From: Ignavibacterium sp. | GTDB taxonomy: Bacteria; Bacteroidota; Ignavibacteria; Ignavibacteriales; Ignavibacteriaceae | NCBI GenBank assembly: GCA_032027145.1 | Contig: JAVSMP010000001.1 | Coordinates: 186,001-250,000, forward strand | Direction of reading: 5' to 3' | Length of the DNA: 64,000 bases | Shown: positions 1 through 64,000 of the stretch, one piece after another | Numbering within the stretch: the stretch's first letter is position 1 | Layout of the letters: each line of letters starts with the position of its first letter | Notes under the pieces: model-generated | Told to the model about the DNA's origin: nothing | What the model saw: the letters and a program-made list of their open reading frames with translations, nothing else | Databases searched by the model: none | Made by a program: the position numbers and the translations under genes

Positions 1-2925
1 GTTACCACCTTATGGGAAAAATCTGTAACTGCCGGATCAAATCCTTTCTGGAATACGGGTAGTTTAACCAGAGGAATAAGCTTTGGTACTGTTGGCGGTA
101 ATAATTATTTCTTCGTTGTAACACGTAATGCCAGCTTAGGTGGAAAGCAAATCATTTATTATGATGCTTTAACCGGTGATTCGCTTGGTCAACTTGATAA
201 TACTGGTATAACTGGTGGTGTGGCGGTTGTAAATGATGTAGAAGTTTCGTCAGATGGAAAAATATTCGTATCAAATATGACAACCAATGCTTCTGCAGAT
301 GCATTTAAGGTCTATAAATATGATTCGCTATCAGCAGCTCCAGTCGTAGTTATTTCTTATAATACTTCCGCTGAGCGATTGGGTGATAAATTTACTGTAG
401 AAGGTTCAACCGCAGATAATTCAATTATAATCTGGGCAGCTGACGCAGTAGCAAACTCAGGTGTAGTTCATAAATTTACAACAACTGATAATGGGGTTTC
501 ATTTACTTCAACTATAGTTGATATCGGCTCACCTGCATCGGCTTCAAGTGCTGCTGTTGGACCATTGTCAGATGGTTCATTTTACTGGAATTCTCATGGC
601 TCTGCCGCTTCTAAATATGACAACACAGGAACACTTATCGGCAGCATTCCAACTACAGTGTTAGGCACTGGTGGAAGTGCTATCAGAAACTTTGGAACCT
701 TCTTGGGTAGTGAATACATTGTTGCAAATGCATTAGGCACCGGAATCGAAAATGCAAAAATAATTAAAGTGCCGGGTGGCGTACCTGCAAGTGCAGAATT
801 GTTTGCACAAACTCCAATGCTTGGTACAAATTCAGCTGGCGGCTTAGGTGATGTTTCGATTCAAAAGATAAACAATTATACTTTTAATGTTTTTGTATTA
901 AGCACAAACAATGGATTCGGTGCGTACCAGGTTGATTTAAGAACTCCATTGGCAGGTGATTACTACATCCCGCAAGGGGCAAATCCAAAAGGGTTCGCAA
1001 CAATTTTTGATGCAGTAGCATCATTAAATATCAATGGAGCTTCAGGCACAGTAAATTTCTTACTTGATGCTGATACTCTTAGAGAAAATTCTTTTACGTT
1101 CAATGCTAATTTGTCAACTGTTAACAATGTAGTTGTAAAACCAGCTCCGGGTAAAAATGTTGTATTAATAGTTACTCCTGGTGCTTCGATGGGAAATGGC
1201 AGCCAGATGATCGGGTTTGATAGAGGTTATGTAACATTTGATGGAAGTAATAATGGATCATCTACTCAAAATTTGATTGTTACAACTGAGACGAATGATG
1301 CACGAGTTCCATTTGGATTAAATACTTCAAATGCTGATACAGTAACAATTAAAAACTTAATCATAAAAAACATTTTTGATGTGGCACTTAATTTTAGATA
1401 TGGTGTTGTAATTAATGATAAGAATGATGTTTGGGGACTACATGTTGAAAACTGTCAGATTGGAACACCTGAGAAACCTGTAAGACGTGATGGTATTGCA
1501 CCCTGGGGAAGTTCAGCACCTAATCAATTTAGATTAATTAATAATGAAATTTACTGCGGAACTCGCGGTGTTGCTACTTTGTATCTGATTGATTCTGATA
1601 TTATTGGTAATAAAATAAATATACTTCCAACAACAGCGGCAGCAACTGATGCTTATAATCATGGTATATATATAACCGGTGCTAATGGTACAATCAATAT
1701 TAATGAGAATTACATTAATTGTCTTGAGAAAACTGTCAATGCCACCTCGTATTTAATCGGAATTGCATTTGCAGGAAACGGCAACACAGCTTCAGATGTT
1801 ATAAACGTATTTAATAATATGGTAAATGTTGGTGCCTCAAATGAAACACGCAATGTTTATGGAATTGGCTTACGTTCTGCACAACCAATGGGTAACTTAA
1901 AAATTTATCATAACACAATCGTAGTAAACGAAATGAGTTCACCATTAGTTAGCTATGCTATTGGTAATCATACAAATGGAACTGGCTCAGTTAATCTGGA
2001 TCTATTAAATAATATAATTATCAATAACCACACAGGCAATTCAGGTTCTGCTGTTATTGGATTAAATACTCCATTGACTGTAACTTTAAGTTCTGATTAT
2101 AATGTGATTCTCGCTAATTCAATCTTAGTCAGTTATCAAGGAACAAATTATACAAATCTTGCTTCCTGGCAAGCAACTGCACAGGATTCTAATTCAATTA
2201 GCAAAGTCGTTAATTTTGTTTCCGCAACCGATTTACACTTAGCCGGTTCTTCTAATGGAGATGTTGATCTTGTCGGAACTCCAATTTCTGAAATTACAAT
2301 TGATATTGATGGCGATCTTAGAAGCACGACCTCACCTTATAAAGGCTCTGATGAAGCATCACTGCCAATTCCTGTTGAGTTAACTGCTTTTAGTGCTACC
2401 TGCGATAACGGAGTTGTAATCCTAAAATGGACAACTGCTACTGAAACGAATAATAAGGGATTTGAAATTCAAAGAAAAGTTAATGATGAATTTGAAGTTT
2501 TAAGCTTTGTGGATGGTATTGGTACTACTACATCACCTCAATTATATAGCTTTACTGATAGAAGCGTTTCCAGCGGAGTTTACAGCTATAGACTAAAGCA
2601 AGTAGATTACAGCGGTGCTTTTACATATTCAAATACAATTGAAATTAATGTTACCGCACCTTCACAATTTGAATTAACTCAGAATTATCCTAATCCTTTT
2701 AACCCAACTACAAAGATCAACTATGCAATTCCATTTGATTCGAAGGTTACAATTTCTGTTTATTCTGTTACTGGCGAATTGGTTGCAGAATTAGTAAATG
2801 ATTTTGTTTCTGCGGGAGCATATAGTGTTGATTTTGATGGAAGTAATCTTGCCAGCGGAATGTATATATATAAAATGACTGCAGGTAATTTTACTAAAAC
2901 AAATAAAATGATGCTGATGAAGTAA
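1..2925 (+). CDS. T9SS cargo protein with beta-helix region, 5'-truncated by window edge
   Basis: The reading frame is open from base 1 and runs to the TAA at 2923-2925, so the real start and signal peptide lie left of the window; the GTG at 220 is not a convincing start because matching coding sequence continues upstream. The first ~310 visible codons look like a repetitive beta-rich domain, possibly DUF4623-like. Next comes a region typical of right-handed parallel beta-helices, with many short N/I/V-rich turns. A fibronectin-III-like module follows, beginning IPVELTAFSA. The last ~80 residues are a type IX secretion sorting domain (QNYPNPFNPTT, ending KTNKMMLMK). Established knowledge: such C-terminal domains direct export across the outer membrane and are then removed. 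The substrate or ligand is unknown. The same Fn3-plus-sorting architecture recurs in the protein at 17313-18671. Confidence 0.88.
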   Translation, partial: VTTLWEKSVTAGSNPFWNTGSLTRGISFGTVGGNNYFFVVTRNASLGGKQIIYYDALTGDSLGQLDNTGITGGVAVVNDVEVSSDGKIFVSNMTTNASADAFKVYKYDSLSAAPVVVISYNTSAERLGDKFTVEGSTADNSIIIWAADAVANSGVVHKFTTTDNGVSFTSTIVDIGSPASASSAAVGPLSDGSFYWNSHGSAASKYDNTGTLIGSIPTTVLGTGGSAIRNFGTFLGSEYIVANALGTGIENAKIIKVPGGVPASAELFAQTPMLGTNSAGGLGDVSIQKINNYTFNVFVLSTNNGFGAYQVDLRTPLAGDYYIPQGANPKGFATIFDAVASLNINGASGTVNFLLDADTLRENSFTFNANLSTVNNVVVKPAPGKNVVLIVTPGASMGNGSQMIGFDRGYVTFDGSNNGSSTQNLIVTTETNDARVPFGLNTSNADTVTIKNLIIKNIFDVALNFRYGVVINDKNDVWGLHVENCQIGTPEKPVRRDGIAPWGSSAPNQFRLINNEIYCGTRGVATLYLIDSDIIGNKINILPTTAAATDAYNHGIYITGANGTININENYINCLEKTVNATSYLIGIAFAGNGNTASDVINVFNNMVNVGASNETRNVYGIGLRSAQPMGNLKIYHNTIVVNEMSSPLVSYAIGNHTNGTGSVNLDLLNNIIINNHTGNSGSAVIGLNTPLTVTLSSDYNVILANSILVSYQGTNYTNLASWQATAQDSNSISKVVNFVSATDLHLAGSSNGDVDLVGTPISEITIDIDGDLRSTTSPYKGSDEASLPIPVELTAFSATCDNGVVILKWTTATETNNKGFEIQRKVNDEFEVLSFVDGIGTTTSPQLYSFTDRSVSSGVYSYRLKQVDYSGAFTYSNTIEINVTAPSQFELTQNYPNPFNPTTKINYAIPFDSKVTISVYSVTGELVAELVNDFVSAGAYSVDFDGSNLASGMYIYKMTAGNFTKTNKMMLMK

Positions 2926-2946
2926 ACGGTAGGCAGGTTAATAATT

Positions 2947-2973
2947 AAGGCACGAGAGATCGTGCCTTTTTTA
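2947..2973 (+). terminator. Rho-independent terminator of the left-edge cargo gene
   Basis: A perfect 9-bp stem (2947-2955 with 2960-2968) closes a GAGA tetraloop and is followed by a T-rich run. It sits 22 bases after the stop of the left-edge gene and just before the convergent stop at 2976. Confidence 0.85.
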
Positions 2974-2975
2974 TT

Positions 2976-5657
2976 TTAAATATCCAGCCAGTAAGAAAAC
3001 TTGGCAAGTAATATATTATCAGATTCTGATCTTAAAAGATTTGAGAAATCATTCGTAAAGTTTAATCTGCCGGGATTATCAAAATTAGTACGGCTGTTAG
3101 TCCACGCAAAATAAAAAACAGAGCCGGGAAAAACTTCCCATCTTAATACTACATTACCGCGTAATGATTTAAAGTTAAAATCAGGATTGTTTATGCTGAA
3201 CTGCTCTGCAGAACCGTTTCCATCAGGATCAATTAAATATGAATCATCTTCTTTATTATAATTAATCTCAGAGCCATTACTTCCGTAAATTAAGACATCC
3301 AGAGTCGGAGGATTAATTATTTCTTTAAATCCTTCATAATCCCCCATTGCAATTAACGGTTGAATATAAAGCTGCAAGCTTAAAGTTGGAGTAAATATCC
3401 AGTTTAATCTTATGTTTGCAGATATAGTTTCCTGCCTAAGATCTGCAAAAATGTAACGCTTATTGTAAGTGCTTGCAGCAAGCGGATCTGAAATATTTTT
3501 AACCCATTGAAATAATGTTTTGTTTATCGAGTATTCCGGTCCTATTGTAAAACTTATCTGCGAACTTGGCTTCCATTCAAGATCAAGACCAAGGCGTTTT
3601 TCATTGCTGTTAAGTGCATTCTGCCCAAAACTAAAGTAAGGATACACAATTATTTTTTCACGGCTGTCTGTATAAGCATTTATGTTGATTGAATAATTTT
3701 CCGGTATATTAAGTTTTGGTCCGCCTCTTGTCAGCGTGGTTGATACTGATTCAAAATTATAGTTTGAATTAAAACTTACACCACAGTAATTAAGAAATTG
3801 AGTGCTTGCAGCTAAATAAAATCCTTTTCTTGCGATATTACCTTCATAATCAGAAGTTATATTATAAGCCAGATAAATATTTTTTCTTCTGAAAATATCA
3901 TCCGGTTCGAACCAGCGATATCCGGTAAGAATATGTCCGTTAATTCTATCAGCAAACAATTGAGAGCCAAGATCATTGTATTCAAAGCCAGGGGAAACCA
4001 AACCAACTGCAGCATTAACATAAAAATTGCCTTTTTGTTTGTTCAACATAATACGAGTAAAATATCCGCTGATAGAGGTCATTGAAGAATCAAGAGGCAT
4101 ATAGGTTTTATCAGGTCTTTGCATATACCGATAAGGTTGTTTCTGTAATCGTAACATATAATCTTCTGAACCTGAAGTGTAAGAGCCGATAAGCATACCT
4201 GTTAAAACATAAGTCTCATCTTCATCTAAAAATGTCCAGCCATCCAACCCCAAAGTATATGCCTGATTGCTTAATCTTGCAGAGAGGTTTTTATCTTTAA
4301 GTTCTCTGTTAACTGAAGTAAAGATCATTCCTACAGCTTGCCTGCCGGAATTAAATTCCTTTTGTGTTCTTAAAACACTGTAATGAGTTAACGGTTCAAC
4401 TTCTTCTTCAACTTGCTCACCAATATCTGTATGAATTACAGCAAAAGTTCTTTCAGTAACAGAACTTAATAAACCAACAGACCAGCTTTCATCAATTTTT
4501 CCGGTAAGTTTGGCAGCTCCAAGTATTCTTGTTTCAGATGGATAATTTATATAGCCCTCACCGGATACATTTCCCTGTGGTAATCTTCCGATTCTTCTTG
4601 AATAAAATAACTCCGGTACACCAAAATTAAATCCCCAATTATTATTAGCACCTCCGAATCCAAAAGAAAAGATATTGGAGCCTTCTATAAAGAAAGGGCG
4701 TTTCTCGGTATAAAATGTTTCAAAGGCTGAAAGGTTTACAATTGCAGGATCGACTTCTACCTGTCCAAAATCCGGATTGAATGTTGCATCCACATTAAGA
4801 TTACTTCCCAGACTAAACTTAAGATCAGCACCAAATGAAGTTTTATACTGATTTGATTTATAGAAAGGGTCATCAGGATTATGGATAAGATATTGTGCCT
4901 TTTGAACAAAATAAGGAAGCAATTCAAATCTTTGTTTTTGTTTTATTCCTTCTAATCCAATAAGATCTGCAAACCGGGAAACAAAACCGCTTTCATTCTT
5001 TGGGACCATCACATAAAAAGACATTTCGTGTTTGCGCTTGATATCACGATTAAGATTAATGCCCCATGTCATTTTATCTGATTCATTAAATCTTAATTGG
5101 GTAAATGGAATTCTAATTTCAACATTCCATCCGTTTTCATCAACAGTGGTTTTATTTTCCCATACTCCATCCCATGAATTATCGTCCCAACTATCATTAA
5201 AAAAAGTTCCATCTGCAACTGAACCACCGGCATTTACGGCAAAAAAATAACCGGTTCTATCATCATTATATGTATCCAGGTAAACGAAGAACCAATCAGA
5301 CTCAACAATATTATCTCTCCGCATCAATGTAACATCTATTGAATCTGGGCTGGAATCCCAAAATCTCCCGCTTATATAAATATTATGATCATCGTGTGAA
5401 ACCCAAACTTCCGATCTTTCGGAAACAGGTTTTCCTTCATGTGGATCCTTTTGAGTGAAGGTTGTAATTGCAGGAAGAGAATATACCTGCTCATTGAGAA
5501 TGCCATCAACAACTATCTCCTCAGTCAGTTTATAAGATTGAATTGCTTGAGTTGAATCGTTTTTTGCTGCAAGAATATTTAATGATATTAAAAGTATAAA
5601 AGTAACAGTAGTAAAATATTTTTTCATACTTTTGTTGTTTGTTTTAACTTCAGACAT
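2976..5657 (-). CDS. CBM9-like / DUF5916 outer-membrane protein
   Basis: The 893-residue product has a signal peptide (MKKYFTTVTF... to about residue 31 of the long form). A family-9 carbohydrate-binding-like domain follows at roughly residues 45-235 (EEIVVDGILNE, SERSEVWVSHDD, RNDIVESDWFFVYLDTYNDDRTGYFFAVN). The long C-terminal part is rich in alternating hydrophobic/aromatic strands and ends in WLDI, as expected for an outer-membrane beta-barrel. This is the architecture of DUF5916 proteins, common in Bacteroidota and of unknown transport role. Two starts are possible: the outer ATG at 5657 or the ATG at 5627, which begins directly at the signal peptide and looks more natural; neither has a clear Shine-Dalgarno. 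The gene stands alone. Confidence 0.85.
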   Translation of the reverse strand: MSEVKTNNKSMKKYFTTVTFILLISLNILAAKNDSTQAIQSYKLTEEIVVDGILNEQVYSLPAITTFTQKDPHEGKPVSERSEVWVSHDDHNIYISGRFWDSSPDSIDVTLMRRDNIVESDWFFVYLDTYNDDRTGYFFAVNAGGSVADGTFFNDSWDDNSWDGVWENKTTVDENGWNVEIRIPFTQLRFNESDKMTWGINLNRDIKRKHEMSFYVMVPKNESGFVSRFADLIGLEGIKQKQRFELLPYFVQKAQYLIHNPDDPFYKSNQYKTSFGADLKFSLGSNLNVDATFNPDFGQVEVDPAIVNLSAFETFYTEKRPFFIEGSNIFSFGFGGANNNWGFNFGVPELFYSRRIGRLPQGNVSGEGYINYPSETRILGAAKLTGKIDESWSVGLLSSVTERTFAVIHTDIGEQVEEEVEPLTHYSVLRTQKEFNSGRQAVGMIFTSVNRELKDKNLSARLSNQAYTLGLDGWTFLDEDETYVLTGMLIGSYTSGSEDYMLRLQKQPYRYMQRPDKTYMPLDSSMTSISGYFTRIMLNKQKGNFYVNAAVGLVSPGFEYNDLGSQLFADRINGHILTGYRWFEPDDIFRRKNIYLAYNITSDYEGNIARKGFYLAASTQFLNYCGVSFNSNYNFESVSTTLTRGGPKLNIPENYSININAYTDSREKIIVYPYFSFGQNALNSNEKRLGLDLEWKPSSQISFTIGPEYSINKTLFQWVKNISDPLAASTYNKRYIFADLRQETISANIRLNWIFTPTLSLQLYIQPLIAMGDYEGFKEIINPPTLDVLIYGSNGSEINYNKEDDSYLIDPDGNGSAEQFSINNPDFNFKSLRGNVVLRWEVFPGSVFYFAWTNSRTNFDNPGRLNFTNDFSNLLRSESDNILLAKFSYWLDI

Positions 5658-5861
5658 AATTGTTTTCTATATGGTGGTCCGGTATAGATTAATTAAATTA
5701 TATTTTGTGCAATAATAAATTGATCAGTAGATTATTCCTGATGTATTTACTGATAAGGAGGAAATAACTGATAAACGGTTTAGTTAAAAAATGTATTGAC
5801 TTACTAATTCAGCCTGCAACTGACTTTAATACAATTTTTCAAAAGTCTTTTTTATAATCTG

Positions 5862-6033
5862 TTCACTCTCCGATAAGCCCGATAAAACAATCACAACTTC
5901 TGTTATCCTGAGCGAAGTCGAAGGATGACATTTTCTTCTTACACTTTTCAGAAATTTCAAAATTAATTCACTCTCCGATAAGCCCGGTGAAACAATTACA
6001 ACTTCTGTTATCCTGAGCGAAGTCGAAGGATGA
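5862..6033. repeat. Two 67-bp direct repeats in a 491-bp gene-free gap
   Basis: Copies at 5862-5928 and 5967-6033 begin ttcactctccgataagccc and end cgaaggatga. They differ at about three positions and are offset by 105 bp. Each ends in the hairpin-prone core tcctgagcgaagtcgaagga, which recurs at 26913-26942. The rest of the 5658-6148 gap is AT-rich and shows no gene or RNA I can recognise. It separates DUF5916 from the 3' end of the sigma-factor operon. Confidence 0.85.
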
Positions 6034-6148
6034 TGATTTGGAATCCCGCTACTTTTACTCCGCAGCTAACACAGATACTGAAATAAATTCACATTAATCT
6101 TTGGTTAGTGCAGAATACCCACACCAATTATTTCTTCAGAGGTTTCTA

Positions 6149-7225
6149 TTATTTTTTATTGATTTTTATCTTGCCAAAACCGCTATTCAATTCTATTACA
6201 GCCCCGCCGCCGTTAAGTACGTACTTTTTTATAAGATTGTTTTTTTGCAAATTAACTTTAATAGCTTCAAAATCTGATCTGATCAAATTAACTTTTTCAG
6301 ATTCATTAAGCTTTGAGTTAACATAAACAGATGCAACAATACTAACTTTTGCTTCCAAAGGTATTTTTAAAGTGATATCACCGCTTGCTGTATTAAACTC
6401 ACTATGGCTTTTATCAGTTGGGTTTAATTCAGCATAAATGTTACCTCCGGCAGTATTTGCTTCAATTGAGCCGGAAATATTTTTCAGATTTATATTACCG
6501 CCCGCTGTATTGACTTCTACTTTTCCAGTTGCGCCTTCAAGAATAATATTTCCGCCGGCTGTTGATAGTTCAGCATCCCCTGAAATTTTACCAACCGAAA
6601 TATTACCGCCAGCTGTAGAAACTTCAGCACTGCTTTCAATATTACCAATTGAGACATTACCGCCTACGGTGCTTACGCTAGTGTTACTCTTCAAATTACC
6701 TATTGATATGCTGCCGCCTCCACTTGCTATTTCCGATAAGCCGTTTACATCTCCAACTGAAATATTTCCTCCGGCAGTAGATAAAGAAAGTCTTTCGCCT
6801 GCATCATCCATTTTAATATTGCCGCCGCCTGTAGCGATTACAATTTTCCCGGAGATATTTCCATCTATTTTAATATTTCCACCTCCAGTTGATAAATCCA
6901 CATCTAAATACATTGGTATTGATAACTCGATATAAAAATCATCTGATTCTTTTCCTTTAAACTCAAGTTTAATTGTTTTGCCTGTCTGTTCAATAGTAAG
7001 GTTTTTGAGATCGTTCTCATCAACATTAACAGCTTTTAAGTATGCCTGATCTTTACTCCATACAGTAACATTAATATTCCCGTAAGTTGAGATTATTTCC
7101 ACTCTATCTCCTTTAGAAACATTAAAGGATTTTTCCTTATCAGCAGCATAGGTAAATACCAGAAAGCCATACATAATGAACACAATAAGTGTCATCAGAT
7201 TCATTAACCAATTTTTTAATCTCAT
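6149..7225 (-). CDS. DUF4097-like beta-helix repeat protein of the sigma operon
   Basis: The 358-residue product has an N-terminal hydrophobic signal/anchor (residues ~8-28). The central part, roughly residues 95-265, is built from about nine 18-19-residue repeats of the pattern TAGGNIsvG (variants TGGGNIKI, SGGGSISI, TVGGNVSI). This fits a right-handed beta-solenoid of the DUF4097/'head GIN' putative adhesin family, exported to the periplasm or cell surface. The gene starts 2 bp after the stop of the anti-sigma gene and is almost surely co-transcribed with it and the ECF sigma factor. That arrangement suggests it is a target or sensor partner of the regulon (inference). The repeats also create long antisense open frames (for example 6438-6935) that are not genes. 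Confidence 0.82.
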   Translation of the reverse strand: MRLKNWLMNLMTLIVFIMYGFLVFTYAADKEKSFNVSKGDRVEIISTYGNINVTVWSKDQAYLKAVNVDENDLKNLTIEQTGKTIKLEFKGKESDDFYIELSIPMYLDVDLSTGGGNIKIDGNISGKIVIATGGGNIKMDDAGERLSLSTAGGNISVGDVNGLSEIASGGGSISIGNLKSNTSVSTVGGNVSIGNIESSAEVSTAGGNISVGKISGDAELSTAGGNIILEGATGKVEVNTAGGNINLKNISGSIEANTAGGNIYAELNPTDKSHSEFNTASGDITLKIPLEAKVSIVASVYVNSKLNESEKVNLIRSDFEAIKVNLQKNNLIKKYVLNGGGAVIELNSGFGKIKINKK

Positions 7226-7227
7226 CT

Positions 7228-8160
7228 TTAATACTCCTTTATAATATTTCTTAACTGATATCTCACGTAATTATTTTGATCCAACTGTATTTTATCTTTT
7301 AGTGTTGTTAAATCAGACTCATCAAGCTTAATACCCTTTTTTGAAGTTTCCATCAAGCTGTTAATTGCATCAATCCTGATTCCTGCTGATGTATCATTTA
7401 ACAAAACATAGATAAGAGCATCTTTTATTTCTTTATCAACACTAAGTTCGTTAAATGATTTTATAGCTTCACGCCTTACTCCCGGATTATTATCATACTT
7501 TGCAACCGATATTAAAGCGTTCTTCAGCTCATCGTCATTTTTGTGCTGACTACTTGCATTGATAACATTAATAGAGTTTAGTCTTGTACCTGGATTTTTT
7601 TCATTCAGAATCGCATAGATTAATATTTCCCGGACTCTTGAGTCATTAATATTTCCTTTAATTCTTCCCGACTTAACCAATTCGTATGTAAATTCAATTT
7701 CACCATCATCCGGGTCTGCGTCAAGAAAATTAATGTTCTGTGTCTTTGAAAAATCAGCAAAGTTTAATCCCACTTTAGAATCATTAACAGCAGGGTCTTT
7801 GAATATTAAATAACCGATAAATAATCCAGCCAACAAAACCACAGCACCGCCAAATGCAATTCCAATTGGTTTGATCATAAAAGATGAAAACACCTGGGTT
7901 AATACTTTTATTATTGATGTTTTATTTTTTTGGGCTTTCAGATAACCGCGCAATTCTGCTCTGGCTTCAAATAACAACTTATCCTCAAACTCATTGTTTT
8001 CATTCTCATTAATGCTGTTAAATATTTTTTTAAATAGTTCAAAATGAGTTTTACATTGCGGACATCTAATAAGATGCTGTTCCAATAATTTTTTATCAGC
8101 TTCATCTATTTCATTATAAAAGAAATACTGGATTAACTCTTCATATTTTTCATGCTGCAT
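7228..8160 (-). CDS. Zinc-finger anti-sigma factor with C-terminal HEAT-like repeats
   Basis: The 310-residue product begins with an anti-sigma zinc-finger motif (H29, C33, C36 in EQHLIRCPQC). A single membrane-spanning segment follows at about residues 95-117. The periplasmic C-terminal half (about 170-305) consists of three or four alpha-helical HEAT-like repeats recognisable by their recurring (V/T)R.(D/E)AI.S or TRLNSIN segments. Known role of the family: the cytoplasmic domain sequesters the cognate ECF sigma factor until an envelope signal arrives. The gene lies 20 bp downstream of the sigma gene and 2 bp upstream of the DUF4097-like gene. The HEAT repeats may be the signal-sensing or protein-binding part (inference). 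Confidence 0.85.
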   Translation of the reverse strand: MQHEKYEELIQYFFYNEIDEADKKLLEQHLIRCPQCKTHFELFKKIFNSINENENNEFEDKLLFEARAELRGYLKAQKNKTSIIKVLTQVFSSFMIKPIGIAFGGAVVLLAGLFIGYLIFKDPAVNDSKVGLNFADFSKTQNINFLDADPDDGEIEFTYELVKSGRIKGNINDSRVREILIYAILNEKNPGTRLNSINVINASSQHKNDDELKNALISVAKYDNNPGVRREAIKSFNELSVDKEIKDALIYVLLNDTSAGIRIDAINSLMETSKKGIKLDESDLTTLKDKIQLDQNNYVRYQLRNIIKEY

Positions 8161-8180
8161 ATTTTCACCTTTTTTGGAAT

Positions 8181-8744
8181 TTAGAATGCACCTGCAAGCT
8201 TTAATTGTAATTTTCTAACCGCATCAAATAAGTATTTTTTAATTGTACCTTCTTTACAGTTCATTATTTCTGCAATCTCTTTAATCTTATATCCTTCGTA
8301 GTGCTTTAACAGGAAACTCATTTTCTGATTTGGTGAAAGAGATTCCAGTGCCTTATTAATTTTAATTTCAAATTCTGCTTTTTCAGTAATTACTTCAGGT
8401 GTAAGGTCTTCACTTCCTGAAATCTGAGAAATAGGTGATGCTTCATCATCAGCATCAATGGTAATCTGATTAAACCTATTCTGTTTACGCTTATAAGTAA
8501 TGCACATATTTGTTGCTATCCTGAAAAGCCAGGTGGAGAACTCACTTTTAAATTGAAAGCCTGATAAATTTTTATAAACCCGGATAAAAACTTCCTGATA
8601 AATATCTTTAGCATCATCAGGGTTAGCAGTGTATTTTAATGCCAGCCGAAGAACCATTTTATCATAACGATAAATCAGTTCTTCGAATGCAAGAGCATCT
8701 CCTCTTTGAGCTTTAAGGATTAATTCATTTTCAGTTAAATGCAT
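8181..8744 (-). CDS. ECF-type RNA polymerase sigma factor
   Basis: The 187-residue product has the two conserved ECF blocks. Region 2 spans about 25-95 (FEELIYRYDKMVLRLA, DAKDIYQEVFIRVYKNL, FSTWLFRIATNMCI). Region 4 spans about 130-182 (LSPNQKMSFLLKHYEGYKIKEIAEIMNCKEGTIK). The length is normal for the RpoE-like group. It heads the three-gene minus-strand operon with its anti-sigma factor, and such operons commonly autoregulate. I could not identify an ECF-type operator with confidence in the 145 bp upstream. The target genes are unknown; the linked beta-solenoid gene is the only one supported by position. Confidence 0.93.
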   Translation of the reverse strand: MHLTENELILKAQRGDALAFEELIYRYDKMVLRLALKYTANPDDAKDIYQEVFIRVYKNLSGFQFKSEFSTWLFRIATNMCITYKRKQNRFNQITIDADDEASPISQISGSEDLTPEVITEKAEFEIKINKALESLSPNQKMSFLLKHYEGYKIKEIAEIMNCKEGTIKKYLFDAVRKLQLKLAGAF

Positions 8745-8841
8745 TTACAATTTCTTTTATCTTTTCATTAGACCTTAGAAGATTAAAAAAGGTTGTGATA
8801 CCTATGAATATTTTTTTACTGCTTTTTTGTTAATAAAATAA

Positions 8842-8864
8842 AACCTGCATTTGTGGTGCAGGTT
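8842..8864 (-). terminator. Terminator of the TonB-receptor-like gene
   Basis: On the minus strand an 8-bp perfect stem AACCTGCA/TGCAGGTT with a 7-nt loop is followed by TTATTTTATT. It begins 26 bases after the receptor stop at 8890. Confidence 0.75.
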
Positions 8865-8889
8865 CAATTAAAAATATATTTAGTAATGT

Positions 8890-11301
8890 TTACAGACCTG
8901 TTGGGATGTCAATGTTATCATTAGGTCTTTGGCTTTTCTTGAAGTTATTAAAATTGTAACTGAACAATAGTGTAACTACAGGAGCTTCAGGTTTAATGAG
9001 GGCGCTGCCCGTAAAGTTTGAACCAATTGTGTTTATATTGAAATCAGTAGCTCCGAATAAGTTTCTTGCCTGCAATGTAAGCGACATTGCTTTATCAAAG
9101 AAATCCTGCCGAAATGACGCTGCGATAAATGCAAAGAGATTAGATTCTGACTGTGCATCGACAAATTTCATTGTGTTAACAGAAAACATTAATCTTGTAT
9201 CCGAAGAAAAACTGAGCGTGGAGTTTAATCTTACCGACCAATTAAAGAAATCTTTTTCAACACTTGCACCATTAACTTTTCCATCAATATAACTCTGAAA
9301 TAAGTTTATTGATGGATCAAGTTTTAAGAATTCTGCTATCGAAAAGCTTGTCGAAATCTCTGCTCCATATACATCCGAGTTTCCATAATTATCATACATT
9401 ATATTAAGCGTACCGTTAGTATCAACTGAGAATGTCTGAGAGAATGAATCTTTTGATTTTCTGTAATAAGTCTGAAGCGAAACAAACACACTGCCATAGA
9501 TTTTCTGATAGTTCAGTTCCAGAGCATCAATATATTCAGGCATCAGTTTTGGATTACCTGAAATAGTTATACTTGGATCAGAATAAAACGGAAATGGGTT
9601 TAACAGATTATCATTTGGCCGGTTAATTCTGCGGCTATAACTTAATTGCAACTGATGATCATCTATCTTTCTTGAAATATTAACAGATGGGAAGTAATCC
9701 ATTTTGCTGAATGCAAAAGAATTCGATAAAGTTTTCTGATCAAGAAATCTATCCATATATTCACCGCGCAAACCAAGCATATAGCTGAATCCAGCTATCT
9801 CACCGCTAAAAGAAACAAATCCTGCATAAACATTATTCCGTAAATTAAACTTATTTGTTAATACCGGATCAATATCAAAATTATTTATAGATTGATTAAA
9901 TATTTTGTTCGTAAGATCAAAATTTCTGAATGCAAGGTTGGATTGTAATCCTGCTTCAAGTTTTGTTATATCATCAAACCTGTGAGTGTAGTTAAGTTTT
10001 GCTCTTCCATCATTTCTTACAGAGTTATTAGTAAACATAATATTGGAAAGAAGATCAGTAACAGATGTGAAAGTTTCATCCGTCTGATTCTCAATAGTCT
10101 TTTGTTCGTTATCAACAGTAACATAATTATGAGTAAGCTCTAAGTAAACATCATTTATGTTAGGACTGAACTTGTACTGGTATGTAAAAGTTGAATTGAT
10201 ATATCCAACCGGAATGTTCTGTCCATTTCTTATTCTTGAATAATTTGATAATCCAACCCCCAGATTTGTTACGCGGGAGTTTAACGAACTTACAACATCT
10301 ACAATACCAATTCCCACTGATAATCCTAAATTGTTTTTATTATCCGGTATGTAATCTGCACCGGCTCTAAATGAGTATTGTCTTCTTTTATTCCGGATAT
10401 TTACATCAGATCTATCAAATAAATTCTGATCATTGATTACAGAGTTTCTTCTAATATCTTGTTCATTGGTAAAAATGTTATTGCGGTAATCAAATCCTGT
10501 TGTAAGATTCCATCCATCAGTATTATAGCTGAAAGATAAATCGCCATTATATTTATCACCGGTACCGCTGTTTAGATTAACAATTGCACTCATGGACAAA
10601 TCTTTCTGGACTTTTAAATTAATGTTGATGATTCCACCGGAACCTTCAGCATCATATTTTGATGATGGATTTGTGATCAATTCAATATTATCAATACTGT
10701 TTGCAGATATCTGCTTTAATGCATCTGCACCTTGCAGCGGATAGGGTTTATTGTTTACAAGCACAGTAAAGTTTGAGCTTCCCCGCAAATAAACTGTTCC
10801 ATCAGGATCAACTCTAACAGAAGGCTGATTTTCTAAAACGTCAAGAGCTGTCTGACCCTGTGCATTCAGGTTTTGTGATACATTAATTATTTTTTTATCC
10901 AGGTGTAATTCCTCACTTGCCTTTTCACCAATAACTTCTGTACCTGTAATTTCATAAGCAGTCTTAGTTAAAGAAATTTTTCCCAGATCAACCCTCTGCT
11001 TATTGTCCGAAAGATCAATAGACGTAACAAATTTTGTGTTATAACCGACAAAGCTGATCTTCAAATAATATTTTCCATCAGATAGATTTGTAAGTCTAAA
11101 TGTTCCATCAGATGAAGATGATACTCCGGTAATGAATGAGGAATCGGTAGAATTATGTAATGTAATATTTGCAAATGGCAGACCCGAATTTGAGAGCGAG
11201 TCAATTATTATTCCGTTAATAGTTTTACCCTCAAGCGGTGTTGATTGCTGTGCATTTACTGTAAATGCAAGTAATAATACTGTAAACAAATATCTGAACA
11301 T
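8890..11301 (-). CDS. TonB-dependent-receptor-like outer-membrane beta-barrel protein
   Basis: The 803-residue product has a signal peptide (to about residue 18, VNAQQ). A carboxypeptidase-regulatory-like beta-sandwich follows at about 27-110 (INGIIIDSLSNSGLPFANITL), then a plug-like domain at about 125-220 (QTALDVLENQPSVRVDPDGTVYLRGSSNFTVLVNN, IELITNPSSKYDAEGSGGIINI). The remainder is a long beta-barrel of the OMP_b-brl_3 type. In Bacteroidota these proteins overlap with TonB receptors, but the substrate cannot be inferred here. No SusD partner or transporter gene is adjacent. A good Shine-Dalgarno (AAGGAAG) lies just before the ATG. The gene is monocistronic, bounded by a terminator at 8842-8864. 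Confidence 0.87.
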   Translation of the reverse strand: MFRYLFTVLLLAFTVNAQQSTPLEGKTINGIIIDSLSNSGLPFANITLHNSTDSSFITGVSSSSDGTFRLTNLSDGKYYLKISFVGYNTKFVTSIDLSDNKQRVDLGKISLTKTAYEITGTEVIGEKASEELHLDKKIINVSQNLNAQGQTALDVLENQPSVRVDPDGTVYLRGSSNFTVLVNNKPYPLQGADALKQISANSIDNIELITNPSSKYDAEGSGGIININLKVQKDLSMSAIVNLNSGTGDKYNGDLSFSYNTDGWNLTTGFDYRNNIFTNEQDIRRNSVINDQNLFDRSDVNIRNKRRQYSFRAGADYIPDNKNNLGLSVGIGIVDVVSSLNSRVTNLGVGLSNYSRIRNGQNIPVGYINSTFTYQYKFSPNINDVYLELTHNYVTVDNEQKTIENQTDETFTSVTDLLSNIMFTNNSVRNDGRAKLNYTHRFDDITKLEAGLQSNLAFRNFDLTNKIFNQSINNFDIDPVLTNKFNLRNNVYAGFVSFSGEIAGFSYMLGLRGEYMDRFLDQKTLSNSFAFSKMDYFPSVNISRKIDDHQLQLSYSRRINRPNDNLLNPFPFYSDPSITISGNPKLMPEYIDALELNYQKIYGSVFVSLQTYYRKSKDSFSQTFSVDTNGTLNIMYDNYGNSDVYGAEISTSFSIAEFLKLDPSINLFQSYIDGKVNGASVEKDFFNWSVRLNSTLSFSSDTRLMFSVNTMKFVDAQSESNLFAFIAASFRQDFFDKAMSLTLQARNLFGATDFNINTIGSNFTGSALIKPEAPVVTLLFSYNFNNFKKSQRPNDNIDIPTGL

Positions 11302-11485
11302 ATTTTCTTCCTTTCTAACAAATATGATTTCTGGATGTGAAAATATTATTCAGTAAATAAGTTTTATATTTTTTTGTTGTAAGCGGTTAAATTGTTTTTA
11401 TGAGCGGATTATTCTGCAAACCAATTTGCAATTCTTATTTTTTGTATTGATTTGGGTTAACAAGTACTTAGTATATAAAATGAAT

Positions 11486-11504
11486 GCCGGGCAATTAACC
11501 CGGC
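11486..11504 (-). terminator. Probable terminator of the BNR-repeat cargo gene
   Basis: A 6-bp GC-only stem (gccggg/cccggc) with a 7-nt loop lies 8 bases beyond the stop at 11512. The following T-run on the minus strand is imperfect (ATTCATTTTA). Confidence 0.55.
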
Positions 11505-11511
11505 GAAAAAA

Positions 11512-12900
11512 TTATTTTAAAAGTATCATCTTTTTTGTTTGGACATATACTCTTCCCGAATTTGTCAGTGGATCAAATGTTCTTAGCTGATAAAAATAAA
11601 TTCCGGATACCAGTTGATTGATGCCGGATTCTGATCTGAATTCAACTTCATAATTCCCTGCGGGTTTATATTCATCAATGAGTGTAGCAACTTCATTTCC
11701 CAAAACATCGTAAACTTTTAAAGTAACAAATTGCTTATTACCTATTTCATAACGGATATTGGTAGCAGGATTAAACGGATTGGGATAATTCTGATATAAC
11801 CGATATTCCCGGATAGATAAATTATCGTCCTCAACATCTGTAGGGATATAAGATTTTTTATAAATCTTAGCGCCTCCTACCATATTTTCATATACTCCTG
11901 CATACATATCAAGTCTTTCATCAACTGTTCTAGGTGATACAACCCTTCCTGTCAGAGCAGATAGTTTTGGATTTTCCGGCAGTCCATTATTTTCCTTATT
12001 AAATCCTGCAAGCGGATCAGAGGTTGAATAAAAGCCATCACTAAAAGTTGCAACACCGTGTCTTTTTTCGTTAAGGTTTTTAAGAGCCCAAACTGCCATT
12101 CCAGAAACTTCTCCTCCAAAAACAGCTAATAATGTTAAAGTTAAATATTGACTGTTACTGAATGACTCATACAAATTTCCATTTTGTGTACCGACATTCA
12201 ATCTGACATCATCTCCTTTTCCTGCATTAATTGGATAATCAAATGCAAGATATACCGTTGTATCCGATGCAGGTATTCCGTTTGTTGCCAACCAGCTATC
12301 TCCATTGTTTGTTGAAATAAAAACTCCGTTAGTTGTAGCAGCAGCAATTAATCCGCTTGAGTCAATTTCAATATCACGCACCCAGGAATTCTGAGGTAAT
12401 CCATTACTTGAGCTTTGAAATGTTGAACCTGAATTTGTTGATCTGAGAATTCCGTCTCGAGTTCCTAAAAACACAAAATAATCAGGATTTCCTTCTTTAA
12501 CAGCAATAGAAAAAATGTTATTACCTGAGGGAACCGAATAACTTGGACCTTGCCATACATCTCCTCCGTCTGTTGATCTGTAAAGTCCTTCATTTTGAGG
12601 ATAGTACCAAATGCTGGCATATAAATATCCATTAAAAGCTTCTTCAATTGTTCTGCAGATGTATGCACTGGAAACATTCTGCCAGCTCTGACCATCATCT
12701 GTTGATTTCCTTATTCCGCCTGCAGTGTTTGGCCAATTAAAAGATCCAACTCCGGCAATTAGATCTCCATTGCTTCTCACTAATAAATCTGTAATACCTC
12801 CTCCGCTCGGGGTGTTACCGGTTTGAACCCAGGTTTGAGATTGAACTATTGAACAGAATACAACAATCTCAAGGATTATTAACAAATACAAATGTTTCAT
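11512..12900 (-). CDS. T9SS cargo protein with BNR/sialidase-like beta-propeller repeats
   Basis: The 462-residue product has a signal peptide (to about residue 22). Its propeller is built from BNR-type repeats containing Asp-box-like motifs: STDDGQSWQN, STDGGDVWQG, STNSGSTFQS, STNNGDSWLA. A T9SS sorting domain follows at about residues 375-462 (LYQNYPNPFNPATN, ending TKKMILLK). A strong Shine-Dalgarno, AGGAGG, lies 4 bases before the ATG. Known family behaviour: secreted, usually cell-surface; such propellers bind glycans or proteins, and the presence of Asp boxes alone does not show sialidase activity. 116 bp of the sorting-domain DNA is almost identical to the cargo gene at 14219-15910. 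Confidence 0.87.
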   Translation of the reverse strand: MKHLYLLIILEIVVFCSIVQSQTWVQTGNTPSGGGITDLLVRSNGDLIAGVGSFNWPNTAGGIRKSTDDGQSWQNVSSAYICRTIEEAFNGYLYASIWYYPQNEGLYRSTDGGDVWQGPSYSVPSGNNIFSIAVKEGNPDYFVFLGTRDGILRSTNSGSTFQSSSNGLPQNSWVRDIEIDSSGLIAAATTNGVFISTNNGDSWLATNGIPASDTTVYLAFDYPINAGKGDDVRLNVGTQNGNLYESFSNSQYLTLTLLAVFGGEVSGMAVWALKNLNEKRHGVATFSDGFYSTSDPLAGFNKENNGLPENPKLSALTGRVVSPRTVDERLDMYAGVYENMVGGAKIYKKSYIPTDVEDDNLSIREYRLYQNYPNPFNPATNIRYEIGNKQFVTLKVYDVLGNEVATLIDEYKPAGNYEVEFRSESGINQLVSGIYFYQLRTFDPLTNSGRVYVQTKKMILLK

Positions 12901-13091
12901 TTTGCCTCCTTTTTTTGAATTGTCTGCTCAATACAATAAGATGAGAACAATATTGATTGCATCTAAAATAATATTGCTTCATATCAATTGTCAATGTTTT
13001 AGTAATAATTAATTCACCTGAATATTTTACTAAAGCACTTTAAGTATTTGAATATTGCCCTGCTAATAGTCTTGTAATGAATCTCTGTGCA

Positions 13092-14183
13092 ATAGAACTC
13101 AATCAACGAACTCACCCTAAATTACTCTCTTAAAAAGAGAGGGACTTATTCCCCTTCTCTTTCTAAGAGAAGGGGCGAGGGGATGAGTTGTTTACTTTAC
13201 TTCAACAATTAAAGTTATTTTTTCAGATAGTTATCTGGAATTGTTGTTTAATGATAATATTATTTTACTTTATCGATAAATCTTTGCGTTATAGAACTCA
13301 ATCAACGAACTCACCCTAAATTACTCTCTTAAAAAGAGAGGGACTTCTCCCCTTCTCTTTCTAAGAGAAGGGGCGAGGAGATGGGTTGTTTACTTTACTT
13401 CAACAATTAAAGTTATTTTTTCAGATAGTTATCTGGAATTGTTGTTTAATGATAATATTATTTTACTTTATCGATAAATCTTTGCGTTATAGAACTCAAT
13501 CAACGAACTCACCCTAAATTACTCTCTTAAAAAGAGAGGGACTTATTCCCCTTCTCTTTCTAAGAGAAGGGGCGAGGGGATGAGCTGTTTACTTTACTTC
13601 AACAATTAAAGTTATTTTTTCAGATAGTAATCTGCAAGTGTGGTTTAATGATAATATTATTTTTCTTTATCGATAAATCTCTGTGCAATAGAACTCAATC
13701 AACGAACTCACTCTAAATTACTCACTTAAAAAGAGAGGGACTTATTCCCCTTCTCTTTCTAAGAGAAGGGGCGAGGGGATGGGTTGTTTACTTTACTTCA
13801 ACAATTGAAGTTATTTTTTCAGATAGTTATCTGGAAGTGTGGTTTAATGATAATATTATTTTTCTTTATCGATGAATCTTTGCGTTATAGAACTCAATCA
13901 ACGAACTCACCCTAAATTACTCTCTTAAAAAGAGAGGGACTTATTCCCCTTCTCTTTCTAAGAGAAGGGGCGAGGGGATGAGCTGTTTACTTTACTTCAA
14001 CAATTAAAGTTATTTTTTCAGATAGTAATCTGCAAGTGTGGTTTAATGATAATATTATTTTTCTTTATCGATAAATCTCTGTGCAATAGAACTCAATCAA
14101 CGAACTCACTCTAAATTACTCACTTAAAAAGAGAGGGACTTATTCCCCTTCTCTTTCTAAGAGAAGGGGCGAGGGGATGAGTT
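13092..14183. repeat. Six-copy 199-bp tandem repeat array
   Basis: Copies begin with atagaactcaatcaacga at 13092, 13291, 13489, 13688, 13887 and 14086 (spacings 199, 198, 199, 199, 199); the sixth is cut off at about 14183. Each copy carries two hairpins. In copy 1 these are a 7-bp stem (13125-13131 with 13135-13141) and a perfect 11-bp stem (13151-13161 with 13165-13175, loop TCT). Copies 3 and 5 are identical and copies 4 and 6 share private variants, so the array also has a 398-bp higher-order period. It fills the gap 12901-14218 between two T9SS cargo genes; bases 12901-13077 before it show nothing else recognisable. No ORF runs through it. Confidence 0.95.
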
Positions 14184-14218
14184 ACAACCTACCTACTCTT
14201 TACTTTGTTCTTTTTATC

Positions 14219-15910
14219 TTACTTGTTCAAAATCATTTTTCGCGTTTGAATAAATTCACCAGTTTTTAATTGATAGAAATAAACTCCGCTTGAAAATTTA
14301 GAAGCATCAAAAATGACATTATAATTTCCTGCTATTTTATATTCATCAATGAGTGTAGCAACTTCATTTCCCAAAACATCGTAAACTTTTAAAGTAACAA
14401 ATTGCTTATTACCTATTGCATAACGGATATTGGTAGCAGGATTAAACGGATTTGGGAAGTTTTGTTCAAGGATAAATTTTTCAGGTAGCAAACCGCTGTC
14501 CTGATTTACAAATGTAGGTTCACCAATCATATTATTATCCATCCAGGTAATTCGGCTTGATATCCAGTTTTTTAAATAATTGATTTCATCAGTATAAGTT
14601 TGTCCCACAAAGTAATTAGGCCAAACCCAAACACCAAGCACAGGCCATTTAATAAAGTTTCTGGTTTTGGCTTCATCCAACAGCACAACAAGTGAGTCAA
14701 TCAGATTATTTACTACCTGCGCATTGAATACATTTACTTTTGTCTGCTGCCAGCGGGCATAAACTATATTTTGAAAGTTTTGATCATCAAAAAGTTTTCT
14801 CCACCAAAACGGAGTAAAAAAAATTTCATTAGATAACATATTTTGATAATTGGTTAAATATTCCAATTCCCAGTTATTGGTAGTCCATCCATTATAGTAA
14901 TCTGCATTGCCAAAAGCTAAATTGAAATCCCAGACAGGTCCTGCGAAGATTTTTGGATTTCGGCTATCCCTGTCCTTGTACAAATATGTGCTAAGCCTGT
15001 ATGCATCCACATTTTTTGCAAATTCATTCACAAGAAAAAATTCTGCAAAAGAACTTATATCCAGATATTTTGGATAACCAGTTGCAGAATCAGAAATATT
15101 TGAACTACTGCTCATCATAGATTCAAACTGAAATATTTTATTCTGTATGTAATTTTTCTGTTGTAGGACGATATTGCTTGGTCTGGGATAATGGTACTGA
15201 TAAAATATTCTAATTGGTGAACCTGGAAATGGATGATAGCCAGAATACCATCCGTCATTGTCTTCCCCATCTGTTTTATCAATTTTAATTATATATCCAC
15301 CGGTCAGAGCATCTCCGCTAATATCACCGGACTCCAGTTTTTTAATATTAACTCTGTTCGCATCCCGTTTTACTTTTTCTAATAAAACATACACTCCTTT
15401 ATAATCTCCGTTCAACACTAACTCACAATACATTGATCTGCTTGCATATCTGCCGAGCAAATTTGAAATCTTATAAGCTAAAACATCTCTCATTAAACTT
15501 TTATCATTATATGGAGCGAATAATATCCAGTCGCTTTCTTTTGGAAAGCCAAGTAAAGAAACTGAAGAATCCTCACCGCTGATATCTCTTGTTTCAACTG
15601 CATATTGCTTTTTAGGAAACATCTGCGATGAAGAGCCTCTTAATTCAATCCCGATTTTTCCATTATAATTATTAAAAGGATCTGTAAGATTATTTCTGAT
15701 TCCTGATCCATTAAAGATAATTCCCATATCTGCTGTTATTTTCTCATCATTTGGAATAACCTGTCCATGTGTATCAATTACTACAATTGGTAAATTTGAA
15801 GATGTAAACTCAACCACATTCTCATTAGTATTAATTAAATCCTGCCCATAGGTTATTTGCATACAAATTAGAAAAGAAAGAGATAAGAATCTTACAAATC
15901 TTTTTTTCAT
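14219..15910 (-). CDS. CotH-kinase-like T9SS cargo protein
   Basis: The 563-residue product has a signal peptide (to about 22) and a CotH-like kinase domain at roughly 45-445. Diagnostic blocks are GIELRGSSSQMFPKKQYAVE, LRGSS, FAPYNDKSLMRDVLAY, GVYVLLEKVK, GGYIIKIDKTDG and AGPVWDFNLAFGN; the last two hold the expected nucleotide/metal-binding acidic residues. A T9SS sorting domain covers the last ~80 residues (FPNPFNPATN). Known for the family: CotH proteins are atypical kinases that phosphorylate spore-coat or secreted proteins. The target here is unknown, and the domain is exported rather than cytoplasmic. The stop lies 35 bp past the end of the 199-bp repeat array. Confidence 0.88.
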   Translation of the reverse strand: MKKRFVRFLSLSFLICMQITYGQDLINTNENVVEFTSSNLPIVVIDTHGQVIPNDEKITADMGIIFNGSGIRNNLTDPFNNYNGKIGIELRGSSSQMFPKKQYAVETRDISGEDSSVSLLGFPKESDWILFAPYNDKSLMRDVLAYKISNLLGRYASRSMYCELVLNGDYKGVYVLLEKVKRDANRVNIKKLESGDISGDALTGGYIIKIDKTDGEDNDGWYSGYHPFPGSPIRIFYQYHYPRPSNIVLQQKNYIQNKIFQFESMMSSSSNISDSATGYPKYLDISSFAEFFLVNEFAKNVDAYRLSTYLYKDRDSRNPKIFAGPVWDFNLAFGNADYYNGWTTNNWELEYLTNYQNMLSNEIFFTPFWWRKLFDDQNFQNIVYARWQQTKVNVFNAQVVNNLIDSLVVLLDEAKTRNFIKWPVLGVWVWPNYFVGQTYTDEINYLKNWISSRITWMDNNMIGEPTFVNQDSGLLPEKFILEQNFPNPFNPATNIRYAIGNKQFVTLKVYDVLGNEVATLIDEYKIAGNYNVIFDASKFSSGVYFYQLKTGEFIQTRKMILNK

Positions 15911-16052
15911 TTAAGCCTTTATAAAGTTAGTTAGTAACGCAGTTTAAGTTTCAATATAATCTTTACTCGAAAAAAATTCGTTTCGTCTGTAAGAAAATAT
16001 AAATGAAGTAATACAATTAAGCTGATTAGTAAACTAATCGGAAGATTCAATA

Positions 16053-16757
16053 TCATTCAATTATTAAACTCATTCTCAGGATATCATAATAATTTCCCTC
16101 AACAAAACATTCTTTTCTTAACACACCTTCAATTTCAAATCCTAACTCTTTGTTGATAGTAATGTTTCTGATACTGTTCTCAATTGTATGAAGATAAACT
16201 TTCTTTAATCCCAGATTTCCAAAGCCATATTTAATCCATAATGAAGTTGCTTCCTTTGCATAGCCTTTTTCTCTGTGTTCAGTTTCACCGATAAGTTTTC
16301 TCATTTCTGCTTTATGGCTTACATCGTCACAATCCAGAAAACCCATTAAACCAATAGGAGTATTATCAGTTAAAGTTATAATGCCTAAAATATTTCTGTC
16401 ATTATTTACTAATTGATCAATAGTTTTATCACGCGAATAAGAACTGGAAAGCAGAAACCATTTTCCTATATCATCCTTTAACCACTTTTTCACCAACTCA
16501 AAATCATCTTTAAATAATCTGATTTTAACTTGTTTACCGACTAAAGGCAGATTAACTTTTTTTATTTTTTTATAATCATCAACTTTATTACTTAATTCGC
16601 CCTCCCCCTTTTTCTCCAGAGATACATCCATCAAAGCATTCATTAATTTTATATAATCTGATTGTTTAAGATTAAGTTTTGATGTTTCCTCAATTAATGA
16701 ATTAAGAATCGCATCAATTTTTAAATCGTTTAATATCTTTGTTTCAACGTCATTCAT
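16053..16757 (-). CDS. GNAT-family N-acetyltransferase (RimJ/RimL-like) with N-terminal extension
   Basis: The 234-residue product has a GNAT fold at about residues 75-230. Visible landmarks are VKIRLFKDDFELVKKW, IGLMGFLDCD, RKLIGETEHREKGYAKEA (the acetyl-CoA pyrophosphate-binding loop, here in the form EHREKGYA) and NSIRNITINKELGFEIEGVLRKE. This resembles enzymes that acetylate ribosomal-protein or peptide N-termini, or small amines; the substrate is unknown. The first ~70 residues are helical and charged and lie outside the usual domain. An AGGAGT Shine-Dalgarno precedes the ATG. The gene appears monocistronic. Confidence 0.85.
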   Translation of the reverse strand: MNDVETKILNDLKIDAILNSLIEETSKLNLKQSDYIKLMNALMDVSLEKKGEGELSNKVDDYKKIKKVNLPLVGKQVKIRLFKDDFELVKKWLKDDIGKWFLLSSSYSRDKTIDQLVNNDRNILGIITLTDNTPIGLMGFLDCDDVSHKAEMRKLIGETEHREKGYAKEATSLWIKYGFGNLGLKKVYLHTIENSIRNITINKELGFEIEGVLRKECFVEGNYYDILRMSLIIE

Positions 16758-17312
16758 TCAATACTCCTATTAAATAATACGGATTATTTCTCATCTCAAA
16801 TTATCGAAATATTTATATATTTCCAGAGTGTTCAACAATTACCTTGATCTAGAAAATAGCTGATTAGGTATTTTTATAATTCAATTAATAATAAAATAAA
16901 AAGATAAAAATAACTTACCCATACGACGCATATCTGTCAAAAATTATAAATAGTTATTATCACCATTGTATTGAAAACAGAAACAGAGATTCGCTGAATA
17001 ATTAGCAATAATTTTTAACTATTAAAAATATTTTAATTGCCTCTTTTTAATACTGCACAACCATCAATTATTTCAGCGGTAATAAAAGAACAATATGGTT
17101 GGAAGCTCTTCTCAAGATAGTTACAGATTCAACAATGATAATGCAGCAGAGATTTCTATTGTAAAAATTTTTTGTAAGAATTTCTTTAATTAGATTAAAA
17201 ATATTTTTTCTACTGTCTTGATGTTAAAAAACAAACAGGTTACCTTGGTATAGCTTTTGCCTCTAAATGCATTCATTTGAGTTGAGTTGTAAAATCTAAA
17301 TAAGGAAACAAT
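16758..17312. other. 555-bp AT-rich intergenic gap between divergent genes
   Basis: It lies between the divergent GNAT gene and the SGNH-like cargo gene. I see no ORF, tRNA, repeat or convincing riboswitch. It presumably holds both promoters; a TATAGCTTTTG string at about 17249-17259 is one base off the Bacteroidota -7 box but lacks a matching -33 box. Confidence 0.5.
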
Positions 17313-18671
17313 ATGAGAAATAAAATAATTTTAACAATGGTAATCTTCATCGGAATGAGTTCAGCGTTTTTTCCTCAAGGTCATTTCAGAAGCGGAAGGT
17401 TTTTCCATCATTCTACAGGCGGCTGTATTTGGGGTCCTAATAGCAGCAATACAAGCATTCCAAATGAAATTAGTTTGTACAATATTCAAAATGCTTATAC
17501 CGGTAATGATGCGGTAAGTATGAATGAAATGTGGTTCCCAAATAACGATAATGAATGGTACACCTGGCATAGGATATTTGATAATCTAGATCCGAATAAC
17601 AATATATTCCAATACTTTCAGAGTAATAAGATAATTGTAATAAAATCCTGCTATCCATCATCTTCAATAGTTGGAGTTGGCAGCCCACAGGATACTCTTA
17701 ACAATCCATCTCTAAAGACGATATACAATTACAAATGGCACTGGAGAAGTATAGTACAAATAATGAAGCAGAACCCGGATAATTTTTTTGTAATCTGGAC
17801 TAATGCACCGTTAGTTCCAAATGCAACAAATTCTCAGCAGGCACTATTGTCAAAGCAGTTTTGCATTTGGGCAAAAGACACTTTGGCTGCAGGACTCGAT
17901 TCTGTATTCGGAGAATTTCCACCAAACGTATATGTATTTGACTTTTTCCATAAGTTAGCAGATTCAAATGGTATGCTTCAGTTGCAATATGCAGCAAGTG
18001 CTAACGACAGCCACCCAAATAGTACAGCAACAGAATTGGTAGCACCTCAATTTGTAGAGGAAATCTTTAATGCTGCTATTGTGTATGAAGGAATAATTCC
18101 CGTAGAACTAACATCCTTTACAGCAGATTATAACGATTCCGAAGTTATACTTAGTTGGTCAACTGCAACTGAGTTAAATAATCAAGGTTTTGAAGTTGAA
18201 AGAACAGATAATTCTAAAATTACAGAATTACAATATTGGGAGAGAATAGGCTCAGTTCAGGGTACAGGCACCTCAACCGTTCCTGTAGAATATTCTTTTG
18301 CTGATAAAAATATAACAACAGGAAAATACAATTACAGATTAAAGCAATTAGATTTTAATGGCAATTTTCAATATTCAAATGTGATTGAGATTGAGGTTAA
18401 TAAAAAGTTTAATTATTCCTTAGAACAGAATTATCCAAATCCGTTTAACCCAACAACAAGTATTCAATATGCAATAGCCAGTAAGCAATTTGTTCTATTG
18501 AAAGTTTACGATGTTTTAGGAAATGAAGTTGTAACATTAGTAAATGAAAATAAACCTGCCGGTAATTATAATGTCATTTTCGATGCTTCTAAACTTTCAA
18601 GCGGAGTTTACTTCTACACACTGAGAACCGGAGAATTTTCTAAAACTAACAAAATGATCTTAACCAGGTAA
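17313..18671 (+). CDS. SGNH-hydrolase-like T9SS cargo protein
   Basis: The 452-residue product has a signal peptide (to about 21). An N-terminal domain of ~240 residues looks SGNH/GDSL-like: an early FFHHSTGG block could carry the catalytic Ser, and a late DSHPNSTATELVAPQF block has the Asp-x-His spacing of SGNH enzymes. A fibronectin-III-like module follows at about 267-368 (IPVELTSFTADYNDSEVILSW), then a T9SS sorting domain (QNYPNPFNPTT, ending TNKMILTR). If active it would be a surface esterase or lipase (inference). The canonical GDS motif itself is not present, so the enzyme assignment is tentative; the secretion assignment is firm. AAGGA precedes the ATG. Confidence 0.78.
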   Translation: MRNKIILTMVIFIGMSSAFFPQGHFRSGRFFHHSTGGCIWGPNSSNTSIPNEISLYNIQNAYTGNDAVSMNEMWFPNNDNEWYTWHRIFDNLDPNNNIFQYFQSNKIIVIKSCYPSSSIVGVGSPQDTLNNPSLKTIYNYKWHWRSIVQIMKQNPDNFFVIWTNAPLVPNATNSQQALLSKQFCIWAKDTLAAGLDSVFGEFPPNVYVFDFFHKLADSNGMLQLQYAASANDSHPNSTATELVAPQFVEEIFNAAIVYEGIIPVELTSFTADYNDSEVILSWSTATELNNQGFEVERTDNSKITELQYWERIGSVQGTGTSTVPVEYSFADKNITTGKYNYRLKQLDFNGNFQYSNVIEIEVNKKFNYSLEQNYPNPFNPTTSIQYAIASKQFVLLKVYDVLGNEVVTLVNENKPAGNYNVIFDASKLSSGVYFYTLRTGEFSKTNKMILTR

Positions 18672-18689
18672 TTCTTAAATAGTTCAAAG

Positions 18690-18719
18690 ACAGGCTGTTT
18701 ATTACAGTCTGTTTTTTTT
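18690..18719 (+). terminator. Terminator of the SGNH-like cargo gene
   Basis: An 8-bp stem (18690-18697 with 18705-18712, one G-T wobble) with a 7-nt loop is followed by eight T residues. Confidence 0.82.
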
Positions 18720-18841
18720 ATAATACTCAGAAAATTGACTAAAGAATTTTATTATCACTTAATCTATCATTCCAATTCCTTATACTCTAAAGCAAAACAT
18801 TAACAAATTTTTATTCATATATTTAGCAATGTGAAAGCAAT

Positions 18842-18870
18842 TTGCCCTTGCCTTTATTTTATGATATAGT
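18842..18870 (+). promoter_or_regulatory. Possible promoter of the PorV-like gene
   Basis: TTGCCC at 18842, 17 nt, then TATAGT at 18865 resembles a sigma-70 -35/-10 pair. It lies about 30 bp before the ATG, which also has a GGAG Shine-Dalgarno. It does not match the Bacteroidota TTTG/TAnnTTTG pattern seen elsewhere in the window. Confidence 0.35.
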
Positions 18871-18899
18871 TAAATAGCTATCGAATTTTTGGAGAACTA

Positions 18900-19835
18900 A
18901 TGAACAAGATAACTCTTTTAGCGGTTTTCGTATTTATTTTTGGAAGTCTTTCTTATAGCCAAAACAGCACTTTTGAATTTTTAAGACTTGATGGTAGTGC
19001 ACGTGCCGCATCACTCGGAGGAAGTTTTGTATCAAATAACGATGATCCTGATGTAATATTTTATAATCCTGCTGGTATTTCCCAGCTTGAGGGTAATCCT
19101 GCTTCATTATCTTTTGTAAAACATCTGATGGATATTAACCTTGCAAGTTTATCCTATACAACAGAATACGGTGGTATAGGACGTTTTGGCGCGGCGATAA
19201 AATATATAAACTATGGTATCTTTGACGGATATGATGAGTCAGGAGCAGCAACTAAAGAATTTGGTGTTAACGAAATGGCTTTGGTTATTGGTTATGCAAA
19301 CAAACTTGATGAAAATTTTTATTATGGTGCTAATGTAAAATTTATTTATTCAGGAATTGAGGACAGGTCTTCTACTGCAATGGCTGTTGATCTGGGATTA
19401 CATTACTCAATTCCGGATAAGAATTGGTATTTTGGATTTGCTGTGTTAAACCTAGGCGGACAGCTTTCCAGCTACTATTCTACAAAAGAACAACTTCCGC
19501 TTGATATTGCTATCGGAGTCTCCAAAAGTCTTGAGAACTTACCTGTCAGATTATCGGTTGATTTTCATAAATTAAATCAGGATAGAGATGATTTTATCGA
19601 AAGATTCAGGGCGTTTACTGTTGGTGCAGAGTTTACTTTAAGTAAAATATTAAAGCTTAGATTTGGTTACGATAATGAGAGAAGAAAAGATTTTAAAATT
19701 GGAACTACCGCTGGTATAGCAGGTTTTAATGTAGGATTGGGTGTCAGAGTTTCTGATTATCAGTTTGATTATGCTTATTCTGCTCTTGGTCCTGTTGGCG
19801 GTTTACATAGAATAGGTATTTCTACTTCACTTTAA
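18900..19835 (+). CDS. PorV/PorQ-family outer-membrane protein
   Basis: The 311-residue product has a signal peptide (to about residue 20, LSYSQN). It contains the family's N-terminal signature, a F(L/E).....ARAASLGGSFVSN.DDPDVIFYNPAGIS block at about residues 28-62. The remainder is a single 14-stranded-type beta-barrel sequence with amphipathic strands, with no plug or extra domain. Known role: PorV shuttles T9SS cargo from the translocon to the attachment complex, and PorQ and related UPF0164-like proteins are homologous. Which subtype this is cannot be decided by eye. The surrounding wealth of T9SS cargo genes fits this role. Confidence 0.82.
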   Translation: MNKITLLAVFVFIFGSLSYSQNSTFEFLRLDGSARAASLGGSFVSNNDDPDVIFYNPAGISQLEGNPASLSFVKHLMDINLASLSYTTEYGGIGRFGAAIKYINYGIFDGYDESGAATKEFGVNEMALVIGYANKLDENFYYGANVKFIYSGIEDRSSTAMAVDLGLHYSIPDKNWYFGFAVLNLGGQLSSYYSTKEQLPLDIAIGVSKSLENLPVRLSVDFHKLNQDRDDFIERFRAFTVGAEFTLSKILKLRFGYDNERRKDFKIGTTAGIAGFNVGLGVRVSDYQFDYAYSALGPVGGLHRIGISTSL

Positions 19836-19973
19836 TTTTTGACCCACTTAAATTATTTGTAACATTTAGTCTGTCGAAACTTGACATTTAATAAATAGAA
19901 TGTGTACTGGTTTTTGCAGATAATATTATCCTCCTACATTACTTATAACAACAAACAATATTCAATTCCCAAT

Positions 19974-21110
19974 TTACTGATTCAGATTTCTTAAGCTATT
20001 CTCGGCAATCGAGTGAGACTTTCCATAATCTTTAATTTTTAAAATCTTTTCATAAAGTCTTATTGCTTCAGATTTTCTACCCATTGTTTCCTCAATCTGT
20101 GCAAGATAAATATAAGCATTAACCTGAAAGCCGGATTCCTCGCCGGCCTTATCAATCTTTTGTGATTCCTGAATACATCTCTGGAAATAAACTTTAGCTG
20201 AATCAAGATATCCATTATTTCTTAAGTTAGTGCCGATATAATAAGCAGCCTCACGGATTGAGCCAGGAGTATTATATCCTAAAAAATCCTCATCAGCTTT
20301 TTTTAATACGCTGTTAAATATTGAATCAACTAACTTAAAGTCACCTCTTCTTACAGCAATTCTTCCCCGCCATTTTTCAAAAGAAGGATTATCAGGAAAA
20401 TTCTCAGTCAGCATCTTAGCATAATCATCTGCAAGTAGTAAGTTGTTTTCATAGCGATAATATAGTGTCATTAAAAAATACTGAGCTTCGTATTTTGCAA
20501 ACTTTCCGTTAAAGGCTGTGTTTTTAAGCTGCTGAATTCCTTTTTCCTTATCACCGCCCGGAAAGAAAATCATTAATGGTTTGAGAAGAGGGTATTCATT
20601 TGGAATCACATCTGCATAATAATTATAGATTCCAAAACCCAATTGTACATCCATATTATCCGGATCAAGTGCTGCTGCTTCTTCAACTATCGGTAAAGCT
20701 TCACGGCCATCATCAGCAGCTTTTAACCAGCTTTCTCTTAATGCTCTTAATCTTCCCCTAAAACCTATTGCACCTCCTTTGAAAAAAAGTGCATCAACAT
20801 CTTCAGGATTTTTTTTCAGAATCTGATCACACTGATAAATAACATCTTCCAGCTTCTGGAAAAATATTTCATCATAAGATTCATTATCCTGATCAAGCAT
20901 AATTTTCCACCAATCGATCATCGCTAAAAAAAATCTTCCTGACGGATGTTGTGGATAATCCGCCATAACAGAACGAAAAGTCTTTTCTGCTTCAGTAAAC
21001 TTAATGTTATAGATTTGCTTGATCCCTTCATTAACTCTTGAATCAAAATCTGAAGTTTGGGCAAAGACAGCAAGACTGAACAAAAAGATTATTAGAAATA
21101 CTTTTTTCAT
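19974..21110 (-). CDS. Exported TPR-repeat protein
   Basis: The 378-residue product starts with a signal peptide (about 1-17, LAVFAQTSDF). It contains several tetratricopeptide-like helix pairs, e.g. FTEAEKTFRSVMADYPQHPSGRFFLAMIDW near residue 38, a degenerate set in the middle, and AYIYLAQIEETMGRKSEAIRLYEKIL near 335-360. It probably acts in the periplasm as a protein-interaction scaffold. No partner can be named. It stands alone, convergent with the PorV-like gene. Confidence 0.75.
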   Translation of the reverse strand: MKKVFLIIFLFSLAVFAQTSDFDSRVNEGIKQIYNIKFTEAEKTFRSVMADYPQHPSGRFFLAMIDWWKIMLDQDNESYDEIFFQKLEDVIYQCDQILKKNPEDVDALFFKGGAIGFRGRLRALRESWLKAADDGREALPIVEEAAALDPDNMDVQLGFGIYNYYADVIPNEYPLLKPLMIFFPGGDKEKGIQQLKNTAFNGKFAKYEAQYFLMTLYYRYENNLLLADDYAKMLTENFPDNPSFEKWRGRIAVRRGDFKLVDSIFNSVLKKADEDFLGYNTPGSIREAAYYIGTNLRNNGYLDSAKVYFQRCIQESQKIDKAGEESGFQVNAYIYLAQIEETMGRKSEAIRLYEKILKIKDYGKSHSIAENSLRNLNQ

Positions 21111-21170
21111 ATTACCTTAAAAATTTACAACACAATTTTTTAATGATTGATGATATAAACAAGTGCAAAA

Positions 21171-21196
21171 CAAAAAGGCGATTATTAAAATCGCCT
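21171..21196 (-). terminator. Terminator of glyQS
   Basis: On the minus strand the 8-bp perfect stem AGGCGATT/AATCGCCT with a 5-nt loop is followed by TTTTTG. It sits about 30 bases after the glyQS stop. Confidence 0.85.
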
Positions 21197-21226
21197 CATT
21201 AAAAATTTAACACTTAACATTCAACA

Positions 21227-22720
21227 TCAACCAAGTAGTTTATCACTCAAATATCTTGTTAGCTGATCAATCGCAACTCTTTCCTGCACCATTGTATCTC
21301 TATCACGGACAGTAACTGTTTTATCTTCCATTGTTTGAGTATCAACAGTTATACAAAACGGAGTTCCGGCTTCATCCTGTCTTCTGTACCTTCTTCCAAC
21401 TGCGCCTTTATCATCATAAAAAACTTTAAAATTACGTCTTAAATCTTTTTCTATTTCGCGCGCAACTTCAGGCATTCCATCTTTATTAACTAATGGAAAA
21501 ATTGCAGCTTTTATTGGTGCTAGTTTAGGATGAAATCTGAGTACAGATCTCATTTCTCCATTAACTTCTTCTTCATAATAAGCATCAACTAAAAATGCCA
21601 TAAAACTTCTGCTTGCGCCGGCAGAAGTTTCGATTATAAAAGGAACAAATTTTTCTTTGCTTTCATCATCAAAATATTTTAACGATTTACCTGAAAACTT
21701 TTCGTGTTGGGTCAAATCAAAATTAGTTCTGTTATGTATTCCTTCAATCTCGCCCCAGCCGAAAGGAAATTCATATTCAATATCAGTTGCATCTTTTGCA
21801 TAATGAGCAAGTTTATTTGCCGGATGATCGTGGTAACGAAGCTTGTTTGAAGTCATACCCAATGACTTGTACCACTCAAGCCTTGCAGATTTCCAGTATT
21901 CATACCACTTTTTATCTTCGCTTGGATTTACAAAATATTGCATCTCCATTTGCTCAAATTCTCTTGTACGGAAAAGAAAATTCTTTGTATTAATTTCATT
22001 ACGGAAAGCTTTACCAATCTGTGCAATACCAAACGGCAGTTTTTGTCTAGCAGAACTTTGAACATTTAAAAAATTAACAAAGATACCTTGTGCAGTTTCA
22101 GGTCTTAAATAAACAACACTTCCGCTGTCTTCAACAGGACCAATAAATGTTTTAAACATAAGATTGAATTTGCGTGCATCAGTAAAAGTATTTGCGTTGC
22201 CGCATTGCGGACAGTTTATTTTAGAAAGTAGCGTTTTACCAACTTGTTCATCTTCTAACAAAACATTAAACGGGTCTTCATCTCCGGGCTTATTAATAAT
22301 GTCTTCAATCTTACTTAGCACATTAGCATTTTCTTTAAAATCATTTTTTAATTCAGCCAAAGCTTTTTCTTTTTTCTTTTCGTTAATAGAATCACCCAGC
22401 ACATCAAGACGAAACCGGGACTTACATTGTTTACAGTCAATCATTGGATCGGTAAAATTTTCAACGTGTCCTGAGGCTTCCCAAACTTTGGGATGCATAA
22501 GAATTGATGCATCAAGTCCTTCAACATCATCGCGGTAAGTCATAAACTTCCACCATTCTTCTTTAATATTTTTAAGCAGTTCAACCCCAAGTGGTCCATA
22601 GTCCCAACAGCCGTTTAATCCTCCGTAAATTTCACTTGATTGAAAAACGAATCCCCTTCTTTTTGCAAGGGAAACAATATTTGCAACTGCCTCAGCAGGT
22701 TTCAATTTTTTATCGCTCAC
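21227..22720 (-). CDS. glyQS: Glycyl-tRNA synthetase, single-chain (dimeric) type
   Basis: The 497-residue enzyme charges tRNA-Gly. Class II motifs are clear: motif 2 around FRNEINTKNFLFRTREFEQMEM and motif 3 around ETSAGASRSFMAFL. An N-terminal block SSEIYGGLNGCWDYGPLGVELL is diagnostic of the archaeal/eukaryotic-like dimeric GlyRS rather than the bacterial alpha2beta2 form. Two Cys pairs (CKQC near 97, CPQC near 172) probably bind zinc in the insertion. The C-terminal anticodon-binding domain starts near residue 395. The start codon is GTG. There are no operon partners; a terminator follows. Confidence 0.96.
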   Translation of the reverse strand: MSDKKLKPAEAVANIVSLAKRRGFVFQSSEIYGGLNGCWDYGPLGVELLKNIKEEWWKFMTYRDDVEGLDASILMHPKVWEASGHVENFTDPMIDCKQCKSRFRLDVLGDSINEKKKEKALAELKNDFKENANVLSKIEDIINKPGDEDPFNVLLEDEQVGKTLLSKINCPQCGNANTFTDARKFNLMFKTFIGPVEDSGSVVYLRPETAQGIFVNFLNVQSSARQKLPFGIAQIGKAFRNEINTKNFLFRTREFEQMEMQYFVNPSEDKKWYEYWKSARLEWYKSLGMTSNKLRYHDHPANKLAHYAKDATDIEYEFPFGWGEIEGIHNRTNFDLTQHEKFSGKSLKYFDDESKEKFVPFIIETSAGASRSFMAFLVDAYYEEEVNGEMRSVLRFHPKLAPIKAAIFPLVNKDGMPEVAREIEKDLRRNFKVFYDDKGAVGRRYRRQDEAGTPFCITVDTQTMEDKTVTVRDRDTMVQERVAIDQLTRYLSDKLLG

Positions 22721-22793
22721 AAAACACCTTAAATATTATTCAATTTTTGTGTGTGAATATAGTAAAACAACTTGAATTTTTGATAAATTTTTG

Positions 22794-22824
22794 TTTGTGA
22801 ATTACTATCCATTCCTTAGCTTTG
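22794..22824 (+). promoter_or_regulatory. Bacteroidota-type promoter of the DUF47-pit operon
   Basis: TTTG at 22794-22797, 19 nt, then TAGCTTTG at 22817-22824 is an exact match to the Bacteroidota housekeeping consensus TTTG-N19-21-TAnnTTTG. It lies about 52 bp upstream of the ATG at 22877. Confidence 0.65.
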
Positions 22825-22876
22825 GAAAGATAAATCAACATATTATTAAAGGTCACATCAAAAACACTGATGAGCT

Positions 22877-23485
22877 ATGTTTAAAAATTTTTTACCTAAA
22901 GAAGAAAAGTACTTTGATAACTTCCGAACAATGATTTTCCATATTGAAGATATGGCAAGATATGCGGTTAAGATATTTGAATTTGAAGATGTTCAAACTC
23001 ATATTTTAAAAATGAAACCGCTGGAAGAATTATGCGACGAGATTACCTATAAAATTACAAACCGGTTAAACAAAACTTTTATTACTCCATTTGACAGAGA
23101 AGATATCTTTGCACTGACAAAAAGACTTGATGATATCAGTGATATGCTGCTTGGCGCCACTATTAGGGTTGAAACTTTTCACATTAATAAAAAAATTGAT
23201 TATGCTGATAAATTGGCTGCCATAATTCACAGCCAGGTAAAAGAACTTGATGCTGCTATTCAGGATTTAAAAGTAAAAAGAGTTAATGAAATGAAAACCG
23301 TAAAGTCTCTTGAAAGAGAAGCTGACCGGGTTTATCAGCAGGCAATTAAGGAATTGTTTGAAAAAGAAAAAGATGCTATCGAATTAATAAAGAAAAAGGA
23401 GATAATCGATTTGCTTGAAGATACTTCTGATAAATGCCAATCCACTGCAAATGTAATCACATCAATTTTTATAAAGAACACATAA
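22877..23485 (+). CDS. DUF47-family (PhoU-like) Pit accessory protein
   Basis: The 202-residue, almost entirely alpha-helical protein is typical in length for DUF47/'Pit accessory' proteins. Recognisable blocks include the FITPFDREDIFALTKRLDDISDML metal-site helix (consensus TPxDRxDI), the KSLEREADRVYQQAI helix and the C-terminal LEDTSDKCQSTANVI helix. The family regulates or assembles the linked low-affinity phosphate transporter. It is 10 bp upstream of the pit gene and shares a promoter with it. Confidence 0.92.
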   Translation: MFKNFLPKEEKYFDNFRTMIFHIEDMARYAVKIFEFEDVQTHILKMKPLEELCDEITYKITNRLNKTFITPFDREDIFALTKRLDDISDMLLGATIRVETFHINKKIDYADKLAAIIHSQVKELDAAIQDLKVKRVNEMKTVKSLEREADRVYQQAIKELFEKEKDAIELIKKKEIIDLLEDTSDKCQSTANVITSIFIKNT

Positions 23486-23495
23486 AGATAATTTA

Positions 23496-24491
23496 ATGGA
23501 AGTTGTAATACTGATTATTGTTCTTGCACTTGTATTTGATTTTTATAATGGGATGAATGATGCTGCAAACTCAATTGCCACAATTGTATCCACAAGAGTA
23601 TTAACTCCTTTGCAAGCTGTTGCGTGGGCTGCCTCTTTTAATTTTATTGCTGCCTTTATTTTTGGAGTCCACGTTGCCACAACTATAGGAACAGGTATAG
23701 TTGACTTAAATATTGTTGATAATTTTGTTGTACTCTCAGGTTTAGTCGGTGCAATTATATTAACAGCAACTGCAACACATTTAGGTTTACCGATTAGTGT
23801 CTCTCATGCAATAATTGGAGGTTATGGCGGAGCAGCGCTTATTAAAGCCGGCATTGGCGGGTTGATAATCAGCGGATACACAAAAGTAATTATATTTATT
23901 TTTCTCGCTCCGATAATAGGAATGGTGATGGCATTGGTTTTTTCTATCATCACAATGTGGATTGTAAAGGATATGAATCCACGCAAGGTGGATAAGCATT
24001 TTAGAGGTTTACAATTAGTATCTGCAGCAATTTACAGTTTAAGCCATGGTTCCAACGATGCTCAAAAAACAATCGGGATAATAACAGTTGCATTATTTAC
24101 AAACGGAGTTCTTGGCTCCACATTTTATATCCCCATATGGGTAGTGATTTTAAGTTACGGTTTTATTGCCCTTGGTACTTTAATTGGCGGATGGAAAGTT
24201 ATTAAAACTTTAGGTATGAGGGTTACAAAGCTTACTCCTTTTGGCGGCTTCAGTGCTGAAACCTCAGCAGGATTAACAATAATCTGGGCAACATTATTGG
24301 GTGTACCAGTTAGTACAACACATACAATTACTGGCTCTATTATAGGTGTTGGTTCAATAAAAGGTTTTTCTGCAGTACGATGGGGAGTAGCAAGAAATAT
24401 TTTATGGGCTTGGGTTTTAACAATTCCGCTTTCGGCAATCTTTGCTATGGGAACTTATAAGCTTATAACTTTTATCGCAAGTCATTTTTAA
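23496..24491 (+). CDS. pit: Inorganic phosphate transporter, PiT family
   Basis: The 331-residue inner-membrane protein has about ten hydrophobic segments. It carries the two family signature repeats: the N-terminal DFYNGMNDAANSIATIVSTR block near residue 16 and the C-terminal SHGSNDAQKTIGII block near residue 182. PiT proteins move phosphate, often as a metal-phosphate complex, with H+ or Na+. The gene forms an operon with the upstream DUF47 gene. A weak hairpin (24528-24545) follows the stop and could terminate transcription. Confidence 0.95.
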   Translation: MEVVILIIVLALVFDFYNGMNDAANSIATIVSTRVLTPLQAVAWAASFNFIAAFIFGVHVATTIGTGIVDLNIVDNFVVLSGLVGAIILTATATHLGLPISVSHAIIGGYGGAALIKAGIGGLIISGYTKVIIFIFLAPIIGMVMALVFSIITMWIVKDMNPRKVDKHFRGLQLVSAAIYSLSHGSNDAQKTIGIITVALFTNGVLGSTFYIPIWVVILSYGFIALGTLIGGWKVIKTLGMRVTKLTPFGGFSAETSAGLTIIWATLLGVPVSTTHTITGSIIGVGSIKGFSAVRWGVARNILWAWVLTIPLSAIFAMGTYKLITFIASHF

Positions 24492-24591
24492 AACTGGTTA
24501 AGAAATAATAAAACATCTTTTAAGTTTACCGAAAAAAAATTCGGTTACTCAATAGAATTGAAAGAGATAAGTCCGGATTTTTGAAGCTCTT

Positions 24592-25407
24592 TTAACTGTA
24601 AACCACAGCAGATAAATATCCAACTACTTCTGATTTATCTCCGGTAACATCTCCGCTATCACTTCTGTCAATTACCAGGGATTTGTTTATATTTTTTAAT
24701 GATGCTGCTTTCATCATAACTGCAATAGGACCGCCCCCACAGGCTTCACATTCTTTGTCATCTAGATCCTTCAGCAGCTGCTCAAAATCAAATTCGTTGA
24801 TTCTTTTTTCCACAACTGAATCTAAAACATTTGCTTCATCTGAATCATAAAAATGAGACATATCCGAGCTAGCTACCACAAGAGTATTTTCATCAGCAGC
24901 AGAGGCAATTTTTTCTGCAAGATGATCAACAAACATTTTACTTTGATCACCCATAACTATTGGAACGATTTTGAATTCATTTAATACTGATTGAAGAAAA
25001 GGTATCTGAACTTCCAACGCGTGTTCTTTTCTATGTCCCTGAATTCCTCTGAAGATTATTTTACTGTTTTCAATAAGTTTGTTACTCATCAACTGATCAA
25101 GCTCTACAATACCTAAAGGGGTTTGATAAGCATCTCCATCATATATTGTGATGCCGGGAAAATATTCTGCGTGGCTCGGTGATATCACGATCACTGTTTT
25201 ATATGTTTTATCTCTTAATAAATTATAAACATAAGCTGCGGTTTTACCTGAATAAACATAACCGGCATGAGGAGCAACTATTCCAAAAATTTTATCAAAA
25301 GATTTTTCAGTTTTAGCAGATTGAAGTAATAAAGCTATATCCTTCTGCAACTTTTCTTTATCTGCTGAATAAAAATATCCTGCTACCTGCTGATGCCTGA
25401 TTTTCAT
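24592..25407 (-). CDS. amrB: AmmeMemoRadiSam system protein B (MEMO1 family)
   Basis: The 271-residue protein belongs to the MEMO family, structurally related to extradiol dioxygenases. Conserved metal-site and core motifs are visible: APHAGYVYSGKTAAYVY (~45-61), SPSHAEYF (~77), HRKEHALEVQIPFLQ (~125-139), SSDMSHFYDSDEA (~180) and CGGGPIAVMM (~222). Its start overlaps the stop of amrA by 4 bp, so the two are translationally coupled. The biochemical role in bacteria is unresolved. The third member, the radical-SAM protein, is not in this window. Confidence 0.93.
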   Translation of the reverse strand: MKIRHQQVAGYFYSADKEKLQKDIALLLQSAKTEKSFDKIFGIVAPHAGYVYSGKTAAYVYNLLRDKTYKTVIVISPSHAEYFPGITIYDGDAYQTPLGIVELDQLMSNKLIENSKIIFRGIQGHRKEHALEVQIPFLQSVLNEFKIVPIVMGDQSKMFVDHLAEKIASAADENTLVVASSDMSHFYDSDEANVLDSVVEKRINEFDFEQLLKDLDDKECEACGGGPIAVMMKAASLKNINKSLVIDRSDSGDVTGDKSEVVGYLSAVVYS

Positions 25408-25976
25408 ATTGTATCTCCTTTTACTTCTGTTTCTTCTTCAGAAAATATCTCAGCGGAAAAAACCTTAATCTTTAGCATTCTTTCTTTCCAGAAATCTCTG
25501 TAATAACCTGCCTTGTTACAGAGTGCTGAAAGAAATTCATCGCGGTTCATTTTATGTTCAACTGCAACTTGAGGAAGTAATAAACCCCCGCTCCCTTCAT
25601 CAAGATATAAACCATGTGTTCCGATAATTATTTCATCGTAATTTTTTATTGGAGTAAACTCAGATAAGATTGAAATTTCAATTTTGATTTTTTCAAGTTC
25701 AGATTTTTTTACAGCAGAAAATCTTGGATCGTTTACAGCAGCATGGATAGCCGCGGAGCTGATGGTTTGAAATAATGGTTCTCTTCCTACTATATATCCA
25801 ATACAACCGCGCAGCTTTCCATCGGCAGTCAGAGTTACGAAAGCACCGCGTTTTTCTTTCAATAAAGGATATTTATTATAGTCCGGTTCTTCTGGCTTTT
25901 TGCCATCAAACAAAGAACCTATCGATTGACGGGCTGCAGAAAGAAGGATATTTTTTTCTTCTGATGATATTTTCAT
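25404..25976 (-). CDS. amrA: AmmeMemoRadiSam system protein A (AMMECR1 family)
   Basis: The protein is about 190 residues if it starts at the ATG at 25974-25976 (MKISSEEKN). That start is preferred because the longer frame, to 26069, would translate a dispersed intergenic repeat and adds 31 residues with no family resemblance. AMMECR1 landmarks are the KKRGAFVTL-type segment (KEKRGAFVTLTADGKLRGCIGYI), a FQTISSAAIHAA helix, DPRF, and LPQVAVEH. The GCIGY cysteine is conserved across the family. It is co-transcribed with amrB, overlapping ATGA. The function is not established. Confidence 0.93.
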   Translation of the reverse strand: MKISSEEKNILLSAARQSIGSLFDGKKPEEPDYNKYPLLKEKRGAFVTLTADGKLRGCIGYIVGREPLFQTISSAAIHAAVNDPRFSAVKKSELEKIKIEISILSEFTPIKNYDEIIIGTHGLYLDEGSGGLLLPQVAVEHKMNRDEFLSALCNKAGYYRDFWKERMLKIKVFSAEIFSEEETEVKGDTI

Positions 25977-26034
25977 ATAGTTAAACTTGAAGTCATCACA
26001 AGTCAAGCAAAGTGATCTATAATAAAACAGGTTG

Positions 26035-26069
26035 CTTCTTCCCGATTTCATCGGGACTGGCAATGACAT
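26035..26069. repeat. Short dispersed hairpin repeat upstream of amrA
   Basis: The sequence cttcttcccga-tttca-tcgggactggcaatgaca contains a 5-bp hairpin. It resembles the larger gcttc...gcaatgac element at 61266-61320. It is probably a REP-like intergenic repeat. Confidence 0.45.
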
Positions 26070-26071
26070 AC

Positions 26072-26896
26072 TTAAATAATTTTATGAACAATCAACTTTG
26101 TCTTATCAACAATCAAAAAAAGAAAATTATCTTTAACAAAAAAAGATTCCGGTATTAAATTAGCCAAATTTTTATCCAAAGTTTCTTCCAGAACAATTTT
26201 ATTTCTTAACCTATCGTAAGCACAAAAAATATTATTTAATGAATTATTCCTACTTACCTCGTGAAAACTGTATAAGAGTAAATCATTCAGTTCGATGAAA
26301 CTTATTTCTCCCTTGATTACCCTGCTATCAATTAAATCTTTTAAATATTTATTGTAATCTTCAATTGTATCATCAGTACGCTTAAAGTATGATGGGAATA
26401 AATAATTCTGTTTCCAAAATTCTTCATCAGATTTCTCTTTAATCTGCTTTACTGTTGAAATATCAGTTCCTAAATCCTCAATAATATCACCTGATAAATA
26501 ATCAAGGGAGTAGTAAATACTTGATTCAAATCCCTGCTTAAAACAATAAACCTTATCATCATAAACAGAAGAAAATCTCAAAGAATCATTACTCCATAAT
26601 ATCTCCTGAGTTTTTATATCAAATGCAATTATGCTTTTGTGATCTGGCATATCAGGTTTGCCATAAAGATGAAAGTAAATGATATCTTTGTATATAGATT
26701 CAATACCGCACCAGTTCTTTTCATCAAGCTGCCATTGGTTAAATACTTTTTTTCCTGATTCAATATCAAAACAACAAAAGAAAACTTCTTTAGAAACCGG
26801 ATCCCTTTCCTCCAATACAACTTTGTTTTCAGCCGTTGGAAGAATCCTCCAGATTTGCTTTTTGTTATCGTGTTTGTAAAGTTTTTTTATTTTCAT
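26072..26896 (-). CDS. Beta-propeller-like protein, possibly DUF4905
   Basis: The 274-residue product has no signal peptide or membrane segment. It reads as repeated beta-strand motifs of the PQQ/WD kind: IWRILPTAENKVVLEERD, FFCCFDIESGKKVFNQW, KSIIAFDIKTQEILW, SSIYYSLDYLSGDIIEDL, FCAYDRLRNKIVLEE. The order and wording recall the Bacteroidota family DUF4905, a cytoplasmic propeller-like protein of unknown function; I cannot confirm this without a profile search. It sits between amrA (upstream gap of ~100 bp holding a repeat) and tnaA (~105-bp gap holding another repeat), so it is probably a separate unit. Confidence 0.6.
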   Translation of the reverse strand: MKIKKLYKHDNKKQIWRILPTAENKVVLEERDPVSKEVFFCCFDIESGKKVFNQWQLDEKNWCGIESIYKDIIYFHLYGKPDMPDHKSIIAFDIKTQEILWSNDSLRFSSVYDDKVYCFKQGFESSIYYSLDYLSGDIIEDLGTDISTVKQIKEKSDEEFWKQNYLFPSYFKRTDDTIEDYNKYLKDLIDSRVIKGEISFIELNDLLLYSFHEVSRNNSLNNIFCAYDRLRNKIVLEETLDKNLANLIPESFFVKDNFLFLIVDKTKLIVHKII

Positions 26897-26912
26897 TAAA
26901 ATCTTATGTAAT

Positions 26913-26942
26913 TGTCATCCTGAGCGAAGATGAAGGATGACA
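26913..26942. repeat. Dispersed hairpin repeat, third copy of the tcctgagcgaag family
   Basis: A perfect 9-bp inverted repeat tgtcatcct/aggatgaca (26913-26921 with 26934-26942) encloses gagcgaagatga. The core matches the two copies at 5901-5928 and 6007-6033. It lies between tnaA and the propeller-like gene. Confidence 0.75.
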
Positions 26943-27000
26943 TTCAAAAAAAAAGAAAAGTCACGTTTCAACTCCGATCAGTGTGACACTTTATTCAATT

Positions 27001-28380
27001 TTACTTTATCGGTTCAAATCGTGCAGTAAAATGTCTCAGCATCGGTGCTTCATAAGTTATTCTATAGCCTTTTAGCTTATCACGATTTTTATATACTTCA
27101 ATTATAATTTCAATTAAATAGTCAATGTGGCTTTGAGTATAAACTCTTCTTGGAATTGCCATTCGCACAAGTTCCATAATACCAGGGATCAGTTTTCCAT
27201 TTTTATCATATTTACCAAACATTACACTTCCAATCTCAACAGCTCGAACGCCGCCTTCAAGATAAAGCTCGCATACAATTGATTGTCCCGGATACTGATC
27301 GGGCGGAATGTTTGGTAAAAATCTTTTTGCATCTACATAAATCGCGTGTCCTCCTGGCGGCTCAATAATCGGAACGCCGGCAGAAACTAATTTTTCTCCA
27401 AGATACTCAACACTTCTAATTCTATATTGCAAATAATGTTCATCAAGAATTTCAAGTAACCCTTGAGCAACAGCTTCAAGATCGCGCCCGGCAAGTCCGC
27501 CATAAGTTGGAAATCCCTCAGTAACGATTAAAAGATTTCTGCAATTCATCGCAAGTTGTTCATCATTCAAAGCTAAAAATCCGCCAATGTTTACTAGTGC
27601 ATCTTTCTTTGCACTCATTGTGCATCCATCAGCATAAGAAAACATTTCCTGAGCAATTTCTAGCGGAGTTTTATTCTCGTATCCTTTTTCTCTCATCTTA
27701 ATAAAGTAAGCATTTTCAGCAAAACGGCAGGCATCAAGAAAAAGCGGGATTCCATATTTATTACAAACTGCTTTTACATCTTTAATATTCTGCATTGATA
27801 CAGGCTGACCGCCGCCGGAGTTATTTGTAACTGTTATCATACAGAGTGGAATGTTTTCCACTCCTTTTTCTTTGATGAAAGCTTCAAGCTTTTCGATATC
27901 CATATTTCCCTTAAAATCCGCACGAATCTCAGGATGTTTTCCAACTTCGTTTAAAAGATCAACAGCTTCAGCTCCGCTGAACTCAACATTTGCACGTGTT
28001 GTATCAAAGTGTGTATTGTTTGGAATAAACTTTCCTGCACCGCCAAGAATAGTAAATAATATTTTTTCAGAGGCTCTTCCCTGGTGAGTTGGAATAATAT
28101 ACTTCATATTTGTTATACTTTTTATCACTGCTTCAAAGCGGTAAAAACTTTTTGAACCTGCATAAGATTCATCACCTTCCATAATTCCAGCCCACTGTTT
28201 TGCACTCATCGCAGAAGTTCCACTATCTGTTAGCAAATCAATTAACACATCATCCGCTGGAAGCAGAAATGGATTGTAGCCTGCATCTTTGAGAAGTTTT
28301 TCTCTTTCTTCTCTTGTGGTAAATCTAATCGGTTCAACTGATTTTATTTTGAAAGGTTCGATAATGGTTTTAGGTTTCAT
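27001..28380 (-). CDS. tnaA: Tryptophanase
   Basis: The protein is 459 residues if it starts at the ATG at 28378-28380 (MKPKTIIEPF), which aligns with family N-termini; the longer frame to 28422 adds 14 unmatched residues. This PLP-dependent beta-eliminating lyase belongs to the tryptophanase/tyrosine phenol-lyase family: LLTDSGTSAMS, IPTHQGRASE, MSAKKDA (PLP lysine) and EGFPTYGGLAGRD. Three positions that separate the two activities read as tryptophanase: Asp in FDTTR (Thr in the phenol-lyase), Ile in RAVEIGS (Arg in the phenol-lyase) and His in LRHFTA (Phe in the phenol-lyase). The likely reaction is tryptophan to indole, pyruvate and ammonia. Upstream, TAAATTTG (28427-28420, minus) fits a -7 box. 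No leader peptide or permease is seen. Confidence 0.9.
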   Translation of the reverse strand: MKPKTIIEPFKIKSVEPIRFTTREEREKLLKDAGYNPFLLPADDVLIDLLTDSGTSAMSAKQWAGIMEGDESYAGSKSFYRFEAVIKSITNMKYIIPTHQGRASEKILFTILGGAGKFIPNNTHFDTTRANVEFSGAEAVDLLNEVGKHPEIRADFKGNMDIEKLEAFIKEKGVENIPLCMITVTNNSGGGQPVSMQNIKDVKAVCNKYGIPLFLDACRFAENAYFIKMREKGYENKTPLEIAQEMFSYADGCTMSAKKDALVNIGGFLALNDEQLAMNCRNLLIVTEGFPTYGGLAGRDLEAVAQGLLEILDEHYLQYRIRSVEYLGEKLVSAGVPIIEPPGGHAIYVDAKRFLPNIPPDQYPGQSIVCELYLEGGVRAVEIGSVMFGKYDKNGKLIPGIMELVRMAIPRRVYTQSHIDYLIEIIIEVYKNRDKLKGYRITYEAPMLRHFTARFEPIK

Positions 28381-28478
28381 AAAACATCCATAATAGAAAT
28401 GAGTAAATTTTTTCTTAAGCAAATTTACAAATCATTATTGTAAGATTGATTTTTGATAAAATTTATATGTAAAGCATA

Positions 28479-28510
28479 CTTGACATTTAGTAAAGAATAC
28501 TATAAGTTTG
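28479..28510 (+). promoter_or_regulatory. Bacteroidota-type promoter of the membrane-protein/XRE operon
   Basis: CTTG at 28479-28482, 20 nt, then TAAGTTTG at 28503-28510 fits TTTG-N19-21-TAnnTTTG with one mismatch. It lies 26 bp before the ATG at 28537, which carries an AAGGAG Shine-Dalgarno at 28525-28530. Confidence 0.55.
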
Positions 28511-28536
28511 TTCTGAGAATAATTAAGGAGTTTGAA

Positions 28537-28950
28537 ATGAAAAATTTTTCTTTTACATATAAATCAATCATTCTATTTTTTTCAGCAGTTATGATATTTC
28601 TTCCGGTTTTAATACTTGGTCCATTTGGTCACGAGATTATTAATTCCGGAAAGCAGGAACTACTTAGATTAATAATCCCGATTCCTTCACTGCTTGCTGC
28701 TATTGGCTTTATTTATTGCACACTTGGTTATCATTTTCAGATCATAAAAGGAGATGAACTAAGATTCAGAATTCATCTTGAAGCTTTGAATATTGCCTTT
28801 ACTACTTCACTTGTTTTTTTGTTTGCACTAGTTTTTGTTTTTCTAAACTTTAATCCTACTCTGTTAAACTACTTAATAATAATTCTTGCTTTCATATCAA
28901 TTATCGCTTACATAGTTGGAATTGAAGTAGTAAAAAGGAAGTACAGATGA
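28537..28950 (+). CDS. Four-helix membrane protein, unrecognised
   Basis: The start is set at the ATG at 28537 by its AAGGAG Shine-Dalgarno 6 bases upstream, giving 137 residues; the longer open frame from 28453 would include the promoter. Four hydrophobic segments are visible at about residues 8-28, 44-66, 81-101 and 106-130, and it ends with a positively charged tail. I do not recognise the family. Its stop overlaps the start of the XRE regulator (ATGA). Small membrane proteins next to a 65-residue XRE regulator and a second small membrane protein form a recurring bacterial cassette, so it may be controlled by, or co-function with, that regulator (inference). Confidence 0.75.
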   Translation: MKNFSFTYKSIILFFSAVMIFLPVLILGPFGHEIINSGKQELLRLIIPIPSLLAAIGFIYCTLGYHFQIIKGDELRFRIHLEALNIAFTTSLVFLFALVFVFLNFNPTLLNYLIIILAFISIIAYIVGIEVVKRKYR

Positions 28951-29144
28951 AAAATGTACTTCACATATTGCGTGCAGAAAAAAGATACTCGCAGGATGAT
29001 CTGGCTAAACTTGTTGATGTATCCAGACAAACTATTAATGCAATAGAAAGAGAAAAGTATGATCCAAGTTTGCCCTTAGCTTTAAAGATTGCAAAAGTAT
29101 TTAATAAAAAAGTTGAAGATATATTTTTTTTAGAGGAGAAATAA
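28947..29144 (+). CDS. Small XRE-family HTH transcriptional regulator (YozG-type)
   Basis: The 65-residue product is a single Cro/C1-type helix-turn-helix: LRAEKRYSQDDLAKLVDVSRQTINAIEREKYDPSLPLALKIAKVF, with almost no flanking sequence. The length and sequence match the small one-domain YozG-like group. It overlaps the upstream membrane-protein stop by 4 bp and is followed 2 bp later by another membrane-protein gene. It probably represses its own operon (inference). Confidence 0.93.
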   Translation: MKNVLHILRAEKRYSQDDLAKLVDVSRQTINAIEREKYDPSLPLALKIAKVFNKKVEDIFFLEEK

Positions 29145-29146
29145 AA

Positions 29147-29491
29147 ATGATATTTAGATTTTGGTATGAGTTTGTTTTTGGTATAATAACTTTACTGTCT
29201 GTTTTAATTTTTGGTCCAAAAGGATTTGCAGCAATTGTTCCTATGGCACTTCTCCCAATAATTATGCGTATTAAAAAAATTAAACCAGACGAAAGAGATA
29301 ATTATTTATTTTACAAAAGTACTCAGTATATTATCAATGCCATTGTAATTTTAATCTTTGTGGGAATTTTTGTTTTTAGAGTACAATTAAACGATATAGC
29401 AAATATAGATGGTAAGTTATTAGGTATTATCGCATCCGTTTTTCTAATAATGGTTAGTTCATTAAGATTGTTTATGTATTATAAGAGATAA
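29147..29491 (+). CDS. Small membrane protein, DUF2178-like
   Basis: The 114-residue product has three or four hydrophobic segments (about 8-24, 26-40, 58-80, 88-108). A conserved-looking KPDERDNYLFYKST loop sits between the second and third, similar to the DER(D/E) loop of DUF2178 membrane proteins found beside small XRE regulators. A GAGGAG Shine-Dalgarno at 29133-29138 lies inside the end of the XRE gene. It is the third gene of the operon. The function is unknown and the family call is tentative. Confidence 0.7.
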   Translation: MIFRFWYEFVFGIITLLSVLIFGPKGFAAIVPMALLPIIMRIKKIKPDERDNYLFYKSTQYIINAIVILIFVGIFVFRVQLNDIANIDGKLLGIIASVFLIMVSSLRLFMYYKR

Positions 29492-29499
29492 ATTAAAAT

Positions 29500-29823
29500 T
29501 TATCTTAACAATCTTATACTTAATATCTCTGCGATAATTCTTCTTCCATCCAGAATGGAATGAATATAAACTGAGTTTTTTTCTATCTCGTAGATGATTC
29601 GGTATGGTTTATAATGGATTTCTAAATAACTTTTAATTCCTGTATCAATCAGTTCAGGAGGAATATGACCGCGCTTTGGATATTTTTCGAATTTATAAAA
29701 CGCATTTTCCAAATTATCAATTAGTTTGTCAGCAGTTTGTTTACCATCGTTTGATGCAACGTAACCAAATATTTCTTTCAGATCCATTTTTGCTTGCGGA
29801 TCAATTACAACTTTGTACTTCAT
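29500..29823 (-). CDS. RelE/ParE-family type II toxin
   Basis: The 107-residue protein has the compact RelE/ParE fold pattern: VVIDPQAKMDLKEIFGYVA, TADKLIDNLENAFYKFEKYPKRGHIPPEL, YRIIYEIEKNSVYIHSILDGRR. The pairing with a Phd/YefM antitoxin one base upstream makes a toxin-antitoxin module. Whether the target is gyrase (ParE-type) or ribosome-bound mRNA (RelE-type) cannot be decided by eye; the ILDGRRI segment resembles the ParE-like group. It is convergent with the XRE operon, with only 8 bp between stops. Confidence 0.92.
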   Translation of the reverse strand: MKYKVVIDPQAKMDLKEIFGYVASNDGKQTADKLIDNLENAFYKFEKYPKRGHIPPELIDTGIKSYLEIHYKPYRIIYEIEKNSVYIHSILDGRRIIAEILSIRLLR

Positions 29824-29824
29824 A

Positions 29825-30097
29825 TCATAAATCAGTATTTAATTCAGCACGAATTTCAGCAAATGTTTCTTTAATCCCTTTAGCATTTTTACTTTTTTCT
29901 CTTGTCATAGCCAGTAATTTCAACATAGCTAAAGTTTCCTGATTTTTTTCAAAAATTTTTATATCCTGCACAATTACTTTAGCCTCTCCATTTTGGGTAA
30001 TTACAAAAGTTTTTTGCTGTTTATTAATTTCATCAATTAAGTTTGCCGCATTTGCTTTTAAGTAACTGATTGATTTTACTGATTCACTGAGTCGCAT
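29825..30097 (-). CDS. Phd/YefM-family antitoxin
   Basis: The 90-residue protein has an N-terminal Phd/YefM DNA-binding domain (ESVKSISYLKANAANLIDEIN, FVITQNGEAKVIVQDI). A helical C-terminal tail is expected to wrap the toxin. It precedes the toxin gene by 1 bp, the usual order. Such antitoxins repress their own operon by binding palindromes near the start; I could not pick out a clear one in the upstream 195 bp, which otherwise hold no gene. Confidence 0.93.
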   Translation of the reverse strand: MRLSESVKSISYLKANAANLIDEINKQQKTFVITQNGEAKVIVQDIKIFEKNQETLAMLKLLAMTREKSKNAKGIKETFAEIRAELNTDL

Positions 30098-30331
30098 TTG
30101 TTAGCCTTTTTTTGGTCTAAATACAGTCTTAAAATCTGTTTCAATCAAGTTCTGAGTTGTACTATATTCTGTTATTAAATGAAAATATATTCTTGATTCA
30201 AAATAATTTTGATAAGTTTCTATAAATAACTTACTCGTACAATATTAATTATTAAATGATTTGTATTTAATAAATTTGAATTATAGATTGAATTGAGGTT
30301 AAAATTTTTCATGATATTTTGGAGGTATTCA

Positions 30332-30886
30332 ATGAAAATAATACGTGTATTTTTAGTTATTATTTCTTTTGCTTTGTTCTCTTTTTCTTGTACTGAAATA
30401 GTATCGCCCCCTGTTGATAACCAAATAAATAAGACAACAATTAACAACAAAATTCCGATTCATATAACTGAAGAATTAGTTTCTTGGCGTATGCTTTACG
30501 GATGGTATGAGTGGGGTTATGGAATGATGTGGATTTGTCTGCCTATCGAAGTCAATTGTATGAGCGAAGTTGTTGTTACAGGTAGACCTTCAACGAATGA
30601 GTTTACCTTATTTAAAAATCTATTTAAAAAAAATAAATCAAATATTTCAGTTGCCTCTGGCATTAAATTAAAACGGTTTTTCGATAATTGCGGTTTCAAC
30701 ACTTTTTTAAAAGGTCTGAATTCAAAATCAGAATATATTGACCTTTTAAGAAGTGGAACAATTAAGATTGTTGAAACTAATAATGAACAAGCAAATAATC
30801 TGATTTATATTGTAATTGATGAAAAAACAGATGAAAATAAATTTTCTTCTGATGATGCTTTACTTGCGGTTCAAATAATACAATAA
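30332..30886 (+). CDS. Small lipoprotein, first gene of lipoprotein trio, unrecognised
   Basis: The start at 30332 is set by a GGAGG Shine-Dalgarno at 30321-30325. The 184-residue product has a lipoprotein signal with lipobox LFSFSC (Cys20 or so). The mature part holds a W/Y-rich patch (WRMLYGWYEWGYGMMWICLP) and then a mixed polar domain. I do not recognise it. It is followed after 23 bp by a propeller-like lipoprotein gene and then by a CxxC lipoprotein gene. All three are visibly AT-richer than the surrounding housekeeping genes. A TAAATTTG box at 30271-30278 may be the -7 element. Confidence 0.72.
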   Translation: MKIIRVFLVIISFALFSFSCTEIVSPPVDNQINKTTINNKIPIHITEELVSWRMLYGWYEWGYGMMWICLPIEVNCMSEVVVTGRPSTNEFTLFKNLFKKNKSNISVASGIKLKRFFDNCGFNTFLKGLNSKSEYIDLLRSGTIKIVETNNEQANNLIYIVIDEKTDENKFSSDDALLAVQIIQ

Positions 30887-30909
30887 ATTATATCAAATAA
30901 TAATAATCA

Positions 30910-32040
30910 ATGAAATTTTTTAACCTCATATTTATTTTACTCATATTAAACTATGGTTGTTATAAAAAGCAAGATAATATTATACTTGATAAAATTGGCG
31001 ATGTTGAATTAGAAATATCCAACAAGGAAACTTTAACTTTTATACAAAATCTCGTTGTTGATGGAGAAAATTATATAACAACTTTAGATACATCAATAAA
31101 TACTATAAATTTTTATAATATTCACACAAACAAAAAGAAATCAAGCATTAATCTAAATAGTATTTATAATGTAATTATCCCAGGTAATAATGACATTTTA
31201 GCAGTCAATTTGGATTCGCTAATTGTGATAAGCACTCTTCTAAATAAAATAACTTTAGTTGACAAATTTGGAAATAAAGTAAACGAATGGAATATTGATA
31301 ATTCTCCGGATTATTCAATTCTTTCAATTGCTCCTGGAAGTAGAGGTATTTTTAAAGACAACAAAATCATTTTACCAACTTATAGAAGAGGTATTCTCAT
31401 AGATGATTATCTATCCTTAAATAAATATTATGAATCAACTACTAATGTAATATTGAATCTGCGTTCTAGTAGTTCTAAAGAATTGAAATTCTTTGGACAT
31501 TTTCCAAAAGCATACACGAAAGAGTCTAAAAACTTTTATAATTTTTTCCCATCATTTTCCATTGATAACGAAAACAATATTATCCTATCATTTAATAAAG
31601 ATCATCATGTAATAATATACAATAAAGAGGGAACACTTATTAAAGAGAAAATGATTAAAAGCAAGTATATAAATGAGTTCAACGATATAAAGCTTAATGA
31701 CTCAAGAAATTTCAATTATTTAAAAAAATATATTTTGTCTGAACCATCCTATGAGAGAATAGTTTTTGATGAATATAATAATCTGTACTATAGAATAGTT
31801 AAACTTCCAATAAATAAACTAGAAAATGCAGATGGGAGCTTCAAAACCACTGAAGACATCGATTATTCTATTATTGTCCTCGATGAAAACCTAGATATAT
31901 TAGATGAAATTTTAGTTGATTCCAAAAAATATTATGTGCCTGGTTTAATCCCAACTAAAAATGGAATTCTACTTCCATCAATTGGTAAAGAGGGAAAACA
32001 TATATTTTCTGGTGATATTTTTAAGGTAACAATAAAATGA
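30910..32040 (+). CDS. Beta-propeller-like lipoprotein
   Basis: The 376-residue product has a lipobox (LILNYGC, Cys17). Its beta-rich repeats resemble six-bladed NHL-type propellers of Bacteroidota: LVVDGENYITTLDTSINTINFYNI, IVISTLLNKITLVDKFGNKVNEWNI, FPSFSIDNENNIILSFNKDHHVIIYNKEGTLIKE, IIVLDENLDILDEILVD. It is probably anchored in the outer or inner membrane facing the periplasm or exterior. The stop overlaps the start of the next gene by 4 bp (ATGA), indicating translational coupling. The family name is uncertain. Confidence 0.72.
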   Translation: MKFFNLIFILLILNYGCYKKQDNIILDKIGDVELEISNKETLTFIQNLVVDGENYITTLDTSINTINFYNIHTNKKKSSINLNSIYNVIIPGNNDILAVNLDSLIVISTLLNKITLVDKFGNKVNEWNIDNSPDYSILSIAPGSRGIFKDNKIILPTYRRGILIDDYLSLNKYYESTTNVILNLRSSSSKELKFFGHFPKAYTKESKNFYNFFPSFSIDNENNIILSFNKDHHVIIYNKEGTLIKEKMIKSKYINEFNDIKLNDSRNFNYLKKYILSEPSYERIVFDEYNNLYYRIVKLPINKLENADGSFKTTEDIDYSIIVLDENLDILDEILVDSKKYYVPGLIPTKNGILLPSIGKEGKHIFSGDIFKVTIK

Positions 32041-32489
32041 GAAAAATATTTTTAGCATTATTTTTTGTATCTATTATCATTTCTTGCGTTGATAAACACG
32101 ACGATATTACAGATAAAAGAACAAAAATCTTTTCTTCTTATTTGAAAAATAATTTCAGTTTAAACTTTCCTGTTGGTCTGCATTATTATATTCTTGTCTC
32201 TGATTTTGGCTGTCATGGCTGTAAAGTAAAAACTGTAAATGATTTATATAGTTATATTGATTTAAATCGTAAAAAATACTTTACTATTATTTCTGCGGAT
32301 CAGAATTTAATTCCGGATTCATTAAAAATTAAAACAGAGTACATAAATGATTCTGAAAAAAAACTTGAATCATTAAATCTTGATTTAGCAAATGTTACAC
32401 TAATTGAAGTGAAAGATAAAAAGATAACACTAATAAAATCCTTTAATCCAAATGATCCACCAATAACAGATTTTATTAAACTTCGTTAA
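32037..32489 (+). CDS. Lipoprotein with thioredoxin-like CxxC motif
   Basis: The 150-residue product has a lipobox (IIISC, Cys17). The segment LHYYILVSDFGCHGCKVKTVNDLYSYI near residues 48-75 has the beta-strand/CxxC/helix arrangement of thioredoxin-fold proteins. The usual Trp before the motif and the later cis-Pro are not obvious, so redox activity is an inference. It is coupled by a 4-bp overlap to the propeller lipoprotein. The three genes probably make an envelope complex of unknown purpose. Confidence 0.68.
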   Translation: MRKIFLALFFVSIIISCVDKHDDITDKRTKIFSSYLKNNFSLNFPVGLHYYILVSDFGCHGCKVKTVNDLYSYIDLNRKKYFTIISADQNLIPDSLKIKTEYINDSEKKLESLNLDLANVTLIEVKDKKITLIKSFNPNDPPITDFIKLR

Positions 32490-32569
32490 TCCACTATTTT
32501 CTTATTGCCTTTTGATTGAATCATAAATACTTTTCTGATGTGTCATTTCAAAAATAAACAGGAGAAGCA

Positions 32570-33382
32570 ATGGAAACTGAAGATACCTTACAACCACAAG
32601 AACCAAAACAAGAAATTGAGGAGTTATCACACACAGATAAAATTGTTGGTGTTATTTCTGAGCCATCCAATCTTTTTTCTAAACTTGTTTTCTTTCCAAC
32701 TAAAGCGACTGATTGGATATTGCCGCTGCTAGCTTTAATTATTGTTGCAATCATTTCAACTTTTATTTATATGTCTAATCCGGAAATTAAATATGAGATG
32801 CAGCAGCAGCAAGAAAAAGCAATGCGTGAACAGTTTGATAAAATGGTTGAAAGCGGACAAATGACAAGAGAACAAGCTGATCAACAAATGGAACAATCTG
32901 CACAGTTTGTTAATAATCCAATGTTTTTATATCTGATTCCGTCCATTAGTGTCTTTATTATAATGTTTTTGTGGTTTTTTGTCCTTACTACTTTAGCTTT
33001 TTTAATAGCTAAATTTGCACTCAAGGGAGATGGAACATACAGTCAGGCTATGACTGCAATGGGTTTGCCGCTTTATATTTCTGTACTTGGAAGCATAATT
33101 CTGGTAATTGTAGGAATGCTGATGGGTAAAATGTTAACTGGTTTAAATCCAGCTTCATTAACAGGTATGGATTTGAAGACACTTCCGGGATTCTTACTTA
33201 GCAGATTAGATCTGTTTACAATCTGGTTTTATATCGTAGTTGGAATTGCATTTGCAAAGATGTTTAAATCGGATAATGTGAAAAAATACGTTATAACTTC
33301 ATTTGCTGTATGGCTGATTTTTATGTTTATCATTTTTGGTTTAGTTCAGGCTGTACCTCAGCTTGGCGGAATGTTAAGATAA
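32570..33382 (+). CDS. Yip1-domain membrane protein
   Basis: The 270-residue product has a cytoplasmic, acidic N-terminus. The VISEPSNLFSKLVFFPTKATDWILPLL segment is typical of the start of Yip1 domains. A charged, Gln/Glu-rich helical insertion (about 75-110) follows. In all there are five transmembrane segments (about 50-68, 120-145, 165-190, 205-230, 240-262). A Shine-Dalgarno, CAGGAGAAG, precedes the ATG. Bacterial Yip1 proteins have no settled function. The gene stands alone and converges on the peptide-binding lipoprotein gene. Confidence 0.8.
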   Translation: METEDTLQPQEPKQEIEELSHTDKIVGVISEPSNLFSKLVFFPTKATDWILPLLALIIVAIISTFIYMSNPEIKYEMQQQQEKAMREQFDKMVESGQMTREQADQQMEQSAQFVNNPMFLYLIPSISVFIIMFLWFFVLTTLAFLIAKFALKGDGTYSQAMTAMGLPLYISVLGSIILVIVGMLMGKMLTGLNPASLTGMDLKTLPGFLLSRLDLFTIWFYIVVGIAFAKMFKSDNVKKYVITSFAVWLIFMFIIFGLVQAVPQLGGMLR

Positions 33383-33443
33383 AGTTTTCATAATTTTTAG
33401 TGTTTTGGTGGCGAGCAGAATTTTTTTCACTAAAAGAGTAGTT

Positions 33444-33476
33444 AAACCTTCGGGGTTTTAAATACCTCGAAGGTTT
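33444..33476. terminator. Bidirectional terminator, AAACCTTCG-type hairpin
   Basis: A 12-bp stem with one wobble (33444-33455 with 33465-33476) lies between the convergent Yip1 and peptide-binding-protein genes. T-rich sequence follows on the plus strand. A related element is at 39406-39441. Confidence 0.65.
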
Positions 33477-33486
33477 TAATAACAAC

Positions 33487-35178
33487 CTACTTTTCGATTT
33501 TCCAATCCCAAGCATATGTAAACAAACCAAGCGGTGAAAATTTTATATTATTTATTCGCTTGTTGTATGCGATAATGTTATCCTGCCAAAAAAGAACAGT
33601 TATTGGTTCAGTATCCCTAAATATTTTGCTAATAGTTTTATATGTAGTTATATACTTATCCTGGCTATCAGTGGGATTTAGATTGCTCAAAAGTGTATTA
33701 ACATCATGATTGTTGTAACTTGAAAAATTAAACATTCCTTTTTCAGAGTTCGGGTCGCTGAAGTTATCAAGATTAATCGGAATTTGGACAGTCCAGCCCG
33801 AAAGCCACGCATCGTATTTTTTATTTATTAATCCATCAATAAATCCGCCTTTATCTATAAAGATTATTTTAGCTTCAACTCCCACTTCTTTCAAATTGTT
33901 TTTTATGATATTTGCAGCATACTCCCGAATTGGATTTCCGATATTTGAATATATCTCAAATGAAAACTCAATATTGTTCTTTTCAAGCGTTCCATTTCCA
34001 TTTAAATCTTTCCATCCCTCTTCCTCAAGCATCTTTTGGGCAAGTGATGGGTTATATTCAAAATTAAACAATGAAGAATCTAAATATGATTTAAAGACCG
34101 GAGAAATCGGTGAATCATAAATCTGTCCTGACTCCCCGATTATCGAATTAAATATCTCATTACGATTAATACTGATTGAAAGAGCTTTTCTAACTTTTGC
34201 TGATCCGAAAAACTTATTCGCTTTGATTTGTTTTTGCTGAAATGCTGCCGGATCAATATTATTCCAGCCCAAATAATCAAAATCTCTTCCTTTAATTGAA
34301 CCGACTGTTATCTGATCGAAGTCTTTAAGTTTTTTAACTCTTTCGGCTTCTAAATTTTCTATTAAATCAATCTCACCCGTTGTTAATTGAGTAAACATTG
34401 AAAAATCATCTGCAATAATTTTGAAGATTATTTCCTGAATGTTCTTCTTGTTGAACAGATAACATAAACTGTCAGCAACAAGATGAATCTTTTGATCGCG
34501 GTCCCATTTAAGTAATTTAAACGGACCACTTGTAATTGGTTTATAATTAAGCTCACTTGTTTCAATGTTTTCTCTTAAAACATTTTTGTATGCATGAGCA
34601 GGAAGTATTGCAAAATTAAAATCCAGAAAGGAGTATTGTTTAAAATCTTTAAAGAAGATTGTTAAACTTTTTTCAGAATTTTTTCTAAACGATTTATTAA
34701 AATCAATATGCAGATTTTCATCTGTAAAAAAATTTCCGAACAATCCGTACAACCGGCTGTTTACTACGGGATCAGAATATACATCGAAAGAAAATATAAT
34801 ATCTTCGATGGTTATTGGTTCACCATCAGACCAAAATAGATTATCTCTTAGATTAAAAGTTATCAGATTAGAATCAGGCTTAACAATCCAGCTTTCAGCA
34901 AGCATTGGCTCAAATTCTATCAAACCTAAAGAGTCGTTCCATTTTTCAATCGCAGGTTTTAAGTACAAAAGATCTGTCAGGTGTCCTTCTTGTAAATCAA
35001 AAGCAAACATAGGATTTAATGTCGCAACATCGGCTGTAATACCAATTACAACAATATCTTTATTCTTTCGGACATCGCGGCTGCACTGAGTGAAAACCAA
35101 TATTCCTAAAAGCGATAACAACATAATAAAATACTGAACAGAGGTATTGGCTTTAACTTTTAATATTTTATTGAGCAT
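33487..35178 (-). CDS. Peptide/oligopeptide-binding lipoprotein of an ABC importer (SBP family 5)
   Basis: The product is 563 residues from the ATG at 35178, chosen because AAGGAG lies 7 bases upstream; the longer frame to 35229 has no such signal. It has a lipoprotein signal peptide with lipobox LVFTQC. The mature protein has family-5 solute-binding-protein hallmarks: LTDLLYLKPAIEKWNDSLGLIEFEPMLAESW, FNLRDNLFWSDGEPITIEDIIFSFDVYSDP, ITSGPFKLLKWDR, KVRKALSISINRNEI and KYDAWLSGWTV. Such proteins deliver peptides or nickel to permeases, and no permease or ATPase genes are nearby. It is 60 bp downstream of priA on the same strand. Confidence 0.9.
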   Translation of the reverse strand: MLNKILKVKANTSVQYFIMLLSLLGILVFTQCSRDVRKNKDIVVIGITADVATLNPMFAFDLQEGHLTDLLYLKPAIEKWNDSLGLIEFEPMLAESWIVKPDSNLITFNLRDNLFWSDGEPITIEDIIFSFDVYSDPVVNSRLYGLFGNFFTDENLHIDFNKSFRKNSEKSLTIFFKDFKQYSFLDFNFAILPAHAYKNVLRENIETSELNYKPITSGPFKLLKWDRDQKIHLVADSLCYLFNKKNIQEIIFKIIADDFSMFTQLTTGEIDLIENLEAERVKKLKDFDQITVGSIKGRDFDYLGWNNIDPAAFQQKQIKANKFFGSAKVRKALSISINRNEIFNSIIGESGQIYDSPISPVFKSYLDSSLFNFEYNPSLAQKMLEEEGWKDLNGNGTLEKNNIEFSFEIYSNIGNPIREYAANIIKNNLKEVGVEAKIIFIDKGGFIDGLINKKYDAWLSGWTVQIPINLDNFSDPNSEKGMFNFSSYNNHDVNTLLSNLNPTDSQDKYITTYKTISKIFRDTEPITVLFWQDNIIAYNKRINNIKFSPLGLFTYAWDWKIEK

Positions 35179-35238
35179 TTTCGGGCTCCTTTTTGAATTC
35201 TTCATTAAAAATATTTTCCGGATAAACATAATTAATTT

Positions 35239-37707
35239 TTACATTATACTTTGAGGATCAACGTCATAAAATAAATTTACATCTCTATAGCGTGATTTCT
35301 TATTAAACTCAGTCCACGAATCTAATATAGCTTTCCTTAAAATTGCTCCGCCGGGGTCTTTATCTTTAAAACTCTTTATTAAAATATGATAGCGGTAATT
35401 GTTCATTAGTTTGAATATCTGTGCAGTAGTTGGATCGGATATCTTAAGAAACTTTTTATACTTAATTATTTCTTTGTAAAAATCAGTAATTGCACCTTTA
35501 GCTTTATCAATATTTTTATCCTTTGATTCAATCAATGCAATTCTTGTAAAAGGCGGATAGCCCATTTTTTCTCTGTCTGCTTTTTCTTTTGTATAAAAAC
35601 CAGCATAGTCATTTTCAAATACCTTCTTAAGAACAAAGTTTCTCTCGTTATAAGTTTGTATTATAACCTCGCCTTCAGCCTTGCTTCGTCCGGCTCTTCC
35701 GGAAACCTGTGTAAGAAGCTGAAATGTTCTTTCATCAGCACGAAAATCAGGAAGCCACAAAGTTGTTTCAGCAGAAATTACTCCAACCAATGTAACCCGT
35801 GCAAAATCCAATCCTTTAGAAACCATCTGAGTGCCTACAAGGATATCAATTTCACCTTTACTAAAACTAAGCAGAAGATTACTCAGATAAGCTTTTTTTG
35901 TAATGGAATCAGAATCAATCCTTTCAACTTTTGCCTTAGGAAAATAAAACTGTAATTCATCTTCAACTCTTTCGGTTCCTGTTCCGAAATACTTTATATT
36001 TATTGAACCACAATGAGTACAGGCACCCGGAACAGGTTTAATCAATCCGCAATAATGACATTGTATTTTATTTTGATTTATATGATAAACCATCGGCACA
36101 GAACAATTTTCACACATTTCAACTTCACCGCAATCGCTACAAAATATTTGTGTAGAAAAGCCTCGCCTGTTTTGCAGAATGATAATACCTTCTTTTTTCT
36201 TTAACCGATCTTCTATTTTATCAAGTAAAACTTTTGAGAAAACAGTTTCATTTTTAGATTTATTTTTTTCGTGAGCAATGTTTACAAATGTAATTTTTGG
36301 CAGTTTCACATCATCAATTCTATTTGGAAGTGATAATAATTCATACTTGCCAACCTCAGCGTTATACATACTTTCAATAGATGGAGTTGCAGAACCAAGA
36401 ACAACAGGACAATTAAAAATGCTACCAAGTACAACGGCTGAATCACGCGCATTATACTTCGGAATCATTTCAAAGCTTTTATAACTTGCATCATGTTCTT
36501 CATCAACTACGATTAAACCAATTTTATCCAATGGGGCAAATAAAGCTGAGCGGGCGCCTATAACAACTTTTGATTTTCCATTTAACACTCTGCGCCACGA
36601 GTCGTATCTTTCTCCAGCCGACATACGGCTGTGTATAACAGTAACAGTATCACCAAAATTGTTAAAGAACCGCGATGTAATTTGAGGAGTTAAAGAAATT
36701 TCGGGAACAAGGATTAAAACCGATTTATTTTTCTCAATTGCTTTTTTTGCCAGTTCAATATAAACCTGAGTTTTACCGCTTCCGGTTACCCCGTGCAGTA
36801 AATATGTTTTAAACTCACCTTTAGTCAGAGATTTGGTAACTTCATCAACAACTGTCTGCTGATCTTTTGTAAGAATTAATTGTTGATGCTTTTCTTCATA
36901 GTGTTCTTTAAATCTTCTGTCAACTTCCTTTTCAAATATTTTAACTAAGCCTTTTTGCTCTAATCCGGTTAATGATGATTGAGAGGATTCTGTTTTATGC
37001 AGAAGTTCAGCAGCCGGAAAAGCAATATCCTTTGCTTCGATCAATTTCAATAATATTTTAACCTGTTTCGGGGAATTTCTATCAAGCTCAGGGAACAAAG
37101 AATAAATTTCAGCAATGGTTTTGGCAAGTTTAACATATCTGACTTTTTTTATTTTAACTGCTGCTTCTTTTAACTCATCTACAACAGTTATTGCACCCTG
37201 ATTGTGTAATTTTCTTATCTGTGAATAAATATTTTTTTTCTTTACAGCTTTTTGAAGGGAGGCAAAACTTATTTCAGTTTTTTTAGACAGCTCAAGAAGG
37301 AGTTTGAAGTTTACAGAATCTTTTTTTTTCTCTTTTAATAACAGTTCACTAACATATTCTTTATCAACAACAATTTTCCTTTTTGTCTCAACATCTGTTC
37401 CCTGAGGTACGAGCAGTTTTAATGCTTCGCCAAGCGAGCATATATAATATTCAGCTAACCATTGGTAAAATTTTATTGATTTTTTTGTGAAGACAGGTCT
37501 ATCATCAAGGATATCGGTTATTGGTTTTACTTCATCCCTTTTTAATGAGATTGAATCAGGAATATTTATAATAAATCCTGTTAAAGTTCTTTTTCCAAAA
37601 GGAGCAACAGCCCTTACCCCGACTTTTACATATTCTTCTAATTCCTTAGGAACTGAATAAGTAAATGCTTTTCTAAATGGGCGCTGAAAAACAACTTCAA
37701 CAAACAT
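35239..37707 (-). CDS. priA: Primosomal protein N' (replication restart helicase)
   Basis: The 822-residue protein starts at the ATG at 37705-37707; its A is shared with the TGA of the upstream lipoprotein gene, so the TTG one codon earlier is not needed. The N-terminal 3'-DNA-end-binding domain begins FVEVVFQRPFRKAFTYSVP. The helicase core has Walker A HGVTGSGKTQVYIE (~310) and the Walker B DEEH box (VDEEHDASYK, ~400). The zinc-binding cysteine cluster is at about 523-570 (CSDC, CENC, CHYC, CTHC). Motifs V-VI follow (VGTQMVSKGLDFARV, LTQVSGRAGR). PriA reloads the replisome at stalled forks. The length is typical. Confidence 0.96.
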   Translation of the reverse strand: MFVEVVFQRPFRKAFTYSVPKELEEYVKVGVRAVAPFGKRTLTGFIINIPDSISLKRDEVKPITDILDDRPVFTKKSIKFYQWLAEYYICSLGEALKLLVPQGTDVETKRKIVVDKEYVSELLLKEKKKDSVNFKLLLELSKKTEISFASLQKAVKKKNIYSQIRKLHNQGAITVVDELKEAAVKIKKVRYVKLAKTIAEIYSLFPELDRNSPKQVKILLKLIEAKDIAFPAAELLHKTESSQSSLTGLEQKGLVKIFEKEVDRRFKEHYEEKHQQLILTKDQQTVVDEVTKSLTKGEFKTYLLHGVTGSGKTQVYIELAKKAIEKNKSVLILVPEISLTPQITSRFFNNFGDTVTVIHSRMSAGERYDSWRRVLNGKSKVVIGARSALFAPLDKIGLIVVDEEHDASYKSFEMIPKYNARDSAVVLGSIFNCPVVLGSATPSIESMYNAEVGKYELLSLPNRIDDVKLPKITFVNIAHEKNKSKNETVFSKVLLDKIEDRLKKKEGIIILQNRRGFSTQIFCSDCGEVEMCENCSVPMVYHINQNKIQCHYCGLIKPVPGACTHCGSINIKYFGTGTERVEDELQFYFPKAKVERIDSDSITKKAYLSNLLLSFSKGEIDILVGTQMVSKGLDFARVTLVGVISAETTLWLPDFRADERTFQLLTQVSGRAGRSKAEGEVIIQTYNERNFVLKKVFENDYAGFYTKEKADREKMGYPPFTRIALIESKDKNIDKAKGAITDFYKEIIKYKKFLKISDPTTAQIFKLMNNYRYHILIKSFKDKDPGGAILRKAILDSWTEFNKKSRYRDVNLFYDVDPQSIM

Positions 37708-38249
37708 CAATCCTCTTTCTCATAAAACTTTGCAAGTGAAGTTAGTCCTTCACCATTCGTTTCATCACCAAACATTTTAAACTTTAAGACTTTTATAGAT
37801 TTATCCCAGATGATTCTCTGATAATCTTTGGTTCTGGAAATCTGACCATTTGTAGAGATAATACTATCTGTCGGCGGAATTGTTAAAAAATAATACGGTG
37901 CTTCATATTGCATTCCTTCAACTCTATTTATATCATCAAAGTTATACTTTACAATTGCATTTAGCTTTTCATCCTTTACTTCAACAGTGCGTAAAACAAT
38001 ATACTTCCCTTCAGCTTTCATATCATCTATAAACTGCTGACTTTTTAAACCATGCTGAAGAATATTATTTGCTTCTTCAATAATTTTATCAGGTGTAGTT
38101 GCATCAGTGTTTATATCTTCAATGAAAACAGTTGCTGTTCCTGTTCCATCATCATTTACATTAACTTCATAAGATACTGCGTTAAATATAATACAGCCGG
38201 AAAACTGGGTTAGGCTTAGTATTGAAATCAAATAAATTATTCTTTTCAA
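37707..38249 (-). CDS. Small lipoprotein upstream of priA, unrecognised
   Basis: The 180-residue product has a lipobox (LTQFSGC, Cys19). The mature domain reads as a beta-rich fold (YEVNVNDDGTGTATVFIEDI, IVLRTVEVKDEKLNAIVKYNFDDINRVEGM), similar in feel to Bacteroidota lipoproteins with an LppM-like or DUF-type sandwich. I do not recognise the family. Its stop overlaps the start of priA, so the genes are co-translated. A functional link to replication restart is unlikely on present evidence. Confidence 0.7.
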   Translation of the reverse strand: MKRIIYLISILSLTQFSGCIIFNAVSYEVNVNDDGTGTATVFIEDINTDATTPDKIIEEANNILQHGLKSQQFIDDMKAEGKYIVLRTVEVKDEKLNAIVKYNFDDINRVEGMQYEAPYYFLTIPPTDSIISTNGQISRTKDYQRIIWDKSIKVLKFKMFGDETNGEGLTSLAKFYEKED

Positions 38250-38305
38250 ATTATTTCTCCTTTTATCAATGACTCAAAAGCATTAAAGTATATTTTTTCG
38301 TTTAA

Positions 38306-39358
38306 TTAAATAACTGCCTTTTCTAACAAGGACAATGTTTGATTGTTTGTATCAAGCTGAGCTAACGCACCAAACGGTATTGTAAATTTATCTACAATGT
38401 GCCCAAAAGACATTCCGTACACAACAGGTATTTTAAGATCACCAAGTCTTTCTTTTAATACTTCCATTAAAGTAAACGTTTTATCAAATGATGGATCTTT
38501 CAACTTGCTCTCACATTTGCTGAAAATACCCATCATAACTCCGGCAGCGTTTTTAAACTTTCCGGATTGAATTAATTGTGTAAGCATTCTATCAATGCGA
38601 TAAGGCTCTTCTCCAATTTCTTCAATAAAAATTATTTTACCTGAATAATCAACATCAAATTCAGTTCCGATAAGCGAAACCATAATGGATAAATTTCCTC
38701 CGACTAATCTTCCGGTGCCTTTGCCTTTTACAATAGTAGTAACTCCATATTTGTTTTCATCTGTTCCGTCCTCAGAATTTTTGAATAATGAATTTTTTTT
38801 AGGCTCCATCAAGACTCTTTTAAAATTGTTCACCGAGTAATCATTAAAAGTTGATGTACCAACAGGACCATGAAAAGTTATCAGACCTGTTTTCTGATAA
38901 ATACCATACAACAAAGCAGTAACATCGCTGTAACCAATCAGCACTTTTGGATTAGCTCTAATTATTTCATTGTTCAACATTGGAAGAATGCGGGCACAGC
39001 CATAACCACCGCGGGCACATACAATTCCTTTAACAGATTTATCTTCAAACTTTTCAATTAAATCTTCAGTACGGTCTTTATCACTACCGGCAAAATATCC
39101 GGTTTGCATCAGTACTTTTTTAGAATAAGTAGTTTCAAATCCAAGTTGAGTAAGATTTTTAACAGATTCCTGCAAATCATCTTCGGAGATATAACTGCCT
39201 GGTGCAATAATAGCGAGTTTATCTCCCGGTTTTAGTCTTGGCGGCTTTATAACTGGTGGCTCATCAAATAAAATACTTTTGGGGAAACTCAAATGAGGTA
39301 AAACTGCCGCTCCAATTGAAGCAGCGGAAACTGATGTTATAAATTTTTTTCGGTTCAT
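38306..39358 (-). CDS. LD-carboxypeptidase (peptidase S66 family), exported
   Basis: The 350-residue product belongs to the LdcA/MccF serine peptidase family. Visible are LKPGDKLAIIAPGS at the start of the domain (~42), GIVCARGGYGCARILPML, the nucleophile block LIGYSDVTALL (Ser144) and FIEEIGEEPYRIDRML with the catalytic Glu. The C-terminal catalytic His lies in GMSFGHIVDKFTIPFGALAQLD. A twin-arginine-like but not canonical N-terminus (NRKKFITSVSAASIGAAVL) suggests export to the periplasm, where it would trim L,D-peptide bonds during murein recycling. It lies downstream of the acyl-CoA synthetase, separated by a hairpin. Confidence 0.92.
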   Translation of the reverse strand: MNRKKFITSVSAASIGAAVLPHLSFPKSILFDEPPVIKPPRLKPGDKLAIIAPGSYISEDDLQESVKNLTQLGFETTYSKKVLMQTGYFAGSDKDRTEDLIEKFEDKSVKGIVCARGGYGCARILPMLNNEIIRANPKVLIGYSDVTALLYGIYQKTGLITFHGPVGTSTFNDYSVNNFKRVLMEPKKNSLFKNSEDGTDENKYGVTTIVKGKGTGRLVGGNLSIMVSLIGTEFDVDYSGKIIFIEEIGEEPYRIDRMLTQLIQSGKFKNAAGVMMGIFSKCESKLKDPSFDKTFTLMEVLKERLGDLKIPVVYGMSFGHIVDKFTIPFGALAQLDTNNQTLSLLEKAVI

Positions 39359-39405
39359 AGTTTAATTTAGGAATGATAATTTGAAAATGCGAGTTTGAAA
39401 AATAA

Positions 39406-39441
39406 AACCTTCGAGGTTTTGGATGTACAGCCTCTAAGGTT
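39406..39441. terminator. Hairpin repeat (aaccttcgagg type) between two minus-strand genes
   Basis: An 11-bp stem with one mismatch (39406-39416 with 39431-39441) is nested with a smaller palindrome (aaaacct-tcg-aggtttt). It lies just past the stop of the acyl-CoA synthetase gene and probably terminates it. It shares its core with 33444-33476. Confidence 0.6.
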
Positions 39442-39447
39442 AATAAT

Positions 39448-41505
39448 CTAACACTTAATTCTTACATCAACAGCAAAAATTTTGTTTTCAGATGTTATCA
39501 TTAGTGGATTTAAGTCAACCTCCATAATTTCTTTATGATTTATCATCATTTGTGCAAGATTTTTGATAATAGATTTTATCGTGTTAATATCTGCAGATTC
39601 CTCACCCCGGACACCTTGAATAATTTTTCCGATTTTTGTTGAGTTAAGCATTTGATCAATATCGTTTTCTGTTAAGTAAGCAGAACGAATAACTGTATCA
39701 TCAAGATATTCTACATATTTGCCGCCGGAACCAAACATAATCATCGGGCCAAAACTTGAATCGCGGAAAGCCCCGACTAATAATTCAAACTTAGTGGTCA
39801 AAAAAGGCTGAATCAGAAATGAATCAAGCTGTATGTTTCTGCTGCTAAAATCCCAAATCATTTTTTCACAAGTTTTAATAAGCTCAGATTTGGTTTTTAT
39901 ATTAAGCACAACCCCTTTCAAATCAGTTTTATGGATAATCTTTTCACCAACAGCTTTAAGAACTACGGGAAAATGTATTTCCCTTTTATTCAATTCATCA
40001 ATGCTGTGCATTTCATTTTTTACAACCGGCAGATGATAATGATTACACAAATCATTAACATCGCTTTGAGTAAGAAACCGTCCTGCTTTATTTAACAGAT
40101 TAAAATCTTTAATTATCTCATCAGGATAAACCCTGTTAGAGTCCGGTCTCCTTCCCCAGTATTTCAGAAGATTATTAATAACTACCGCCGGGTCTTCTGG
40201 TCTCCGGAACAATGCACGTTTGGTTTTTGATTCAACTCTGTACTCCTGCCAGAATTCTGGCAACGGCATAACAACCTGAAATATTGGTTTCTCTGATTTT
40301 ATTTCGTTAATTCCTTCGATTACAGGTAAAGCTTTAACCATTATCGGTTCTACAAAGACCGAAATAACTGAATCAACATTTTCATCCTGAACAAGAATTT
40401 CATTTACAGCTTTAAACTGTTCTGCTGTTCCGCCTGGAAGAAGATCAACGGGATTATTAACGCTTCCTTCCGGATGAACTATTTCTTTAAGTTTTAATTT
40501 TGTTTCCTGCGAAAGATCAGCCAACACGAGATTATTTTTTTCAAGAGTATCAACTGTTAGAATTGCCGGTCCGCCTGCATTTGTTACAACCGCAACACGG
40601 TTACCTTTCGGTGCCGGAAATTCTTCAAATCCTTTTACAGTATTGAACATATCGTTCAGATCATCAGCACGAATAATTCCAAACTGATTTAATACTGCAT
40701 CAACTACCTTATCACTGCTTCCTAAAGCGCCCGTATGTGACGAAGCAGCTTTAATACCGCTTGATGTTCTTCCTCCCTTTACAACAATAACCGGTTTTGT
40801 GATCTTTTGATCAATAAAATATTTTATAAACTTTTCACCATCAACAAAACTTTCAAGATAGTAGGTGATAACATTAACATCTTTACAATTCTGCCAGTAC
40901 TCCAGCAGATCATTCTCGTTTACATCAGCTTTATTTCCAACGCTGATAAATTGTCCGAAACGAATATCGGTTTCGCGTAATGAGTTTAATACAGCAGCAC
41001 CGATAGCACCGCTTTGTGAGCAGAAAGCCATTGTTCCTTCCTTTGGTTCTTCTGCTACAAAAGTTGCATTCATCTTAACCGAAGAAAGTGCATTAATAAT
41101 CCCCATACAATTTGGTCCAACCAATCTTGCATTAGAATCATGAATAATTTTTAAAATTCTTTCCTCTGCATCTGCCCCTGCTTCTCCTGTTTCTTTAAAT
41201 CCGGCAGTGATCAGTATAATAGCCTGAGTTTTTTTAGCAATCAATTCTTTGATTGTATCTTCGACAAATTGCTTTGGCACCATAACAATTGCAAGATCAA
41301 TTCTATAATCTATTGAACTGATTGTTGGATAACATTTAAAGCCGAGAATTTCATCTGCCTTTGGATTTACAAGAGCTAAATCGCCGGTATAACCGTATTG
41401 TTTTACTGATTTGGTCAATTCGTAACCGAGGCTTTTTGGTTTTGAAGATGCACCAACGATGCAGATTGTATCGGGGTAGAAGTATTGATCAAAAACGGAA
41501 TCCAT
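39448..41505 (-). CDS. ADP-forming acetate/acyl-CoA synthetase, fused alpha-beta
   Basis: The 685-residue protein has the NDP-forming acyl-CoA synthetase order. A CoA-binding Rossmann domain comes first (~5-130; CIVGASSKPKSLGYEL, NPKADEILGFKCYPTI, LVGPNCMGI near 132). Two succinyl-CoA-synthetase-like ligase domains follow, with the phospho-His loop ASSHTGALGSS near 252. An ATP-grasp beta part occupies the C-terminus (~480-685; FPVVLKAVGEKIIHKTDLKGVVLN, MEVDLNPLMI). Known reaction: acyl-CoA + ADP + Pi to acid + CoA + ATP, giving substrate-level ATP in amino-acid fermenters. That suits the tryptophanase and aspartase nearby. The exact acyl substrate is unknown. Confidence 0.93.
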   Translation of the reverse strand: MDSVFDQYFYPDTICIVGASSKPKSLGYELTKSVKQYGYTGDLALVNPKADEILGFKCYPTISSIDYRIDLAIVMVPKQFVEDTIKELIAKKTQAIILITAGFKETGEAGADAEERILKIIHDSNARLVGPNCMGIINALSSVKMNATFVAEEPKEGTMAFCSQSGAIGAAVLNSLRETDIRFGQFISVGNKADVNENDLLEYWQNCKDVNVITYYLESFVDGEKFIKYFIDQKITKPVIVVKGGRTSSGIKAASSHTGALGSSDKVVDAVLNQFGIIRADDLNDMFNTVKGFEEFPAPKGNRVAVVTNAGGPAILTVDTLEKNNLVLADLSQETKLKLKEIVHPEGSVNNPVDLLPGGTAEQFKAVNEILVQDENVDSVISVFVEPIMVKALPVIEGINEIKSEKPIFQVVMPLPEFWQEYRVESKTKRALFRRPEDPAVVINNLLKYWGRRPDSNRVYPDEIIKDFNLLNKAGRFLTQSDVNDLCNHYHLPVVKNEMHSIDELNKREIHFPVVLKAVGEKIIHKTDLKGVVLNIKTKSELIKTCEKMIWDFSSRNIQLDSFLIQPFLTTKFELLVGAFRDSSFGPMIMFGSGGKYVEYLDDTVIRSAYLTENDIDQMLNSTKIGKIIQGVRGEESADINTIKSIIKNLAQMMINHKEIMEVDLNPLMITSENKIFAVDVRIKC

Positions 41506-41834
41506 ATTTTACCAATCTTTATTTTTTTTGATATACCAAAATTAAGGTAAAGAGATGAGAAATTGAATGTTGTCTCAAGATTATCCGATTATAATTTCTG
41601 TTAATTATAAGCATAACTCTAAAAAAAAATTGCACGATAAATAAACGCGCAAATTATTAGGGAGAATGTTTGTTAAATTTTTTAACGTTTGTTGTAGGAA
41701 CAATGATATTTCATCCGCAAAAAATTACCCGCGTTTACAAAATAGCAGTACTGCCGCCCAGACTGTTATGTGTACCGCGGGTAATTATTAAAACCGTCTT
41801 ATCATCCAAATTAATGAAGAGATATGTTTAACCC
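41506..41834. other. 329-bp gap with compound inverted repeat
   Basis: A perfect 10-bp inverted repeat attacccgcg/cgcgggtaat (41724-41733 with 41776-41785) flanks an inner near-perfect 8-bp stem (atagcagt/actgttat). The whole can fold as one two-tier hairpin of ~62 nt. It is visibly GC-richer than its surroundings and lies about 50 bp past the stop of the aspartase gene. It may be a terminator, a structured RNA or a small repeat element. A TAATTTTG box at 41544-41537 (minus strand) could be the -7 element for the acyl-CoA synthetase. No ORF is supported. Confidence 0.6.
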
Positions 41835-43694
41835 CTATCTTGGTCTTATCATATTCTCAGGCTTAAGTAAGTCATCAAGCTCTGCTTTTGATAATAACTT
41901 CTGCTCAAGCACTAATTCATAAACTCCGCGATTTGTTTCGAGAGCCTCTTTAGCAAGCTTAGTACAAGTTTCATAACCAAGTGCCGGATTAAGTGCAGTA
42001 ACAATTCCGATACTTCCTTCAACAAGTTTTCTGCATCTGTCTTTATTTGCAGTAATGCCGTCGATACATCTTACTTTAAGTGTCATCATTCCATTCTTAA
42101 GCATTTCAATAGATTCAAATAAACTTTGAACAATTACAGGTTCAAAAACATTAAGCTCAAGCTGACCTCCTTCTGCGGCAAGTGTTACAACTAAATCGTT
42201 TCCTATAACTTTAAATGCAATTTGTGTTACAACTTCTGGTATAACCGGATTAACCTTACCAGGCATTATAGATGAACCTGGCTGCATCGGCGGCAGGTTG
42301 ATCTCGTTAATTCCGGTTCTTGGTCCTGATGATAACAATCTTAAATCATTGCTGATCTTTGAAAGTTTAACAGCTAACCTTTTAACAGCGGAAGAGAACA
42401 TTATAAATGCACCTGTATCCTGTGTAGCTTCAACAAGATTTTCTGCAAGCACAATATCCAATCCTGTAGCTTCTCTTAAATGTGTAACAACTTTAGCTGA
42501 GTAATCAGGATGAGAATTAATTCCGGTTCCGATTGCTGTGGCACCCATATTAACTTCTAAAAATAACTTTGCATTTTGTTCAAGCCTCTTAACTTCTTCA
42601 TTCAGCATAACAGCATAAGCTTCAAATTCCTGCCCGAGTGTCATTGGAACCGCATCCTGCAATTGAGTTCTTCCCATCTTAATTATACCCGAAAACTCAT
42701 CTGCTTTTTTTCTAAATGATTCTATCAGCTCCTGCAGAACTTCTACTAACTTTTTCTTTGAGTTGATTAAGGCAATTTTAACTGCAGTAGGATAAGCATC
42801 ATTTGTGGATTGAGACAAATTAACATGGTTATTAGGGTGACAATATTTATAATCACCTTTTTCATATCCTAAAATTTCAAGAGCACGGTTTGCGATAACC
42901 TCATTAGCATTCATATTTGTTGATGTTCCGGCACCGCCCTGAATCATATCAACCACAAAATGTGAGTGTAATTTTCCGTTTATTATCTCATCACAAGCCT
43001 GAACAATTGCACCTGATATTGGTTTGGATAAAAGACCCAGATCATAATTAGCCTTTGCAGCAGCTTTTTTAACCATTGCAAGTGCTTCAATAAGAACAGG
43101 ATAAAAATCTAACGTTACTCCGCTAATGTTAAAATTTTCCAGTGCCCGCAGTGTTTGCACTCCGTAATAATACTCGTGCGGAACTTCGCGATTACCAAGT
43201 AAATCATGTTCGTTCCTTGTTCTGCCAGACTGATATTGAGCAGCGATATTTATTACCCGTGTATTTGCAGCACTCATTCTTCTTGAGATAACTCTTCCAA
43301 TGCTTGAAAGAATCGCTACTGCTGTTTCGTTGTCCTCTTTCATTAATTGTTTGAAACTATCTCTTGATAAAATAAAAATTATAGAATCAATTGTGGCACG
43401 GGCTGAGGTTGAATGCGGTGAATCGTCCATCAGTGCACCTTCACCAAGAAAATCATACTTGCTAAAAATTGACAGCCGCTTTTCTCCTCCATAAGGTGTG
43501 CGTTTAAATAATTCAACTTCGCCATCATAAATTACAAACAAGTTCTGCCGGATATTATTTTCATTAAAAACCATACTGTTAGCAGAAAAATTTTCAACTT
43601 TTATTTTCTCACATATTATTTTTAATTGTGAATCGTTAAGTTCTTTAAATAATTGTATTTGTTTTAAGAATTCTTGTATTTGTGTTTTTTCCAT
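41835..43694 (-). CDS. aspA: Aspartate ammonia-lyase with N-terminal cyclic-nucleotide-binding domain
   Basis: The 619-residue fusion has two parts. Residues ~10-140 form a Crp-type cNMP-binding beta-roll (FKELNDSQLKIICEKI, FVIYDGEVELFKRTPYGGEKRLSIFSKYDFLGEGALMDDSPHSTSARA). The PBC-like FLGEGAL...STSARA segment is intact, but there is no HTH domain. Residues ~155-619 are a full aspartase/fumarase-superfamily lyase: HDLLGNREVP, GGAGTSTNMNANEVIANRA, VNLSQSTNDAYPTA, MGRTQLQDAVPMTLGQEF and the catalytic loop GSSIMPGKVNP. TSTNMNANEV and GRTQLQDAVP are aspartase-type. The reaction is aspartate to fumarate + ammonia. GGAAG precedes the ATG, and TAAATTTG at 43735-43728 (minus) fits a -7 box. Ordinary bacterial aspartases are about 470 residues. 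Confidence 0.93.
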   Translation of the reverse strand: MEKTQIQEFLKQIQLFKELNDSQLKIICEKIKVENFSANSMVFNENNIRQNLFVIYDGEVELFKRTPYGGEKRLSIFSKYDFLGEGALMDDSPHSTSARATIDSIIFILSRDSFKQLMKEDNETAVAILSSIGRVISRRMSAANTRVINIAAQYQSGRTRNEHDLLGNREVPHEYYYGVQTLRALENFNISGVTLDFYPVLIEALAMVKKAAAKANYDLGLLSKPISGAIVQACDEIINGKLHSHFVVDMIQGGAGTSTNMNANEVIANRALEILGYEKGDYKYCHPNNHVNLSQSTNDAYPTAVKIALINSKKKLVEVLQELIESFRKKADEFSGIIKMGRTQLQDAVPMTLGQEFEAYAVMLNEEVKRLEQNAKLFLEVNMGATAIGTGINSHPDYSAKVVTHLREATGLDIVLAENLVEATQDTGAFIMFSSAVKRLAVKLSKISNDLRLLSSGPRTGINEINLPPMQPGSSIMPGKVNPVIPEVVTQIAFKVIGNDLVVTLAAEGGQLELNVFEPVIVQSLFESIEMLKNGMMTLKVRCIDGITANKDRCRKLVEGSIGIVTALNPALGYETCTKLAKEALETNRGVYELVLEQKLLSKAELDDLLKPENMIRPR

Positions 43695-43884
43695 ATCACT
43701 TCCTATATATTATAAATTACTGTTGTGCAAATTTACTCTTATTTTCATTTAAACTTATTTGAACTGATTAATAATAAATGACCGGCAGTAAACATTTTTG
43801 CTGTACATCATAAACAGAGACTTATGATTGCAGATAAAAACGATTATTACGCTTACTACAAACCACAACACATATAAAATTCAA

Positions 43885-43915
43885 TTTGAAATCCCTTCTC
43901 AAATAGCTAAATTTG
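43885..43915 (+). promoter_or_regulatory. Bacteroidota-type promoter of leuS
   Basis: TTTG at 43885-43888, 19 nt, then TAAATTTG at 43908-43915 is an exact match to TTTG-N19-21-TAnnTTTG. It lies 31 bp before the ATG at 43947. Confidence 0.65.
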
Positions 43916-43946
43916 GCTTCATTTTTCAATAATTATCAAATAATAA

Positions 43947-46412
43947 ATGAGATATCCATTTTCAGAAATAGAATCCAAATGGCAAAAATTTTGGGAAGAT
44001 AACAAGACTTACAGAACCGATCTTACTAAAACAGATAAAAAACTTTATACTCTTGTAATGTTCATTTATCCATCCGGTGCAAAACTTCATATCGGGCATT
44101 GGTATAATTACGGACCAACTGACAGCTGGGCAAGATTTAAAAAACTTCAGGGCTATAATGTTTTTGAACCTATCGGCTATGATGCTTTCGGATTACCTGC
44201 AGAGGGTTATGCTATTAAAACAGGAATTCATCCGCAGGATAGTACATTAAAAAATATAGAAGACATCCGTGAACAGCTTAAAAAAATGGGATGTATGTAT
44301 GATTGGGATGTAGAATTAATGACCTGCGCTCCGGAATATTACAAATGGAATCAATGGATTTTTCTTCAGATGTTTAAACGCGGATTAGCTTACAGAAAAA
44401 ATGCTCCTGTAAACTGGTGCCCGAAAGATCAAACTGTTTTGGCAAATGAACAGGTAATTGATGGATGTTGTGAGAGATGCGGAACACAGGTTATTCAAAG
44501 AAATCTTTTTCAATGGTTTTTTAAAATAACTGATTATGCTGAAGAACTTCTTGAAGGACATAAAAAAATTGACTGGCCTGAAGAAACAATCTTAAAACAA
44601 AAAAACTGGATAGGGAAAAGTGAAGGTGCAGAGGTTACTTTTAAGATAGTTGATAACGATGAAGATGAAATAAAAGTTTTTACTACCCGCCCTGATACTT
44701 TATTCGGTGTTACTTATGTTGTACTGGCTCCCGAGCATCCGCTTGTTGATAAAATTACAAAGCAGGAATTTAAACCAGGTATTGATAAATATCGTGAATC
44801 AACAAAGTTATTAACAGAAATTGAGCGAACTTCAACTGTAAAAGAAAAAACCGGAGTACCAACAGGTGCCTTTGCAATCAATCCTGTAAACAACGAAAAA
44901 GTTCCTGTGTGGATAGCTGACTATGCGTTAATTACTTATGGAACAGGCTGTGTTATGGCTGTGCCCGCCCACGATGAAAGAGATTTTGAGTTTGCAGCTA
45001 AGTTTAATCTTCCAATCCGCAAAGTAATTTTGCAAAACGGTACAAACGAAAATGATAAACTTGATACTGCATTTACAGAAGTCGGAACGATGATTAACTC
45101 AGGAAAATTTAATGGTGTGCGTTCTGATGAAGGAATAGGACAGGTAATAAATTATCTTGAAGAAAATAATCTTGGAAAAAGAAAAATAAATTATCGTCTG
45201 CGCGATTGGCTGATTTCAAGACAGCGTTATTGGGGAACACCAATTCCGATAATTCATTGTCCAAAGTGCGGCGAAGTTCCGGTTGATGAAAGTGAATTAC
45301 CAATTAAACTTCCATATGATGTTGATTTCAAACTCGGCGGTGAATCTCCTCTTGCAAGAAACGAGAAGTACATCAATGTTAAATGCCCTAAATGCGGTAC
45401 AGATGCAAAACGAGATCCAGATACGATGGATACATTTGTTGATTCATCATGGTATTATCTGAGATTTCTTGATCCTGAATTTTCTGATGCACCATTTGAT
45501 AAAAACCTTGCAAACAAATGGACTCCCGTTGATATGTATGTCGGCGGAAAAGAACATTCAGTTATGCATCTTCTTTATGCAAGATTCTTTCACAAGTTTT
45601 TACGTGATATCGGTTTAGTTAACAGCGATGAACCATTTGCAAAACTTGTACATCAGGGTGTTATTACAAAAGACGGTGCTAAAATGTCCAAGTCCCGCGG
45701 TAATGTTGTTAATCCAAATGATTTTATCATTAAATATGGAACTGATGTTTTCAGAATGTACCTGATGTTTATGGGTCCTTACGATCAGGGCGGAGATTGG
45801 AGCGATAAAGGAATCTCCGGCGTTGAAAGATTTGTAATGCGGGCTTATGAACTGTTTAATGAATATAAAAATGTAAACAGAGATTATCACTCAAAAGATC
45901 AATATGATATCGCATCGCTGTCGGACAATGAGAAGAGAGTTTATAGAAAGGTAAATCAAACTTTAAATAAGTTTAATGAAGAGATAGAACATTTCAGATT
46001 CAATACTGCTATTGCTTCTTTAATGGAACTGATAAACGAACTTAAAGTTTTAGAATCTTGCAGTAAAGAAATTCAGAGTTATGTTCTTGTAAGATTTGCA
46101 TATATGTTAGCACCAGTTGCACCGCATCTTGGAGAAGAATGCTGGCAGATAATCGGGAATGAAAGATCCATTTTTGAAAATCAAATTACGTTTGGAATTG
46201 ATAAAGATGCATTGATTGAGGATACAGTTAACATAGCTGTTCAGGTTAATGGAAAATTGAGGGCTACAATTCCTGTTGCTATGAACAGTGAGCAGGATGC
46301 GGTTAAGCCGCTCGTTTTCGCTGATGAAAAAGTAACCAAGTTTACAAGTGGTAAAACAATAATAAAAGAGATATTCGTAAAAAATAAAATTTATAACATT
46401 GTGGTTAAATAA
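43947..46412 (+). CDS. leuS: Leucyl-tRNA synthetase
   Basis: The 821-residue class Ia synthetase has the HIGH motif in KLHIGHWYNYGP near residue 48 and the KMSKS motif in KMSKSRGNV near 576. The CP1 editing domain occupies about 220-400 (TTRPDTLFGVTYVVLAPEHP, GTGCVMAVPAHDERDFEFA). Zinc-ribbon-like Cys pairs lie near 160-180 and 435-480 (CPKCG). The C-terminal anticodon-binding helical domain and a short VNGKLR-containing end domain are complete. The length is normal. A good upstream promoter is present. The small-domain boundaries are approximate. Confidence 0.97.
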   Translation: MRYPFSEIESKWQKFWEDNKTYRTDLTKTDKKLYTLVMFIYPSGAKLHIGHWYNYGPTDSWARFKKLQGYNVFEPIGYDAFGLPAEGYAIKTGIHPQDSTLKNIEDIREQLKKMGCMYDWDVELMTCAPEYYKWNQWIFLQMFKRGLAYRKNAPVNWCPKDQTVLANEQVIDGCCERCGTQVIQRNLFQWFFKITDYAEELLEGHKKIDWPEETILKQKNWIGKSEGAEVTFKIVDNDEDEIKVFTTRPDTLFGVTYVVLAPEHPLVDKITKQEFKPGIDKYRESTKLLTEIERTSTVKEKTGVPTGAFAINPVNNEKVPVWIADYALITYGTGCVMAVPAHDERDFEFAAKFNLPIRKVILQNGTNENDKLDTAFTEVGTMINSGKFNGVRSDEGIGQVINYLEENNLGKRKINYRLRDWLISRQRYWGTPIPIIHCPKCGEVPVDESELPIKLPYDVDFKLGGESPLARNEKYINVKCPKCGTDAKRDPDTMDTFVDSSWYYLRFLDPEFSDAPFDKNLANKWTPVDMYVGGKEHSVMHLLYARFFHKFLRDIGLVNSDEPFAKLVHQGVITKDGAKMSKSRGNVVNPNDFIIKYGTDVFRMYLMFMGPYDQGGDWSDKGISGVERFVMRAYELFNEYKNVNRDYHSKDQYDIASLSDNEKRVYRKVNQTLNKFNEEIEHFRFNTAIASLMELINELKVLESCSKEIQSYVLVRFAYMLAPVAPHLGEECWQIIGNERSIFENQITFGIDKDALIEDTVNIAVQVNGKLRATIPVAMNSEQDAVKPLVFADEKVTKFTSGKTIIKEIFVKNKIYNIVVK

Positions 46413-46533
46413 ATAATCGCAATGGTGCACTGATTATCAGATCAAAACTGATTAATTATGATTAATGACAATTACACTCACACTAACATAACTGATTTAA
46501 TCATAAAAGCGTTTTTTAATTAAAGTGGGTTTA

Positions 46534-46568
46534 CTTTTAAACTTTGGTAAAGAGCCAAAGTTTAAAAG
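46534..46568. repeat. Perfect 14-bp inverted repeat between leuS and serS
   Basis: The stem cttttaaactttgg (46534-46547) pairs perfectly with ccaaagtttaaaag (46555-46568) across a 7-nt loop. There is no T-run after it, so it is not a textbook terminator. The remaining leuS-serS gap (46413-46654) shows nothing else. Confidence 0.7.
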
Positions 46569-46654
46569 AAGAGTGTTAATATCTGAATTTAAAAATCATA
46601 AGAAATCATAGACATCATAATAATCAGTGTACCATTGGTTTAAAGGAAGTATAA

Positions 46655-47932
46655 ATGTTAGACATAAAGCTTATTCGTGAAAATCCTGAAATTGTTAAGC
46701 AAGGAATCGCGAACAAAAACGAAAAAAATCGTGTTGATGAACTTCTTGAACTTGATAAACAAAGAAGAGATTTCATTGCACACGCTGATGAACTGAAGTC
46801 AAAGCGAAACACGGTTTCTCAGCAAGTTGGACAAATGAAAAAATCCGGACAGGATGCAACAGAAATTATTGCCCAGATGAAAAGAGTCGGAGAAGAAATT
46901 GCTGAATACGACAGCAAACTCAGAAATATTGAAGAAGAGATTGATACAATATTAAGATTTATTCCAAATCTTCCGCACTCTTCTGTACCTGTTGGAAAAA
47001 CCGCAGACGAAAATGTTGAGGTAAAACAATGGTTACCCAAAGGATTTAAATTTGAAAATGATTTTAAACCGATGGATCATGTTGAACTTGGGAAAAAACT
47101 TAACATACTTGATTTCGAGCGAGGTGCAAAAATCAGCGGTTCAGGATTTCCACTTTATAAAGGCAAAGGTGCAACACTTGAGCGCTCCTTAATCAACTTT
47201 ATGCTTGATTATCATTTACAGAACCATAGCTATTCAGAGATCTTTCCGCCGTTTTTGGTTAACAAAGAATCAATGCGCGGAACGGGTCAACTGCCTAAGA
47301 TGGAAGAAGATATGTACCACATAGAAAAAGATGGTTTGTATCCGATACCGACTGCTGAAGTTCCGGTTACAAATATTCATAGAGATGAAATATTGAATGA
47401 AAAAGATCTACCTATAAAATATGTAGGATACTCAGCCTGTTTCAGAAGAGAGGCTGGATCTTATGGAAAAGAATCAAAAGGATTTTTACGGGTTCATCAA
47501 TTCAATAAAGTTGAAATGGTGAAGTTCGTTAAGCCTGAAACTTCTTACAACGAATTAGAATTACTTGTAAAAGATGCTGAAGATATTTTGCAGGCGTTAA
47601 ATATTCCTTATAGAATTTTAATGCTGTGTTCAGGTGATCTTAGTTTTTCAGCAGCTAAGTGTTATGATATCGAGACCTGGTCGCCTGCAGAAAATAAATG
47701 GCTAGAAGCCTCATCCTGCAGCAACTTTGAAGATTTTCAGGCAAGAAGATCGGGTATCCGTTTCAGAAACGAGCAAACAAAAAAACCTGAATTTGTTCAT
47801 ACATTAAACGGCAGCGGTTTAGCAACAAGCAGATTGATGGTTTCACTTTTAGAAAACTATCAAACACCAGAGGGAAAGGTAATCGTTCCAAAAATTTTGC
47901 ATAAATACACAGGATTTAATGTTATTGAATAA
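46655..47932 (+). CDS. serS: Seryl-tRNA synthetase
   Basis: The 425-residue class II synthetase has the long N-terminal coiled-coil arm (about 25-105) that grips the tRNA-Ser variable loop. The class II core has motif 2 [24 protein letters not shown] (~260-283) and motif 3 [19 protein letters not shown] (~385-403). TAEVP near 230 contributes to serine/adenylate binding. AAGGAAG precedes the ATG. The length is typical. A strong terminator follows at 48011. Confidence 0.97.
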
Positions 47933-48010
47933 TAAGATGACTAATCTTTTTATTCTTTGGCTTGATTTGACTTAATATTACCCTGTCAATACATTTTTGA
48001 GATTTTTATC

Positions 48011-48036
48011 ACCCCGAAACAAAGTCGGGGTTTTTA
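48011..48036 (+). terminator. Rho-independent terminator of serS
   Basis: A perfect 7-bp stem accccga/tcggggt (48011-48017 with 48025-48031) is followed by TTTTT. Confidence 0.85.
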
Positions 48037-48111
48037 TATTCGCACTATTATTTAGCGATAACACTTTTAATTTGTAACAACAAATAGAAATCTTTCTTTT
48101 AGTTTTCATTA

Positions 48112-49860
48112 ATGAAGAATCTTCTAACTCTTAAAAAATATTTTCTGAGATATAAAACCAAATTATTTTGGGGAATTGCTTTCATTCTGATATCCAATTC
48201 AATGACAGTTTATCTTCCAATTTTATTAAAAGATGCAATTGATGAACTTCAGAAAAATACAACCTCAGCTATACTGTTAAAATACGCTGCGCTAATCGTT
48301 GTAACTTCTGTTGTAGGAGGAATATTCAGATATTCAATTAGACAAACAATAATTGTTGTTTCGAGAGAAATTGAATATGACCTTCGGGGAGATTTCTGGT
48401 CACACATTCAAAAACTTCCGCTAAGATATTTCCAGAATAATTCAACCGGAAATATTATGTCGCACGCAACCAATGATATTAATGCAATCAGATCATTTAT
48501 TGGTCCGGCGGTTATGTATTCCATTGATACTTCAATAAGATTATTAATTGTGGTTGCGATAATGATGTCTATGAATTTTTCCTTAACGGTATATGCACTA
48601 TTGCCGCTGCCGTTTCTATCTTACGGAGTTTATCGCGTAGGTAAACTGATACACGAAAAGTATGTTAAGATTCAGGAAAATTTTTCACAGCTTACAACAC
48701 GCGCACAGGAAAATTTTTCTGGTATCAGAGTAATCAAATCTTATGTAAGGGAAGAAAATGAAATAAAACGCTGGAGAGAATTAAGCAAAGAATTCTTAAG
48801 AAAGAATATGAACCTTATTCGCATTCAGGCAATGATAACACCTATTCTGACTGTTATAACAGGAATTTCAATTATTGTTGTCATCTGGCTTGGGGGCGGA
48901 AAAGTTATCAGCGGTGAAATGAGTCTGGGAGAAATTGCTGCCTTCGTAGCTTACTTATCCATACTTATCTGGCCTGTTATTGCATTCGGCTGGGTAATGA
49001 ATATTATCCAACAGGCAGAAGCTAGTATGAAAAGATTAAATAAGATTTTTTCAGAACCGTATGATATTGATGATTCAGAAAAAACAGATCTTTCAATTAA
49101 AGAATTAAAAGGTGAAATAGAATTTAGTAATGCCTCTTTCAGATATTCTGATAACTTACCCAAAGTTTTAAATAATATTAATCTTAAAATTCCCGTTGGC
49201 TCCACTCTTGCAATCATTGGTCATACCGGATCAGGAAAAACAAGTCTGATAAATCTTATTCCCCGTTTATATGATGTAACTGAAGGTGAAGTAAAAATTG
49301 ATGGAAAAAATGTTAAAGAAATTCCGCTTGATATTTTACGTACAAACATTGCTGTAGTTCAACAGGAATCATTTTTATTTTCTGATACTGTTAACGGTAA
49401 TATTTCCTATGGTTTAAGAGAAATTGATACAGATAAAGTTAAAGAAGTAAGTCATATTGCAAACTTTGAAAAGGACGTAGAATCTTTTACCAAAGGTTAC
49501 GAAACAATGGTTGGTGAAAGAGGAATTACTTTTTCAGGCGGACAAAAACAGCGGGCATCACTTGCAAGGGCACTTGCAACCAATCCAAAGATTTTAATTC
49601 TTGATGATTCTTTCTCTGCAGTTGATACTCAAACAGAGGAAAGAATACTTAAAAACCTAAAAGAGTTTATGAAAAACAGAACAAGCATAATTATCAGCCA
49701 CCGTATTTCCACAGTTAAGGATGCCGATAATATTATTGTTATTCATAATGAAACTATAGCTGAACAAGGAACTCATAACGAGCTTGTTGCATTAAATGGT
49801 ATTTATGCTGATTTACATTACAGACAATTATTAGAAAAAGAGCTTGAAGAATTGAATTAG
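48112..49860 (+). CDS. Heterodimeric ABC exporter subunit with degenerate Walker B (MdlA/TM287-like)
   Basis: The 582-residue product has an N-terminal six-helix transmembrane domain (about 15-315) and a C-terminal ATPase. Walker A GHTGSGKTS lies near 369, the signature SGGQKQR near 475 and Walker B ILILDDSFSAVD near 495. The Walker B has Asp where the catalytic Glu is expected, whereas the C-loop is canonical. The next gene shows the reverse pattern: a catalytic Glu but a defective signature. Together they match heterodimeric exporters such as TM287/288 or BmrCD, with one degenerate and one active ATP site. Probable roles are drug, lipid or peptide export. The genes are 115 bp apart on one strand. 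Confidence 0.92.
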   Translation: MKNLLTLKKYFLRYKTKLFWGIAFILISNSMTVYLPILLKDAIDELQKNTTSAILLKYAALIVVTSVVGGIFRYSIRQTIIVVSREIEYDLRGDFWSHIQKLPLRYFQNNSTGNIMSHATNDINAIRSFIGPAVMYSIDTSIRLLIVVAIMMSMNFSLTVYALLPLPFLSYGVYRVGKLIHEKYVKIQENFSQLTTRAQENFSGIRVIKSYVREENEIKRWRELSKEFLRKNMNLIRIQAMITPILTVITGISIIVVIWLGGGKVISGEMSLGEIAAFVAYLSILIWPVIAFGWVMNIIQQAEASMKRLNKIFSEPYDIDDSEKTDLSIKELKGEIEFSNASFRYSDNLPKVLNNINLKIPVGSTLAIIGHTGSGKTSLINLIPRLYDVTEGEVKIDGKNVKEIPLDILRTNIAVVQQESFLFSDTVNGNISYGLREIDTDKVKEVSHIANFEKDVESFTKGYETMVGERGITFSGGQKQRASLARALATNPKILILDDSFSAVDTQTEERILKNLKEFMKNRTSIIISHRISTVKDADNIIVIHNETIAEQGTHNELVALNGIYADLHYRQLLEKELEELN

Positions 49861-49975
49861 AACACTTCAAAATAATCTTTTGTTCAAGCATTGTCTGAAA
49901 ATATTGAATAATTTGAAGATCAAAACAAAGCGGTAATTTTAATCTGTTTAAGTGAAAATAGAAAATTAATTTTAA

Positions 49976-51766
49976 ATGTCAGAAAAAGTTCAAGAAGAAG
50001 AAATATTAGGCAAAGCGTACGATTCAAAATTGATGAAACGCTTGCTGGTTTATATTAAACCATATAAAAAGTATGTAATACTTGCTATTCTTCTTAACAT
50101 ATTTGTAGCAGCATTTGGACCCCTGCGTCCATATCTTACAAAAATCGCAATCGACGATTACATATTGAACTCAAATTATAGCGGTTTAAAAATAATTGCT
50201 TTACTGCTCTTTGCATCTTTGATTCTGCAAGCTATTATTCAATATTTTCTTACATATTACACACAATATCTTGGGCAGAGAACTCTTTATGATATCCGGA
50301 CACAGATCTTCGAACATATTCAAAAGCTTGCATTAAAATATTTCGACAGAACACCGATTGGCAGAATTGTAACACGCGCTACAAACGATGTTGAGTCATT
50401 GAATGAATTGTTTTCTTCCGGAATCGTAATGGTATTCAGTGATGTGTTTATTATTATCTGGATACTTGTTTTTATGTTCTCTATGGATATTCCGCTTTCA
50501 CTTGTTACGCTTTCTGTTCTGCCTGTATTGATTTATGGAACATTTCTTTTCAGAAAAAAAGTCAGAGAAACATATCGTGATGTTCGTTTTCATCTTGCAA
50601 GATTAAATTCATATATGCAGGAACATGTTATCGGCATGAGTGTTGTGCAGATATTCAGAAAAGAAAAAGATGAGTTTAAAAAATTTTCAAATATTAATGC
50701 GGATCATCGGGATGCAAACATCAGATCAATTTTTTATTATGCAATTTTCTTTCCGACTGTTGAATTACTCAGCTCAATTGCAATCTCATTGATAATCTGG
50801 TACGGAGGGGGCGAAGTTATTCAAGGCACTGTAAAACTTGGCGATCTTTTTGCTTTTATCCAGTTTACAGAAATGTTTTTCCGTCCGATCCGAGATCTTT
50901 CTGAAAAGTATAATATACTTCAAACTTCAATGGCATCATCTGAAAGGATATTTAAGCTGCTTGATAATCAGACATTTATAAAAGATCCTGATGTGCCTGT
51001 TAAACTGAACAGCGTAAAAGGTGATATTCAATTTAAGGATGTATGGTTTGCTTATGATGATGATAATTATGTTTTAAAGAATATTAATTTCAGCATTAAC
51101 CCCGGCGAAGTTGTGGCAATTGTCGGGCACACCGGCGCTGGCAAATCCACACTTATTAATATTCTGACAAGATTTTATGATATTAAGAAGGGGTCAATAT
51201 TATTAGATGGAATAGATATCCGGCAGATTAATAAGAAAGATCTGAGGAAATATATTTCAATAGTATTGCAGGATGTATTTCTATTTTCGGGCACAATAGA
51301 ATCTAATATAAATATGGATAATGATGAGATATCTATCGAGCGGGTTATGGATGCCGCAAAAACAGTCGGTGCAGATAAATTTATTTCCAACCTGCCCAAT
51401 AAATATCAGGAAGAAGTTAAGGAAAGAGGTGCAACTTTAAGTGTCGGGCAAAAACAATTAATTTCTTTTACAAGAGCTTTGGCTTATGATCCTAAAATCT
51501 TAATTTTGGACGAAGCAACATCAAGTATTGATACTGAAGCAGAAAACCTGATAAAATCAGCAATTGAAAAATTGTTAATCGGCAGAACTGCTATCGTGAT
51601 AGCGCATCGTCTGTCAACTGTTCAAAATGCGAATAAAATTATTGTTCTGCACAAGGGAGAAATAAGAGAAATCGGAAATCATCAGGAACTTTTAGCAAAG
51701 CGAGGAATTTATTATAAGCTTTATCAACTCCAGTATAAGGATCAGGAAATAATCAAAACCAACTAA
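49976..51766 (+). CDS. Heterodimeric ABC exporter subunit with canonical Walker B (MdlB/TM288-like)
   Basis: The 596-residue half-exporter has six transmembrane segments (about 35-325) and an ATPase domain. Walker A is GHTGAGKST near 383. The signature is SVGQKQ near 488, with Val replacing the first conserved Gly of SGGQ. Walker B is [12 protein letters not shown] near 507 with the catalytic Glu, and the H-loop is IAHRLST. The defective signature pairs with the upstream subunit's nucleotide site, so the consensus hydrolytic site is formed by this Walker B and the partner's SGGQ. The substrate is unknown. The gene is followed after 23 bp by fbp, probably in the same transcript. Confidence 0.92.
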
Positions 51767-51789
51767 TAAATAATAAAAGGGAGAGAATA

Positions 51790-52815
51790 ATGAAACGAAT
51801 GAAATTCAACACTCTTGCTCGTCATATTTATGAAGAAGAAAGAAAATATCCTGAAGCAACAGGTGAACTTTCTGATCTCCTTCACGATCTTTCATTAGCT
51901 GCAAAAGTTATCTCACTTGAAGTAAATAAAGCGGGTTTGGTTGATATACTCGGATTTACAGGTGATGAAAATGTACATGGTGAAAAAGTTAAGAAGCTTG
52001 ATATTTATGCTCACGAAATGATGATTAAAGCTATGGACCACGGCGGACATCTTTGTGTAATGGCTAGCGAAGAAGAAGAAGATATTATTCATATTCCACA
52101 AGAGTTTCATATTGGTAAATATGTTTTACTATTTGATCCGCTTGATGGTTCTTCTAATATTGATGCTAACGTTAGCATAGGTACAATCTTTTCTATCTAT
52201 AGAAGAGTATCCCCCGGAAATGAGCCCGGCACAATGGAAGATTGTTTACAGCAAGGTCTCCATCAGCTTGCAGCAGGTTATATAATTTACGGATCGAGTA
52301 CTTTATTCGTATATACTGCAGGCAATGGTGTTCATGGGTTTACTCTTGATCCTTCATTCGGTGAGTTTATTTTATCACATCCAAACATTAAAACTCCCAA
52401 GAAATCCAAAATATACAGCATCAACGAAGGTAATTATCTGTACTGGCATCAGGGACTAAAAAAATATATTAAATGGCTGCAAGATGAAGATAAAGCAACC
52501 AGCAGACCTTATTCAGCACGCTACATTGGTTCTATGGTTGCTGATATTCATCGTAACCTTCTATATGGCGGTATTTTTATGTACCCTGCTGACTCACGAA
52601 ACCCAAACGGTAAATTAAGATTAATGTATGAATGCAATCCGATGGCATTTCTTGTTGAGCAAGCTGGTGGCAGAGCATCTGATGGAAAACGGAGAATACT
52701 TGAAGTACAGCCAAAGTCATTACATCAGCGCACACCAATTTTTATCGGCAGTGAAGAAGATGTAATGCTTGTAGAAAAGTTTTTAAGAGAATATGAAATG
52801 ATAGAGGTCAAGTAG
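51790..52815 (+). CDS. fbp: Fructose-1,6-bisphosphatase, class I
   Basis: The 341-residue enzyme hydrolyses fructose-1,6-bisphosphate in gluconeogenesis. It carries the class I signature [22 protein letters not shown] near residues 116-138, an upstream acidic metal-site cluster (MASEEEEDI), [19 protein letters not shown] near 175-195, and [25 protein letters not shown] with the sugar-binding region near 240-270. An AAGGGAGAG Shine-Dalgarno precedes the ATG. The length matches the family. An inverted-repeat terminator follows at 52827. Confidence 0.97.
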
Positions 52816-52826
52816 TTTTTTAAAAT

Positions 52827-52877
52827 GAGGCTGTTTCAAAAATCAGTTGATATATGCAGAATAGAAGAAACAGCCTC
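52827..52877. terminator. Long-loop bidirectional terminator after fbp
   Basis: A perfect 11-bp stem gaggctgtttc/gaaacagcctc (52827-52837 with 52867-52877) with a 29-nt loop lies between the convergent fbp gene and the small ORF ending at 52885. Confidence 0.6.
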
Positions 52878-52884
52878 TTAAGAT

Positions 52885-53148
52885 TTATTTTATCTTTGCT
52901 AACCCTTCATCAAGCTTTTTTGCAAGTTCTTCGAACGATATACCTGAAAAATTTATCTTTGCATTCTTTAAAGTTATCTTCGGTTCGTCGCCCTCATTAT
53001 TAAGATATTTGTAGAGACAGTAAGCCAGCCTGTTTCTGTCATTTGGAATCTCAATATATTTCTCAAAGCTTTCTACAAGTGCATAAACTTTCGATTCAAC
53101 CGAGTCTTCGGGAAATTTCTTTACTTTGGGCGGAGGTAAAGTCGTCAT
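52885..53148 (-). CDS. Small conserved-looking hypothetical protein
   Basis: The 87-residue protein has a proline-rich start (MTTLPPPKVKKFP). A charged helical region follows (VESKVYALVESFEKYIEIPNDRNRLAYCLYKYLN), then a C-terminal helix (FEELAKKLDEGLAKIK). There is no signal peptide or membrane segment, and I do not recognise it. It looks like a real gene by amino-acid composition and by position: it begins just upstream of the GT9 gene in the opposite orientation and ends at a terminator. ORF-prediction error cannot be excluded. Confidence 0.6.
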   Translation of the reverse strand: MTTLPPPKVKKFPEDSVESKVYALVESFEKYIEIPNDRNRLAYCLYKYLNNEGDEPKITLKNAKINFSGISFEELAKKLDEGLAKIK

Positions 53149-53265
53149 ATAAAATCCTTAATTTTCTGTGCTGCAAAGTTAGGCACATATTCAAAAAGTT
53201 CAAATTGATTTATGGATATATCTATGTGAAATGATAAATTTACGTGAACAATTTTTGTTAATCAT

Positions 53266-54270
53266 TTGACAACGGCAGAATTATCTAAATACCAAAAAAT
53301 ATTAATCATCAGACTTAGCTCTCTTGGTGATATCCTTTTAACAACTCCATTATTAAGAGCAATTAAAAACCTGTATCCTCTTATGAATATTGATTTCTTG
53401 TTACGTGCCGAATATGCAGATGCAGTAAAACTAAATCCTCACTTAAACAAATTTTATTTGTTCAACCGGATAGATGAAAAGAATAATTTGTTATTGGATG
53501 AACTGATACAAAATAAGTATGATGTTGTTATTGACCTTCAGAATAATCTTAGAACAAAGAAAATCACTAATCAGTTATCAGGTAAAGTCTTAAGATTTAA
53601 TAAAAAGAATTTTGATAAATTCTTGTTAGTGCAGTTTAAGATCAACAGACTAAAAGACTCTAAGCAAATTCCAATAAGATATGCTTCTGTGATTCCGGAT
53701 TTAATTCTTGATAAAAGAGGTCTGGAGTTAGTTACGGATAAACAACCAGATAGCAGAATAGATAATACAAAGATAAATATTGGTATTTGTCCTGGTGCTC
53801 GTCACTTTACCAAACGCTGGATTCCTGAATATTATATTGAACTTGGTAATAAATTTGCGGAAAATAATTTTCAGGTATTCTTGATGGGGGGGAAAACTGA
53901 CCGGGTTATATGCAGAGAAATTAGTAAAGCAATTCCGGGTTCAATTGATTTATCAAATGATGATGATCTGCTTCAAACCGCTGCAAATATGAATTTGTGT
54001 TCGCTGGTGGTGTGTAACGATTCCGGTTTAATGCATGCTGCTACATCAACAAAAGCAAAGGTTATCACAATTTTCGGATCATCGGTTAAGGAATTTGGTT
54101 TTACACCTTATCACTGTAATAATATAATTTTAGAAAACAAATCTTTAAATTGCCGCCCGTGTTCTCATATAGGAAAAGACTATTGTCCAAAAAAACATTT
54201 TAAATGTATGATCGAGATTAAACCGGATCTGGTATTCAGAACTGCAGTTGAGTTTTTAAGAAATCAATGA
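53266..54270 (+). CDS. Glycosyltransferase family 9 (heptosyltransferase-like)
   Basis: The 334-residue product starts at TTG (53266), as no in-frame ATG exists before the conserved KILIIRLSSLGDILLTTPLLRAIK block. GT9 motifs are IGICPGARHFTKRWI near 172, MGGKTDRVICREI near 213 and CSLVVCNDSGLMHAATSTKAKVITIFGSS near 245-273. A Cys-rich segment, CRPCSHIGKDYCPKKHFKC, near 295-315 is typical of heptosyltransferase-II-like relatives. The enzymes add heptose or similar sugars to the lipopolysaccharide core from an ADP-sugar donor. The stop overlaps the start of waaA (ATGA), which supports a core-oligosaccharide role. The acceptor is unknown. Confidence 0.9.
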   Translation: MTTAELSKYQKILIIRLSSLGDILLTTPLLRAIKNLYPLMNIDFLLRAEYADAVKLNPHLNKFYLFNRIDEKNNLLLDELIQNKYDVVIDLQNNLRTKKITNQLSGKVLRFNKKNFDKFLLVQFKINRLKDSKQIPIRYASVIPDLILDKRGLELVTDKQPDSRIDNTKINIGICPGARHFTKRWIPEYYIELGNKFAENNFQVFLMGGKTDRVICREISKAIPGSIDLSNDDDLLQTAANMNLCSLVVCNDSGLMHAATSTKAKVITIFGSSVKEFGFTPYHCNNIILENKSLNCRPCSHIGKDYCPKKHFKCMIEIKPDLVFRTAVEFLRNQ

Positions 54271-55544
54271 AAATAGTTTTTTACATATTTTACAACTTTC
54301 TGCTTTTACCTGTACTTTATGCGGCTTTAAGACTTGCGGGAATCTTTAACAAAAAAATACGAATCGGTATAATCGGACGAAAAAGAGTTTATGAAGAATT
54401 AATTCTTAATGCGTCTGCTATTGATAAAAATAAAAAGCTTGTCTGGTTTCATTCATCTTCATTAGGAGAGTTTGAACAGGCAAAACCAATTATTGAACAG
54501 TTGAAAAAAGACAAAGATGTTAATGTTTTAATTACCTTTTTTTCTCCATCAGGATATATTAATTCAAATAAATATCCGCATGCTGATCTTATCTCCTATA
54601 TTCCTTTCGATACAAGACAAAATGCAAAAAAGTTTATCTCAATTACAAATCCTGCATTAGCAATTTTTATGAGATATGATTTATGGCCAAATATTATAGA
54701 GACACTCAACAAAAAGAATATCCCTGCTTATTTGGTTGATGCTACATTGCGCGGAAACTCTCCGCGAAGCTTTCCGGTAATAAAATCATTTCATAAAATT
54801 CTTTACAACTATCTTGATAAGATTTTAACCGTTTCTTCAAAAGATGCCGGAGAATTCAGAAAATTCGGAATATCAGAAAACAAAATCGTTATAGCAGGTG
54901 ATACACGATTTGACAGGGTTTATAAACGAAGTTTATTAGCAAAAGAAAAAAAATTAATCTCAGATAATATTATTAAGAATAAAAAAGTATTTGTTGCCGG
55001 AAGTACCTGGGAGCAGGATGAAGAAGTGATTTTTCCGGCATTTATTAAACTTGCAAATTTTGATGATAAAGTGATAATGATAGTTGCACCGCATGAGCCT
55101 ACAGTAATCCATCTTGAAAAAATTGAAAATGAATTTTCTGGTAAGCTAAAGACTATCCGCTTTTCACATCTTAACAATTATTCTGATGAAAAAGTTATTC
55201 TGATTGATTCAATCGGCATATTGCTTACATTATACACTTATGCTGATGTTGCTTTTGTTGGCGGAAGCTTTAAGCAAAATATTCATAATGTACTTGAAGC
55301 TGCAGTATATGGGACTCCGGTTTTGTTCGGGCCGAAGATTGAGAACTCTCAGGAAGCAATCAGGCTTGTTGAGATTGGCGGAGGAATAATTATAAAAGAT
55401 AAAAGAACTGCTTATAAAAATCTCAGAAAATTATTTTCAGAAGAGAAACTTAGAAAAGAGACCGGACAAATTTCATCTGAATATGTAAAAACCAATATAG
55501 GTGCAACTCAGAAAATACTTAGCATGATATATCCTGCTATCTGA
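54267..55544 (+). CDS. waaA: 3-deoxy-D-manno-octulosonic-acid (Kdo) transferase
   Basis: The 425-residue GT30 enzyme adds Kdo to lipid A. It begins with a membrane anchor (about 1-25) and has the WFHSSSLGEFEQAKPIIEQLK block near 60 holding the catalytic Glu. In the Rossmann halves are FMRYDLWPNII (~133), AGDTRFDRVYKRS (~208), VAGSTWEQDEEVIFPAF and, in the donor-binding half, VAFVGGSFKQNIHNVLEAAVYGTPVLFGP (~323-351). It is translationally coupled to the GT9 gene by a 4-bp overlap. The number of Kdo units it adds cannot be deduced. Confidence 0.95.
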   Translation: MKIVFYIFYNFLLLPVLYAALRLAGIFNKKIRIGIIGRKRVYEELILNASAIDKNKKLVWFHSSSLGEFEQAKPIIEQLKKDKDVNVLITFFSPSGYINSNKYPHADLISYIPFDTRQNAKKFISITNPALAIFMRYDLWPNIIETLNKKNIPAYLVDATLRGNSPRSFPVIKSFHKILYNYLDKILTVSSKDAGEFRKFGISENKIVIAGDTRFDRVYKRSLLAKEKKLISDNIIKNKKVFVAGSTWEQDEEVIFPAFIKLANFDDKVIMIVAPHEPTVIHLEKIENEFSGKLKTIRFSHLNNYSDEKVILIDSIGILLTLYTYADVAFVGGSFKQNIHNVLEAAVYGTPVLFGPKIENSQEAIRLVEIGGGIIIKDKRTAYKNLRKLFSEEKLRKETGQISSEYVKTNIGATQKILSMIYPAI

Positions 55545-55545
55545 T

Positions 55546-56052
55546 TTACATATATCTTTCCATTAAAATATTAAGATGGTGCTTTTCGTGTCCTGCAATC
55601 ATAAAAATCAAGGCAAGAACAGTTGTAACATTTCCGTTAACATTGCCTTTGTTTTGTAAAACCGACTTATCAAAACTGCCGAATAACAGTATATTGGATT
55701 CTCTGACCAATCTATACTCATAAATTAAATCAAACAATTGTCTGTTATTAAAGTTACCGTTTTTTACGTAATCATCCTGCTCCATAGAAGGAAGCGGTTT
55801 AGTTTCTCCGCGTGCAACGCATAAGGTGCGGTATGCAAATACTCTTTCAACATCCATTAAATGTCCGATAACCTCCTTCACAGTCCACTTCCCTTCGGCA
55901 TAGCTAAAATTACCTTTGCTTTCAGGAAACGAGTTAAGAATATTTTGTGATTCCAGATTTTGTTCAACAAGCACTCTAAAAATATCATCCCCTTTTATTA
56001 AGTCAATATAAGGCTGATAATATTCTGCATAATCACCTTTTACGGGTCGCAT
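55546..56052 (-). CDS. DinB/DUF664-like four-helix-bundle protein
   Basis: The 168-residue product is a DinB-superfamily metalloprotein. The three expected metal-binding His positions are in the helices TVKEVIGHLMDVERVFAYR (near 52-70) and AGHEKHHLNIL (near 150-160). The length is typical of stand-alone DinB_2-type proteins, some of which are thiol-dependent S-transferases; the substrate here is unknown. GGAGG precedes the ATG by 5 bases. It lies 27 bp downstream of the asparaginase gene on the same strand, so they may share a transcript. Confidence 0.88.
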   Translation of the reverse strand: MRPVKGDYAEYYQPYIDLIKGDDIFRVLVEQNLESQNILNSFPESKGNFSYAEGKWTVKEVIGHLMDVERVFAYRTLCVARGETKPLPSMEQDDYVKNGNFNNRQLFDLIYEYRLVRESNILLFGSFDKSVLQNKGNVNGNVTTVLALIFMIAGHEKHHLNILMERYM

Positions 56053-56079
56053 AAATCCTCCAATAGAAATAGTTAAAGA

Positions 56080-57057
56080 TTACTTCCAGATTTCTACCTT
56101 AAATACTCCTTTATCATTTGCCACCGCTCTCATCATACTAAAAGTGTTAAACGGCATTTCGAAATTTCCTTCGCTATCAACGGCAATAATTCCTCCGCTG
56201 TTTTCAGGCAACCGCTTATAAATTAATTCATCGCAAGCTTGTTTTAATGTGTATCCTTTATACTCCATCAACGCAGAAATATTAAAGGCAACAGTATTTT
56301 TTATAAACAGTTCTCCAATTCCAGTTGCTGATACTCCGCAAGTTTTATTGTTTGCATAAGTACCTGCATTAATAAGCGGTGAATCCCCAACTCTTCCCGG
56401 CATTTTGTTTTGTCTTCCACCAGTTGATGTACCTGCAGTAATATTACCATATTTATCAAGAGCAACGCATCCAACTGTTTCTCCCTGCTGCTTTGGTAAA
56501 TTTGATTTTAACCATTTAAAGTAATTTGTAGAATCATGGAAATATGAATTAGGAACTATATCAACTCCAAACTGAATACCAAGCTCATCAGCACCTCTGC
56601 CAGCAAACAAAATGTGTTCGGTTTTTTCCATTACTAATCTGGCAAGCGAAATTGGATTTTTAATAATCGTTACACCGGCAACTGCTCCGCTGGTAAGATC
56701 TTTACCCTGCATAATTGAAGCATCGAGTTCATGCTTCCCTTCGGATGTAAATACAGCACCCCTGCCAGCATTAAATAAAATATTATCTTCCAAATAATTG
56801 ATAACTTTTTCAACAGCATCTAAACTGGTTCCTCCAGTTGAAAGAATATTCTTTCCGATGTTTAATGCTTCGGTCAAAGAATTAATATATAGTTGTTTAA
56901 GTTCTTCAGGTGTGTCTTTAGAAAAATATCCTGCACCGCCATGAATTACAATTGTATATTTGCTGCTTTCCTGCTGAGCAATTAAGAAAAAAGAACTAAA
57001 TGGAATGAATGATATCAGAAAAAATATTATTATTATCGGGTAGATTTTTAAGTTCAA
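56080..57057 (-). CDS. Secreted isoaspartyl peptidase / type III L-asparaginase
   Basis: The 325-residue Ntn-hydrolase has a signal peptide (about 1-28, ending FFLIAQQ). The IHGGAGYF block (~39-46) is the start of the mature alpha chain. The autocleavage and nucleophile site is AGTSTGG with Thr210, followed by GRVGDSPLINAGTYANN. GIGE/D-type C-terminal loops are also present. The precursor cleaves itself before Thr210 to make alpha and beta chains, which hydrolyse asparagine or isoaspartyl peptides. The start is TTG at 57057 with a strong GAGGAGA Shine-Dalgarno. It is predicted to act in the periplasm. Confidence 0.92.
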   Translation of the reverse strand: MNLKIYPIIIIFFLISFIPFSSFFLIAQQESSKYTIVIHGGAGYFSKDTPEELKQLYINSLTEALNIGKNILSTGGTSLDAVEKVINYLEDNILFNAGRGAVFTSEGKHELDASIMQGKDLTSGAVAGVTIIKNPISLARLVMEKTEHILFAGRGADELGIQFGVDIVPNSYFHDSTNYFKWLKSNLPKQQGETVGCVALDKYGNITAGTSTGGRQNKMPGRVGDSPLINAGTYANNKTCGVSATGIGELFIKNTVAFNISALMEYKGYTLKQACDELIYKRLPENSGGIIAVDSEGNFEMPFNTFSMMRAVANDKGVFKVEIWK

Positions 57058-57095
57058 AACGGTCTCCTCTTTTATTAGAAAACAAATAACGAGCG

Positions 57096-57749
57096 ATGAA
57101 CACTTATAACTTAATAAATATTTTTCTCATTTTCCTCTTTTTGAATCTCTCATCTCAATTTTTTGTTAAAGATAGTAAGTTAAATTCCAATCAGAAACAC
57201 ACAATCTACTTTATTAAACAGAACTGGCACACTGCAATTGTATTTGATACAAAAGACCTGAATTCTGTTAAATTCTTAGAGTATGATAATTTTAAAAAAT
57301 ATACTTTAATAGATATTGGCTGGGGCGATGAAGAATTTTATCAATCCCCCGGATTTGATTTGGGTTTGGCTATTAAGGCTTTATTTTATTCAACACCATC
57401 CGCTTTACGGGTTGAAGGACTTAATCTTACCAAAGAGCAATATTTTGATTTATCGGAAATTGTTATTGAGCTTGAGATAACAAAAGAACAGATTTCCAAA
57501 ATATTTGAATTTATAAACAATTCGTTTTTGTTGGATACAAATAATACCCCGATCATTTTGAGCAATAAAGCTGAAGGCAAAATAGTTTTTTACAAAGCAA
57601 AAGACAGCTATCATCTTTTTAACACTTGTAATACTTGGCTTGCCAGATGTCTTAATAGTGCGGGAATAATAATTGATGAGAATGTTGTTCTAACTGAGCA
57701 ATTGTTTAATGAACTTTCAAAAGCCGGAAGAATAATTAAACCAGAATAA
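57096..57749 (+). CDS. DUF2459 / TIGR02117-family protein
   Basis: The 217-residue product has an N-terminal signal or anchor (about 6-22). The family core begins IYFIKQNWHTAIVF near 42, with the conserved Trp-His pair. The IDIGWGDEEFYQSPGFDLGLAIKALFYSTPSALRVEGL block near 72-110 is diagnostic of DUF2459. FNTCNTWLARCLNSAGI near 180 contains conserved Asn, Cys and Trp, and together the His/Cys residues give a putative cysteine-protease-like active site (inference). The function is unknown. It is divergent from the asparaginase gene. Confidence 0.88.
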   Translation: MNTYNLINIFLIFLFLNLSSQFFVKDSKLNSNQKHTIYFIKQNWHTAIVFDTKDLNSVKFLEYDNFKKYTLIDIGWGDEEFYQSPGFDLGLAIKALFYSTPSALRVEGLNLTKEQYFDLSEIVIELEITKEQISKIFEFINNSFLLDTNNTPIILSNKAEGKIVFYKAKDSYHLFNTCNTWLARCLNSAGIIIDENVVLTEQLFNELSKAGRIIKPE

Positions 57750-57775
57750 TTACTAATCCGCAGATTAAGTAAGAG

Positions 57776-58105
57776 CTAATTACTCAAATCATCAGAAAAC
57801 ACTTTCAATCCCACAATACCAACAACAATTAAAAAAATAAAAAATATTCTTATTAATTCTTTTGATTCGCTAAACAGAATCATTCCGAGTATTGCAGTTC
57901 CGATAGCTCCAATTCCTGTCCAAACTGCATAGGCAGTTCCAACTGGAAGATGTTTTACAGAATAAGCAAGCATTCCCATTGAGATAATCATACTTGCAAT
58001 TGTAAACACTGAGGGCCAAAGTTTTGAAAAGCCTTCTGAATATTTCAATCCGACAGCCCAGGCAACCTCGAATAATCCGGCAATAAATAATATTAACCAG
58101 TACAT
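57776..58105 (-). CDS. gdx: SMR-family exporter, guanidinium exporter (Gdx/SugE) type
   Basis: The 109-residue protein has four transmembrane helices. The invariant Glu13 lies in [13 protein letters not shown], and the [22 protein letters not shown] block near 52-73 has the wording typical of the Gdx/SugE subtype rather than EmrE. Gdx proteins exchange guanidinium for protons. Gdx genes in many bacteria are preceded by guanidine riboswitches. Here the start abuts the upstream gene by a 1-bp overlap, leaving no leader for one. It is the last gene of an overlapping operon with a DUF4476 protein and an S46 peptidase, which is an unusual association. Confidence 0.9.
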
Positions 58106-58668
58106 TATCTGCCAGGATATGAACTAATAATTTTCTTTACTTCTTCTTTATCAGATGAAAACGTAAAGGCACTAATTAGTCTAAAATTATTATTCTTATC
58201 TATTACATTGGGATAAGTCATCTTAACAACTTCCAGTTTGCTGTCAGACATTACAAACAGATCCATTAATTGCAAAACCTGCTCAACTAAAAAATAATGA
58301 TAATCAGCTGCAATGGAGATAACATTGAGTCTGTCAGAATCAAACCCTTCATTTTTTACACTTTCTATCAGTCCGTTAAAATCTGAATTAGAGATTGGTA
58401 AAGGCAGTTCTTCATAATGATCATCCTTTAACGGTATTGAATTAAGAAGATCATAACTATCAATCAAAATAGATTTGGCACGGTTATAATCACGATAACT
58501 TAATTTTGTTAAATACTCTCTTTCAAGCTTTTCGAAATTTGATGATATAAGCAACACGATTTCTTTAAGCTCGATATCCTGATATTTTTTTCTTTCTTTA
58601 CGATGATGCTCTTGTGCAAAGGATATACTTATAAGAATAACAACTATGATTATGATTTTTAGTTTCAT
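58105..58668 (-). CDS. Exported DUF4476 protein
   Basis: The 187-residue product has a signal peptide (about 1-18, SFAQE). A charged helical middle (about 25-85) follows. The C-terminal DUF4476 domain at about 90-185 starts [37 protein letters not shown], and the [30 protein letters not shown] block carries the rest. The domain, frequent in Bacteroidota, has no known activity. The gene overlaps the S46 peptidase upstream by 4 bp (ATGA) and the Gdx gene downstream by 1 bp. Confidence 0.85.
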
Positions 58669-60794
58669 TTTTCCTCTTGATTTATTTTTCCATTTAAGAT
58701 CTCATTAGCTAAACTATTTATTTTGTAAAGATCACGAATTGCTTCAATCATTCCCACTGCGCTTACACTAACAGTTCGGTTTGCTTCGGTTGTGTATATA
58801 AAATTACTCGGTAAACTTTCAATGTTCCCATCAAATGCGAGTCCGACAATCTCGCCTTTAACATTAACAACCGGGCTTCCTGAGTTTCCGCCGACAATAT
58901 CATTTGTGCTTACAAAATTTAACGAAGCTGAAGGATCAAATTCTTTCGGAAGATTTTCCCAATATGCCGGTAAATTAAACGGAAACTTTTTATTAAACGA
59001 ATAATAACGATCTAATGAGCCGTAAAAAGTAGTCTTAATTGGCGCTTCAGTACCATTATAATTATAACCTTTTACAATCCCATCAGCCAATCTTAATGTG
59101 CCTGTTGCATCAGGTGGTATAGCATCGCCATAGACTTTATATAAAGCTTCACCAAGCATTTGATTAAGGATTTCTTCTTTATCTATGCGGGATTTATTTT
59201 CATCCAGTATTTGTGCTAGCTCATCCTGAGTGTTTAATATAAAAAAGATAAAAGGATCATCAGAATTTAAAACTGCATCGGCACCTTTTCTTACAAGTTT
59301 AAGTAATTTTTCTGATGAGGTGAATACAGAATTTCTTATCATTTCATCAGCAGCCTGCTTTGTTGATTTATCACCGATCAACTTCGAAACTATTTTATCA
59401 TTATCCGGCAGATTATTCTTAACAATATTCAGCTTGATAACCATTAATGTATTTTCTAATTCTTTATCAAAGTCTTGAGGAAATAATTTTGCACTTAATG
59501 AATCGAATTCTTCCTGAGTGATTTTATCATCTTTTAAATTTTTTGCATACTGAACAAGTTTATTAGCCATAGTTAAATATTGTGGTGAAACAAAGCCGCC
59601 AATTGAGTATGCAAAAACTTTCCGAAAATTTTTTCCCATTTCTTTTCTCAATTTTTCTATTTCGCTCCAAATACTTCCATAGTTTTCGTTTAATTTTTTA
59701 TCGCCTTGTACTTCTTCTCTGAAGTGTTTTTCAAAATCCATCTTTCTTGCAACTAAATAAGGATCAAGCAAAGCTTTATAAGTTCCATCATACACTTTAA
59801 GTGCATTTCCAATTCCGTAAAGTCTTGCGATTAAATTAAAATCCTGTGCATTATCTTCATCAACCTTTTTTTCATAAACACTATTCATTTCCTTAAGCAT
59901 ATTTACCAGCATGGGATATTGAATATCTCTTGCAAATTCGATCTGTGCCATAGTATAAATTCTGTTCGTTCTGCCGGGATTTCCAATTACGAACACGGGC
60001 TGATTTTCAACAATATCCTCGCTATTCCATTTAAAATAAAAATCTGTTTTTATTGGTTTTCCATTTTCATAGGCACGAAGGAATGCACAATCCAGACCAT
60101 AGCGTGGGAAAGTAAAATTATCCGGATTGCCGCCAAGCTTCGCAACAAATAACTCAGGCACAAATACTAATCTTATATCATTGTAAACTTTGTAGCCATA
60201 AAGAGAATATTTACCGCCGTTGTATAAAGAGATCACTTTAAAAGTTAATTCTGGATTTTGCTCTGATGCCTGAGATTTAATTTTATTTATTTCACTATCT
60301 CTCAATTCAACTTTTTCCTCATCAGTTTCACCTTTATCCATTGAAGATTGAACCTGATCTGTAACATCTTTAATAATTAGTAATTGTTCAACTTTCAATT
60401 TGGGTACAGCTCTTTCATCATTTAAGCTGACAGCAATAAATCCATCTCTTAAAATATTTTCATTCTCTTTCTGAACACTTTTCAATATATCGCGCACACA
60501 ATGATGGTTAGTCATAATCAATCCATTTTCAGAGATGAAAGAAGCTGAACAGCCGCCGCCAAACTTTAACGCACTTTTCTGAAATTTCTCAAGTAACTCT
60601 TTTGATGGCTTAAATCCATATTCTTTTTCAAAGTAATCAATAGGCGGATTTTCAAAAGTCCACATTTTTCCCATATCAAATTTCTGCGCCTTCACAGTAT
60701 CAGGATTTAACCCGTAATAAGTTTGCGGATAAGATAATTGAAAAAGGAAAATTATCAGAACAAAGAAAAAGAGAAACACATTGTTATTTTTCAT
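58665..60794 (-). CDS. S46-family dipeptidyl-peptidase (DPP7/DPP11 type)
   Basis: The 709-residue protein has a signal peptide (about 1-24). The trypsin-like catalytic domain has the His block GLIMTNHHCV near 91-100 and the Ser block VGGNSGSPVVN near 645. A large helical insertion lies between them, as in known S46 enzymes. Eighteen residues after the catalytic Ser the sequence reads FDGN. A Gly at this point is DPP7-like (aliphatic/hydrophobic P1), whereas DPP11 has Arg and prefers Asp/Glu; the assignment is therefore DPP7-like (inference from memory of that residue). The enzyme releases dipeptides from N-termini in the periplasm. It is the first gene of the overlapping operon. Confidence 0.93.
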   Translation of the reverse strand: MKNNNVFLFFFVLIIFLFQLSYPQTYYGLNPDTVKAQKFDMGKMWTFENPPIDYFEKEYGFKPSKELLEKFQKSALKFGGGCSASFISENGLIMTNHHCVRDILKSVQKENENILRDGFIAVSLNDERAVPKLKVEQLLIIKDVTDQVQSSMDKGETDEEKVELRDSEINKIKSQASEQNPELTFKVISLYNGGKYSLYGYKVYNDIRLVFVPELFVAKLGGNPDNFTFPRYGLDCAFLRAYENGKPIKTDFYFKWNSEDIVENQPVFVIGNPGRTNRIYTMAQIEFARDIQYPMLVNMLKEMNSVYEKKVDEDNAQDFNLIARLYGIGNALKVYDGTYKALLDPYLVARKMDFEKHFREEVQGDKKLNENYGSIWSEIEKLRKEMGKNFRKVFAYSIGGFVSPQYLTMANKLVQYAKNLKDDKITQEEFDSLSAKLFPQDFDKELENTLMVIKLNIVKNNLPDNDKIVSKLIGDKSTKQAADEMIRNSVFTSSEKLLKLVRKGADAVLNSDDPFIFFILNTQDELAQILDENKSRIDKEEILNQMLGEALYKVYGDAIPPDATGTLRLADGIVKGYNYNGTEAPIKTTFYGSLDRYYSFNKKFPFNLPAYWENLPKEFDPSASLNFVSTNDIVGGNSGSPVVNVKGEIVGLAFDGNIESLPSNFIYTTEANRTVSVSAVGMIEAIRDLYKINSLANEILNGKINQEEK

Positions 60795-60909
60795 ATCATT
60801 ACCAAATTGATTATATATTTATTGCAAATTAATTATTAAGATGCTTATTAGAAAACAGTAATCACATTCTTTGCTGATAATTTATTCTAAATATTTCTGA
60901 GGGATTTAA

Positions 60910-61245
60910 ATGAACATCCAGATAATCGGGACTAAAAAATGTAAAGAAACTCAAAAAGCTGAGCGCTTTTTTAAAGAAAGAAGAATTCATTTTCACTTTC
61001 GTGATTTAACTGAAAAAGGATTAGCTAAAGGTGAGCTTGATAATATTACAAGAGTAATTCCTCTGGATGATCTAATTGACAGGGAAAGTAAGAGATTTAA
61101 AGATCGTGGAATGCAGTATAAGGTTTTTGATATTGAAGAGGAATTGTTGTCCGACTCGCTATTACTCAAAACGCCTGTTGTTAGGAGTGAGAAATTTGTA
61201 ACGATCGGTTATCAGCCTGATGTTTGGAAAGAGTGGATAAAGTGA
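60910..61245 (+). CDS. ArsC/Spx-family protein
   Basis: The 111-residue thioredoxin-fold protein has Cys11 in IIGTKKCKETQKAERFF in the ArsC position. The segment RFFKERRIHFHFRDLTEKGL and the late cis-Pro/Arg motif LKTPVVRS near 92-99 match the family. In genuine arsenate reductases the C-terminal arginine triad binds oxyanions; only some of these residues are visible, so arsenate reduction is possible but unproven, and the Spx-like or uncharacterised YffB-like subgroup is an alternative. A GAGGG Shine-Dalgarno precedes the ATG. Confidence 0.85.
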   Translation: MNIQIIGTKKCKETQKAERFFKERRIHFHFRDLTEKGLAKGELDNITRVIPLDDLIDRESKRFKDRGMQYKVFDIEEELLSDSLLLKTPVVRSEKFVTIGYQPDVWKEWIK

Positions 61246-61265
61246 AAATTATTGCGAAGGAGTCT

Positions 61266-61316
61266 GCGAGTGAAGCAATCTGCATATTGCAAAACAGATT
61301 GCTTCGTTACACTCGC
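61266..61316. terminator. Long imperfect hairpin between convergent arsC-like and glnA genes
   Basis: Two stacked stems, gcgagtg/cactcgc (61266-61272 with 61310-61316) and aagcaatctg/cagattgctt (61273-61282 with 61295-61304), are offset by a 5-nt bulge. The outer sequence attgcg...cgcaatgac resembles widespread intergenic repeats. It could terminate both genes. Confidence 0.55.
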
Positions 61317-61336
61317 AATGACAAACGGAGAATTAA

Positions 61337-62767
61337 CTAAACATCATAATACAAATTAAACTCATAAGGATGCGGCTGAAGAGCCATTGGTTTTACTTCT
61401 TTATCTATTTTGTATTTTATCCACGCATCAATTACATCTTCAGTAAACACATCACCCTTTAACAAATACTCGTGATCATTTTCTAAAGCTTTTAATGCGG
61501 CTTCTAGACTTCCCGGAGTTGACGGAACATCTTTTAATTCTTCCGGATCCATGTCATAAATATCTTTATCAAGTGGTTCACCCGGATCAATACGATTAAT
61601 TATTCCATCCAAACCAGCTAATAGCATTGCAGAAAATCCAAGATAAGGATTACCGGATGCATCAGGACATCTAAACTCAACTCTTTTTGATTTTGGAGAT
61701 GTTGAATACATAGGAATTCTGATTGATGCACTTCTGTTTCTCTGTGAGTAAGCAAGATTAACGGGTGCTTCATACCCCGGAACTAACCTCTTATAAGAGT
61801 TTGTAGTTGGATTAGTAAATGCAAGTAAACTTGGTGCGTGTTTAAGTAATCCTCCTATAAAATATAATCCCATTTCACTTAAACCTGCATAACCGGAGCC
61901 GGCAAATAAGGGTTTTCCTTTTTTCCATAACGAAGTATGAACATGCATCCCGCTTCCATTATCGCCAAAGATAGGTTTTGGCATATAGGTAACTGTCTTG
62001 TTGTGCTTCTTTGCAGTATTTTTTACAATGTATTTGAACATCAATAACTGATCGGCAGCTTTTACAAGTGGTGCAAAATGTAAATCAATTTCACACTGTC
62101 CGCCGCTGGCAACTTCATGATGCTGTGCTTCTACATCAATACCGCAATTGATTAAGTTAGTTACCATTTCATTTCTCAGGTCTAACAAAGCATCAGTTGG
62201 TGGCACAGGAAAATAACCTTCTTTATATCTTGGTTTGTAACCTAGATTTGGATTTTCTTCTCTACCGGTATTCCATTTCCCTTCGATTGAATCAACAATA
62301 TAAAAACTTCCGTTTGGCTGGGAATCAAATCTTACATCATCAAACACAAAAAATTCTGCTTCCGGTCCATAGTAAACTGTATCTGCAATTCCTGTTAAAA
62401 GCAAGTAAGCTTCTGCTTTTTGTGCTATGTTTCTTGGACATCTGGAATATTTTTCTCTTGTTGCCGGTTCGTAAACATCACAAATCAAACTTATCGTTGG
62501 TGAAACAATAAACGGGTCAACAAACATTGTTTCAGCTTCTGGAATTAATAACATATCACTTTCGTGAATTGATTTCCATCCGCGGATAGATGAACCATCG
62601 AATCCATATCCATCTTCAAAAGATGAAGCGTTAAAATTTGTAACCGGAATTGTAAAATGCTGCCATTGCCCAGGAAAATCCATAAACTTCATATCAATAA
62701 ATTTGATACCATTATCCTTTATAAACTTAAGAACATTTTCAATCGCACCATTAGAAGATTTTGCCAT
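61337..62767 (-). CDS. glnA: Glutamine synthetase, type I
   Basis: The 476-residue GSI enzyme makes glutamine from glutamate, ammonia and ATP. The beta-grasp N-terminus is present, with the [18 protein letters not shown] block near 51-69. Metal and substrate motifs are PEAEFFVFD near 134, [16 protein letters not shown] near 218 and [11 protein letters not shown] near 272, and the ATP loop is near [17 protein letters not shown]. The adenylylation-loop sequence [12 protein letters not shown] near 400 retains the Tyr modified in enteric enzymes, so adenylylation control is possible. It is 29 bp downstream of an Lrp-type regulator gene on the same strand, suggesting a shared transcript. Confidence 0.96.
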
Positions 62768-62796
62768 ATATTTTCCTTTATAATTAGTTATTTGTT

Positions 62797-63243
62797 TTAA
62801 ACATTAATTTCAAAAGTTTCTTTAACTGTGGAAAGCACATAAGTTGTTTTTGTACCTGTTACACCCTGCCAGGATTGAATTTCGGAAAGAATTTTTTCGA
62901 GTGCTTCTGTATTTTTAACAAGAGCTTTTAATAAATGGGATCCTTCGCCAAGTACTGCATGACACTCAAGTATCTCAGGTATCTTTTCAACTTTTGTTAT
63001 AAGATTTTTATAGTGTTTTGAGGAATCCATTATTACAAGGATAAACGCCATTATATCATAGTTAAATTCCTTACGATTCAGTTTTGCGTAATAGCCTTCA
63101 ATGATTCCTTTCTCCTCAAGTTTATTCAACCGCTCACTTACAGAAGGAATAGAAAGTTTAACTTCATCAGCTAGTTCATTTCGTTTTGTCCTGCCCTTTT
63201 TTTGCAGAGTGCGGAGAATCCTTAAATCTATCTCATCTACCAT
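62797..63243 (-). CDS. Lrp/AsnC-family transcriptional regulator
   Basis: The 148-residue protein has an N-terminal winged helix-turn-helix ([44 protein letters not shown], about 5-50). A C-terminal RAM/ligand-binding domain follows (about 65-140; [35 protein letters not shown]). The ligand is probably an amino acid. Being the first gene before glnA, it most likely controls nitrogen assimilation or itself (inference). No binding site could be assigned upstream. Confidence 0.94.
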
Positions 63244-63430
63244 TATAAGCCTTAATTATTTAGGATTATTTGAAATTTCGGTTTCGAATATAAGGGGTGA
63301 CAATAATTGTTCCAAATTAATTATGGTACTTTTTAATGTTTTACTAAAATAGTTGAGCCAGAATGAGATTTTGTATTATTTTTTTAGACCGATAGAATTG
63401 AATGGATATAATATTTGATCTAACAAAACA

Positions 63431-63452
63431 GGGACAAGCTGTAACTTGTCCC
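63431..63452 (-). terminator. Terminator of the right-edge cargo gene
   Basis: A perfect 8-bp stem gggacaag/cttgtccc (63431-63438 with 63445-63452) with a 6-nt loop lies 12 bases past the TAG at 63465. On the minus strand it is followed by TGTTTTGTT. Confidence 0.7.
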
Positions 63453-63464
63453 TAAAAAAGAAGT

Positions 63465-64000
63465 CTATCTGAGGTACAACATTTTTTTGGAAACAGAATG
63501 ACCATTTGTTGTCAGATTATAAATGTAAACACCACTTGGAATATTGCTTGCATTGAATTCAACTGAATGAAACCCTGAACTTTTTTCTTCATCAACAAGT
63601 GTCGTTATTTTTTCTCCCAGGAGATTATAAATGATTAACTTAACTGGCAGCGGACCTAAACCAAAATCAGGGATGCTATATGTAATAGTAGTGCTTGGGT
63701 TAAAGGGATTTGGATGATTTTTTAATAAAATTGTATTACTTAAATTAATTAACGGTTCTTCACTTACATCTGTAACTGAATCTGGAATAACGAAGACTGA
63801 TCGAAGGTCTAGTGAAGTGCCGCTACTTTGACTAGACCAATTCGTACCTCCATTGATCGACTTTATAATTTTACCGGACTAACCAACAGCCCAACCAGTG
63901 GTTTCATTAACAAAATAAACTGAGTAAAGATCATTTGTTGTGCCGCTACTTTGAGTTGTCCAGTTAGTGCCACCATTAGTAGTTTTTAAAATTTTCCCAG
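63465..64000 (-). pseudogene. T9SS cargo gene with BNR/YCF48-like repeats, interrupted by in-frame TAG and cut by the window edge
   Basis: Reading the minus strand from the right edge gives about 39 residues of a propeller-type repeat (ILKTTNGGTNWTTQSSGTT, then VYFVNETTGWAVG). A TAG stop follows at 63879-63881, and the same frame then continues with the next repeat (SGKIIKSINGGTNWSSQSSGT, LRSVFVIPD). An intact T9SS sorting domain ends the frame (NHPNPFNPSTT to MLYLR, TAG at 63465-63467). The repeat period is 40 residues. Without readthrough the product would lose its sorting domain and could not be exported by T9SS. A single base change from a tyrosine codon would restore the frame. There is no start codon between the TAG and the end. 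It may be a recent pseudogene, a sequencing error or a recoded stop. Confidence 0.8.

Follow-up and report, generated by a model that had tools for sequence, protein, structure and literature searches.

A cyclic-nucleotide-binding fold with a non-canonical pocket fused to an aspartase in Ignavibacteria

What does a cyclic-nucleotide-binding (CNB or cNMP) domain do at the N-terminus of an aspartate ammonia-lyase, and what might it bind? Textbook aspartases are regarded as being controlled by expression and by their substrate. A gene in a stretch of 64,000 nucleotides of Ignavibacterium sp. DNA (the window, to which coordinates refer unless a contig is named) encodes, according to a first-pass annotation, an intact Crp-type cNMP roll that lacks a DNA-binding domain and is joined to a complete aspartase, a layout from which direct allosteric gating of aspartate deamination by cAMP or another nucleotide had been proposed. 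Its frame runs from 43694 to 41835 on the minus strand, with an ATG start, 619 codons plus stop and no internal stops, and a Shine-Dalgarno-like AGGAAG can be recognized by eye immediately 5' of the ATG. The features on which the argument rests are as follows.

41835-43694, minus strand: cNMP-binding-domain/aspartate ammonia-lyase fusion, whole gene including the stop codon, 619 aa
43332-43595, minus strand: cNMP_binding domain, residues 34-121, beta-roll and phosphate-binding cassette (Pfam PF00027, 63.5 bits; fold from prediction and structural comparison)
43548-43550, minus strand: Arg49, at the position of PKA Gly169 in the beta2-beta3 loop, invariant (87/87 fusions)
43401-43451, minus strand: non-canonical phosphate-binding cassette, residues 82-98 (FLGEGALMDDSPHSTSA), with Glu85 kept, Gly86 for Leu/Met, His94 for Arg and Thr96 for Ala
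43413-43415, minus strand: His94, aligned with the phosphate-binding arginine (PKA R209 / CRP R82), His in 86/87 fusions
43224-43331, minus strand: C-helix and linker, residues 122-157, with conserved RR (138-139) and QY.SG (153-157)
41838-43223, minus strand: complete aspartase, residues 158-619 (TIGR00839 735.8 bits; 6wng Z 52.3)
42651-42674, minus strand: GRTQLQDA active-site segment, aligning with E. coli aspartase; residues 341-348 invariant in alignment A1
42246-42278, minus strand: GSSIMPGKVNP catalytic SS loop, aligning with E. coli aspartase

Three Pfam families match the protein above their cut-offs: cNMP_binding at residues 34-121, with 63.5 bits against a cut-off of 27.5 and covering profile positions 2-89 of 89, Lyase_1 at residues 168-498 with 338.2 bits, and FumaraseC_C at residues 564-616 with 75.3 bits. 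No further Pfam family, and so no HTH, was found at E-values up to 0.001, which distinguishes the fusion from the CRP/FNR transcription factors; these have the roll and C-helix in common with its sensor but carry an HTH C-terminal to the CNB domain. That an assembly or annotation artefact, or the chance joining of two genes, produced this arrangement can be considered refuted, as the fusion is one open frame in a single-contig genome and the same architecture recurs in 87 distinct sequences, so that a local frame error does not account for it. The layout is thus confirmed as real and spread. The structural claims of the first-pass annotation, namely an intact roll as far as the fold is concerned, the lack of a DNA-binding domain within the reach of the Pfam search, and a complete aspartase, are borne out by these matches and the comparisons below.

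The catalytic half is, by its sequence, an aspartase of normal catalytic appearance. The fusion scores 735.8 bits with the aspA model TIGR00839 (NCBIfam), over the cut-off of 681.2, and 500.7 bits with the class II fumarase model (fumC_II, NCBIfam), under that model's own cut-off of 664.75. Its best solved sequence relatives are aspartases, Elizabethkingia 6wng (671 bits) and E. coli 1jsw (568 bits), whose alignments begin at fusion residues 159 and 157, respectively, and end at 618; on 6wng, the aspartase part of the full-length model superimposes with a Z-score of 52.3 and an rmsd of 2.6 over 459 aligned residues. AspA proteins thus have the whole catalytic half, the active-site segments and the family score in common with the fusion and, compared by sequence and structure, match it from residue 153-160 onwards, whereas the fusion bears about 157 additional N-terminal residues comprising the cNMP-fold sensor and the linker. 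The motifs GSSxMPxKVNP and GRTQ are active-site marks of aspartases, the GRTQLQDA segment carrying Gln in aspartases and His in class II fumarases. Within 87 distinct full-length fusions, whose lyase parts have a mean pairwise identity of 76% (minimum 64%), Q344 of the GRTQ segment and S474 of the SS loop are invariant (87/87 each), residue 475 is Ser in 76 and Thr in 11, and the other SS-loop columns are invariant or almost so (alignment A1). Deamination of aspartate and assembly into a homotetramer, as in AspA, would be predicted for the fusion. In its own genome it is the sole TIGR00839 match over the cut-off; a second aspartase was considered and rejected, the next match (513.2 bits) being under the cut-off, with one TAA inside the matched stretch, and it may represent a fumarase paralogue. 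Also rejected were fusion-specific marks on the aspartase surface: in a comparison of 92 fused with 21 unfused rows (leaving out L103, L112, L117, L150, L159, L164 and L165) only three columns passed, V171, E174 and K533, mostly with conservative changes, and we claim no interface from them.

Among the best 50 structural matches listed for the full-length model, only aspartases, fumarases and their relatives are found, because the aspartase domain fills the list; the sensor was therefore predicted and compared alone. Its model, with a mean pLDDT of 89.3, matches the cNMP domains of PKG, CRP and PKA at Z-scores of about 17 to 19.6, the best of those listed being PKG1 (7ssb; Z 19.6, rmsd 1.4, 119 aligned), with PKG, PKA and CRP-type sensors making up most of the nearest folds listed. 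CooA, PDZ-GEF and trypanosome PKAR are absent from the best 50 matches listed for the sensor, which is uninformative on the ligand. The sensor-alone model shows the CNB roll, a short cassette helix (85-88) and a long helix (122-155) leading to the aspartase N-terminus. In the full-length model, which was predicted as a monomer, residues 140-156 have a pLDDT below 50, as might be expected if this segment becomes ordered only in the tetramer. The same region is strongly conserved in the 87 fusions, with R138 in 86, R139 in 87, and, in the QY.SG linker, Q153 and Y154 in 86 each, S156 in 84 and G157 in 85; as a motif preceding the lyase, QY.SG occurs in 89/92 fused and 0/28 unfused rows (a contig end truncates two of these 28). 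The sensor itself (residues 1-121) is much more divergent than the lyase, with a mean pairwise identity of 45% and a minimum of 26% in the same 87 sequences. It looks to be under purifying selection: dN/dS over these residues is 0.047 and 0.092 in two of six pairs, synonymous sites being saturated in the other four.

How widely is this architecture distributed? A match spanning sensor and lyase is present in 41 of 294 genomes of the same class, own included, with the match starting at residue 52, at a contig end, in one of them (G285) and interrupted by a stop in another (G071). When 395 genomes of the phylum were searched with the sensor alone, at least 20 fusion rows were obtained, recognized as such from frame length and identity, and every one of the 20 falls into the own class; among the matches listed, the fusion is rare in the remainder of this draw. 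A scan of genome contigs, taking in 80 of 88 relatives, yielded 66 full-length fusions by our measure, and 11 relatives whose match begins no earlier than residue 155, in some cases due to contig ends. The contig fusions extend the spread beyond the class, with labels of Ignavibacteria, Bacteroidales, Zixibacteria, Calditrichota, Aminicenantes and Acidobacteria, although such metagenome labels may be wrong. In a tree of the lyase part with 118 rows, 92 fused and 26 unfused (L103 and L112 were dropped, being cut by contig ends), two changes of the fused/unfused state are required. With 36 of its 115 inner branches left open, and a number of the unfused rows long, the fusion may or may not have had a single origin. 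We found no description of an aspartate ammonia-lyase fused to a cyclic nucleotide-binding domain in the open-licence papers searched; it may have been described elsewhere, and entries with this architecture probably exist in protein databases.

While the roll is intact as a fold, its ligand pocket, aligned in the 87 distinct full-length fusions (30 from genome-survey loci and 57 from contig loci), differs in sequence from the canonical cAMP/cGMP pocket. The PKA numbers that we assign to fusion positions were counted along the PKA sequence, and E85 we take to be the equivalent of PKA E200, the cassette glutamate contacting the ribose. This glutamate is present in all 87 fusions. The canonical cassette arginine (PKA R209 / CRP R82) is absent from all of them and replaced by His in 86, the window protein included, and by Tyr in one (L083), which has also lost G86; the glycine at the PKA G169 position is likewise absent from all 87, with Arg in its place. 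In alignment with solved CNB domains, H94 falls on the Arg of cGMP-dependent protein kinase (5dyk) and R49 on a glycine of the beta2-beta3 loop. The pocket columns R49 (87/87), F82 (87/87), E85, G86 (86/87), H94 and T96 (83/87) rank among the most conserved of a sensor in which much of the remaining domain varies widely; a diverged sensor with nearly fixed pocket columns argues for a ligand site in use, rather than for a decaying domain. Residue 87, at the PKA A202 position, is Ala in 39, Ser in 36, Val in 10, and Leu and Thr in one each.

These substitutions contrast with what is found in 14 other cNMP domains, a small sample of non-aspartase proteins chosen by similarity to the window's sensor, which by length and eye comprises Crp-like regulators, single CNB domains and CNB-GAF-histidine kinases. 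There, position 94 is Arg in 13, position 49 Gly in 12 and position 96 Ala in 12, whereas position 86 is Met, Leu, Ile or Thr in all and Gly in none; both members of the canonical Arg/Gly pair are kept in 12. One domain from the own genome (L003) lacks both, and the own genome's fifth cNMP domain (L005), outside the 14, has a cassette with Arg. As far as this sample tells, the joint substitution would seem to go with the fusion and not with the lineage. Changes of this kind do occur singly elsewhere, as seen from L003, which is without the Arg, and from the published ICLR-type consensus cassette, which begins with GEG (PMC2246266). A further CNB-domain gene of the own genome, L002 (C1:2750219-2750662), encodes a single-domain protein of 188 aa with an Arg cassette and adjoins a gene that by eye resembles universal stress proteins.

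The published comparison of CNB families, in the portion drawn on here (PMC2246266), provides a frame for these changes. In PKA, R209 coordinates the cAMP phosphate and G169 packs on R209; the two are co-conserved in families with the canonical cassette, two families being named that have R209 without the Gly. The R209K exchange in PKA lowers the affinity for cAMP nearly ten-fold without abolishing it, so that loss of the Arg is compatible with weak cyclic-nucleotide binding. Cassette changes are described as tracking changes of ligand, families with other cassettes binding other ligands. PKA and PKG consensus cassettes contain Arg, whereas the fusion has His there and an Arg replacing the linked Gly; His at the R209 position is seen in the consensus cassettes of FnR and Flp, which, as described, are not cAMP sensors, and in CooA a conserved His at the analogous position is a heme ligand within the cAMP pocket. 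The FixK cassette (Table 1 of that work), representing the group in which CooA is placed, is without the Glu, which the fusion keeps. In the table of 30 families as drawn on here, a lyase fusion is not named and no cassette resembles that of the fusion, although the mixed group "Other_bacterial" could conceal rare fusions. A different outcome is documented for trypanosomatid PKA, which, with R209 replaced, binds and responds to purine nucleosides (PMC10959531, in part), a Glu at the PKA A202 position being a feature of that site. This change to Glu is absent from the fusions, and as residue 87 is mostly Ala, Ser or Val (85/87), the nucleoside chemistry of trypanosomes would not appear to be used. 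In the f19 genomes, we noticed four CNB-domain proteins of about 550-590 aa (L139, L141, L143 and L145), by eye CNB-GAF-histidine-kinase-like, that combine an Arg cassette with a Glu at the A202 position (GEMELLD or GEMELIE), as in trypanosomatid PKA.

Searches for the cyclases showed a class III domain in 26 of the 41 genomes with the fusion and in 33 of 39 others from the class, which were chosen for comparison from members without a fusion row, so that the cyclase is missing more often with the fusion (15/41) than without it (6/39). The 15 belong to two families, 12 to f21 and 3 to f4, and so are not independent; unfused members of these families (G098, G279 and G042) also lack a class III cyclase. 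Class I cyclase was found in none of 17 genomes tested, namely the 15, the own genome and G229. In seven of the 15 (G268, G194, G221, G179, G164, G210 and G186), all from f21 and one of them (G221) a single contig, no PF00027 domain was found other than that of the fusion. His94 is retained throughout the 15, and so is Arg49 in the 14 that are readable; the sensor, altered pocket included, is thus maintained in genomes, most of them drafts, from which the cAMP machinery searched for, class III and class I cyclases, is absent. The own genome has one class III cyclase domain and four cNMP domains besides the fusion, and its canonical CNB domains together with the cyclase leave room for cAMP there. 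We also considered c-di-AMP and set it aside as no more than a lead: a DAC domain occurs in 16 of the 17 tested genomes, but also in 11 of 14 controls, and a CNB pocket for c-di-AMP is unsupported. The largest complement of class III cyclase domains among the 80 genomes searched, 36 in a genome of 3.0 Mb, belongs to G152 of the same class.

The genomic context of the fusion does not reveal its ligand either, and operon logic was abandoned as a clue. When the open frames of 70 loci (L036-L104 and L111) were clustered, with up to 4 kb on each side and often cut by a contig end, the top non-fusion clusters reached at most 10 loci; clusters at 32, 30 and 13 loci were set aside, as their examples are antisense or other-frame readings of the fusion. 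Downstream of the fusion in the window, a gene at 39448-41505 (minus strand) resembles ADP-forming acyl-CoA synthetases (ATP-grasp, Succ_CoA_lig and CoA_binding) and is below all curated NCBIfam cut-offs among the matches listed. Between the two genes, directly 3' of the fusion and about 215 nt before the synthetase gene, lies a structured element of about 70 nt (41710-41792, minus strand; -29.2 kcal/mol, z -3.9) that ends in a U-run. Its only match in the own genome is itself, and Rfam gave none there at E-values up to 1. Similar stretches follow the fusion gene in L036-L039, and none is seen in the 480 nt after that of L040; across four sequences, double changes are seen at 4 of the 22 predicted pairs, and 9 of the 22 are disrupted in one sequence or more. 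The element may be an elaborate terminator. Control of the fusion gene by a riboswitch or other RNA was rejected, the one Rfam match, of snoRNA type, being under the gathering score and inside the coding region on the other strand, where it was taken as chance.

What, then, is the sensor likely to do? A nearly fixed pocket, a conserved linker, purifying selection and conserved active-site segments together argue for regulation of the enzyme by a ligand. We propose that the pocket acquired its present form close to the family's origin, when the phosphate arginine and its packing glycine (R209 and G169) would have given way to His94 and Arg49. As both members of this pair are replaced and the ribose glutamate is kept, the ligand could be nucleotide- or nucleoside-like with a different phosphate arrangement; retention of E85 suggests that a ribose-containing metabolite or nucleotide is probably bound, not cAMP or cGMP, with a 5'- or 3'-nucleotide or a nucleoside as candidates. 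Against this reading, the invariant Arg49 could replace the lost charge of the phosphate arginine. Binding would shift the cassette and the long C-helix (122-155), which would continue via the conserved linker directly into the aspartase N-terminus, and the tetramer would thereby be altered, turning aspartate deamination up or down. The ligand class, the tetramer, the allosteric coupling and its sign are all inferred. That the fusion is an allosteric aspartase whose cNMP-fold sensor has been re-tooled for a ribose-containing ligand other than cAMP or cGMP is a proposal to which we give an even chance.

The gating put forward in the first-pass annotation is accordingly our best guess and plausible in itself, given that the sensor stays fused to the enzyme and looks to be selected, that no neighbouring gene is common to most loci, and that mycobacterial Pat acetyltransferases, in the part of the report drawn on here (PMC8556138), offer a tested precedent in which cAMP activates through a fused N-terminal domain. 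Its cyclic-nucleotide ligand fares less well. The precedent of Pat would favour cAMP or cGMP here too, with Arg49 or His94 assuming the phosphate contact for classical gating, as would the retained Glu85, the invariant positive charge of R49 beside the pocket, and the cyclase domains of 26 fusion genomes, own included; with the key phosphate-binding arginine and its packing glycine gone from every fusion, however, with no class III cyclase found in 15 fusion genomes of two families and no other cNMP domain in seven of them, all of one family, and with the canonical pair intact in 12 of 14 other domains, cAMP and cGMP are disfavoured by a test that the first-pass annotation had itself set, the lack of key phosphate-binding residues, and we consider this reading unlikely. 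Another nucleotide, for which that annotation also allowed, could still serve. The main rival to our proposal dispenses with a regulatory ligand and sees the sensor as a structural or oligomerization module, through C-helix pairing as in CRP, or as a docking surface. The long C-helix of the model, a QY.SG linker and RR pair conserved to the same degree as the pocket, and the lost phosphate Arg would all suit such a role; a purely structural domain has no need, however, of nearly fixed R49, G86, H94 and T96 in addition to E85 and F82 in a sensor that otherwise varies widely, which makes it rather unlikely in our eyes. Heme or a metal bound through His94, coupling aspartate deamination to gas or redox state, is suggested by the heme-coordinating His of CooA, and appears very unlikely, since the FixK/CooA cassette, in the published portion cited above (PMC2246266), is without the glutamate that all fusions keep, and a ribose-type contact is better supported.

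With mycobacterial Pat (Rv0998/MSMEG_5458) and eukaryotic PKG and PKA, the fusion has in common that a cNMP domain is joined to a catalytic domain, within one chain or through a bound subunit, and with trypanosomatid PKAR (nucleosides), CooA (heme) and PDZ-GEF, that the R209 equivalent has been lost within a kept CNB fold; in contrast to the latter three, the partner is a metabolic lyase. New here are the enzyme partner, an aspartase, and the linked pocket change. The change at the R209 and G169 positions constitutes a natural experiment on the determinants of CNB ligand specificity, and it cautions that an annotation as "cNMP_binding" should not be read as cAMP binding unless the cassette has been checked. 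The enzyme is testable, as a simple fumarate-absorbance assay should apply. We put forward more tentatively, and with some doubt, the wider view that the family represents widespread allosteric aspartases in which the CNB Arg/Gly pair was swapped for His/Arg, with a ligand not known for CNB domains, a ribose-containing metabolite or nucleotide. In Ignavibacteria, Bacteroidales and several further lineages, going by their labels, an important entry point for carbon and ammonia from amino acids bears a sensor of its own, and, if this view is true, aspartate breakdown would be switched post-translationally even in bacteria without a visible cAMP system.
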